From a virus, in IMG/VR virus record IMGVR_UViG_3300027708_000202, positions 1-33,423 of that record: 33,423 nt of DNA; one strand, given 5' to 3'. Numbering within the stretch: the stretch's first letter is position 1; every line of letters starts with the position of its first letter. Below are positions 1 to 33,423 of the stretch, one piece after another. The notes below the pieces were generated by a model. It was not told where the DNA came from and did no database searches. It saw only the letters and a list, made by a program, of their open reading frames with translations. The position numbers and the translations under genes are program-made.

Positions 1-393
1 ACATTGGATTCTATGGCTGCAACTGAAGCTCCATGTGATTGTTCAGATAATACAAATTCTACACCAACAACTGGTAAATCATATGGTGCTAAGATGGTTA
101 AGGCTTTAAAGAAAACTGTTAAAGAAGAAACATATGATTGGGAGAAAGATGATAAATCTTCCATGGTAAAACCTTATGGTAAAGCACCAAAAGTAAAATT
201 AGCTGATAAAACAGGTACTTTAGGTGATACAAAACCAGATGCAAGAGTAGTAATGAAAGGTGGTACAACATTGACTGGTCAACCAAGAGATATGGTTGAG
301 ATTGATCCGTCTATGAAACAAAGACCAGGTCAACAAGATAAAGGTCAAAATACGTTTACTAGTCCTACCGGTAAAAAATCACCGTCACTTTAA
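1..393 (+). CDS. C-terminal part of an unknown phage protein (5' partial)
   Basis: The frame is open from the first base, so the true start lies upstream of the window; about 130 residues are visible. The sequence is hydrophilic and low in complexity, rich in Lys, Thr, Gly and Pro, with a short Cys pair (CDC) near residue 12. It has no membrane segment and no motif I recognise. It ends 46 bases before a structural-type gene, so it probably belongs to the same late/structural block. Function unknown. Confidence 0.7.
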   Translation, partial: TLDSMAATEAPCDCSDNTNSTPTTGKSYGAKMVKALKKTVKEETYDWEKDDKSSMVKPYGKAPKVKLADKTGTLGDTKPDARVVMKGGTTLTGQPRDMVEIDPSMKQRPGQQDKGQNTFTSPTGKKSPSL

Positions 394-399
394 TTAATA

Positions 400-407
400 G
401 ATAAATA
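400..407 (+). promoter_or_regulatory. Possible T4-type late promoter (GATAAATA)
   Basis: The octamer GATAAATA matches 7 of 8 bases of the T4 late promoter box TATAAATA and lies 32 bases upstream of the structural gene at 440, a spacing compatible with a short late leader. No sigma70 -35 is needed or seen. An 8-base match in AT-rich DNA can arise by chance, so this is a suggestion only. Confidence 0.35.
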
Positions 408-439
408 GTAATATAACCCGAGGTTAAAAGGAGAAAAAA

Positions 440-1042
440 ATGCCAGTATGGGGAAATACAGACGCTAATACAGCGAAACCAAAATTTGCAGATATGCGAC
501 AAGTTCGTGTAACTGCAGCCACAACTGCAGCAAACGTTGCACTTCAAGGCAACACAGTAATTACAGTAACTAGTGCAACAGGTATTGCTGTTGGTCAATT
601 TGTTTACGGTGGTAGTGCAATTTCATCAACCGGACAAAGAGATTTCTTTAGAGGAAACAATACAGTACAATCAATCAATGGTACAAACATTGTATTGACT
701 AATGCAGTATTTGCTAACGTTCCTCAAGGAACATTAATCACTTTTGATACTTCCATTCAATACAATACTGCTAATACTGTTGCCAATACATTTGCCGATA
801 CTATTTTAGTAACACCTGGTCGTATGGCTAACACATTTGGTACAACTTACGGATCTGGTTCTACTGTTGCTAATACAAGACTTGGTAACATAAACCAAGG
901 TTGGAATCGTATTCAACGTAAAATCAATAATGATGGTACAATTCGTTTCTTAAAAGAAACATTAGTTGCACTTGCTAATACAGCTGCATCAAATACAAGT
1001 TCCGCCAATACTAGCGCAAACGCTATCTTTGGTGGACTGTAA
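440..1042 (+). CDS. Thr/Asn/Ala-rich putative virion structural protein
   Basis: 200 residues preceded by a strong ribosome site (AAAGGAG, 6 bases before the ATG). The protein is very rich in Thr, Asn and Ala, with repeated ANT/NTA tripeptides (around residues 110-120 and 180-195) and a predicted beta-rich middle. Similar N termini (MPVWGNTD) occur, from memory, in structural-region proteins of marine T4-like phages. It has no membrane segment or signal peptide. An intrinsic terminator follows directly, so it closes a transcription unit. The exact virion role is unknown. Confidence 0.75.
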   Translation: MPVWGNTDANTAKPKFADMRQVRVTAATTAANVALQGNTVITVTSATGIAVGQFVYGGSAISSTGQRDFFRGNNTVQSINGTNIVLTNAVFANVPQGTLITFDTSIQYNTANTVANTFADTILVTPGRMANTFGTTYGSGSTVANTRLGNINQGWNRIQRKINNDGTIRFLKETLVALANTAASNTSSANTSANAIFGGL

Positions 1043-1066
1043 TTAAAGTTTTTTGAATTTATTAGG

Positions 1067-1090
1067 AATGGGAGCTACGGCTCCCATTTT
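1067..1090 (+). terminator. Intrinsic terminator with UNCG tetraloop
   Basis: Perfect stem ATGGGAGC / GCTCCCAT (1068-1075 with 1080-1087) closed on a TACG loop, i.e. the very stable C(UNCG)G tetraloop, followed by a short T run. It lies 25 bases after the structural gene and before the next gene at 1111. Confidence 0.85.
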
Positions 1091-1110
1091 CATCTGAAAG
1101 AATAATAATA

Positions 1111-1497
1111 ATGTTTGATGATTTAAATGATGAAAATTTTATGATATACGCTATGAAGTGTTATTCAGCACCGAATTGTATTATGTCAGAATTTGAAGGA
1201 GATATTAAACGAACCAAGTACCTGAAAAGGTTGTTTCGTAGATATAAAGTTTCAAAAGCAGTAAAAGAACGATTGATATTAAATCACATCATTCTATTGA
1301 ATAATGTTTTTGGATTAGAACCAACAGCAAGAATATTATTCTATAGAATTGATGAACGAGATTATGATATACTGAAAACTTTTTTGTGTTACTTAAATAT
1401 AATGCCAGAAGTTGTTCCTGGTATTAAAGGTAAAAACATTTATTCAGCTGAAATACCGGTTGAAATTAATATCGCAGAGATACTACTAAAGATATGA
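1111..1497 (+). CDS. Conserved T4-like phage protein of unknown function
   Basis: 128 residues, soluble and mostly helical. The pattern of a short acidic N terminus (MFDDLNDENF), a Lys/Arg-rich middle (KRTKYLKRLFRRY) and a segment around LILNHIILLNNVFG resembles a small conserved protein I recall from T4-like phages of marine bacteria; no function is known to me. It is the first gene after the terminator at 1067-1090, and its stop overlaps the next start (ATGA), so it is coupled to the internal-protein-like genes that follow. Confidence 0.75.
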   Translation: MFDDLNDENFMIYAMKCYSAPNCIMSEFEGDIKRTKYLKRLFRRYKVSKAVKERLILNHIILLNNVFGLEPTARILFYRIDERDYDILKTFLCYLNIMPEVVPGIKGKNIYSAEIPVEINIAEILLKI

Positions 1498-1976
1498 AAT
1501 CATTTAAACAATACTTAAAAGAAAACAGTTGTTGTGTAACAGCTTTAGAAAAAGGTCTAAAGAAATTAGATAACCACAGTTATGAAACCATTCATAATCT
1601 GATGATGGATATCTCCAAAAAAGGGAATACTACGGGTAAAGATTTACACAATGATTTTGTGGCCAAACACGGTAAAACTCCCGATGATTGGATTAAAGAC
1701 CAAATAGAAGAATCTGCTGCGTGGCAAAGAAAAGCAGGTAAAGATCCTAAAGGTGGATTAAACCGTAAAGGTATTGCTTCATATCGTGCAGAACATCCTG
1801 GTTCTAAATTATCGATGGCAGTAACAACACCACCATCTAAATTAAAACCTGGTTCTAAAGCGGCTAATCGTAGAAAATCATTTTGTGCTCGCATGAGTGG
1901 AATGCCTGGTCCTATGAAAGATGAAAAAGGTAGACCAACTCGTAAAGCATTATCTTTAAGAAAGTGGAATTGCTAA
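1494..1976 (+). CDS. Putative packaged internal protein with capsid-targeting N terminus and DUF6321-like C terminus
   Basis: 160 residues. The N terminus MKSFKQYLKE closely resembles the ten-residue capsid targeting sequence of T4 internal proteins (MKTYQEFIAE) and ends in LxE, the cleavage consensus of the prohead protease gp21, so residues 1-10 may be removed in the prohead. The C-terminal 75 residues are basic, with the conserved blocks GGLNRKG, RRKSFCARM and SLRKWNC, which I associate with DUF6321, a domain seen in phages and some large viruses. The starts and stops of both neighbours overlap it. Inference: a DNA-binding protein packaged with the genome. Confidence 0.75.
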   Translation: MKSFKQYLKENSCCVTALEKGLKKLDNHSYETIHNLMMDISKKGNTTGKDLHNDFVAKHGKTPDDWIKDQIEESAAWQRKAGKDPKGGLNRKGIASYRAEHPGSKLSMAVTTPPSKLKPGSKAANRRKSFCARMSGMPGPMKDEKGRPTRKALSLRKWNC

Positions 1977-2260
1977 TGTTATCATTCAAACAATACTTAG
2001 AAGAAGTTAAACTTGGAAAAAATCCTTGTTGGGCTGGATATGCTCCAGTAAAAGGTGACGAACTCAAAAAGAAAAATGGTAAGTTTGTTCCAAATTGTGT
2101 AAAAGAAGATGGCATGGCAGGTGTTATGTCCGCAGGACCGACTAATGCTGTAAGCTCTGGTGCAATCGCAGGTTCCGGTGGTAAAGGTGGTGAACCAGGC
2201 GTATCTAAAAAGAGAAACCCTGTAATGGCCCCAACATTTAAAAGAAATCCTCCACAATAA
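1976..2260 (+). CDS. Second putative packaged protein with capsid-targeting N terminus
   Basis: 94 residues starting at the ATG that overlaps the previous stop (TAATG). A GTG 12 bases upstream is in frame, but starting there would bury the motif. The N terminus MLSFKQYLEE again matches the internal-protein targeting pattern with an LxE cleavage site. It is followed by a NPCWAGY...GKFVPNCV motif (two Cys) that I recall as recurrent in T4-like phage structural-region proteins, then a Gly/Ser-rich tail. It is paired with the upstream gene and probably packaged with it. The biochemical role is unknown. Confidence 0.75.
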   Translation: MLSFKQYLEEVKLGKNPCWAGYAPVKGDELKKKNGKFVPNCVKEDGMAGVMSAGPTNAVSSGAIAGSGGKGGEPGVSKKRNPVMAPTFKRNPPQ

Positions 2261-2844
2261 TGTGGTTATTGAACTGGTTACCCGATTTCGTATTTCATCT
2301 GATGGTTATTGCAGGTGTATTGGGTATTATTGCCAGCTGGTTTTTTGGTTTTGTACCTTTTATAAGTCAATACAAATTACCAATTCAAATCATTTCGATA
2401 CTTGTATTAGTATTTGGTATTTGGACAGAAGGTGCTAATAGTAACAACAATTCATGGTTACTCAAAGTAAAAGAATTGGAAACAAAGCTTGCTCGAGCTG
2501 AAACACAATCAGCACAAGTGAATACCATATTAGTTGAAAATATAGTTGAAAAAGAAAAGATTATTAAGGATAAACAAAATGAACTTAAAATTGCAATTAA
2601 CAAATACTCTACTGATGAGTGCAAGTTGTCTAATGCTTCTGTCAGCTTGTTCAACAGTTCCAGTCAAAATGAACTTCCCGACAGCACCATCAACACTATT
2701 ACAGGAACCTCCGAAATTAAAATCGCTGGACTCCTCAACACAGTCAACGACAACAACGCAACCTACTACAAAATAGTTGAAATAGTAAAAGCTTGGCAAG
2801 AATGGTATCGTAAAAATAAAGAAATATATGATAATATAAAATGA
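2260..2844 (+). CDS. Putative inner-membrane spanin (Rz-like)
   Basis: 194 residues. Hydrophobic segments at about 10-29 and 40-56 are followed by a long charged coiled coil (about 65-115) and a soluble C-terminal region. It is called i-spanin because a lipoprotein gene is embedded in the +1-shifted frame inside it (2579-2776), the lambda Rz/Rz1 arrangement, and an endolysin follows. Most i-spanins have one membrane segment; two here would require an N-out topology for the coiled coil to lie in the periplasm. Its stop overlaps the next start (ATGA). Confidence 0.75.
   Translation: MWLLNWLPDFVFHLMVIAGVLGIIASWFFGFVPFISQYKLPIQIISILVLVFGIWTEGANSNNNSWLLKVKELETKLARAETQSAQVNTILVENIVEKEKIIKDKQNELKIAINKYSTDECKLSNASVSLFNSSSQNELPDSTINTITGTSEIKIAGLLNTVNDNNATYYKIVEIVKAWQEWYRKNKEIYDNIK
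2579..2776 (+). CDS. Outer-membrane spanin lipoprotein (Rz1-like), embedded in the i-spanin gene
   Basis: 65 residues wholly inside the i-spanin gene in another frame. I chose the ATG at 2579 because AAGGA lies 8 bases upstream and because it gives a textbook lipoprotein signal: Lys near the N terminus, a hydrophobic core, then the lipobox LSAC with the lipidated Cys at residue 24. The mature part (about 42 residues) is Pro/Ser/Thr-rich, typical of Rz1. In known systems the pair fuses inner and outer membranes at lysis. An in-frame ATG at 2546 would spoil the signal peptide. Confidence 0.85.
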   Translation: MNLKLQLTNTLLMSASCLMLLSACSTVPVKMNFPTAPSTLLQEPPKLKSLDSSTQSTTTTQPTTK

Positions 2845-3221
2845 ATTTTCCTTTAATCACACACCTACTTGATAAAAACTTTACTATGGATGATTTTATG
2901 TCAGTATTTTTGATTTTTTTATTTTTTGTTATTGCTTATAATATAGTTCGTTGGTTATATAAATTAAACAAAGATAAAAACAATACAATATATTTTGTAG
3001 ATTTAATTACAGTTAATGGTAGATTAAATGAACGCAAAGTATGTAGATTTGGAGCATGGTTGATTAGTACTTGGGGCTTTATGTTTTTAATACTAAACAA
3101 TCAATTATCGGAATGGTACTTTGTAGGTTATATGGGAGCTTGGGTTGCCAATGCTTTAATTGGTAAAGCCATTAAAGATCCAAATGGTGAAGAATTCCCA
3201 ACACCGAAAGAAGATAAATGA
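2841..3221 (+). CDS. Small membrane protein of the lysis cassette, possible holin
   Basis: 126 residues with three hydrophobic segments at about 21-39, 70-85 and 92-110 and a charged C-terminal tail. It lies between the spanin pair and the endolysin, overlapping both neighbours by ATGA. Size, topology and position fit a holin, but no family signature is recognised, so holin is an inference from context. Confidence 0.6.
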   Translation: MNFPLITHLLDKNFTMDDFMSVFLIFLFFVIAYNIVRWLYKLNKDKNNTIYFVDLITVNGRLNERKVCRFGAWLISTWGFMFLILNNQLSEWYFVGYMGAWVANALIGKAIKDPNGEEFPTPKEDK

Positions 3222-3817
3222 TAACGCCAGAATTATTACAAAAATTAGGCATTTCTGTTGATTGGTGTAACATATTAAATGATTTATTGCCTAAATATCA
3301 AATAGACTCTCCACAGAGGATTGCTTCGTTTATTGCTCAATGTTCACATGAATCTGGACATTTTCAAAAATTAATTGAAAATTTAAATTATGGTGTCACT
3401 GGTTTAGCTACTACTTGGCCAAAAAGATTTACAACGGCAGAGTTAGTAAATAAATATGCTAGACAGCCTGAAATGATTGCCAATTTTGTTTATGCTAATC
3501 GTTTAGGTAATGGTGATGAATCTAGTGGAGATGGATGGAAATATCGTGGTAGGGGTTTAATTCAATTAACCGGCAAGTCTAATTACAAAGCTTTTGCCGA
3601 TTCAATTAAAATGAGCCTCGAAGATGTAATAGGACATTTAGAAACAAAACAAGGTGCAGCTGAAGCGGCCTGTTTTTTCTGGATGAACAACAAACTCAAC
3701 TCATATGCAGATGTTGGTGACATTAAAGGAATGACTAAAGTGATTAATGGCGGATATACTGGTTTGCCTGAGCGGGAAGAGATTTATAAAAAAGCGCTGA
3801 ATATTTTAGGAACATAA
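3218..3817 (+). CDS. GH19-family endolysin (chitinase class I-like muramidase)
   Basis: 199 residues, the usual length of single-domain GH19 phage endolysins. The catalytic region AQCSHESGHF holds the likely acid Glu45, with a second acidic residue at Glu54. The substrate-groove block WKYRGRGLIQLTG (about 107-119) is highly characteristic. There is no signal peptide, so release into the periplasm would depend on a holin, probably one of the flanking membrane proteins. The enzyme would cleave the glycan strands of peptidoglycan. Confidence 0.9.
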   Translation: MITPELLQKLGISVDWCNILNDLLPKYQIDSPQRIASFIAQCSHESGHFQKLIENLNYGVTGLATTWPKRFTTAELVNKYARQPEMIANFVYANRLGNGDESSGDGWKYRGRGLIQLTGKSNYKAFADSIKMSLEDVIGHLETKQGAAEAACFFWMNNKLNSYADVGDIKGMTKVINGGYTGLPEREEIYKKALNILGT

Positions 3818-3818
3818 T

Positions 3819-4247
3819 ATGGCATCCGATTTTAACGAAATGATTGATGTACAGGTAGACATTGGTGTTTTAAAGACTCAAGTATTGACATTATCCGCTT
3901 TATGTAATAAAATGGATGTTGTTATCGAAAAACTCGTAGACCAACACGACCGACACATAGCGAAGGTATATGCTGACATGGACCAGCGTAGAATAGAGAC
4001 CGACAAAGACATCAAAGAAATCCATGATAGGATTGATACCGTATTGGACAAGATGCAAGATTCAAACGAAAAAATTATGGAAGAATTCAAATCTTTAAGA
4101 AAAGATATGTCGGACCATAATAAGAATGAAAAAGAAGCATTGGATAAGCTTTTACAATGGAAGTGGATGATTGTTGGTGGTATAATTGTTCTTTCCTACT
4201 TGATTTCTCATGTAAATTTTGATACACTACTACATCTAGCTAAATAA
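3819..4247 (+). CDS. Coiled-coil protein with C-terminal membrane anchor, lysis-cassette associated
   Basis: 142 residues. A long, highly charged helical region (about 12-112, many heptads) leads to one C-terminal membrane segment (about 115-131). This resembles XhlA-type haemolysin/lysis accessory proteins in architecture and lies directly after the endolysin. A role in lysis or its timing is inferred from position only. Confidence 0.65.
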   Translation: MASDFNEMIDVQVDIGVLKTQVLTLSALCNKMDVVIEKLVDQHDRHIAKVYADMDQRRIETDKDIKEIHDRIDTVLDKMQDSNEKIMEEFKSLRKDMSDHNKNEKEALDKLLQWKWMIVGGIIVLSYLISHVNFDTLLHLAK

Positions 4248-4275
4248 TTTTTTACCATTTTTGAATTGATATATT

Positions 4276-5289
4276 ATGAGTGTTTTTATCGACAGGAATT
4301 TCCTGTTACAAGTATCGCCTAAATTACAAAGGTTTTCCAAGAAAAAGGATGATCTTTATAATTTTCGGTGTCCGCTCTGTGGCGACTCACAGAAAAATAA
4401 AACAAAATGTCGTGGTTACGTTTTTCGTAAGAAGAATGATTACTTTTATATGTGCCATAATTGTAGCGCATCTACTACCTTTTACAATTTTCTAAAACAG
4501 GTGGATCCCAATTTAGTACAAGAGTATCAACTTGAAAGATACAAAAATGGTGAAACAGGAAACAACAACTATCCAAAATCGGAATTTCAGGAGATTAAAC
4601 AAGAAGCGCCCAAGTTTAAGAAAGCATTGGAACTTCCATCAATCGACTCTTTACCAGAAGCGCATTTTGCTAAAAACTATGTTCAGCAAAGACGGATTCC
4701 GGAGACCTTTTCATCGCAACTATACTATGCGGAAGATTTCAGAGAATTCGTTACAACTTTGGGGATTGAAAAAGAAGGCTTACACAAAGATGACAAACGC
4801 CTCGTTATACCGTTTTATGACCGTGAAAAGAATCTCGTTGCAATACAAGGCCGGTCATTAGGTGAATCCAAGCTCAGATACATAACATTGAAGCTTCATG
4901 ATGATAATAAAAAGGTATTTGGGCTTGACAGAATCGATGAAGATAAGTTAATCTATGTTGTGGAAGGTCCTATTGATTCCATGTTCCTAGAGAATGCCGT
5001 AGCAACAGCAGACAGTAACCTAGAATCGATTACCGATGTATTGGACAAGTCCAAGGTTGCGTTAGTATTCGATAACGAACCTCGTAACAAAGAAATTGTG
5101 GCGAAGATGGAGAAGGCGATAGACAATCATTTTAATGTGGTGATTTGGCCGGAAATGATTGAAAAGAAGGATATCAATGATATGATATTGGATGGTTTTT
5201 CACCAGACGAAATTCAAGATATCATAGATAATAATACGTTTGTAAATCTTAGAGCAAAGATGGAATTCGTGAGCTGGAAAAAAGTTTAG
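4276..5289 (+). CDS. DNA primase (T4 gp61-like)
   Basis: 337 residues, close to T4 gp61 (342). The N-terminal zinc finger is CPLCG (Cys32, Cys35) with CHNC (Cys60, Cys63). A TOPRIM-type catalytic core follows with VVEGPIDS (Glu230) and VFDNEP (Asp266, Glu268), then KKDINDMIL. In T4 the primase works with the gp41 helicase to make RNA primers for lagging strands; no helicase is in this window. It starts a replication and nucleotide-metabolism run. The start ATG follows an AT-rich 28-base gap. Confidence 0.92.
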   Translation: MSVFIDRNFLLQVSPKLQRFSKKKDDLYNFRCPLCGDSQKNKTKCRGYVFRKKNDYFYMCHNCSASTTFYNFLKQVDPNLVQEYQLERYKNGETGNNNYPKSEFQEIKQEAPKFKKALELPSIDSLPEAHFAKNYVQQRRIPETFSSQLYYAEDFREFVTTLGIEKEGLHKDDKRLVIPFYDREKNLVAIQGRSLGESKLRYITLKLHDDNKKVFGLDRIDEDKLIYVVEGPIDSMFLENAVATADSNLESITDVLDKSKVALVFDNEPRNKEIVAKMEKAIDNHFNVVIWPEMIEKKDINDMILDGFSPDEIQDIIDNNTFVNLRAKMEFVSWKKV

Positions 5290-5326
5290 CATTAATTAAT
5301 TCAACAATAACAATAACAAGGTGAAT

Positions 5327-7111
5327 ATGGAATATCTAGGAATTAATATAGATTTGGAACGAGATAAACTTTTTGACGAATTAGGTATTAAACGATTACA
5401 AGAATCGTACATGAAAGATGATGAAACATCACCACAACACAGATTTGCATTTGTATCAAAATCATTTGGAAGCAATCCAGAACATGCACAAAGATTATAT
5501 GAATACAGCAGTAAGCATTGGCTCTCTTATTCTACTCCCATTTTATCTTTTGGTCGTAGTAAGCGTGGTATGCCTATATCATGTTTCCTTAATTATATTG
5601 AAGATACTGCGGAAGGTTTAGTTCAAAACTTATCTGAAACGAATTGGCTTTCTATGCTTGGAGGTGGTGTTGGTATTGGCTTTGGTATTCGTTCAGCGGA
5701 TGATAAGTCTACTGGCGTTATGCCTCACCTCAAAATCTACGATGCAAGTTCTTTAGCTTATCGTCAAGGTCGTACTCGCAGAGGTAGTTATGCTGCTTAT
5801 CTCGACATTAGCCATCCGGATATCATTGGATTCTTAGAGATGCGTAAGGCAACAGGCGATGCAAATATTCGTTGTTTGAATTTACATCACGGCGTAAATA
5901 TTACCGATGAATTCATGCAACTGATTGAACAATCAATGTTGGATCCAGAATTTGATGATTCTTGGAATCTAATTGATCCAGCATCAAAAGAAATTCGTGA
6001 AACTGTATCTGCTAAAATGTTATGGCAGATGATTCTAGAATTGCGCATGCATACTGGTGAACCATACATTCATTATATTGATACAAGTAATCGTGAATTA
6101 CCAAAACACTTAAAAGATTTAGGTTTGAAAGTACACCAATCAAATCTATGTTCTGAAATTATTTTACCTACAAATGAACAACGCACAGCAGTATGTTGTT
6201 TATCTTCTTTAAACCTTGAAACTTACGATGAGTGGAAAAATGAAAAATTATTTCTTAAAGATGTTGCTGAAATGCTTGATAATGTTTTGCAGTTCTTCAT
6301 TGATAATGCTCCTGATTCTATCGCTCGTGCTAGATACTCAGCTGAACGAGAACGTTCCATTGGTATTGGTGCTCTCGGGTTTCATGCTTATCTACAACGT
6401 AACGGAATTGCTTTTGAAGGCGTTATGGCCAAAGTTGCCAACAACCGTATTTTCAAATCTATTCGAGAAGGATTAGATGTTGCTAATAAAGAACTTGGAC
6501 AAGAACGTGGTGAAGCTTTGGATGCAGTTGGTACTGGGTACCGGTTTAGTCATCTTATGGCTATTGCTCCCAATGCTTCTTCTTCCATTATCATGGGGAA
6601 TACTTCTCCTTCTATTGAACCTTATCGTGCCAATGCTTATCGCCAAGATACTCTATCGGGTTCTTTCTTAAACAAGAACCGTTGGCTCGATAAGATTATT
6701 AAAGAAAAGGCAAAAGATGAAAACGATTATAATGATATATGGAGTTCAATTATTGCTAATGATGGTAGTGTTCAGCATCTCGATATATTATCTGAGGCCG
6801 AAAAAGATGTTTTCAAAACCTCTATGGAAATTGATCAAAGATGGGTTATTGAATTGGCTGGTGACCGTCAAGAATATATTGACCAAGCTCAATCATTAAA
6901 TCTATTTTTTAGACCGGATGCTCATATCAAATACATTCACGCTATTCATTTTATGGCATGGAAAAAAGGATTAAAAACTCTATACTATTGCCGTTCTGAG
7001 AAGATTGGTAAAGCAGATAAAGTATCTAAGAAGATTGAAAGAAATGTTATTAAAGAGCTTGATATGACTCAAATTGCTCAAGGTAACGATTGTATTGCTT
7101 GTGAAGGATAA
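5327..7111 (+). CDS. nrdA: Ribonucleotide reductase class I large subunit
   Basis: About 594 residues from the ATG at 5327, chosen because AAGG lies 5 bases upstream; a GTG 6 bases earlier overlaps that site. Active-site motifs are present: SCFLNY (first redox Cys), NLCSEI (Asn/Cys/Glu radical site), AVCCLSSLNL (second redox Cys), SSIIMGNTSPSIEP, the YYCRS tyrosine pair and a C-terminal CIAC tail. It lacks the roughly 100-residue N-terminal ATP cone of E. coli NrdA, so overall activity would not be dATP-inhibited. It reduces NDPs with the NrdB encoded 0.6 kb downstream; a sulfotransferase gene intervenes. Confidence 0.93.
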   Translation: MEYLGINIDLERDKLFDELGIKRLQESYMKDDETSPQHRFAFVSKSFGSNPEHAQRLYEYSSKHWLSYSTPILSFGRSKRGMPISCFLNYIEDTAEGLVQNLSETNWLSMLGGGVGIGFGIRSADDKSTGVMPHLKIYDASSLAYRQGRTRRGSYAAYLDISHPDIIGFLEMRKATGDANIRCLNLHHGVNITDEFMQLIEQSMLDPEFDDSWNLIDPASKEIRETVSAKMLWQMILELRMHTGEPYIHYIDTSNRELPKHLKDLGLKVHQSNLCSEIILPTNEQRTAVCCLSSLNLETYDEWKNEKLFLKDVAEMLDNVLQFFIDNAPDSIARARYSAERERSIGIGALGFHAYLQRNGIAFEGVMAKVANNRIFKSIREGLDVANKELGQERGEALDAVGTGYRFSHLMAIAPNASSSIIMGNTSPSIEPYRANAYRQDTLSGSFLNKNRWLDKIIKEKAKDENDYNDIWSSIIANDGSVQHLDILSEAEKDVFKTSMEIDQRWVIELAGDRQEYIDQAQSLNLFFRPDAHIKYIHAIHFMAWKKGLKTLYYCRSEKIGKADKVSKKIERNVIKELDMTQIAQGNDCIACEG

Positions 7112-7690
7112 ATGAAGGATATTTTATTCATCCATATTCCAAAAACAGCAGGAACATCGCTATCACAAGTTCTCTTAAAAAAAGATTGGAATAATAAGTG
7201 GAATAGAAATTTAGTGTTGATGAATCATGATCCATTATTTTCATTACAAGAATATAATACTATACCTGAAGATTGTTTTGTTTTTTCAATAGTTAGAAAT
7301 CCTTTTACAAGAGCATTTAGTTCATATCAATACTATATAAAAACAGCAAAAACTTATAGTTTTAATGAAAATTTAGAAAGTTGGTCATTTGAGTTTTTTT
7401 TAGACGCCATACGAACCAATAAAAATATTTTTTTTACTCCAATAACAAAGTCAACACAATCTTATTTTTTGCGAGATAAAGATAATAATATATCGGTTAA
7501 TAAAATATACAGGTTTGAAAATTTACAAGAATTAGAAAACGATTTAAATATAGTTTTACCAAAACATAATATGGGTAAATATTCTAAAGATGATTACAAA
7601 AACGCATATAGCGATAAAATAATTTCTTTAGTCCAAGAAATATACGAAGAAGATTTTATAAATTTTAACTATCCAATAAATAGTTTTTAA
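7112..7690 (+). CDS. Sulfotransferase family protein inserted between nrdA and nrdB
   Basis: 192 residues. The 5'-phosphosulfate loop FIHIPKTAGTSL (Lys11, Thr12) and the 3'-phosphate motif VRNPFTRAFSSYQ (Arg62, Ser70) are the PAPS-binding signatures of the Sulfotransfer_2 type. There is no signal peptide or membrane segment, so it acts in the cytoplasm. It abuts the nrdA stop exactly, uses the GAAGGA inside the nrdA end as its ribosome site, and is followed 12 bases later by nrdB. It is visibly richer in A/T than the RNR genes, suggesting later acquisition. The acceptor is unknown; a host glycan or small metabolite is possible. Confidence 0.82.
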   Translation: MKDILFIHIPKTAGTSLSQVLLKKDWNNKWNRNLVLMNHDPLFSLQEYNTIPEDCFVFSIVRNPFTRAFSSYQYYIKTAKTYSFNENLESWSFEFFLDAIRTNKNIFFTPITKSTQSYFLRDKDNNISVNKIYRFENLQELENDLNIVLPKHNMGKYSKDDYKNAYSDKIISLVQEIYEEDFINFNYPINSF

Positions 7691-7702
7691 CAGAAAGAAA
7701 CA

Positions 7703-8689
7703 ATGATTAAAAAAATAGAATCAAGGATGACCGATGAACGGACATATTTTAAACCTTTTAATTATGCTTGGGCTTATGATGCATGGCTTAAGCATGAGCA
7801 ATCTCATTGGTTGCACACCGAAGTACCTATGCTCGAAGATGTTAAAGATTGGAAGAAAAAGCTTACAAAGGAAGAAAAACAATTTCTCACACACATTTTT
7901 AGATTCTTCACCCAAGGAGATATTGACGTTGCTGGCGGTTATGTTAACAATTATCTTCCTTATTTCCCACAACCAGAAATAAGAATGATGTTGTTAGGAT
8001 TTGCTGCTCGTGAAGCTTTACATATTGCTGCATATTCACATCTGATTGAAACTTTAGGTTTACCTGATACAACATACAATGAATTTATGGCTTATGCCGA
8101 AATGAAAGAAAAACATGACTACGTTATGGACATCTCTGGTAAGAATACTACAAAAGAGAACACTGCAACTCATATTGCTGTATTCTCGGCATTTACCGAA
8201 GGTATGCAGTTGTTTAGCTCTTTTATTATGTTACTTAATTTTCCACGACATGGCAAAATGAAAGGTATGGGTCAAATCGTCACTTGGTCTATTGTCGATG
8301 AAACACAACATACCGAGAACATGATTAAATTGTTCCGTACATATATAGAAGAAAATCGTGAAATTTGGAACGATGAATTAAAAAGCAGACTTTATACTAT
8401 TGCAGAACGCATGGTAGAATTGGAAGATAAATTTATTGATTTGGCATTTGCAATGGGTGCCATGGAAGATTTATCTGCTGAAGATGTTAAGAAGTATATT
8501 CGTTATATTGCCGACCGCAGATTGATTTCTTTAGGACTCAAAGGTCAGTTTAAAGTGAAAAGAAATCCTTTACCTTGGGTTGAGGAAATGATTAACGCAC
8601 CAACACACACAAACTTTTTTGAGAATAGAGCAACCGATTATGCAAAAGGTGCTTTGTCTGGAGATTGGGGTGATGTGTGGGCAAAATAA
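7703..8689 (+). CDS. nrdB: Ribonucleotide reductase class I small subunit
   Basis: 328 residues. Metal ligands and radical Tyr are readable: EALHIAAY (Glu104, His107, Tyr111), FTEG (Glu166) and VDETQH (Glu200, His203). The usual first Asp ligand site reads HTEVPM, where the only nearby carboxylate is Glu40, a variant I recall from one NrdB subgroup. The C-terminal tail, needed to dock on NrdA, ends GDWGDVWAK. It should generate the radical for NrdA. A ribosome site AGAAAGAAA lies just after the sulfotransferase stop. Confidence 0.92.
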   Translation: MIKKIESRMTDERTYFKPFNYAWAYDAWLKHEQSHWLHTEVPMLEDVKDWKKKLTKEEKQFLTHIFRFFTQGDIDVAGGYVNNYLPYFPQPEIRMMLLGFAAREALHIAAYSHLIETLGLPDTTYNEFMAYAEMKEKHDYVMDISGKNTTKENTATHIAVFSAFTEGMQLFSSFIMLLNFPRHGKMKGMGQIVTWSIVDETQHTENMIKLFRTYIEENREIWNDELKSRLYTIAERMVELEDKFIDLAFAMGAMEDLSAEDVKKYIRYIADRRLISLGLKGQFKVKRNPLPWVEEMINAPTHTNFFENRATDYAKGALSGDWGDVWAK

Positions 8690-8698
8690 GGAAATACA

Positions 8699-8884
8699 AT
8701 GACCGACAAAGCACTTTCAGGCGACTGTTTAAGTTGTGAATCACAATACACAGTACAATTTACAGAAGAATTAGTTTCACAAGATTTACCTGAGCATTGT
8801 CCTTTCTGTGGTGAAATCATCGAAGAATTATCTGAGTCCTATATAGAGGATGAAGATGATTTGGATGATGAGGCATGGGAATAA
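8699..8884 (+). CDS. Small zinc-ribbon protein with acidic tail
   Basis: 61 residues. Cys10-x2-Cys13 and Cys34-x2-Cys37 (GDCLSC ... HCPFC) form a probable zinc ribbon, and the last 15 residues are almost all Asp/Glu. Similar small proteins occur, from memory, next to nrdB in T4-like marine phages, without a known role. Its 3' end overlaps the next gene by 10 bases. Confidence 0.75.
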   Translation: MTDKALSGDCLSCESQYTVQFTEELVSQDLPEHCPFCGEIIEELSESYIEDEDDLDDEAWE

Positions 8885-9309
8885 ACTGGACATATAATAA
8901 TAAAGATTTTACGGAAGACTTGATTGGTAATAATTACGGGTTCGTGTATCAGATTAAAAACCTGACGAATGGTAGAAAATACATAGGGAAGAAATTCTTT
9001 TATTCTTCCAAAACCAGGCAAGTCAAAGGTAAAAAGAAGCGGTACAAAGCACCAAGTGATTGGCAAACTTACTATGGAAGTAGTGCCGAATTGGCTAAAG
9101 ATGTGTTATCATTAGGGAATGAAAACTTCTCTAGAGAAATATTACATCTTTGCCAATCAAAAGGTGAATGTGGTTATCTCGAAGCAAAAGAGCAATTTAT
9201 CCGTGGTGTCATGGAAACAGATGACTACTATAATTCATGGATAATGGTACGAGTTAGAAAATCACATATTAAGGACTATAATGCTAGACTTCCTAAAGGA
9301 ATTCAGTAA
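8875..9309 (+). CDS. GIY-YIG endonuclease (SegE-like family)
   Basis: 144 residues. The GIY-YIG core is YGFVYQIKNLTNGRKYIGKKFF, split as GFVY (22-25) and KYIG (35-38), followed by a basic insert, YYGSS, the catalytic-type Glu103 in YLEAKEQF and Asn120 in YYNSW. It lacks obvious DNA-binding modules (NUMOD), unlike the homing enzyme at 29336, so a fixed phage nuclease, possibly for host DNA degradation or recombination, is more likely than a mobile element. It overlaps both neighbours. Confidence 0.8.
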   Translation: MGINWTYNNKDFTEDLIGNNYGFVYQIKNLTNGRKYIGKKFFYSSKTRQVKGKKKRYKAPSDWQTYYGSSAELAKDVLSLGNENFSREILHLCQSKGECGYLEAKEQFIRGVMETDDYYNSWIMVRVRKSHIKDYNARLPKGIQ

Positions 9310-9625
9310 AGAAAATCATGACGCTATCTTTTTTCTTCCGGGAGATAAAGAGGACCAAGTTCAAATAGAAGCAGCCACATATAAAGATCCTGGTGAAAAT
9401 GTTGGCGGTTCATATTTGGGTAATGCTTATCATGTAATATTATTCAAAGAAGATATCAAAACCGACACTTTATATAATGTTGATAGATTTGATGCCATCT
9501 TTGTGGATCCATTTGAATATATTTCTGGATTAATACCACAAAACTGGTATGGTGTTATTGCCAGAAAAACTACCACTTCAAATACCTTCATCCAAAAAAC
9601 ATTTGACAAATTACAGGAAGTATGA
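9281..9625 (+). CDS. Conserved phage protein of unknown function
   Basis: 114 residues, with AAGGA 5 bases before the ATG, overlapping the nuclease gene by 29 bases. It is soluble, with a mixed alpha/beta look; notable blocks are FFLPGDKEDQ, the FDAIFVDPFEYI strand/turn and a C-terminal RKTTTSNTFIQKTFDKL. I recall similar proteins in T4-like marine phages but know no function. A promoter for RNase H is embedded in its last codons. Confidence 0.7.
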   Translation: MLDFLKEFSKENHDAIFFLPGDKEDQVQIEAATYKDPGENVGGSYLGNAYHVILFKEDIKTDTLYNVDRFDAIFVDPFEYISGLIPQNWYGVIARKTTTSNTFIQKTFDKLQEV

Positions 9626-9631
9626 TACAAT
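9603..9631 (+). promoter_or_regulatory. Sigma70-type promoter upstream of RNase H
   Basis: TTGACA (9603-9608), 17-base spacer, TACAAT (9626-9631) followed by GGT, the same TAxAATGGT context as the other promoters in the window. The -35 and most of the spacer lie within the end of the preceding gene. Confidence 0.75.
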
Positions 9632-9663
9632 GGTCTCTTAATTGAAACTATTGAAAGTTTAGT

Positions 9664-10503
9664 ATGATCCTCGTTGACTTAAACCAAGTATTACTTGCCG
9701 GACTTATGGCACAGATTGCCAATCAAAAAGGCAAACTCGATGAACACCTCATTCGTCATATGGTGTTGAATATTATTCGTACTCATGTTAAGAATTTTAA
9801 AGCTGAATATGGTGAGGTGGTGTTATGTTGTGATAACCGTAAGTATTGGCGTAAAGAATATTTCCCATTCTATAAAGCAAATCGTAAGAAAACCCGTGAT
9901 AAGTCCGATTTAGATTGGCATTTAATCTTTGATATGCTTTCTAAATTCAAAGCGGAACTCAAAGATAATTTCCCATATAAAGTGTTAGATGTTGAAGGTG
10001 CTGAAGCTGATGATATTATCGGCACATTAGTGCCAAGGCAATCTGCTCATGAAAAGATTTTAATTCTTTCTTCTGATGGTGACTTCTTACAGTTACAAAA
10101 CTATCCAAATGTTAAACAGTATAACCCATCACAGAAAAAATTTGTAAAGTCGGAGAATCCAATCCTAGAACTCAAAGAGAAGATTATTCGTGGTGATAAG
10201 GGTGATGGTATTCCTAATATGTTCTCACCGGCTGATTGTTTTGTTCGTGATCTCCGTCAGAAACCTATTACACAGAAAACATTAGAAAAGTATCTAAATG
10301 AAGATGTTGAAAACTTTTCATATGAAGAAGTTGTTAGTTTCGGTAGGAATCAAACACTCATTGATTTATCTTTTATTCCACAAGAGATAAAAGAGAAGAT
10401 TATAAATAGTTATGAAGAAACAAAGCCTGCTAAAGGTAAGTTGTTGAATTATTTTATTGAACACAAACTGAAAAACTTAATGGAAGTGATAGAGGAATTC
10501 TAA
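9664..10503 (+). CDS. rnh: RNase H / 5'-3' exonuclease (T4 Rnh-like, FEN family)
   Basis: 279 residues against 305 in T4 Rnh. The two-metal acidic residues of the family are visible: Asp5 (ILVDLNQ), the GAEADDIIG block (Glu114, Asp116, Asp117), SSDGDF (Asp138, Asp140) and RGDKGDGIPN (Asp178, Asp181), the last in the helix-turn-helix that binds duplex DNA. The conserved KYWRKEYFPFYKANRKK bridge is present. It removes RNA primers and adjacent DNA from lagging strands, matching the primase upstream. It has its own promoter. Confidence 0.9.
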   Translation: MILVDLNQVLLAGLMAQIANQKGKLDEHLIRHMVLNIIRTHVKNFKAEYGEVVLCCDNRKYWRKEYFPFYKANRKKTRDKSDLDWHLIFDMLSKFKAELKDNFPYKVLDVEGAEADDIIGTLVPRQSAHEKILILSSDGDFLQLQNYPNVKQYNPSQKKFVKSENPILELKEKIIRGDKGDGIPNMFSPADCFVRDLRQKPITQKTLEKYLNEDVENFSYEEVVSFGRNQTLIDLSFIPQEIKEKIINSYEETKPAKGKLLNYFIEHKLKNLMEVIEEF

Positions 10504-10928
10504 TGCAAAATATGTATGAAATATTTGATGATTTTGAAAAAGCAACAAACAAAAAAGAAAGAATGGCAGTAATTGAAAAGAATCTTTCTAAAACTTTGGT
10601 TGATGTATTATCACTAACATATCACCCTGACTGCCAATGGTTGATTAAAGAAATGCCAGATAATTATAGAATTCCGACCGATATGTTACCCGGTCTTTCT
10701 TCTACACAATTATCTGTTGAATTAAGAAAACTTTATTTGTTCCAAAAAGGACATCCTAAAGCAGAAGAATTAACACAAGAAAAACGAACACAGTTATTAT
10801 TACAATTATTAGAATCATTAGAACCCCGTGAAGCCGAAGTTGTTATTGGTATTTTCAATAAAGACCAAGGTGTAAAGGGATTAGATTACAAATTTGTAAA
10901 GGAAGCCTTTCCTAATTTATTACCATAA
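10503..10928 (+). CDS. DUF6433-like conserved phage protein
   Basis: 141 residues, all-helical and soluble. The N terminus MYEIFDDFEKATNKKER, the Pro-containing middle and the C-terminal EPREAEVVIGIFNKDQGVKG ... FPNLLP match a T4-like phage family I recall as DUF6433, with no established function. It is coupled to rnh (TAATG) and abuts the next gene, so it probably acts in replication or late expression; that is inference from location. Confidence 0.75.
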   Translation: MQNMYEIFDDFEKATNKKERMAVIEKNLSKTLVDVLSLTYHPDCQWLIKEMPDNYRIPTDMLPGLSSTQLSVELRKLYLFQKGHPKAEELTQEKRTQLLLQLLESLEPREAEVVIGIFNKDQGVKGLDYKFVKEAFPNLLP

Positions 10929-11300
10929 ATGCCACCAAAAGATAGAATAATAATCACTTGTGGAACATTTGATCCACTAACATATGATGAGTTACTTTAT
11001 TTGAAAAAATGTCACCATAAAGGTGAGTGGCTTGTTGTCGGCGTTCATAGTGATTGGTGGATGATGTGGTCTGAAGGTGGTTATGTACAAAACTATGAAA
11101 CACGCAGAGAAATTATAAAAAGTTTAAAATATGTTGATGAAATATTTACATTCAATGATTCAGATGGCACAGTCTGCCAACTTCTCAAATTAGTAAAAAT
11201 ATGTTATCCCCAAGCCGATATCACTTACATATCACAAGAGGATATGCATAACATGCCAGAAACAAAAATTAAAGGCATAACATTTGAAACGATGAAATAG
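10929..11300 (+). CDS. Cytidylyltransferase-fold protein with degenerate HxGH motif
   Basis: 123 residues with the N-terminal strand-loop of TagD/GCT-type nucleotidyltransferases (IITCGTFDPLTYDELLYLKKC) and a following VVGVHSDWW strand. The catalytic HxGH that should follow GTFDPL is TYDE here, so both histidines are missing. The C-terminal ETKIKGITF keeps a remnant of the nucleotide-binding STTxI-like loop. Either it binds nucleotides without catalysis or it uses other residues. It abuts the upstream stop with no clear ribosome site, suggesting coupling. Confidence 0.7.
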   Translation: MPPKDRIIITCGTFDPLTYDELLYLKKCHHKGEWLVVGVHSDWWMMWSEGGYVQNYETRREIIKSLKYVDEIFTFNDSDGTVCQLLKLVKICYPQADITYISQEDMHNMPETKIKGITFETMK

Positions 11301-11309
11301 GAGATAGTA

Positions 11310-11492
11310 GTGACAAAATTTGTAGGAAAGTTTCGTAAGAACCAAGATTATAACGAAGATTATAGTTACATGCCAAAACGAAAACACAAGAATGAACATT
11401 CTGAAATTAAAAAATTAAAAAATAGAAGTGTAGAAGAAGTTTTAAATGAGCTTGATGATACAAGTTTACCAGAAGAAATTAGAAAATACTAA
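11310..11492 (+). CDS. Small basic phage protein
   Basis: 60 residues from a GTG start, supported by AGGAGA 6 bases upstream. The N-terminal half is Lys/Arg/Tyr-rich (FVGKFRKNQDYNEDYSYMPKR) and the C-terminal half an acidic helix. No motif identifies it. It is the last gene before the promoter region at 11493-11612. Confidence 0.65.
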   Translation: MTKFVGKFRKNQDYNEDYSYMPKRKHKNEHSEIKKLKNRSVEEVLNELDDTSLPEEIRKY

Positions 11493-11530
11493 TTTTTTGT
11501 TATAAGTAGGTATGTCCGCTTTTGATATAA

Positions 11531-11555
11531 GGTATTGTTGCTTCCATACAACACC
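11531..11555 (+). repeat. Inter-operon hairpin (TGTTG...CAACA family)
   Basis: GGTATTGT (11531-11538) faces ACAACACC (11548-11555) across a 9-base loop, 8 positions with one A-C mismatch. It is related in sequence to hairpins at 12468, 20817, 23564, 26916 and 31246, each upstream of a promoter. Only a weak T run follows, so termination is uncertain. Confidence 0.5.
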
Positions 11556-11560
11556 AGCGC

Positions 11561-11589
11561 TTGACTTTTAACCTTAATTGTATTATAAT
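11561..11589 (+). promoter_or_regulatory. Sigma70-type promoter
   Basis: TTGACT (11561-11566), 17-base spacer, TATAAT (11584-11589) followed by GGTTCTTCA. It begins 5 bases after the hairpin and drives the gene at 11613. Confidence 0.85.
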
Positions 11590-11612
11590 GGTTCTTCACA
11601 TGAGGAATTGTT

Positions 11613-11957
11613 ATGTTAATTTATGGTTATGTTCCAAAATCCAAGAAACGCAATGTTTCAAAGGTCAAGAAATTACAACACGAAGAATGGTTAGCTTCCA
11701 TTAATTCGATGTCTACCAATTTCTGTAAAAATAAATCCACTAAGTATTCTAAAACAATCCCCATGTTTACTATTCCTGCGGGTCGTGAATCTCCTGAGAT
11801 TGCGTCCTTAAACACAGGATTTGTAACTTGTGTTAAAAAATTCGGAAATAGTTATACAGGCGATAAAATTAAGGGAATTGGCACAATGCATAAATCAAAT
11901 GCTGTGCCGGTTTTTTCAGATAATGAAGCAAAAGAAATTTCTAGCATGCGGAGATAG
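11613..11957 (+). CDS. Conserved phage protein of unknown function
   Basis: 114 residues; AGGAA lies upstream of the ATG. The N terminus is basic (VPKSKKRNVSKVKKLQHEEW), the middle has FTIPAGRESPEIASL and the C terminus IKGIGTMHKSNAVPVFS, a pattern I remember from T4-like marine phages without a known function. Its first position behind a strong promoter implies early expression. Confidence 0.7.
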   Translation: MLIYGYVPKSKKRNVSKVKKLQHEEWLASINSMSTNFCKNKSTKYSKTIPMFTIPAGRESPEIASLNTGFVTCVKKFGNSYTGDKIKGIGTMHKSNAVPVFSDNEAKEISSMRR

Positions 11958-11963
11958 AAAAAA

Positions 11964-12119
11964 ATGGTTTCAGATGAGCATTGGAAAGAATATGAAGAAT
12001 ATTTACAAACACTTAATGAGGAAGAACTTGAAATTGAGTTACAATGGTTGAGATCCGTTGGAATTGCAAAGCAAAGAGGCTCAACAGTCACTTACACACA
12101 AACAGACACACTACAATAG
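11964..12119 (+). CDS. Small acidic phage protein (51 aa)
   Basis: ATG at 11964 with GGAG 10 bases upstream, 6 bases after the previous stop. The translation begins MVSDEHWKEYEEYL and continues with an amphipathic acidic helix (LNEEELEIELQWL), ending in a polar Thr/Gln tail. The gap would otherwise be empty and the next gene starts 7 bases after its stop, so it fits the operon. Function unknown. Confidence 0.6.
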   Translation: MVSDEHWKEYEEYLQTLNEEELEIELQWLRSVGIAKQRGSTVTYTQTDTLQ

Positions 12120-12126
12120 GTATATT

Positions 12127-12315
12127 ATGTTAGCACAACACGAAGAAACGCAAATTTTACGAGGAATTGATGAAATTATGTTTAATTTACGTCATGTACC
12201 AGCAGAAGATGTAGCACATTTTCTCGTAAAATTCAATCCGAAGCTTGCGGATGAACTAGTAGCTGCGTTGGAATATGAAATTTTTGATAAAAATGAAGGA
12301 ATTAAACATGAATAA
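12127..12315 (+). CDS. Small helical phage protein
   Basis: 62 residues from the ATG at 12127, chosen because ATAGG sits 6 bases upstream; the open frame extends further back across the preceding gene. All-helical, with the block RHVPAEDVAHFLVKFNPKLADELV. No membrane segment. It overlaps the next gene by 8 bases (ATGAATAA). Function unknown. Confidence 0.65.
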   Translation: MLAQHEETQILRGIDEIMFNLRHVPAEDVAHFLVKFNPKLADELVAALEYEIFDKNEGIKHE

Positions 12316-12469
12316 CAACGGACACTACATTTGGCTTGATGCCGTTGCGGATGACGAAGAAATTCCTGCGTGGAAACGTTTGGATATCGTAATTCGCAAA
12401 TGGGCAACACTTTCAGGATTTGAAAAAGATCAATCCGACTACCAAAAAATGAAAGAATTGTATCAATAA
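12308..12469 (+). CDS. Small acidic phage protein (53 aa)
   Basis: Start ATG at 12308, behind a GAAGGA ribosome site within the preceding gene and overlapping its stop. The translation runs MNNNGHYIWLDAVADDEEIP followed by a helical, Trp-containing C terminus. An intrinsic terminator follows at once, making it the last gene of this operon. Function unknown. Confidence 0.65.
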   Translation: MNNNGHYIWLDAVADDEEIPAWKRLDIVIRKWATLSGFEKDQSDYQKMKELYQ

Positions 12470-12501
12470 TGCGTTTGTTGCTAAAAAACAACGCATTTTT
12501 T
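12468..12501 (+). terminator. Intrinsic terminator, TGTTG/CAACA hairpin family
   Basis: AATGCGTTTGTT (12468-12479) pairs with AACAACGCATT (12487-12497) with one bulged T, followed by six T residues (12496-12501). It overlaps the last codon and stop of the preceding gene. The core (12476-12493) closely resembles hairpins at 26916 and 31246. Confidence 0.85.
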
Positions 12502-12509
12502 AGTTTTAC

Positions 12510-12538
12510 TTGACGGTAGACGTTAATTGTAGTATAAT
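12510..12538 (+). promoter_or_regulatory. Sigma70-type promoter for the CobT-like gene
   Basis: TTGACG (12510-12515), 17-base spacer, TATAAT (12533-12538) followed by GGTTCTTTAA; the gene starts 22 bases downstream with a CGGAG ribosome site. Confidence 0.88.
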
Positions 12539-12560
12539 GGTTCTTTAACTCGGAGATTAT

Positions 12561-14708
12561 ATGGAACTTATTCAATCAAAATCGCTGTTAGCCAAACTTA
12601 TGGCAACAGAAAATCTTATCATCGAACAACGCAATGTACAAACAGCTGCGTTTGATGTAAAAAATCGTGTATTAACGGTACCGGTTTTAGATAAAAACAT
12701 TTCTGGCTACTTGTATGACCTCTTTATGGGTCATGAAGTTGGCCATGCACTCTATACTCCTCTTTCTGGCATGATTCAAGCTCACGAAGAAAAAATTCCA
12801 ATGGGCATTATGAATGTATTGGAAGATTCCCGTATCGAAAGAAAAATCAAAAACAAATATCCTGGAATCCGTTCCAGCTTCATCCGTGCGTATAAAGAAT
12901 TGATTGATAAAGATTTCTTTGGTACTAATGGCATGGATTTGAATGAAATGAATTTTATTGACCGAGTGAATCTCTATACTAAAGGTGGAGCTGCACAAGG
13001 TATTAAATTTACCGACTATGAGCAATCGCTAGTTAGCATGATTGAAGGGACCGAGACCTATGATGATGTGATGGCGGTTGCTCGCCTTGTTTGCCAATAC
13101 ATGAAAGAACAAGCTGAAGAGCATAAGAAAAAACATCCTACAGAAGAATTTGAAGAAGATGAAGATGGTGATTATGAAGGTTTTGATTCTGAAGGTTATG
13201 ATGATTCTGATGAGTGGGACGATGAAACTGAAACTCGTAAAGATGAAGGCGATTCCGAAAAATCCGAATCTGAAGAAACGGATGAAAAATTAGAATCAGA
13301 TTTTGAACATAACGGTCAAGCTGGTGGTACCGAAGTTTCATCTTCTGGTTTAGAAACTACATCATTTACCGATGAATCATATCGTAAGAATGAGAAAAAA
13401 CTATTTGCACAAGACGGCCGCACACATTACTATGGTAACATTCCTGATGTTGACCTTAAACAAGCTATTATAAGCCATAAAGAATTATGGAAACGTTATC
13501 GTGAAAGTGCAGCTGATCGTGCATATAAAGGTGGAATTGATACCGAGAAATTTATGAAGTTGCGTAATGATTCTAAAAAGGTTGTTGGCTATCTTGCCAA
13601 AGAATTTGAGTTGCGTAAAAATGCCGACCAGTTGAAACGTGCATCGATTGCCAAAACTGGCGATTTGAATATGAGTAAAATTTATGCTTACCAGTTAACT
13701 GATGACATTTTCAAAAAGATGACTGTTGTTCCTGGTGCTAAATCACACGGACTTGTAATGTTCCTCGATTGGTCAGGTTCTATGTCCAATCACATGGAAA
13801 ATACCATCAAGCAATTAATTAATTTAGTAATGTTCTGTAAGAAGGTAAATATTCCTTATGATGTGTACGCCTTTAGTTCAGAATATGATGACCCATACGA
13901 TTCAGGAAAAAATTGGAAAGATGGTGATTTGTATCTTGACCGGTTTAAATTATTAAACTTGATGTCAAGCAAAATGACTGCTGCTGAATTTACCTATGCA
14001 GGTTCTGCTTTGGTACAAATGTCTGAGCTTCGCCGTGGTTGGAAACCAAACTGGTTACAAAAAGGTGGTACTCCATTAAACGAAGCCGTTATCTCTGCTA
14101 TGAAGATTGTTCCGGAATTTCAGAAACAATACAAATTGCAAATTGTGAATACTGTATTCTTGACAGATGGTGAAGGCCATTCTGTGAATCAAGTTTGGTA
14201 TAAAGATGATAAAGGCTTTCCTAGAACTGGTACTGTAAATAAACAAGAAGATTATAACAGTAATGAGTGGAAAACAAATCGTCAATTAGTATTGCGTGAC
14301 CCAATTACCAAAGACCAAGAAATTGTTGATAGTAACCGTGGTCGTGAATTGACTGCATCATATATAAAGATGTTGAAGGTGAGAACTAATTGTAACATTG
14401 TTGGTTTCTATGTATTGGCTGGTCGTGAATTGGGTCGTGAACTACATTATTTTTATCCTAATAATTATATGGTTCATGATAAAATCAAGGCAGAATTCCG
14501 TAAGAATAAATCTTTGACTGTTACTAATGCCGGTTTCGATGAATATTATTTACTGAGAACTGAAGCACTAGATACTGATGATGATGTAACTTTTGAAGTG
14601 AAAGAGAATGCGACTACCCGTGGTTTAGTTTCTGCCTTTAGTAAGTTTGCTGGTAATCGTTTGAATAACCGTGTTGTGTTAAATCGTTTTATAGGAATGA
14701 TATCATGA
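12561..14708 (+). CDS. CobT-like VWA protein with HExxH metallopeptidase-like domain
   Basis: 715 residues, the largest protein here. The N-terminal part holds HEVGH (58-62) and NVLEDSRIE (85-93, Glu88 26 residues later), a gluzincin-like zinc set. A very acidic Asp/Glu/Ser linker spans about 195-250, as in CobT. A C-terminal von Willebrand A domain has a complete MIDAS: DWSGSMS (403-409), Thr504 in GGTPLNEA and LTDGE (Asp536). VWA proteins of this type pair with MoxR/CobS AAA+ ATPases; one lies at 28104. Cobalt chelation is unlikely, as no cobalamin genes are nearby; a protease or remodelling role is inferred. Own promoter. Confidence 0.82.
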   Translation: MELIQSKSLLAKLMATENLIIEQRNVQTAAFDVKNRVLTVPVLDKNISGYLYDLFMGHEVGHALYTPLSGMIQAHEEKIPMGIMNVLEDSRIERKIKNKYPGIRSSFIRAYKELIDKDFFGTNGMDLNEMNFIDRVNLYTKGGAAQGIKFTDYEQSLVSMIEGTETYDDVMAVARLVCQYMKEQAEEHKKKHPTEEFEEDEDGDYEGFDSEGYDDSDEWDDETETRKDEGDSEKSESEETDEKLESDFEHNGQAGGTEVSSSGLETTSFTDESYRKNEKKLFAQDGRTHYYGNIPDVDLKQAIISHKELWKRYRESAADRAYKGGIDTEKFMKLRNDSKKVVGYLAKEFELRKNADQLKRASIAKTGDLNMSKIYAYQLTDDIFKKMTVVPGAKSHGLVMFLDWSGSMSNHMENTIKQLINLVMFCKKVNIPYDVYAFSSEYDDPYDSGKNWKDGDLYLDRFKLLNLMSSKMTAAEFTYAGSALVQMSELRRGWKPNWLQKGGTPLNEAVISAMKIVPEFQKQYKLQIVNTVFLTDGEGHSVNQVWYKDDKGFPRTGTVNKQEDYNSNEWKTNRQLVLRDPITKDQEIVDSNRGRELTASYIKMLKVRTNCNIVGFYVLAGRELGRELHYFYPNNYMVHDKIKAEFRKNKSLTVTNAGFDEYYLLRTEALDTDDDVTFEVKENATTRGLVSAFSKFAGNRLNNRVVLNRFIGMIS

Positions 14709-14920
14709 TGGATGAAGAAAAAAGAATTGTTACATTTATGGGTAAATCCGGTAAAAGAACTGCTACTATTGCCTTCAAAAATGTATTTGACCTCTTTGAG
14801 GTTGAGTGTGTTGAAGGTGATGGTATGGTTCAAATTGAAACTAGATTTTTTAAAGATGAAGCAGAAGCACAAGCTTATGCTGAACAATTTGCTTTTGGAG
14901 AAGAATATGGAACTGTCTAA
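14705..14920 (+). CDS. Small phage protein, coupled to the CobT-like gene
   Basis: 71 residues; the ATGATG start overlaps the previous stop by 4 bases. A beta-rich N-terminal half (RIVTFMGKSGKRTATIAF) is followed by an acidic, Ala-rich helix. No known motif. Coupling suggests it is made with the VWA protein and may assist it, but that is only inference. Confidence 0.65.
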   Translation: MMDEEKRIVTFMGKSGKRTATIAFKNVFDLFEVECVEGDGMVQIETRFFKDEAEAQAYAEQFAFGEEYGTV

Positions 14921-15107
14921 GTTCACCAATGGTGATAAGAAAGCAATTATTATTCGTAAAGAATATAATTACATAGTGGAGTATTACATCAAGAATAGAA
15001 TTATAAGTAGAGAACTTACTTCAGATTTTTCTAAAGCAGAATCTCTTGCTGAAGATTTTACCTTAGAAGGTGACAACGGACCAACTCTATTGACCGAAAA
15101 TGCCTAG
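14907..15107 (+). CDS. Small phage protein (66 aa)
   Basis: Start ATG at 14907, chosen for GGAG 6 bases upstream and a normal 14-base overlap with the previous gene; the frame is open further upstream but that part is out-of-frame shadow of the gene before. Mixed charge, with the segment KKAIIIRKEYNYIVEYYIKN. Function unknown. Confidence 0.6.
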   Translation: MELSKFTNGDKKAIIIRKEYNYIVEYYIKNRIISRELTSDFSKAESLAEDFTLEGDNGPTLLTENA

Positions 15108-15357
15108 TATATTAGAAGATGATGATTTTGATCCAAAAAAAATATATGACGACCTAATCAAAGGTTGTAGAGAAGTTAAAGAATGGGATATTCGTTGTAT
15201 AGTTGAAGAATCTTTTGTTGGCCATCCTCCTTTCAAATTTACAATCAATGATGGTATCTATTTTTGTAGAGTAGTTACTCCCACTTTGCGTGATGCCTTT
15301 ATTTTGGTTGCTGATAGTTTACCGGTTATTAAATTTTTAAATTATACAAACGAATGA
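15100..15357 (+). CDS. Small phage protein (85 aa)
   Basis: The ATG overlaps the previous gene by 8 bases. An acidic N terminus (SILEDDDFDPKKIYDDLIKG) leads to a compact alpha/beta region. No motif recognised, no membrane segment. It sits in an unbroken chain of overlapping genes up to the epimerase. Confidence 0.6.
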   Translation: MPSILEDDDFDPKKIYDDLIKGCREVKEWDIRCIVEESFVGHPPFKFTINDGIYFCRVVTPTLRDAFILVADSLPVIKFLNYTNE

Positions 15358-15491
15358 ATATTAACTTAAATCTAGACCACTTATTGGAATTTCTACAAAA
15401 GGTATATGTGTGGACTCCCCAGAGTAACACTTACATCCGAACAGAAATTCTAAATTTTATCAATGAACTAAAGAAACACAAACAACAATGA
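15354..15491 (+). CDS. Very small phage protein (45 aa)
   Basis: ATG at 15354 overlaps the previous stop (ATGA), and its TGA at 15489-15491 overlaps the epimerase ATG at 15488, so it fills the gap exactly with coupling at both ends. The translation starts MNINLNLDHLLEFLQKVYVW and ends in a Lys-rich helix. Function unknown. Confidence 0.6.
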   Translation: MNINLNLDHLLEFLQKVYVWTPQSNTYIRTEILNFINELKKHKQQ

Positions 15492-16336
15492 CAACAACCT
15501 GGAAAGTGTTAGTAACCGGTTCAGAAGGTTATATTGGTAAACATCTATGTTATGCTTTAGAGAAACACTTTATAGAGGTACACAGATTAGATAAACATTT
15601 TCCTGAAGGTAGAGACCTGACGAATTGTTATGAGTTAGATATCCGTAGACCGCAAGATATCCGAAAGACAATGTTACCGACAATTGAGTTTGATGCCATC
15701 ATTCATTTGGCTGCTCTAGTCCGAGTCGGAGAATCAGTAGATTATCCTACAGCATATTACAATACAAACATTAATGGTACAAATTGGTTGAGGAATATTG
15801 TACCACATAAGAAGTTTATTTTTGCCTCAACTGGTGCGGCCGCAGGTATGGCATCTCCTTATGCTATCTCTAAGAAGGTATCGGAAGATATGTTAAGAGA
15901 ACAGGAACCTGATGCAACGATATTCCGATTCTATAATGTGATTGGTACAGAAGGATTCCAACCGACCAATCCTGATGGATTATTTTTTAATTTAATCCAA
16001 GCTGTGGAAACAGGAAAATTCACTATATATGGGAATGATTACGATACGAAAGATGGAACTTGTGTTCGTGAATATGTCCATGTAATGGATATTTGCCGTG
16101 CTCTTATGAAGGCAATCGATACACCATCCGAAAATCATATTGAAAATCTAGCTTATGGTGACACTAGAACCGTCAAGGAAATTGTTGAAATCTTTAAGAG
16201 AGTAAACGGTGTAGACTTTGAGGTTGAATATAAACCAAGGCGACCTGGTGATTTGGAGGCCTGTTACTTAGAACATCCATCCGAATTTATGATTCAAAAT
16301 TATAACTACGATGAGTTATTAGTATGGAAACCCTAA
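15488..16336 (+). CDS. NAD-dependent sugar-nucleotide epimerase/dehydratase (GalE-like)
   Basis: 282 residues, an extended short-chain dehydrogenase. The NAD-binding loop is TGSEGYIGKH (10-19), then HLAALVRVGES, the catalytic Ser/Thr near 114 and Tyr125-x3-Lys129 (SPYAISKK). The region FRFYNVIG and the C-terminal KPRRPGDLEACY match UDP-glucose/UDP-GlcNAc 4-epimerases, though the protein is about 50 residues shorter than E. coli GalE. It may modify host surface or phage glycans. The substrate cannot be told from sequence alone. Confidence 0.85.
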   Translation: MTTTWKVLVTGSEGYIGKHLCYALEKHFIEVHRLDKHFPEGRDLTNCYELDIRRPQDIRKTMLPTIEFDAIIHLAALVRVGESVDYPTAYYNTNINGTNWLRNIVPHKKFIFASTGAAAGMASPYAISKKVSEDMLREQEPDATIFRFYNVIGTEGFQPTNPDGLFFNLIQAVETGKFTIYGNDYDTKDGTCVREYVHVMDICRALMKAIDTPSENHIENLAYGDTRTVKEIVEIFKRVNGVDFEVEYKPRRPGDLEACYLEHPSEFMIQNYNYDELLVWKP

Positions 16337-16530
16337 AATTATTCTCCCTAGTCCTACTGTTTAGTGTGGTATATGGTATCGTAAGTGACGATGATTACCA
16401 TAAAACATTTGACAAACCAGAAATTATACGATATAATTGTAATAGTTTAAAATATTCAGAAGTACCTAAAGAAGTTGTTGAAAATTGTAATAAAAGTGAA
16501 AGAGAATACATCTATGTTAAAACCTATTAA
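16324..16530 (+). CDS. Small protein with N-terminal signal/membrane segment
   Basis: 68 residues. A hydrophobic stretch at about 4-21 looks like a signal peptide or anchor; the rest is polar with two Cys (YNCNSL and VENCNKS) that could form a periplasmic disulphide, and a C-terminal YIYVKTY. I recall similar small exported proteins in marine T4-like phages. It overlaps the epimerase end by 13 bases and groES by 17. Confidence 0.65.
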   Translation: METLKLFSLVLLFSVVYGIVSDDDYHKTFDKPEIIRYNCNSLKYSEVPKEVVENCNKSEREYIYVKTY

Positions 16531-16789
16531 AAAGAATATGATTGTCAAGCTGATTGAAAAAGAAACCGTATCTAAAGGCGGTATCGTATTGACAGGCGCT
16601 GATGCTCAAGAAGTTAGTAAAGGTACAGTACTATCTATTGGTTCAGAAGTGGAGTTGGTGAAAGTAGGAGAAGTAATTCTACCAAACTGGCAGAACGCAA
16701 GACCCGCTAAATTCGAATTAGAAGATTACTTTGTTGTTCATGAGGATGATGTTGTATTAATCTTTGAAGGTGACGAAACGCCTGCTTAA
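16514..16789 (+). CDS. groES: Phage co-chaperonin GroES (Cpn10)
   Basis: 91 residues, the normal size for Cpn10. Start ATG at 16514; the open frame upstream is shadow of the previous gene. The mobile loop that docks on GroEL is intact (KGGIVLTGAD, 21-30, with the IVL contact), and the family blocks GTVLSIGSE and EVILPNWQNA are present. It should replace host GroES on host GroEL, as T4 gp31 does for capsid folding, though it looks more like bacterial GroES than gp31. No GroEL gene is in the window. A terminator follows. Confidence 0.92.
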   Translation: MLKPIKKNMIVKLIEKETVSKGGIVLTGADAQEVSKGTVLSIGSEVELVKVGEVILPNWQNARPAKFELEDYFVVHEDDVVLIFEGDETPA

Positions 16790-16829
16790 TACCTTTGTGT
16801 TTCTCAAGGGTTTTCCGGCGTTATTTTTT
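16777..16829 (+). terminator. Probable intrinsic terminator after groES
   Basis: Outer stem AACGCC (16777-16782) with GGCGTT (16817-16822) encloses a smaller CCTT/AAGG hairpin and is followed by ATTTTTT (16823-16829). It overlaps the end of groES and lies where the convergent minus-strand gene ends. The large loop lowers certainty. Confidence 0.5.
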
Positions 16830-16983
16830 ACCACATTCTTAAATCGTTATACTCACGAATAACTCTCTCTAGATCGGCATGGTTCTGAGGATTCTTCCAA
16901 GAAATATACTCCTCTAAACGAGAGCCTTTTGGAGTATCCAGTAGAGTAGAAAAGAGAGTAGAGAGTTTTTTGAGAAATTTCAT
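16828..16983 (-). CDS. Small minus-strand protein (51 aa), DUF3563-like in outline
   Basis: On the minus strand an ATG at 16983 opens a 51-residue frame ending at TAA (16830-16828). The translation has a basic hydrophobic N terminus (MKFLKKLSTLFSTLL) and a polar C-terminal block with EYISWKNPQNHADLERVIREY; the NHADLERxIRE run recalls DUF3563-type small proteins. It fills a gap otherwise empty of + strand genes, converges with groES at a terminator and diverges from the gene at 17049. It is the only minus-strand gene seen. The ribosome site is weak (CGGA). Confidence 0.6.
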   Translation of the reverse strand: MKFLKKLSTLFSTLLDTPKGSRLEEYISWKNPQNHADLERVIREYNDLRMW

Positions 16984-16993
16984 TATGGATCCG

Positions 16994-17013
16994 TATTAGT
17001 GTTTATACTAATA
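16994..17013. promoter_or_regulatory. 7-bp dyad in the divergent intergenic region
   Basis: TATTAGT (16994-17000) and ACTAATA (17007-17013) form a perfect inverted repeat with a 6-base centre, between the divergent genes at 16983 (-) and 17049 (+). It could be an operator or a short RNA hairpin. No convincing promoter was found beside it. Confidence 0.35.
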
Positions 17014-17048
17014 TATAGTTCGGAAGTACATGACAGGAGTATTACATT

Positions 17049-17426
17049 ATGACCACGTTCACCACAGAAGATCGACTATTCTCGGCTCAGAATCCTTGGT
17101 TGGATCCTTGGGTAAAGAATTGGAATCCCAAGCAGACCGAGATAGAGTTTTTCTTTCCGTTAACTGAGCAGATTCCGTTAGGACTGGATTATAATGGATG
17201 TGAGAAACCGAAAATCTCAGTACCATTTTCTGCTGGTCTAGGTCTAACCACCACTATTTCCAATACTACATGGTCCACGAATATTTCTCCAACACTTTCT
17301 GTACATCCTCAAAACTCAGTAGGACAACTCAACATTGGTGGAATTCAGATCGGCATGGAGAAACAACCGAAGTGGTATCAGAAGGTACTGTATAAGTTAT
17401 TAGGATTTAACTGGAAGAATAAATGA
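17049..17426 (+). CDS. Unknown phage protein (125 aa)
   Basis: 125 residues with an AGGAG ribosome site 9 bases before the ATG. Aromatic-rich N terminus (QNPWLDPWVKNW), a Thr/Ser/Asn-rich beta-like middle (LGLTTTISNTTWSTNISP) and a basic, Trp-containing C terminus. No signal peptide. The composition resembles a small structural protein, but nothing identifies it. It starts a four-gene coupled group. Confidence 0.65.
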   Translation: MTTFTTEDRLFSAQNPWLDPWVKNWNPKQTEIEFFFPLTEQIPLGLDYNGCEKPKISVPFSAGLGLTTTISNTTWSTNISPTLSVHPQNSVGQLNIGGIQIGMEKQPKWYQKVLYKLLGFNWKNK

Positions 17427-17659
17427 AACATTGGGCTGAGAAAGAATACGAACAGAGAGTATACTATGATACCGATGATGGTAAAATCATTGGGTCTGTA
17501 TATAAAGTCGGTAACAATCATTCCATATGGGGTGCTCAGGTGTATTCTCCAACAAATGAATCAATTATACTAGGACAATACATCAATCTAGACTATGCTA
17601 AGAGAGGTGTAGAATATTTTTGGGAAGTCCAAAGTAGAACTCTTATAGAGAATCAATGA
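17423..17659 (+). CDS. Unknown phage protein (78 aa)
   Basis: The ATG overlaps the previous stop by 4 bases. Predicted mostly beta strands with many aromatic residues (YYDTDDGKIIGSVYKV, SIWGAQVYSP). Its size and strand pattern suggest a single small beta domain. No motif recognised. Confidence 0.6.
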   Translation: MKHWAEKEYEQRVYYDTDDGKIIGSVYKVGNNHSIWGAQVYSPTNESIILGQYINLDYAKRGVEYFWEVQSRTLIENQ

Positions 17660-17838
17660 TACTAAAGAAAAGAAACACACAGACTGCTCGATGGGACCAC
17701 AATAATAATAAGTGGCTCGTTGGTACACTAGAGTATCAATGGTTCCACGAAAGAACCAAAGAGCAATCTCCGTGGATGGATTTAGATAATGCTTTAATAT
17801 GGATAAAGGAACACGATGAAAGTAAAGAAACTAGTTAA
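17656..17838 (+). CDS. Unknown phage protein (60 aa)
   Basis: The ATG overlaps the previous stop by 4 bases. Trp-rich (five Trp in 60 residues) with the same beta-rich, aromatic style as the gene before it, so the two may be distant relatives. Its end overlaps the next short gene. Confidence 0.55.
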   Translation: MILKKRNTQTARWDHNNNKWLVGTLEYQWFHERTKEQSPWMDLDNALIWIKEHDESKETS

Positions 17839-17947
17839 GAAGATGTATGCGGCTATTCTATTGGGACAACCAAAGAAAGAAAAGAAACTGTATATGAAGT
17901 TACTGAAGAAATCCCTCAAGGGTAAAAATACTACTTCCGTACGGTAG
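17816..17947 (+). CDS. Very small basic phage protein (43 aa)
   Basis: ATG at 17816, overlapping the previous gene by 23 bases and preceded by AAGGA. The translation starts MKVKKLVKKMYAAIL and ends KKSLKGKNTTSVR; about one third Lys/Arg, all-helical. I recall short proteins ending KSLKGKxTxSVR in T4-like phages of cyanobacteria and other marine hosts. It closes the operon before the gene-free stretch. Confidence 0.6.
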   Translation: MKVKKLVKKMYAAILLGQPKKEKKLYMKLLKKSLKGKNTTSVR

Positions 17948-18026
17948 CCACCTAAAAAAAATTTAGTATTCCAAAAAGTCGGATCCTCGAAAAATTTCCT
18001 TCGGATAAAGTTACTGAACATCGAGT

Positions 18027-18055
18027 TTGACCTACCAAGGCTTTTTTCTTATACT
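18027..18055 (+). promoter_or_regulatory. Sigma70-type promoter reading into the GC-rich island
   Basis: TTGACC (18027-18032), 17-base spacer, TATACT (18050-18055). No gene begins within 300 bases, so if active it would make a non-coding RNA across the GC-rich island or a long leader for 18362. The downstream GGTT context shared by the other promoters is absent. Confidence 0.5.
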
Positions 18056-18265
18056 GTCAATCCACGCAATGCTCCCCTGTCGCTTTTCTGTGCGTCCTGC
18101 CTTACCACCTCTGCGCCTCTCTGGCACTCACTAACCACACACTCTGGCGCCCACTCTCCAAGCGTGACCCCATACGGCTCCTGGAGCTGCTCCCATAATA
18201 CTTGACCAAAACGCTCAAGAATTATCCTCAATAAAATCAAAGCGTTACGGCATTAAAAATATCAC

Positions 18266-18293
18266 TTGACAATTTCCACCAATCGTGTATAAT
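18266..18293 (+). promoter_or_regulatory. Sigma70-type promoter for the small-gene array
   Basis: TTGACA (18266-18271), 16-base spacer, TATAAT (18288-18293). A short CGCA/TGCG hairpin with a following T run sits in the 68-base leader (18310-18327), which might attenuate transcription. Confidence 0.85.
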
Positions 18294-18361
18294 AGTAAAA
18301 TCGAGTCTGCGCACTAATATGCGTTTTTATTATATTATTATATTGAGATTATATTATTATT

Positions 18362-18748
18362 ATGAATTTAGAAAATTTATCATTAACTGAATTAAAACAG
18401 TTATTAGCGAGAGTTAATCACGACCTTAAAATGAATAAACCCACTATTAAGCGTATTAAGCAAGAGAAACCACCAGTATTATCTGATTATGATATTGCTA
18501 ATAATATCGCTAAAACCTTTACTAATAAACAATATGTTAAACCAGTAGAAAATGCTAAGTTAATCGCTGATATTCAAATTCAAAAAGATATTCTCGATTA
18601 TCTCAATAGCGGTAATCATATTATCACTGCTAAACCCAGTAATAAGTTAAACAGTAAAGCATTAAGGGGTGCTAAATCTGGTATTAGATTATCTCGTAAT
18701 AATATTAATCCATTATCAGTATCATTATGTAATAGAGTATCATTATAA
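18362..18748 (+). CDS. Unknown basic phage protein (128 aa)
   Basis: 128 residues, first gene of the small-gene array. An N-terminal helix (LENLSLTELKQLLARVNHDLK) is followed by a Lys-rich segment and an Asn/Ser/Arg-rich C terminus, overall basic, so nucleic-acid binding is possible. Leu codons are nearly all TTA, a sharper bias than in genes before 18 kb. No motif recognised; no clear ribosome site besides AT-rich sequence. Confidence 0.6.
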   Translation: MNLENLSLTELKQLLARVNHDLKMNKPTIKRIKQEKPPVLSDYDIANNIAKTFTNKQYVKPVENAKLIADIQIQKDILDYLNSGNHIITAKPSNKLNSKALRGAKSGIRLSRNNINPLSVSLCNRVSL

Positions 18749-18790
18749 CTAAAAGTCATGATAAACGAATTCTATATTACTATAAAATCG

Positions 18791-18819
18791 TTTACAAAGT
18801 GGCAAAAATGCGTTATAAT
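18791..18819 (+). promoter_or_regulatory. Sigma70-type promoter
   Basis: TTTACA (18791-18796), 17-base spacer, TATAAT (18814-18819) followed by GGTTTTTAATTAAG. A TAAACGA/TCGTTTA inverted repeat (18763-18769 with 18788-18794) overlaps the -35. Confidence 0.8.
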
Positions 18820-18878
18820 GGTTTTTAATTAAGTAGCAATTTTGAGTAGTTTTTATATAATTTAAAAAGGAATATATT

Positions 18879-19103
18879 ATGTTTTCAGATATTAACCATG
18901 TAGTAACTTCATTAACTTTAAAACAAAAGCGTGATTTAGTTAAGTCATTACGCCAGATTATCGCTGAAGAAGTTAAAGATAATAAAATCAGTAAAATTAT
19001 CGCTAAATCTAATAAAGAAGCAGAAAAGAAAGCGAAAGTATTAGCGCAGATTAAAGCGGCAGAAGATAAACTTGCCAAATTAAACGCTAAACTGGCAGTA
19101 TAA
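18879..19103 (+). CDS. Small Lys/Ala-rich helical protein (74 aa)
   Basis: 74 residues with AAAAAGGAA upstream. Almost entirely helical; the C-terminal half (about 40-74) is a Lys/Ala/Glu coiled coil (KEAEKKAKVLAQIKAAEDKL). No motif. It may be a small DNA- or protein-binding factor; function unknown. Confidence 0.6.
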   Translation: MFSDINHVVTSLTLKQKRDLVKSLRQIIAEEVKDNKISKIIAKSNKEAEKKAKVLAQIKAAEDKLAKLNAKLAV

Positions 19104-19110
19104 TGCTTAT

Positions 19111-19143
19111 AATAACCATTAGATAATAGTGGTTATTAGTAAG
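19111..19143 (+). repeat. Hairpin-TTATTAGTAAG repeat, copy A
   Basis: AATAACCA (19111-19118) pairs perfectly with TGGTTATT (19130-19137), followed by AGTAAG. It shares 17 identical bases (TAGTGGTTATTAGTAAG) with copy C at 22071-22087 and the GGTTATTAGTAAG tail with copy B at 19443. It lies between genes, 32 bases before the next ATG. Confidence 0.65.
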
Positions 19144-19175
19144 TATTATTACCAATTTAAATAGAAAGAGATATT

Positions 19176-19421
19176 ATGTTAATAGAAAAAGAGCGCCATT
19201 ATAAAGTATTACAGTCATATGCATCCCGTACCGAAAATGAGTTTGAAGTATATGATTTTAATGATAATCGTGTAGGGTATTTTGTAGAAAGAGATAATCA
19301 ATTTGAAGTATATCATAATGCTGATAGTGATTATGAAGATTATACCAGTATTGATTATACCGATAACTATAATGATGCTGTGCAAATGATTATAGAAGAA
19401 ATTGAATATGATATGAATTAA
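19176..19421 (+). CDS. Acidic, Tyr/Asp-rich small protein (81 aa)
   Basis: 81 residues, preceded by AAAGAGA. The central part is very acidic and Tyr-rich (ADSDYEDYTSIDYTDNYND), giving a strongly negative, possibly DNA-mimic-like surface. That reading is speculative; length and composition are the only clues. Confidence 0.6.
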   Translation: MLIEKERHYKVLQSYASRTENEFEVYDFNDNRVGYFVERDNQFEVYHNADSDYEDYTSIDYTDNYNDAVQMIIEEIEYDMN

Positions 19422-19442
19422 TACCATATTGCGATGATTTAT

Positions 19443-19477
19443 AATAATCTCTGATACGCTTAGAGGTTATTAGTAAG
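19443..19477 (+). repeat. Hairpin-TTATTAGTAAG repeat, copy B
   Basis: AATAATCTCT (19443-19452) pairs with AGAGGTTATT (19462-19471), 10 pairs including one G-U, followed by AGTAAG. Only the tail GGTTATTAGTAAG is shared with copies A and C; the stem sequence differs but still pairs, which is what a conserved structure would show. Downstream to 19675 lie only short direct repeats (ACTAGGA at 19546 and 19556; TATCAGCG at 19601 and 19613). Confidence 0.6.
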
Positions 19478-19675
19478 TTATTGATTATATTAGATAATAT
19501 TATTGTGAGATATTGAGATAATGCTCGGAAAATCTCTGTGGATTAACTAGGACGCACTAGGATAATCAGAAACAGAAATTAAGACTCGCATTATATCCTA
19601 TATCAGCGACATTATCAGCGTATATAACCAAAAGTAATATAGATTAGATTTATTAGTTATTAAGAGGAGGACATT

Positions 19676-19867
19676 ATGACTATTACAGTATTAAAATGGA
19701 ATAATCGTTATGTCCGTTTAGTGAAATATAGTAAAAAGGTATTATTCTCAGATAATGATGATTGGTTATTATTACAATATCCATTAGAATTACCAGAGAA
19801 TAAGCGTAGGTTATTATGGGTGCCATTATCTACCCGTTTTGAATGGAAAAAGGAATTTATATTATGA
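19676..19867 (+). CDS. Unknown small basic protein (63 aa)
   Basis: 63 residues with a very strong ribosome site (AAGAGGAGG) 6 bases before the ATG. Trp/Leu/Arg-rich, beta-like pattern (VLKWNNRYVRLVKYSKKVLF). Coupled to the next gene (ATGA). Function unknown. Confidence 0.6.
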   Translation: MTITVLKWNNRYVRLVKYSKKVLFSDNDDWLLLQYPLELPENKRRLLWVPLSTRFEWKKEFIL

Positions 19868-20046
19868 GTTTAAGTAAAAAAGATTTGTTGGATTTATTAG
19901 AAAAAGCATCGGTATTAGTAGATACTGTTATTCAAGAATTACCAGATAGCGATAATGAATTTAGTTTAGATGTATCACCTATTGATTATCTACTAAATGC
20001 TGCTGGTGATATTCAGGATGCTATTAACGGTTTATCAGGAGATTGA
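19864..20046 (+). CDS. Small acidic helical protein (60 aa)
   Basis: Start ATG at 19864, overlapping the previous stop, with AAGGA 9 bases upstream; an in-frame ATG at 19843 lies inside the preceding gene. Acidic two-helix outline (SKKDLLDLLEKASVLVDTVI then LLNAAGDIQDAINGL). Function unknown. Confidence 0.6.
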   Translation: MSLSKKDLLDLLEKASVLVDTVIQELPDSDNEFSLDVSPIDYLLNAAGDIQDAINGLSGD

Positions 20047-20048
20047 TT

Positions 20049-20195
20049 ATGAGTAAAAAGCATTATATTAGTATTGCAAGAGTATTATTGGTGAATAAAT
20101 CATCATTCAAAGTATGTTCCGATTTAGCGGTACAGTTTAAAAATGATAATCGGTTATTTGATATTAACCGTTTTCTTACTGCTTGTGGTCATTAA
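20049..20195 (+). CDS. Small conserved phage protein (48 aa)
   Basis: ATG at 20049, 2 bases after the previous stop. The translation starts MSKKHYISIARVLL and ends FDINRFLTACGH. The pairing of a KKHYxxIA start with an FDxxRFLxACG end is one I recall from small proteins common on phages and plasmids, with no known role. Confidence 0.65.
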   Translation: MSKKHYISIARVLLVNKSSFKVCSDLAVQFKNDNRLFDINRFLTACGH

Positions 20196-20204
20196 GGAGA
20201 TATT

Positions 20205-20408
20205 ATGTCTAGTATGAAGCGTTTAGTAGAAGATTTTAATTATTACTTTGATAATAATGCTGGTGATGTAGTTATATTCTCTAGTACCGAAGATGGTATT
20301 ATTGGTCAATATACATTCTCAGCATCGGATGTATTAAGTATAATGAATCCTACTGCATATAATGAGGAGTTTAATCTCTGGTTGAAAAAGTATGCGGAGG
20401 TAGTATAA
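20205..20408 (+). CDS. Unknown small protein (67 aa)
   Basis: 67 residues, preceded by AAGGAGA 6 bases upstream. Mixed alpha/beta with an aromatic N-terminal region (LVEDFNYYFDNN) and no membrane segment. Its last base is the A of the next ATG. Confidence 0.6.
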   Translation: MSSMKRLVEDFNYYFDNNAGDVVIFSSTEDGIIGQYTFSASDVLSIMNPTAYNEEFNLWLKKYAEVV

Positions 20409-20518
20409 TGAAGGTTATTATTGTTTGTTTGATTATATTATTGGCATATCATTTTTCTGATATTGATAATCAGTTTAAGGTAATGTCTGGTAATTTACAT
20501 AGTGAAAGGTCGTTATGA
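20408..20518 (+). CDS. Very small membrane protein (36 aa)
   Basis: ATG at 20408 overlaps the previous TAA; its own TGA overlaps the next ATG (20515). A hydrophobic N-terminal segment (KVIIVCLIILLAYHF, residues 2-16) gives a single membrane span, then a polar tail. Fills the gap exactly, with GGAGG upstream. Confidence 0.55.
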   Translation: MKVIIVCLIILLAYHFSDIDNQFKVMSGNLHSERSL

Positions 20519-20712
20519 TTAAAGATGGAAGTAGGGTTATCGGTTTATATGGTAATAATGCCATTATCGGTAAAGTATTAACCAGTCGGTATTATGGTGC
20601 TGAGTTTCTTTATACGATTGCATTAGAAACTCCATTATCATTTAGATGGCGGGATAATCCAGTAACGGTAGCATTATTATCTGAAAAGGAAATACATTAT
20701 GCACCATTATAG
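20515..20712 (+). CDS. Unknown small basic protein (65 aa)
   Basis: 65 residues, coupled to both neighbours, with GAAAGG upstream. Predicted small beta-barrel-like pattern (SRVIGLYGNNAIIGKVLTSRYYG) reminiscent of SH3-like folds, but no family is recognised. Confidence 0.55.
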   Translation: MIKDGSRVIGLYGNNAIIGKVLTSRYYGAEFLYTIALETPLSFRWRDNPVTVALLSEKEIHYAPL

Positions 20713-20812
20713 ATTTTTATATACTTTAATGGTATTATTCTGTATTGTAACTGGTATATTATTGGTGTTTAATATAATCGTTGGATTAATGTATACTCAT
20801 TATTATCTATGA
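20699..20812 (+). CDS. Very small membrane protein (37 aa)
   Basis: ATG at 20699 overlaps the previous gene by 14 bases, with AAGGAA upstream. Nearly the whole protein is hydrophobic (residues 8-32), one membrane span ending in a Tyr-rich tail. It is the last gene before the hairpin-promoter block at 20817. Confidence 0.5.
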   Translation: MHHYRFLYTLMVLFCIVTGILLVFNIIVGLMYTHYYL

Positions 20813-20816
20813 AGTG

Positions 20817-20836
20817 GTGTTGTTCCGATACAACAC
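20817..20836 (+). repeat. Inter-operon hairpin (GTGTTGT/ACAACAC)
   Basis: GTGTTGT (20817-20823) pairs perfectly with ACAACAC (20830-20836) across TCCGAT. The same 7-bp stem recurs at 23564-23583 with a different 6-base loop. It lies just after an operon end and 47 bases before a promoter. Confidence 0.6.
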
Positions 20837-20883
20837 ATTTAGTATTATCGGCCAAGTATTGTTATTGGAATATGCCATATTGC

Positions 20884-20911
20884 TTGTGGTCTATTCTAAT
20901 ACCTGTATAAT
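20884..20911 (+). promoter_or_regulatory. Sigma70-type promoter for the GP88-like gene
   Basis: TTGTGG (20884-20889), 16-base spacer, TATAAT (20906-20911) followed by GGTTTTTTAA. The -35 is weak and identical to that at 23599. The expected transcript start (about 20918) is just before the structured leader at 20925. Confidence 0.75.
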
Positions 20912-20924
20912 GGTTTTTTAAATG

Positions 20925-21042
20925 CCAGAGTTATTTTGGCGAGGGTTAAGTGAATATAAGGTATATAATATTATATGCCTCTAATATCAGGACGCTGATT
21001 ATAGTATATTCTAGGAACTGACTCGCTCCAAAATAACTTTGG
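20925..21042 (+). ncRNA. Candidate structured leader RNA with three-way junction
   Basis: Arms 20925-20943 and 21022-21042 form a 19-bp stem (one G-U, one 2-base bulge). Inside, GAATATA (20952-20958) pairs with TATATTC (21005-21011) and encloses two hairpins: 20960-20979 (8 bp, loop ATAT, one G-U) and 20986-20999 (ATCAG/CTGAT, loop GACG). The stem begins some 7 bases after the expected transcript start and the GP88-like gene begins 47 bases after it ends. It looks like a riboswitch-type or protein-bound leader; no known class is recognised. Confidence 0.6.
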
Positions 21043-21089
21043 TTTAATCTTGATTGTAATTTTTAAGAAAAGAAGGAATTGGTGAGAAT

Positions 21090-21866
21090 ATGAATTTATT
21101 ATCAGTCGGTAATCCCAAGACTTTAAAGGGAATGAAGCAAGGTTATAATACCTATATTCTTCATTTAGCACCAGCATCATTATCTGGTCATAATACCTGT
21201 CCTAAAGCGACACCAGGTTGCATTTCTGCTTGTTTGAATACTGCTGGTCGTGGTGGTATGTTTAAAAAAGGCGAGAATACTAATACTATTCAAAAAGCAC
21301 GGATTCGTAAAACACAATTATTCTATGATAATCGTGACCTGTTTATGGAGTTATTGGTAAAAGATATTAACTTGGCGATTAAGCAATCTGCCAAAGCAGG
21401 TCTAATACCAGTTATTCGTTTAAATGGTACTTCCGATATATCATGGGAGAAATATCCAGTTAAAATGGGTAATGTAGTATATACTAACATATTCTCAGCT
21501 TTTGAGTTTATCCAGTTTTATGATTATACTAAGGTACTTGGTCGTAAAACTCAGAGCATTACCAATTATCATTTAACCTTCAGTATGGCAGATGGTAATT
21601 ACTTAGATTGTAAACAGGCAGTTCAGCAAGGTTATAATATTGCTGTAGTATTTGGTATTAAGAAAGGTACACCAATGCCTAAGAAATTCTTTAATCATAA
21701 TATGACTGTATTTAATGGTGATGAGTCTGATTTGCGTTTTTTAGATCCTGCCAATTCTATTATCGGTCTATATGCTAAAGGTAAGGCAAAGAAGGATACT
21801 AGCGGTTTCGTGCAATATCCAATCGGTGATTATTCATTTACTATCAAATTAGATAAGGCGGCTTAA
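21090..21866 (+). CDS. GP88-like phage protein
   Basis: 258 residues. The N-terminal block HNTCPKATPGCISACLNTAGRGG (Cys37, Cys44, Cys48) and the following KARIRKTQLFYDNRDLFMELL match the gene product 88 family I know from actinobacteriophages and other phages; its function is not established. The three Cys could bind metal. The C-terminal half is alpha/beta (VVFGIKKGTPMPKKF). AGAAGGAA lies upstream of the ATG, behind an unusual structured leader. By far the largest protein in the 18-26 kb array. Confidence 0.8.
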   Translation: MNLLSVGNPKTLKGMKQGYNTYILHLAPASLSGHNTCPKATPGCISACLNTAGRGGMFKKGENTNTIQKARIRKTQLFYDNRDLFMELLVKDINLAIKQSAKAGLIPVIRLNGTSDISWEKYPVKMGNVVYTNIFSAFEFIQFYDYTKVLGRKTQSITNYHLTFSMADGNYLDCKQAVQQGYNIAVVFGIKKGTPMPKKFFNHNMTVFNGDESDLRFLDPANSIIGLYAKGKAKKDTSGFVQYPIGDYSFTIKLDKAA

Positions 21867-21867
21867 T

Positions 21868-22047
21868 ATGAGCACAGGTTACAAAAAAGTAAGATTAACC
21901 ATTGAAATGGTTGTGGAAGATGCCGATAAACTGGCATGGGTAGCAGAATCAATATGGGAGCAATTCAATCGGGGTGAGGATATCACCGATTGGAATTATG
22001 AGATTCTGGAAAGTGATGTGCAACCTATTATTGATAAGGTAGCGTAG
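21868..22047 (+). CDS. Small acidic phage protein (59 aa)
   Basis: ATG at 21868 directly after the GP88-like stop (1-base gap). The translation starts MSTGYKKVRLTIEMVVEDAD and contains GEDITDWNYEIL, a short alpha/beta pattern I recall from small proteins of other phages. Function unknown. Confidence 0.6.
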   Translation: MSTGYKKVRLTIEMVVEDADKLAWVAESIWEQFNRGEDITDWNYEILESDVQPIIDKVA

Positions 22048-22053
22048 TTTTAT

Positions 22054-22087
22054 AGTAACCACTAACAATATAGTGGTTATTAGTAAG
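22054..22087 (+). repeat. Hairpin-TTATTAGTAAG repeat, copy C
   Basis: AGTAACCACTA (22054-22064) pairs with TAGTGGTTATT (22071-22081), 11 pairs with one G-U, followed by AGTAAG. It shares 17 identical bases with copy A. It lies 34 bases before the next ATG, almost the same spacing as copy A (32). Confidence 0.65.
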
Positions 22088-22121
22088 ATTATGTAAGTAG
22101 TGATTAACAAAGGAGCATTAT

Positions 22122-22295
22122 ATGAGTATGAAAGAATTTGCGTGTGTAGTATCAGTCCAATTCTATGGTAATAACTTAGAAGCGGAAAATGAGTCAGATT
22201 ATATTGCCAAGGTAAAAGCATTATTCCAAGAAGAATATAATATCAATTTGTCCGATGATGAAATCGGTGAAATCGAGGAGATGGAAAATGAGTAA
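22122..22295 (+). CDS. Small acidic phage protein (57 aa)
   Basis: ATG at 22122 with AAAGGAG 7 bases upstream. Begins MSMKEFACVVSVQFYGNN and ends in an acidic helix (LSDDEIGEIEEMENE). Overlaps the next gene by 8 bases (ATGAGTAA). Function unknown. Confidence 0.6.
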   Translation: MSMKEFACVVSVQFYGNNLEAENESDYIAKVKALFQEEYNINLSDDEIGEIEEMENE

Positions 22296-22479
22296 AGTTA
22301 TATTTGAATTAACCCGTTATCAATTAGGTGATACTACCAATTATAGTGAAAAGCTCACTTTGGCAGATATGGAATTGATTTACGATGCATTAAATGAGTT
22401 TCCACAATGGAATGATGATGAGGATGATAATCCAACCTCACGCATTATGAATAAACTGTATAATATGATTGAGGTATAA
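22288..22479 (+). CDS. Small acidic phage protein (63 aa)
   Basis: Start ATG at 22288, chosen for GAGGAG about 10 bases upstream and the standard overlap. A beta-strand start (KVIFELTRYQLGDTTNYSEKL) followed by an acidic, helical C terminus. Function unknown. Confidence 0.6.
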   Translation: MSKVIFELTRYQLGDTTNYSEKLTLADMELIYDALNEFPQWNDDEDDNPTSRIMNKLYNMIEV

Positions 22480-22480
22480 T

Positions 22481-22645
22481 ATGGAAAATAAAGAATTTTT
22501 GATGTTTGTTGAAATAGCAAAGTTTAATGCTGAGAAAGCATTATCATTATTACCAGATAATGGTGGTGATGATTCTGATAATCCTGAAATTCAGGCATTA
22601 ACCAATGCTATATTTGAATTAGATACAGTATTAGGAAAGGTATAA
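22481..22645 (+). CDS. Small acidic helical protein (54 aa)
   Basis: ATG at 22481, 1 base after the previous stop, with GAGG upstream. Begins MENKEFLMFVEIAKFNAEKA; an acidic GGDDSDNPE linker joins two helices. Function unknown. Confidence 0.55.
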   Translation: MENKEFLMFVEIAKFNAEKALSLLPDNGGDDSDNPEIQALTNAIFELDTVLGKV

Positions 22646-22646
22646 T

Positions 22647-22943
22647 ATGAATTTGTTTAGTTTAATTGATGATGTAACAGAATTGACCGATAATTATATT
22701 GGTACAATGAAAATGGTACCTGCCAATCAGTTAGGACTTGATCCTCGTTGCGGTAAGGTGTTTGTATCGCCAGATTGTATTGCTATTCATAAAGCAAATG
22801 ACCGTACGGTACAGTATTATGGTGGTTTTGAGTATGTTGATAAAGAATTCCGTCATGAAATGGGAGATTATGTATTCTATTCATATGAAGATAGTAGAAT
22901 ACAGGATCATTTAGATCAATTTTTAAATGCTGAGGTAGAATAA
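22647..22943 (+). CDS. Conserved phage protein (98 aa)
   Basis: 98 residues, AAAGG upstream. The central LGLDPRCGKVFVSPDCIAI and QYYGGFEYVDKEF are blocks I remember from small proteins in many phages of aquatic bacteria, with no known function. Two Cys (in PRCG and PDCI) could be a metal or disulphide pair. Overlaps the next gene by 1 base. Confidence 0.65.
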   Translation: MNLFSLIDDVTELTDNYIGTMKMVPANQLGLDPRCGKVFVSPDCIAIHKANDRTVQYYGGFEYVDKEFRHEMGDYVFYSYEDSRIQDHLDQFLNAEVE

Positions 22944-23170
22944 TGGTTATGAGCTTTAAACCTAAATGGCGGGATAATGCCATTGAAGCATTGGTAAATG
23001 ATGATATTGATACTATCTTGATGTCCGAAGGTCAATATAATGATAGGTTCTTTTTATCAGCATTATTAACTGATGGTTTCAAAGGCTATGCAAATCATAG
23101 CGATGATGAATTAGAGGTAGAATTGAAAGACCGTGATATTTCAACAGTATTTGGAGATAATGATGACTAA
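22943..23170 (+). CDS. Small acidic protein (75 aa)
   Basis: 75 residues, with GAGGTAGAA upstream. Largely helical, with a very acidic C-terminal third (SDDELEVELKDRD). Overlaps the next gene by 8 bases. Function unknown. Confidence 0.6.
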   Translation: MVMSFKPKWRDNAIEALVNDDIDTILMSEGQYNDRFFLSALLTDGFKGYANHSDDELEVELKDRDISTVFGDNDD

Positions 23171-23360
23171 TCAAGAAATGATTGAAAAGCTAAAAACGGC
23201 ACAAGCACTATTATCTGATGTATATCATTATGCTTGTGATGAAGGATTGGAAAATATTGAAAGTCTGATGAGCTGCGCTGATTCTTGTATTATTGATTCA
23301 TTGGATGCCTTTGATCAAATCGAAGAGCAATTAATTGATGACGCTTCATGGAGAGCATAA
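23163..23360 (+). CDS. Small acidic helical protein (65 aa)
   Basis: Tandem ATGATG; the second (23163) is chosen because GGAG is 6 bases upstream of it and only 3 before the first. Acidic, helical, three Cys (YACDEG, MSCADSCI). Its last base is the A of the next ATG. Function unknown. Confidence 0.6.
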   Translation: MTNQEMIEKLKTAQALLSDVYHYACDEGLENIESLMSCADSCIIDSLDAFDQIEEQLIDDASWRA

Positions 23361-23551
23361 TGGAAGTATATTTGGTAAAATCTGGTCATTTTGAAGAATT
23401 GATCGGTTGGGATTGGACAAATCTGGCAGTATTTGATAATAATGATGCGGCAGTAGCTTTTGCTCGTAATGCTGAAAGTCAAATAAAACCAGAGGATTTG
23501 GATGAAACTGAATCGGTAGAAATTGAATGTTTTACGGTACGCAGTTGGTGA
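23360..23551 (+). CDS. Small acidic protein (63 aa)
   Basis: Start ATG at 23360 with GGAG 6 bases upstream, overlapping the previous stop. Begins MEVYLVKSGHFEELIGWDW; acidic, alpha/beta, ending FTVRSW. Last gene before the hairpin-promoter block at 23564. Function unknown. Confidence 0.6.
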   Translation: MEVYLVKSGHFEELIGWDWTNLAVFDNNDAAVAFARNAESQIKPEDLDETESVEIECFTVRSW

Positions 23552-23563
23552 TTGAAATAATGA

Positions 23564-23583
23564 GTGTTGTTTTGGTACAACAC
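23564..23583 (+). repeat. Inter-operon hairpin (GTGTTGT/ACAACAC)
   Basis: Perfect 7-bp stem (23564-23570 with 23577-23583) with loop TTTGGT, the same stem as at 20817-20836, 15 bases before the next promoter. Confidence 0.6.
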
Positions 23584-23598
23584 CATTACACAGGACGC

Positions 23599-23627
23599 TT
23601 GTGGTTTCCTCAGGACTCCTGTATAAT
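23599..23627 (+). promoter_or_regulatory. Sigma70-type promoter
   Basis: TTGTGG (23599-23604), 17-base spacer, TATAAT (23622-23627) followed by GGTACATTATTAAG. It drives the gene at 23655. Confidence 0.78.
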
Positions 23628-23654
23628 GGTACATTATTAAGTGAAAGGCATTAT

Positions 23655-23939
23655 ATGTTAAAATTCGAAGGTATTGCAACAGTTGGTGATATTATCAGAG
23701 CATACGATTTTAAACCAATGGCAGGTCGTGATGATGCATTTATTGAAGGTGTTGTAGAAAAAGCAAATTGTAATGAATCAGGTTTTAATTCTTACAAGGT
23801 AACGGTAACAGTTGATAAGTTTAAAAAATATGAAACTAAACCTAATCCTCGTAATCGTGTAGGACAGATTGTATTTGTTCCACACCAAACCAGTTTTCAT
23901 GAATTTGATTTTAGAGTAGTGAATTTAAGTAAAGTATAA
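23655..23939 (+). CDS. Conserved phage protein (94 aa)
   Basis: Start ATG at 23655, AAAGG 7 bases upstream; the open frame extends back over the promoter and is not used there. A beta-rich protein with VGDIIRAYDFKPMAGRDDAFIEG and a C-terminal RVGQIVFVP ... EFDFRVVNLSK, a pattern I recall from small conserved proteins of many environmental phages. Probably a small beta-barrel domain. Function unknown. Confidence 0.7.
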   Translation: MLKFEGIATVGDIIRAYDFKPMAGRDDAFIEGVVEKANCNESGFNSYKVTVTVDKFKKYETKPNPRNRVGQIVFVPHQTSFHEFDFRVVNLSKV

Positions 23940-23947
23940 TTGTTTGA

Positions 23948-23985
23948 ATGAGGCGTTCTGTCGGATATAAGTCCTCATCTTTTTT
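23948..23985 (+). terminator. Possible terminator or leader hairpin
   Basis: ATGAGG (23948-23953) pairs with CCTCAT (23973-23978), followed within one base by six T. The 19-base loop and the next ATG only 12 bases on make it as likely to be a leader hairpin or attenuator. Confidence 0.45.
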
Positions 23986-23996
23986 GAAAGTATATT

Positions 23997-24314
23997 ATGA
24001 AATTAGATTATCAACAAAAAGAAGATTTGATGAAAATGATATTTGCTAAATGGCAGGCGCCAGCAAATTTTCGTTCATCATACAAAGGTGTACCAATGGA
24101 CAATTATGATGGTATCAAGCAGTTTATTGATTTCACCAAGTATTATGTAATGTTCCGTGGTCCCCGTCCAAGTCGTGCTCAATCATCTACTCGTAAGCGT
24201 GATGCTAAGGCGTTTGATATTTACCAATTCAGCGACCGTGATTGTCGTGAAAATCGTTTAGAGCGTGAGGCATTTGCTCGTGGTGTTCATTGGGCTAATG
24301 CAAGGAGTCATTGA
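23997..24314 (+). CDS. Basic phage protein (105 aa)
   Basis: 105 residues, Arg/Lys-rich. Central FRGPRPSRAQSSTRKRDAKAF is strongly basic, followed by an Arg/Glu helix (RDCRENRLEREAFARG). Likely nucleic-acid-associated by composition only. No family recognised. Confidence 0.6.
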   Translation: MKLDYQQKEDLMKMIFAKWQAPANFRSSYKGVPMDNYDGIKQFIDFTKYYVMFRGPRPSRAQSSTRKRDAKAFDIYQFSDRDCRENRLEREAFARGVHWANARSH

Positions 24315-24315
24315 T

Positions 24316-24621
24316 ATGGAAATTAGTGAAGATTTAAATAACGGCATTCAGTCATATATTGCACATTTACAATCTGATTATGATACAAAAGCATATGCAG
24401 GTGGTAAAAAGTATTATTGTGAGGTGGGTCGTAAGTATGTGCATATTATTATGCAAGATAATCAAAGAAGTTCCCATTCATGGGTAATGATTGCTGATGA
24501 TAAAAAGTTTAAGCGTGGCGATATATTAAAATCGGCAACATGGCGTGGTCCTGCTCGTAACTTTGGTCGTGGTAATGTTCTTTGTGGTGGTTTTAAACAT
24601 ATAAGGTGGTGTGGAGTATGA
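24316..24621 (+). CDS. Conserved phage protein (101 aa)
   Basis: Start ATG at 24316, AAGGAG 9 bases upstream, 1 base after the previous stop. KKYYCEVGRKYVHIIMQD, then HSWVMIADDKKFKRGDILKSATWRGPARNF..GNVL: the FKxGDILKxATWxxPARN block is one I know from small phage and plasmid proteins of unknown role. Beta-rich, basic C terminus. Overlaps the next gene (ATGA). Confidence 0.68.
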   Translation: MEISEDLNNGIQSYIAHLQSDYDTKAYAGGKKYYCEVGRKYVHIIMQDNQRSSHSWVMIADDKKFKRGDILKSATWRGPARNFGRGNVLCGGFKHIRWCGV

Positions 24622-24743
24622 ATACATGGGAATTTGTAATTAAAGAATTGAAATCGTTGCAACAAGGTTTTGCTGATAAGCAACCTATTGTGGAATTATT
24701 TGTTGAACAAATACTATTAAAAGGTTATAAAATTATTAAATGA
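24618..24743 (+). CDS. Very small helical protein (41 aa)
   Basis: ATG at 24618 overlapping the previous stop, GGAG 3 bases upstream; its TGA overlaps the next ATG (24740). Starts MNTWEFVIKELKSLQQGF; amphipathic helices, no membrane span. Fills the gap exactly. Confidence 0.5.
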   Translation: MNTWEFVIKELKSLQQGFADKQPIVELFVEQILLKGYKIIK

Positions 24744-24931
24744 GTAAACAAATCGACAGATTGATTAGTGAATTAGTTGCAGAAGATATGCTTGTAGTTA
24801 AGAAGATGAAAAAAGCAGAGTTAATCGAATTAACCAAAGTATTGATGGTAGATAATATGCGTGAGTTACACGATGAATCTATTATAGAAATGTATGAACA
24901 ACAATTTGAAACACATTTAGCGAGGTATTAA
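24740..24931 (+). CDS. Small helical protein (63 aa)
   Basis: 63 residues, coupled to the previous gene. Charged helices (VKKMKKAELIELTKVLM), ending in a Glu/Gln-rich segment. No motif recognised. Confidence 0.58.
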   Translation: MSKQIDRLISELVAEDMLVVKKMKKAELIELTKVLMVDNMRELHDESIIEMYEQQFETHLARY

Positions 24932-24933
24932 TT

Positions 24934-25380
24934 ATGGGAACAAGGTCACTCACATTCGTATATGAAAAATATGGTCAGATTCAAAAACCAGTAGTCAATA
25001 TGTATCGGCAGTTTGATGGTTATCCAACAGGTCATGGTGCAGAGTTGGCAGAGTTTTTGAATGGTGGTCGTTTAGTAAATGGATTGATTGCAACCAAAAC
25101 AGTTGATGAAGCAGTTTATAATGGCATGGGTTGTTTAGCGGCATCGATGGTTGCTCACTTTAAGCAAACACCTGGTGGTTTCTATATTCATCCAGTCGAG
25201 GTAACTGATTGTGGTCAAGATTATGAATATCATGTATATGATAAAGATGGATTATATGTTGAAGTATATAATTGTGGTTGTAATTTCTTTGGTGTAAGTG
25301 GTAGTGATAAACATGAAATGGTGTTTGGTGGTTATTTAAAAGAGTTCACAGAATTTTGTAAGGAAAAGGAAGTAGCGTGA
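24934..25380 (+). CDS. Conserved phage protein (148 aa)
   Basis: 148 residues. The N terminus MGTRSLTFVYEKYGQIQKPV and the block MYRQFDGYPTGHGAELAEFLNG form a signature I recall from a family widespread in phages and some bacteria, without an assigned activity. Several conserved Cys/His (MGCLAAS, DCGQDYEYH, YNCGCNFFG) could bind metal. GAGG precedes the ATG; the next gene overlaps by 4 bases. Confidence 0.72.
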   Translation: MGTRSLTFVYEKYGQIQKPVVNMYRQFDGYPTGHGAELAEFLNGGRLVNGLIATKTVDEAVYNGMGCLAASMVAHFKQTPGGFYIHPVEVTDCGQDYEYHVYDKDGLYVEVYNCGCNFFGVSGSDKHEMVFGGYLKEFTEFCKEKEVA

Positions 25381-25619
25381 GTCACCATTTAGATAATTTT
25401 ACTGTTGATGAATTGCAAAGTTATTTCTCGGATTTCCATAAAGATTATTATGGATTCCGTCCTCGCTTTGCTACACATGAGGAATGGAATAACCGTGATT
25501 GGCTAGTAGAACATATTGATGGTATTCATAACTCTATGGATGAAAGAAAGAAAACGCCAGAAGGCCGTGCATCGTTGCGTGCTGATGGTTGGGTTATTGA
25601 TGAAAGTGAGTTTGTATGA
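25377..25619 (+). CDS. Small phage protein (80 aa)
   Basis: GTG start at 25377 overlapping the previous TGA, AAGGAA upstream. Helical, with FHKDYYGFRPRFATHEEW, a GFRPR block I associate with small phage and plasmid proteins. Overlaps the next gene by 4 bases. Function unknown. Confidence 0.6.
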   Translation: MSHHLDNFTVDELQSYFSDFHKDYYGFRPRFATHEEWNNRDWLVEHIDGIHNSMDERKKTPEGRASLRADGWVIDESEFV

Positions 25620-25798
25620 GCTTTGCTAATGAAATAAGATTTAAACATTACATGGTAGAATTTGATTCTGGTCGCACCGCACATATTGGCGGTGAAGATG
25701 TTGAGGAAGTAAAAGAGTATTGTGCTAAACAATATGCCGGTAGTTCAATCAAAGCAATTTACTTAGAAGTTTATTATAAAGAATATGAAGAAGCTTGA
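25616..25798 (+). CDS. Small phage protein (60 aa)
   Basis: 60 residues, coupled at both ends. FKHYMVEFDSGRTAHIGGEDVEEVKEYC suggests a strand-turn-helix fold. Acidic C terminus. Function unknown. Confidence 0.58.
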   Translation: MSFANEIRFKHYMVEFDSGRTAHIGGEDVEEVKEYCAKQYAGSSIKAIYLEVYYKEYEEA

Positions 25799-25982
25799 AA
25801 TTAGTTATGAAGTTGCTGATGGTATCACATTGGCTAATCTACAAGAATGTAGAAAGTATCACAAAGAAGAATTAAAAAAGAAAAAGAAAGATCCAAGTTA
25901 TTGGATTCATCCAGAAGATCAGATACTTTATGGTAAGTATATTGATGCTTTGGATTTATTGATTGATTATTACGGAGGCTAA
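25785..25982 (+). CDS. Small conserved phage protein (65 aa)
   Basis: 65 residues, overlapping the previous gene by 14 bases. Pattern: short strand (KLEISYEVADGITLANLQE), Lys-rich helix, then WIHPEDQILYGKYIDALDLLIDYYGG, similar to small phage proteins I recall that carry a WxHPED motif. Abuts the next gene. Function unknown. Confidence 0.62.
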   Translation: MKKLEISYEVADGITLANLQECRKYHKEELKKKKKDPSYWIHPEDQILYGKYIDALDLLIDYYGG

Positions 25983-26369
25983 ATGCCAGTAAGATATTCT
26001 ACCAATTGGATGGGTGTTATCAATATGCAATGGTATATTGACCGTGGTTTAACCAAAAGAGTTACAAAGACATTAACAGAAGATTCTAAATTGACTGGCA
26101 GAAAAGCTGGTGAATCATTTGAGTATAATGAGATTATTCAATCATATTCTTGTGGTCGTATTGATTGCAATGGTGATGAATATGGTGAAAGTTTAGGACC
26201 ATTTGGTGCAGAGATTAGTATACCACCAATGACCGAGCAAGATTGGGGTAGATTTAGCAATTGGTTGGATACATTTGAAACTGATGCATTGTGGAAATTC
26301 AAAGATATTGTTGAATTGTATGAAAGAGATAATCCAAAAATAACATGGGCGGATGGATATGAAGAATGA
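25983..26369 (+). CDS. Phage protein (128 aa), unknown
   Basis: 128 residues; ACGGAGG lies upstream of the ATG. Alpha/beta with GRIDCNGDEYGESLGPFGAEISIPPM and a C-terminal Trp/acidic region (LDTFETDALWKFKDIVELYE). I recall related proteins in other phages but no function. Coupled to the next gene. Confidence 0.62.
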   Translation: MPVRYSTNWMGVINMQWYIDRGLTKRVTKTLTEDSKLTGRKAGESFEYNEIIQSYSCGRIDCNGDEYGESLGPFGAEISIPPMTEQDWGRFSNWLDTFETDALWKFKDIVELYERDNPKITWADGYEE

Positions 26370-26548
26370 ATAAAATAATTGAAAAACTTATAAGTCAGTC
26401 ATTTACTGATGAGCAAGGTGAACAATTTAATATTGAAAAGTTTGCTGAGTTGATTGTGAAGGAATGTGATTTGTATGCTAGAAGAAATTGGGAACACGGC
26501 ACATTATTAGGTGGTGATTTATTAAATTATTTTGGAGTTGAACGATGA
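26366..26548 (+). CDS. Small phage protein (60 aa)
   Basis: 60 residues, coupled at both ends by 4-base overlaps. Helical, with FAELIVKECDLYARRNWEHG, an outline I recall from small phage proteins. Function unknown. Confidence 0.6.
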   Translation: MNKIIEKLISQSFTDEQGEQFNIEKFAELIVKECDLYARRNWEHGTLLGGDLLNYFGVER

Positions 26549-26946
26549 GTATTAGTGCATACAAAGAAGTGACAGAATGGGACAATTCAGAGTTTGTGGT
26601 GCCTAATCATACTTATCTATTTGATGGTAAGTCCAATATATTGGCATATGCCAAGGCGAGCAATGATGAGTTGGTAATATTACATAAACCATTACCAATG
26701 GATACTCGCAGGCGTAAGTTTATCAAGGTCAAACATGAAGCATTGGACTCATATGGCGCAACGGTGGTGCTTGATGTACCTAATCTTGAGAATACGCCTC
26801 ATTGGTCAGTCAAGAGTGATTCAGGTAAGACCTATACGGTCACCTTAGAATCTGGTAAGTACCAATGCAATTGCGTAGGGTATGCCTATCGTGGTAAGTG
26901 TAAGCACTCGGAAAGTGTTGCTAAGGAACAACAGTCGAGCAAATAA
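26545..26946 (+). CDS. SWIM-type zinc-finger protein
   Basis: 133 residues. The C terminus carries YQCNCVGYAYRGKCKHSESV: Cys108-x-Cys110, Cys119-x-His121, the CxC...CxH arrangement of SWIM zinc fingers, which usually bind DNA or proteins. The N-terminal 85 residues are alpha/beta with no recognised domain. Its last codons contain a hairpin of the inter-operon family, and the AAA+ ATPase operon begins 55 bases after its stop. Confidence 0.72.
   Translation: MSISAYKEVTEWDNSEFVVPNHTYLFDGKSNILAYAKASNDELVILHKPLPMDTRRRKFIKVKHEALDSYGATVVLDVPNLENTPHWSVKSDSGKTYTVTLESGKYQCNCVGYAYRGKCKHSESVAKEQQSSK
26916..26933 (+). repeat. Inter-operon hairpin (TGTTG-CTAAGGAA-CAACA)
   Basis: 5-bp stem 26916-26920 with 26929-26933, inside the 3' end of the SWIM gene. 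17 of 18 bases match 31246-31263, and most match the terminator core at 12476-12493. 16 bases before the promoter at 26950. Confidence 0.55.
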
Positions 26947-26949
26947 TTC

Positions 26950-26977
26950 TTGACTTACCTAGTGGTATCTGTATAAT
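26950..26977 (+). promoter_or_regulatory. Sigma70-type promoter for the AAA+ genes
   Basis: TTGACT (26950-26955), 16-base spacer, TATAAT (26972-26977) followed by GGTTGTTTTAATTGTGAGGG; that leader is very like the one at 31298. Confidence 0.88.
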
Positions 26978-27001
26978 GGTTGTTTTAATTGTGAGGGATT
27001 T

Positions 27002-27865
27002 ATGTCCGATATTAAATTCGTAAATGGAAAATATACTGCCGTAATTAATGGCAAAACCGTGAAGCGTACCAAAATTGAACACTTGCAATATGTATTGCGT
27101 AAGGCAGGAACCAAAGTTACTGGCGCAGTGATGGAATCCAAATTCACAATCAATCAGCGTTTTGGTTTTCTATCAGATATGGTTACAATGCTTGCTAAGA
27201 AAGACCAAGCATCTGTTGTAGTAACAGGACCTGGTGGTTTGGGTAAATCTCATACAGTCACCACTACATTGGCCAATTCTGGTTTAATGGATGTTACTGG
27301 TTTGGATATTGGTGATGATGTGCCTGCCAATTCGTATCGTGTAGTGAAAGGTTATTCTACTGCCAAAGGTTTGTATCGTACCTTGTATGAAAATCGTAAT
27401 AGTATTGTGGTGTTTGATGATTGTGATTCAGTATTGAAAGATGCTACATCTTTGAATATATTAAAAGCTGCTCTTGATTCATATTCACGCCGTATCATTT
27501 CATATAATGCGGACATTCGTGATACAGATTTACCTAATGCGTTTGAGTTTACTGGTGGCGTAGTATTCATTTCTAATATGAATGGTTCAGCACTAGACCA
27601 AGCGATTGTTACTCGTAGTTTGGCAGTTGATTTGAGTATGACCACAGAGCAGAAGATTGAGAGAATGAAACATTTATTAACTCAAAAAGATTTTATGCCT
27701 GAGTATGATTTGGTTAGTAAGAATGATGCCATGAAATTGATTAGTAGATTGGCAGATAGTGTTAAGGAAATGTCGTTACGGACTTTGATACAAGTTACCA
27801 AAATTCGTAAATCAAATCCTAATGGTAAGTGGTCTGAGTTGGCAGAATATGCCATTTGTGGATAA
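27002..27865 (+). CDS. AAA+ ATPase
   Basis: 287 residues. Walker A GPGGLGKS (76-83), Walker B VVFDDCDS (136-143, Asp-Asp rather than Asp-Glu), sensor-1 FISNMN (189-194) and an arginine at 205 (VTRS) that could be the finger. The 60-residue N-terminal part is basic. Known phage relatives are annotated only as ATPases. It starts the operon with the CobS-like gene and may form a ring remodeller with or beside it. Own promoter, GAGGG ribosome site. Confidence 0.82.
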   Translation: MSDIKFVNGKYTAVINGKTVKRTKIEHLQYVLRKAGTKVTGAVMESKFTINQRFGFLSDMVTMLAKKDQASVVVTGPGGLGKSHTVTTTLANSGLMDVTGLDIGDDVPANSYRVVKGYSTAKGLYRTLYENRNSIVVFDDCDSVLKDATSLNILKAALDSYSRRIISYNADIRDTDLPNAFEFTGGVVFISNMNGSALDQAIVTRSLAVDLSMTTEQKIERMKHLLTQKDFMPEYDLVSKNDAMKLISRLADSVKEMSLRTLIQVTKIRKSNPNGKWSELAEYAICG

Positions 27866-27880
27866 TTAAAGGAAAATATT

Positions 27881-28096
27881 ATGAAATTACCGTATAAAGA
27901 TATATTTGTTGGTGAAATGAGTGAGTTTATTACTAATCCATTTTCAGGCCAAGGCATTATGTTATCGCCTGAAGAAGTTGCTGTGTATGACACATTAAAA
28001 GGTTGTGAAATCTTTGGTGATTATGATGGCTTAAGAAAAGGCATCAATTGGTTTATGAATAACAACGCAGAAGCGTATATGGTTTTATTAGATTAA
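27881..28096 (+). CDS. Small protein between the two ATPases (71 aa)
   Basis: 71 residues, AAAGGAAA upstream. Contains NPFSGQGIMLSPEEVAVYDTLKG and ends WFMNNNAEAYMVLLD; the pattern resembles small proteins I have seen in other phages. Its place between two AAA+ genes suggests a partner or adaptor; inference only. Confidence 0.65.
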   Translation: MKLPYKDIFVGEMSEFITNPFSGQGIMLSPEEVAVYDTLKGCEIFGDYDGLRKGINWFMNNNAEAYMVLLD

Positions 28097-28103
28097 GGAT
28101 ATT

Positions 28104-29282
28104 ATGAATAAAAATGCAAAGCAGTTTATCGTAGCAGCCGAATCAATCTTTGGTTCTGAACCAATTTTGAATCGTGATGATATTACCAAAGTGTGTAATG
28201 AATCAGATGCACCATACCCATATTGGCTGGTTACAAAATCACAATATCGTTATGACCGTGGTCAATACAAAGTGCCACCATCAGGTGAAAAGATTGTAAA
28301 GAAATCTGAAACTATTGTAAAGAATTCTGAGCAAGATTGTAAAGTTCCCGAAACAGAAATGGCATATCAAACCAATACAGCACAAGTGTTAGAGTTCCGT
28401 CAACCAAAATTGATTGATGATTCAGAACCTGCCGTGCCACAGAAATGGCCTGATTATGTGCCGTTTGGTTTCTACAAAGATATGAAGAATATCATTAGTA
28501 GCAAATCATTTTATCCAATCTTTGTGACTGGTCTATCAGGCAACGGCAAGACCTTGATGGTTGAACAGGTGTGTGCGGAGTTGAATCGTGAATGTATCCG
28601 TGTGAATATATCAGTAGAAACCGATGAGAGTGACCTACTAGGCGGTCCTACCTTGGTAAATGGTAATGTGGTCAATCGTGATGGTCCTGTGCTTATTGCT
28701 ATGAAGCGTGGCGCAGTATTGTTGATTGACGAAGTAGACCGTGGTTCTAATAAGTTGATGTGTTTGCAAGGCATTCTTGAGGGTAAGAGTTATTATAACA
28801 AAAAAACTGGTGAAGTTGTTACGCCTCACTCAGGCTTTAATGTGATTGCTACTGCTAATACCAAAGGTCAAGGCAGTGATGAGGGCAAATATTTGGCTCA
28901 AATTCTAGATTCGGCTTTTCTTGAAAGATTTCCAATTACGGTTGAGCAAGAATTTCCTGATATGAAAACAGAAAAGAAAATTCTTACACCTTTAATTGCT
29001 GATAAGGATTTTGTTGAAAACTTGTGCCAATGGGCAGATGTAATCCGCAAGAGTTATACAGAAGGTGCTGTTGATGAAGTTATTTCAACAAGGCGTTTGG
29101 TTCATATTGCTAAAGCATTCACTATCTTCAAGGATAAAATGAAGGCAATTACACTATGTGTTGCGAGATTCGATGAAGAAACCAAGATGAGTTTTCTTGA
29201 CCTTTACAGCAAAGTTGATGCTTCGGTTGAAAGTCCAGCCAATACGGCATCAGTTGCAACGAATACTGAAATACCGGTATAA
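28104..29282 (+). CDS. CobS/MoxR-like AAA+ ATPase
   Basis: 392 residues. A wHTH-like N-terminal region (about 1-60), a polar linker, then the AAA+ core: Walker A GLSGNGKT (143-150), the ESDLLGGPTLVNG insert typical of MoxR/CobS, Walker B VLLIDEVD (205-212), sensor-1 VIATANT (248-254) and arginine finger LERF (Arg275). CobS-like genes are known in marine T4-like phages. CobS ATPases work with CobT-like VWA proteins; one lies at 12561. A remodelling role is more likely than cobalamin synthesis. AAGGA precedes the ATG. Confidence 0.85.
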   Translation: MNKNAKQFIVAAESIFGSEPILNRDDITKVCNESDAPYPYWLVTKSQYRYDRGQYKVPPSGEKIVKKSETIVKNSEQDCKVPETEMAYQTNTAQVLEFRQPKLIDDSEPAVPQKWPDYVPFGFYKDMKNIISSKSFYPIFVTGLSGNGKTLMVEQVCAELNRECIRVNISVETDESDLLGGPTLVNGNVVNRDGPVLIAMKRGAVLLIDEVDRGSNKLMCLQGILEGKSYYNKKTGEVVTPHSGFNVIATANTKGQGSDEGKYLAQILDSAFLERFPITVEQEFPDMKTEKKILTPLIADKDFVENLCQWADVIRKSYTEGAVDEVISTRRLVHIAKAFTIFKDKMKAITLCVARFDEETKMSFLDLYSKVDASVESPANTASVATNTEIPV

Positions 29283-29299
29283 GTTAGTGAAACTCTAGA

Positions 29300-29322
29300 A
29301 ACACATAAATATCTTATGTGTT
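29300..29322 (+). promoter_or_regulatory. Hairpin with late-promoter-like box before the homing endonuclease
   Basis: AACACATAA (29300-29308) pairs perfectly with TTATGTGTT (29314-29322), loop ATATC. CATAAATA (29304-29311), 7 of 8 bases of the T4 late box, overlaps the left arm. The ribosome site GGAG (29325-29328) starts two bases after the hairpin. The layout resembles that of T4 I-TevI, where early transcripts carry a hairpin blocking translation and late transcripts start inside it. Confidence 0.5.
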
Positions 29323-29335
29323 CTTGGAGAAAACA

Positions 29336-29872
29336 ATGAAAGTCTATAAACTGGTCAATAATGTAAATGATGATTTCTATGTGGGAAAGACAACTCAATC
29401 CTTAAACAAAAGGTTGTCTAATCATAGAAACACCGCCAACCATGGTTCAACATACTATTTGCATAATGCAATGAGATACTATGGTTATAATAATTTTACT
29501 ATTGAATTGATTGAAGAAGCATCAAATGAACAGGAACTAAATGAAAAAGAAATTCATTGGATATCCGAATTAAAACCAACATACAATATGCATGAAGGTG
29601 GCCAAGGAGGCAGTTTACCTGGTCGTCCAGATATTGTTGGTGTAGCAAGAGAAAACTGGTTGAGTGGTTTTAATAGAAAAGGTAAAACGCCTTGGAACAA
29701 AGGTAAAACCGGACTAGGTGGTTATAAATGGTCTCAACCTATGTCGGATGAAAAACGAAAACAAATTTCTGAATTTCAGAAACAAAATCGTGCTCAATGT
29801 ATCCATTGTGGTATTATTACCAATCCAGGAAATATTGGTAAATACCATAATGATAAATGCAGTAAGAAATAA
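29336..29872 (+). CDS. Free-standing GIY-YIG homing endonuclease with NUMOD repeats and zinc finger
   Basis: 178 residues from the ATG at 29336 (GGAG 7 bases upstream; an in-frame ATG at 29318 lies in the hairpin). GIY-YIG core: KVYKL (2-6) and YVGKT (15-19), then an Arg/His helix, Glu in EKEIHWISEL and KPTYN. The C terminus has NUMOD3-type repeats (GKTPWNKGKTGL) and a CIHC...HNDKC zinc finger for DNA recognition. Such enzymes cut intron-less or HEG-less alleles and spread by repair. No intron is seen in either neighbour, so it is intergenic. Confidence 0.88.
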   Translation: MKVYKLVNNVNDDFYVGKTTQSLNKRLSNHRNTANHGSTYYLHNAMRYYGYNNFTIELIEEASNEQELNEKEIHWISELKPTYNMHEGGQGGSLPGRPDIVGVARENWLSGFNRKGKTPWNKGKTGLGGYKWSQPMSDEKRKQISEFQKQNRAQCIHCGIITNPGNIGKYHNDKCSKK

Positions 29873-29881
29873 AGTGGTAAA

Positions 29882-29898
29882 CAACCAATTATAGGTTG
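29882..29898 (+). repeat. Short hairpin after the homing endonuclease
   Basis: ACAACC-type arm 29882-29886 pairs with GGTTG (29894-29898), 5 bp with a 7-base loop; it overlaps the following -35. A weaker relative of the inter-operon hairpins. Confidence 0.35.
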
Positions 29899-29924
29899 CC
29901 ATTCAATTGGTATATCTGTATAAT
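29896..29924 (+). promoter_or_regulatory. Sigma70-type promoter for the winged-helix-like gene
   Basis: TTGCCA (29896-29901), 17-base spacer, TATAAT (29919-29924) followed by GGTTGGTG. It gives a leader of about 130 bases. Confidence 0.8.
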
Positions 29925-29970
29925 GGTTGGTGTAGCAGTATGAATAATAAGGCATTAGGTATTTTTTAAT

Positions 29971-30021
29971 TAAGATACTGAATTTTTGCGGCCACAGTAA
30001 GAGGTCGTGCCGAATATCTTA
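29971..30021 (+). ncRNA. Candidate structured leader of the winged-helix-like gene
   Basis: TAAGATA (29971-29977) pairs with TATCTTA (30015-30021) and encloses a GC hairpin, CGGCC/GGTCG (29989-29993 with 30003-30007, one G-U), loop ACAGTAAGA. It lies in the middle of a 129-base leader between promoter and gene. No known riboswitch class recognised. Confidence 0.4.
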
Positions 30022-30059
30022 CATTTTATATTATGTTTAATTGAAAAGGAATTAGAATC

Positions 30060-30401
30060 ATGGCTTTAACAGTTCGCAAGGGTAAAATCAATCGTCACGA
30101 AAAGATTACTCAGGTATTATTAAGTGGCAAACCAGTATCACCACAGGAAATTTCTGCTGTATTTGAAGGCACAGACCAAGCGGCAGTATTGTATCGCTTG
30201 AGTACCAACATCTACAACATCCGTAAAGATGGTGGTATTATCAAAGTAATTAAAGATGGTCGTAAGGTCACAGGTTATCAATTGGTTAATAATGATCAGT
30301 TTGATGCCAATGGTCGTTACAAAGGTACAGTTGCAAAATCACCAAGTGGTGTTGCTAAACAGTCATCTGACCAATCATTCACACAAGCCGTAACGGCTTA
30401 A
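30060..30401 (+). CDS. Winged-helix-like small protein, possible regulator
   Basis: 113 residues, AAAAGGAA upstream. Residues about 12-78 give a helix-helix-helix-hairpin pattern (KITQVLLSGKPVSPQEISAVF ... AVLYRLSTNIYNIRKDGG, then IIKVIKDGRKVTGYQLV) as in winged-helix DNA-binding domains. The C-terminal 35 residues are Ser/Gln-rich and disordered. A regulatory role is inferred; own promoter and long leader suggest it is itself controlled. Confidence 0.68.
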   Translation: MALTVRKGKINRHEKITQVLLSGKPVSPQEISAVFEGTDQAAVLYRLSTNIYNIRKDGGIIKVIKDGRKVTGYQLVNNDQFDANGRYKGTVAKSPSGVAKQSSDQSFTQAVTA

Positions 30402-30407
30402 AGTTTT

Positions 30408-30531
30408 TGTCCTCGCATGCTCGTTGTGAAACGCCAGTAAGTCGAGGACACCTCATTAAAGCACATCATACGAACCGATTATTCTGGTAGCAAAGGCGTA
30501 AGCTGATGGTGTGTTTCAATGATGTGAAAGG
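30408..30531 (+). ncRNA. Candidate structured intercistronic RNA
   Basis: Between 30401 and the ATG at 30538. First domain: 8-bp stem 30408-30415 with 30443-30450, enclosing CGTT-GTGA-AACG (30422-30433), a GNRA tetraloop hairpin. Second domain: CACATCAT (30462-30469) is perfectly complementary to ATGATGTG (30519-30526), which touches the AAAGG ribosome site (30527-30531); it can alternatively pair with part of TGATGGTGTG (30504-30513). That choice could control translation. Confidence 0.45.
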
Positions 30532-30537
30532 TAAATT

Positions 30538-30708
30538 ATGAAACTTGAAATTGAAGTTATTAAAGAGCACAAAGATGGTTCGGCTGACGCCACCATAAAT
30601 TTTGATAGTGAAGCACTTGAGTTGTTAGTTCAATGGGGTATGATTGCTATGTTAAAAGAAGCAGTCAAGAATGAACATTATAATCCAAAGAAAAAGGTAA
30701 AAAAATGA
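30538..30708 (+). CDS. Small phage protein (56 aa)
   Basis: ATG at 30538, AAAGG 6 bases upstream; TGA overlaps the next ATG at 30705. Begins MKLEIEVIKEHKDGSADATI, contains LLVQWGMIAMLKEAV and ends in a run of Lys. Small alpha/beta protein behind a structured leader. Function unknown. Confidence 0.62.
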   Translation: MKLEIEVIKEHKDGSADATINFDSEALELLVQWGMIAMLKEAVKNEHYNPKKKVKK

Positions 30709-31040
30709 GTGCAGATAGATTTGATTTTGAACAACAGATTCAAAAATGCTGGATGGTTACCGATGATATCTCTGATGTTTCTGAAGGTATCTTAGAGCAC
30801 AATTTAGATAAAGACCAGATTGTTAATGCTTTGACTGGCATCGTTCAGTTATATGAATTGAAGTTTAATAAATTATGGGATTTATTTGAACATCCAATTA
30901 TGGATATTGTCCGTGAGAATAAGATGCTCAATGAAGAATGTGCTGCATTGCGAGCACAATTACAAGAATCAGATCCCGATGGCCATGGTTATGGTATTGC
31001 GGCAATTAAACCAGTACCTATTATATACGGACCAAAATGA
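30705..31040 (+). CDS. Acidic helical phage protein (111 aa)
   Basis: 111 residues, coupled at both ends. Helical, with QQIQKCWMVTDDISDVSEGIL and a coiled-coil segment (about 70-90), then a Gly/Pro tail. I recall the KCWxVTDDI block from other phages, with no function. No membrane segment. Confidence 0.65.
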   Translation: MSADRFDFEQQIQKCWMVTDDISDVSEGILEHNLDKDQIVNALTGIVQLYELKFNKLWDLFEHPIMDIVRENKMLNEECAALRAQLQESDPDGHGYGIAAIKPVPIIYGPK

Positions 31041-31255
31041 AATATATTGCTAAACCAAAATTGTTTAATAACATGGGTATGAAAGAGTTTGATGATGCTC
31101 GTGAAGCGATCCTATACTTGAATAAGGTGCTGAATGATGACCAGGTTGATCCTGCTTTGGACTATGTGTTTATTGCACCTAAGGCGTCACCTAAGCAGTT
31201 GAAACACGCCATTGAGGAGTATACTGGCATTGGTAAGTTGATTTGTGTTGCTTAG
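31037..31255 (+). CDS. Small phage protein (72 aa)
   Basis: 72 residues. Alpha/beta (KEFDDAREAILYLNKVLND; FIAPKASPKQLKHAIEEYTGIG). Its last two codons and stop form the left half of an inter-operon hairpin. Function unknown. Confidence 0.6.
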   Translation: MKYIAKPKLFNNMGMKEFDDAREAILYLNKVLNDDQVDPALDYVFIAPKASPKQLKHAIEEYTGIGKLICVA

Positions 31256-31263
31256 GAACAACA
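31246..31263 (+). repeat. Inter-operon hairpin (TGTTG-CTTAGGAA-CAACA)
   Basis: 5-bp stem 31246-31250 with 31259-31263; 17 of 18 bases identical to 26916-26933. Here the TAG inside the loop is the stop codon of the preceding gene. 6 bases before the promoter at 31270. Confidence 0.55.
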
Positions 31264-31269
31264 ATGGTA

Positions 31270-31297
31270 TTGACACCATCCGTGGTTGTGTTATAAT
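31270..31297 (+). promoter_or_regulatory. Sigma70-type promoter
   Basis: TTGACA (31270-31275), 16-base spacer, TATAAT (31292-31297) followed by GGAAGTTCAAATTGTGAAGG, a leader like that at 26978. Confidence 0.88.
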
Positions 31298-31323
31298 GGA
31301 AGTTCAAATTGTGAAGGAAATTT

Positions 31324-31464
31324 ATGGATCATATTTCAAGAAGTGATATTATTACAATGTTATCATTTAAAGGTTTTACTACTGATGCATTGATGAAAAA
31401 ATCTGATGAAGAATTGGATAATTTGTATATTGAGTATATTGTATTGGCGGAAGATTATGTTTAA
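31324..31464 (+). CDS. Very small phage protein (46 aa)
   Basis: ATG at 31324 with AAGGAA upstream, first gene of this operon. Starts MDHISRSDIITMLSFKGFTT, acidic helical C terminus. Overlaps the next gene by 8 bases. Function unknown. Confidence 0.55.
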   Translation: MDHISRSDIITMLSFKGFTTDALMKKSDEELDNLYIEYIVLAEDYV

Positions 31465-31591
31465 TTTTATTATTGGTTGTGTATTAGGTTTTATGGTTGC
31501 TAGTATTGGTTTTACTGGCATTGCTCAGGCTTTGGATAAAGGCCTTGATTCTGCAAAGAACATTTCTGTTAAAGTGGATACTGGTAAATGA
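31457..31591 (+). CDS. Very small membrane protein (44 aa)
   Basis: Start ATG at 31457, overlapping the previous stop; the frame is open further upstream but inside that gene. One hydrophobic span (about 4-24, FIIGCVLGFMVASIGFTGIAQ, ending in an AxA-like site that could be a signal peptide) and a polar tail. Coupled to the next gene (ATGA). Confidence 0.55.
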   Translation: MFNFIIGCVLGFMVASIGFTGIAQALDKGLDSAKNISVKVDTGK

Positions 31592-31785
31592 AAACCTATA
31601 CCGTAAGAATAAATGGATATCCTGTTAAAGAATTTAGTGATGAATTAATGGCAAGAAGGTTTATGATTGATATTCAAATTAATCAACAAGAGAAATTAAA
31701 AGCTCTTGCGTATATTGATGAAGCCGTATTAAAATCCGATTTGAAAGAATCAAATGAAGTATTATCTTATATTATGGAGAAGTAA
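31588..31785 (+). CDS. Small phage protein (65 aa)
   Basis: 65 residues, coupled to the membrane protein before it. Strand-helix start (KTYTVRINGYPVKEFSDELMARR), helical remainder. Soluble. Function unknown. Confidence 0.58.
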   Translation: MKTYTVRINGYPVKEFSDELMARRFMIDIQINQQEKLKALAYIDEAVLKSDLKESNEVLSYIMEK

Positions 31786-31786
31786 A

Positions 31787-32047
31787 TTGAAATATATTGT
31801 GGTGTTTGGTGTATTAATGTTGGCGGCTTGTTCGTCAACACCTAAAATTCCTGAGTATGAAGGTCCAAAGGCCTTAGAGCGTATGGATGTAATCAAAGGT
31901 AATAAAGATTGTCAAGATGCTGGCCTTAAACCTAATGTGGAATATTTGGTACAAAAAACACCTAATGGTAAAGTGTTAGTGCCAATTAATGTGCATTGTG
32001 AGCCGTATCAAGGTAAAGGATTCTTAGGTTATCCTGAGAAGAAATAA
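31787..32047 (+). CDS. Putative lipoprotein (86 aa)
   Basis: Start at TTG 31787, 1 base after the previous stop, because GGAG lies 7 bases upstream and this start gives a clean lipoprotein signal (KYIVVFGVLMLAAC, lipobox LAAC). The ATG at 31754 would add a charged stretch in front of it. The mature part has two Cys (KDCQDAG, VHCEPY). It would be anchored in the outer or inner membrane; role unknown, possibly superinfection exclusion. Confidence 0.68.
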   Translation: MKYIVVFGVLMLAACSSTPKIPEYEGPKALERMDVIKGNKDCQDAGLKPNVEYLVQKTPNGKVLVPINVHCEPYQGKGFLGYPEKK

Positions 32048-32049
32048 TC

Positions 32050-32493
32050 ATGGAACTATTTGACAATTTAGCCGTAATGGGATTTACACCAAAAGTATTA
32101 CAAGTTATAATTCTATTAGCTATTATTATATGTTTTCTTGGTAGATATTGGAAGCCTGTAGCAATTGGTTGTGGCATGTTGTTTTGTGTAATTGTATTTG
32201 CCATGCCTACACCAAAATCTGATAAAGTTGGTACTGTAATACAAGATAGAACTTTATTGCCACAAGAACAGAAGGTAGAAGAAATGCCTGTTGAACCACC
32301 TGTTGCTGAGGTAAAAATAGAAACTAAAGATCAGGCTGATGAGCGTATGTTTTTAGAAGATTGTAACTTACATAGTGGTTATACAAAATCACAATGTAAA
32401 GCTTTATGGGAATCTGACAAAGCTGAGATTATGAAATCTAAATGGAAATTTAATCGTACACCACAAATGCAAAAGGTAAAACATGGCATCTAA
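32050..32493 (+). CDS. Membrane protein with two spans (147 aa)
   Basis: 147 residues. Spans at about 17-30 and 35-51 are joined by a short turn, followed by a charged, Pro/Glu-rich region and a C terminus with two Cys (EDCNLHSGYTKSQCKALWES). It follows the lipoprotein by 2 bases, so the pair may work together at the envelope. Function unknown. Confidence 0.62.
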   Translation: MELFDNLAVMGFTPKVLQVIILLAIIICFLGRYWKPVAIGCGMLFCVIVFAMPTPKSDKVGTVIQDRTLLPQEQKVEEMPVEPPVAEVKIETKDQADERMFLEDCNLHSGYTKSQCKALWESDKAEIMKSKWKFNRTPQMQKVKHGI

Positions 32494-32716
32494 AGATCAA
32501 GATATTATGCTAGAAGAATTATCTGGTGATATTGATGAAGCCATGTTCAAATGGTTAACTACATATGAAATACCAGCATTAAATCTTACTGCTGTCATTT
32601 TGGCCAGATTAACATGGTTGGCCAAACAAGGTGATTATAAGGATGATTTTATTAAATTATTAGAATCACCTAAACATATATTGGCCGGTGAAGATAAAGA
32701 AAAGGTAATGCACTAA
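32483..32716 (+). CDS. Small acidic phage protein (77 aa)
   Basis: 77 residues, overlapping the previous gene by 11 bases, AAAGG upstream. Helical; block EIPALNLTAVILARLTWLAKQ is moderately hydrophobic but too amphipathic for a clear membrane span. Function unknown. Confidence 0.6.
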   Translation: MASKDQDIMLEELSGDIDEAMFKWLTTYEIPALNLTAVILARLTWLAKQGDYKDDFIKLLESPKHILAGEDKEKVMH

Positions 32717-33015
32717 TGAAAATTGTTATCAATGCCTGCCACGGTGGTTTTAGTATGTCTGAAAAGGCACAAAAACTATTTTGCCAATATTCCATGATTG
32801 AATGGAAAGAGTGGGAAGAAGATTGGTCATATTATGATATTGGTCGTAATAACCATCATTTAATTCGTGTGATAGAAGAATTAGGTGATGATGCCAATGG
32901 AAGATTCTCAGAATTAAAAATTATAGAAATTCCCGATGATGTGTCATGGCAGATTGATGAATATGATGGCAGAGAATGGGTATCGGAAAAACATAGAACA
33001 TGGAGTTATGAATGA
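32716..33015 (+). CDS. Conserved phage protein (99 aa)
   Basis: 99 residues. MKIVINACHGGFSMSEKAQKL and the C-terminal block IPDDVSWQIDEYDGREWVSEKHRTW belong to a family I recall as common in phages and mobile elements, with no established function. AAAGG lies upstream. Coupled to the phosphoesterase gene (ATGA). Confidence 0.7.
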   Translation: MKIVINACHGGFSMSEKAQKLFCQYSMIEWKEWEEDWSYYDIGRNNHHLIRVIEELGDDANGRFSELKIIEIPDDVSWQIDEYDGREWVSEKHRTWSYE

Positions 33016-33423
33016 AAATTGCTTTAGCGTCAGACATCCATTTGGAGTTTGGTGATATTAATCTACAGAACCTAGAAAATGCCGAAGTATTAATACTCAG
33101 CGGCGATATCTGCACAGCTAAAGTTTTCAAACATAAACCAAAAGAAAGAGCAATGGTTAAGGATTTCTTTAAGCGTTGTTCATTCCAATTTCCTCATGTT
33201 GTATATGTAATGGGTAATCACGAGCATTATGATTATGATATTCGTGATACATATAACAGATTAAAAGTTGAGTTGGCTGATTTACCTAATATTCATTTAC
33301 TTGAAAAAGAAACATGGGAACACAATGATATTACCTTTGTTGGTGCCACTTTGTGGACTGATATGAATAAAGATGATTCATTAACTAAATGGCATTGTGG
33401 TCAGAAAATGAATGACTTTCAAT
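33012..33423 (+). CDS. Calcineurin-like metallophosphoesterase (3' partial)
   Basis: 137 codons are visible before the window ends. The two-metal motifs are present: SDIHLE (Asp8, His10), LSGDI and GNHEHYDY (Asn-His-Glu-His). The next His motif GHTH would lie beyond the edge. Phage members of this family act on phosphodiesters such as cyclic nucleotides, nucleic acid ends or protein phosphates; the substrate here is unknown. The start overlaps the previous stop. Confidence 0.85.
   Translation, partial: MKIALASDIHLEFGDINLQNLENAEVLILSGDICTAKVFKHKPKERAMVKDFFKRCSFQFPHVVYVMGNHEHYDYDIRDTYNRLKVELADLPNIHLLEKETWEHNDITFVGATLWTDMNKDDSLTKWHCGQKMNDFQ

Follow-up and report, generated by a model that had tools for sequence, protein, structure and literature searches.

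A three-way-junction RNA and a conserved candidate operator hairpin share the leader of a phage GP88 gene

Introduction

What does a large and highly ordered RNA do in the leader of a gene from GP88, a widespread phage family for which we know of no function? The question is raised by IMGVR_UViG_3300027708_000202, whose positions 1-33,423 form the window, that is, the whole stretch of DNA (33,423 nucleotides) analyzed here. A gene on its + strand (21090-21866, 258 aa) encodes a GP88-family protein (Pfam PF17338, E 5.5e-38; phrog_1617), and the leader of this gene, studied on the same strand, was proposed in an initial annotation to carry a new phage cis-regulatory RNA that senses a metabolite or a protein. 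Two Shine-Dalgarno candidates can be read from the sequence before the start codon, AGAAGGA at 21071-21077 and GGTGAG at 21081-21086. A 20-codon ORF that begins with the ATG at 20922, close to the likely 5′ end of the transcript, is not preceded by a Shine-Dalgarno sequence and was treated as a chance occurrence.

Results

The most prominent feature of the leader is a 118-nt structured element containing a three-way junction (20925-21042, + strand), with pairing that extends over 20924-21043. The closing stem joins a 5′ arm at 20925-20943 to a 3′ arm at 21022-21042 and comprises 15 + 4 bp, including a single G-U pair (20928/21039) and a 2-nt bulge (21027-21028), which is the 19-bp stem that the initial annotation had described. 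Four further pairs (20944-20947/21016-21019) are absent from that description. The annotated 7-bp stem (20952-20958/21005-21011, spanning 20952-21011) and the two hairpins that it holds are likewise recovered in the minimum free energy fold, the hairpins in lengthened form: that at 20960-20979 gains the pair 20959/20980, and that at 20986-20999 gains pairs 20981-20983/21002-21004, for overall extents of 20959-20980 and 20981-21004. Pair probabilities are 0.8-1.0 for the outer 14 bp, the 7-bp stem and both hairpins, and fall to 0.37-0.6 for the pairs of 20939-20947 in the inner closing stem because another register competes there.

This fold is considerably more stable than expected from composition. 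Positions 20912-21089 fold at -49.6 kcal/mol, compared with -31.7 ± 3.6 for dinucleotide-shuffled controls (z -4.96, 0/200 shuffles), and the element alone (20924-21043) reaches -46.0 kcal/mol (z -7.1, 0/300 shuffles), below all 1,666 sliding 120-nt segments of the + strand of the contig, the lowest of which has -40.1. That lowest segment, 14721-14840 (z -5.8), covers the start of a small gene. Other structured spots are found by the same scan at 19041 and 21981 (z -6.2 and -5.6), and positions 19109-19143 and 22053-22087 share ATAGTGGTTATTAGTAAG, with a hairpin-forming flank, which also occurs in the related loci L005 and L010.

A covariance search of Rfam returns no family for the element, either at the gathering cut-off or in a search at E 10, the best sub-threshold match being a plant miRNA precursor (E 0.066); this is in line with the earlier remark that no known riboswitch class could be recognized. 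Searches of the element for tRNA and tmRNA and for nucleotide matches in phage records were also negative. In addition, the fold displays no expression platform: there is no terminator in 20924-21090, and both Shine-Dalgarno candidates reside outside the structure.

Upstream of the element is a phage promoter (20884-20911, + strand) with a -35 segment, TTGTGGT, at 20884 and a -10 segment, TATAAT, at 20906-20911. The TTGTGGT/TATAAT arrangement is found in 34 distinct sequences from the window and its relatives, including position 23599 of the window. Since the promoter recurs in relatives, the start of transcription can reasonably be placed at 20917-20920, about 6-9 nt past 20911. The element would thus begin to pair no more than 7 nt past the 5′ end of the transcript, leaving 4-7 nt unpaired, in agreement with the interval of about 7 bases given by the initial annotation. 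The phage-type promoter GCTTGTGGT-N14-16-TGTATAATGG (20884-20914 and 23599-23630 in the window) also recurs across relatives before different genes, and in L013, L005 and L028 the counterpart of the promoter stretch 20819-20916 precedes another gene. A terminator-like hairpin (20817-20836, + strand) separates the promoter from the upstream gene, and similar TGTTGT...ACAACA hairpins precede GP88 in relatives. Around the -35 segment lies a dyad, ATTGGAATATGCCATATTGCTTGTGGTCTATTCTAAT (20864-20900, assigned to neither strand), that is kept in 16 distinct cassettes with arms that change in pairs (GGAATA/TATTCY versus GGAATG/CATTCT) and is possibly an operator or a hairpin.

Comparison with other GP88 leaders places the element in a different light. 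It is absent from all 80 GP88 loci fetched from IMG/VR as a comparison set, and no conserved, covarying counterpart of its structure exists across these homologous leaders; being confined to one sequence, it offers no argument from conservation for a sensing role. Aligned to the window, the nearest relatives stop matching at 20914-20924 and match again from 21039-21049; the second match begins later in L009 (21081), and in L025 and more distant loci it begins at the start codon. The spacer that separates the -10 segment from a conserved hairpin downstream (see below) measures 137 nt in the window and 19 nt once the 118 bp of 20925-21042 are removed, and eight relatives (L004, L006, L008, L012, L027, L034, L044 and L047) have spacers of 18-21 nt. 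Near-perfect 15-bp terminal inverted repeats bound the 118 bp. There is no convincing target-site duplication, the best candidate (TGGTTT) being offset such that the spacing is not restored.

No second copy of the element was found in the window, the fetched loci, IMG/VR or GTDB, the two large collections having been scanned by exact k-mers, which miss diverged copies, in searches from which near-identical records may be hidden. The k-mer matches in IMG/VR and GTDB (two in the latter) were to unrelated sequence that is missing the fold and were set aside as chance, and a 15-mer match in L025 does not lie within a similar fold. Relative to the collections searched, therefore, the element is unique, and by sequence comparison it looks like a lineage-specific insertion.

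The same spacer carries other structures elsewhere. L089, L002 and L009 contain unrelated hairpins at this location, with structure in the absence of shared sequence. In L026, the same promoter is separated from the conserved hairpin by a structured insert of about 190 nt (L026:377-562), in which a closed RNA, with the closing stem AAATAAGG/CCTTATTT, precedes an 11-bp hairpin with a run of six T. This insert is different from and unrelated to the three-way junction of the window, and it too has no Rfam match and no phage match.

Directly 3′ to the inserted element, and a few nucleotides 5′ of the GP88 Shine-Dalgarno sequence, is a small hairpin (21048-21068, + strand) that reads UCUUGA-UUGUAAUUU-UUAAGA, with the core GATTGWAAWTTTT at 21052-21064. 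The letters of this core are nearly invariant (GATTG-W-AA-W-TTTT), and the stem pairs are exchanged freely: the arms are CTC/GAG, CTT/AAG, TTC/GAA or CTTT/AAAG among relatives and CTTTATA/TATAAAG in the group of L005, L010 and L028. The exact core is present once each in 14 of 19 relative contigs, always before GP88. In a search of 454,740 bases, a covariance model of the hairpin (R1) recovers it where GP88 begins in 19 sources, the window included (E <0.001); hits elsewhere all have E >1. The motif is missing from six cultured GP88 phages (XacN1, CM1, DC31, Bylgja, HTVC120P and ctYwJ313).

Within an alignment of 18 distinct rows (A1), 96.7% of cells are paired; when the partners are shifted by one column, pairing falls to 57-69%. 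Two-sided changes occur in 16 cells, compared with 5.9 ± 2.3 in shuffles (0/500). Counted by pair instead of by cell, two-sided change (2 pairs) does not exceed shuffles, and neither does the number of pair types, because only two or three pairs vary. Covariation support for the hairpin is thus real in this alignment, yet it rests on few columns. The hairpin is also short and AT-rich, with a consensus energy of -3.2 kcal/mol; its probability is 0.28 when 20918-21089 is folded and 0.87 when 20800-21200 is folded, and when the folded stretch takes in 60 nt of coding sequence, pairing of the 5′ arm (21045-21052) with 21138-21145 is favored instead.

Discussion

The location of the hairpin 5′ of the Shine-Dalgarno sequence, together with a fixed loop on a freely changing stem, is the signature of a translational operator that is bound by a protein. 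By analogy with T4 gene 43, the hairpin at 21048-21068 is probably a regulatory element of GP88 that acts as a translational operator. In T4 and RB69, gp43 binds an operator hairpin with a conserved loop on its own mRNA, and the top 10 bases of the two operators, including the UAAC loop, are identical (PMC3014915). Like the gene 43 operator, the GP88 hairpin is a leader hairpin near the ribosome-binding site whose loop is fixed and whose stem covaries. Unlike that operator, this candidate has a 9-nt loop (UUGWAAWUU) and precedes a different gene. The resemblance concerns this hairpin and not the three-way junction. For clues to RNA binding, the structure of GP88 was modeled with AlphaFold (pLDDT 67.7); the model matches no PDB entry at E <0.05, and no solved relative was found by sequence or fold. 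The low-confidence model suggests an alternation of strands and helices, and cysteines C37, C44 and C48 of the protein are invariant.

We tentatively favor an arrangement of two layers, in which the hairpin would serve as a translational operator and the three-way junction would be an acquired, mainly protective 5′-terminal structure. In the first layer, some binder (perhaps GP88 itself, which is a guess) would contact the loop of the hairpin and alter ribosome loading. The second layer, restricted to this genome, would be the 118-nt RNA bounded by inverted repeats between the transcript start and the hairpin. A single-stranded 5′ end of about 4-7 nt, together with the lack of overlap with a ribosome-binding site or terminator, suggests that the effect of this RNA is most likely passive; it would protect the 5′ end of the mRNA and insulate the downstream hairpin, or be neutral. 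The unrelated spacer hairpins of L089, L002 and L009 hint at such sealing of the 5′ end, and the many relatives without spacer structure hint against it. Protection of the 5′ end is dispensable, since many near relatives do with short, unstructured spacers.

It could also be that the 118-bp piece is a selfish or accidental insertion (MITE-like, a foldback element or a relic of recombination) that has no function in the leader. Its inverted ends, its occurrence in one genome and the spacing recovered upon its removal all fit this explanation, as does the variation of the site in length and content among relatives, the L026 insert included, but no second copy was found in the searches described above and no target-site duplication is convincing, and we regard it as somewhat unlikely. 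The insert does resemble MITE and foldback elements in being short and non-coding with inverted ends.

The roles that assign an activity to the three-way junction itself seem less probable. That it is a riboswitch-like cis-regulator of a ligand or protein, as the initial annotation proposed, is suggested by an ordered junction just past the start of transcription and by the other complex RNA, followed by a hairpin and T-run, at the same place in L026. We nevertheless consider this very unlikely, given a fold with no demonstrable conserved nucleotides, no Rfam match and no expression platform, and 80 relatives that do without it. What stands of that proposal is a stable, new leader RNA; the candidate for cis-regulation is the conserved, covarying hairpin, which the annotation did not mention. 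The strong GP88 promoter might instead drive a trans-acting small RNA, the element being released from the transcript by processing while GP88 is translated from what is left. This would suit an RNA that is compact and closed and whose ends pair just past a promoter, and the closed RNA with its hairpin and six T in L026 is compatible with it; this idea is very doubtful, however, as the element of the window is followed by no terminator and has no homologue and no known target. A broader reading, in which the GP88 leaders of these phages receive unrelated structured RNAs at one site (the three-way junction here, and in L026 the complex RNA with its terminator-like hairpin) that act as sensors or released small RNAs upstream of the conserved new operator hairpin, strikes us as quite unlikely.

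Several other known systems invite comparison. The packaging RNA of phi29 is about 120 nt long and has a three-way junction and paired ends, all of which the element shares, although the latter has no Rfam match, belongs to another type of phage and is located in a leader. PeSL cassettes of T4-like phages were reportedly treated by Arbiol in 2010 and Comeau in 2014. They are mentioned in PMC4503421 as shuffled cassettes of a promoter and a stem-loop. Going by that description of PeSLs, the GP88 leader may be similar, in that its promoter recurs, an intergenic hairpin accompanies it and the cassette precedes other genes in relatives; it is dissimilar in that the inserted fold stands after the promoter. 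Hairpins at the 5′ terminus impede RppH and stabilize bacterial mRNAs, among them stabilizing stem-loops of the ompA and papA type (cited in PMC3997798). The element likewise places a strong stem a few nucleotides from the probable 5′ end; unlike those stem-loops, it is much larger and contains a three-way junction, and depending on the host, RNase E and RppH may not apply.

For GP88, the outcome is a testable control element in the form of a small hairpin whose loop is nearly invariant. More generally, the conserved regulator of a leader can be small and easily missed beside an impressive fold that is itself the newcomer.
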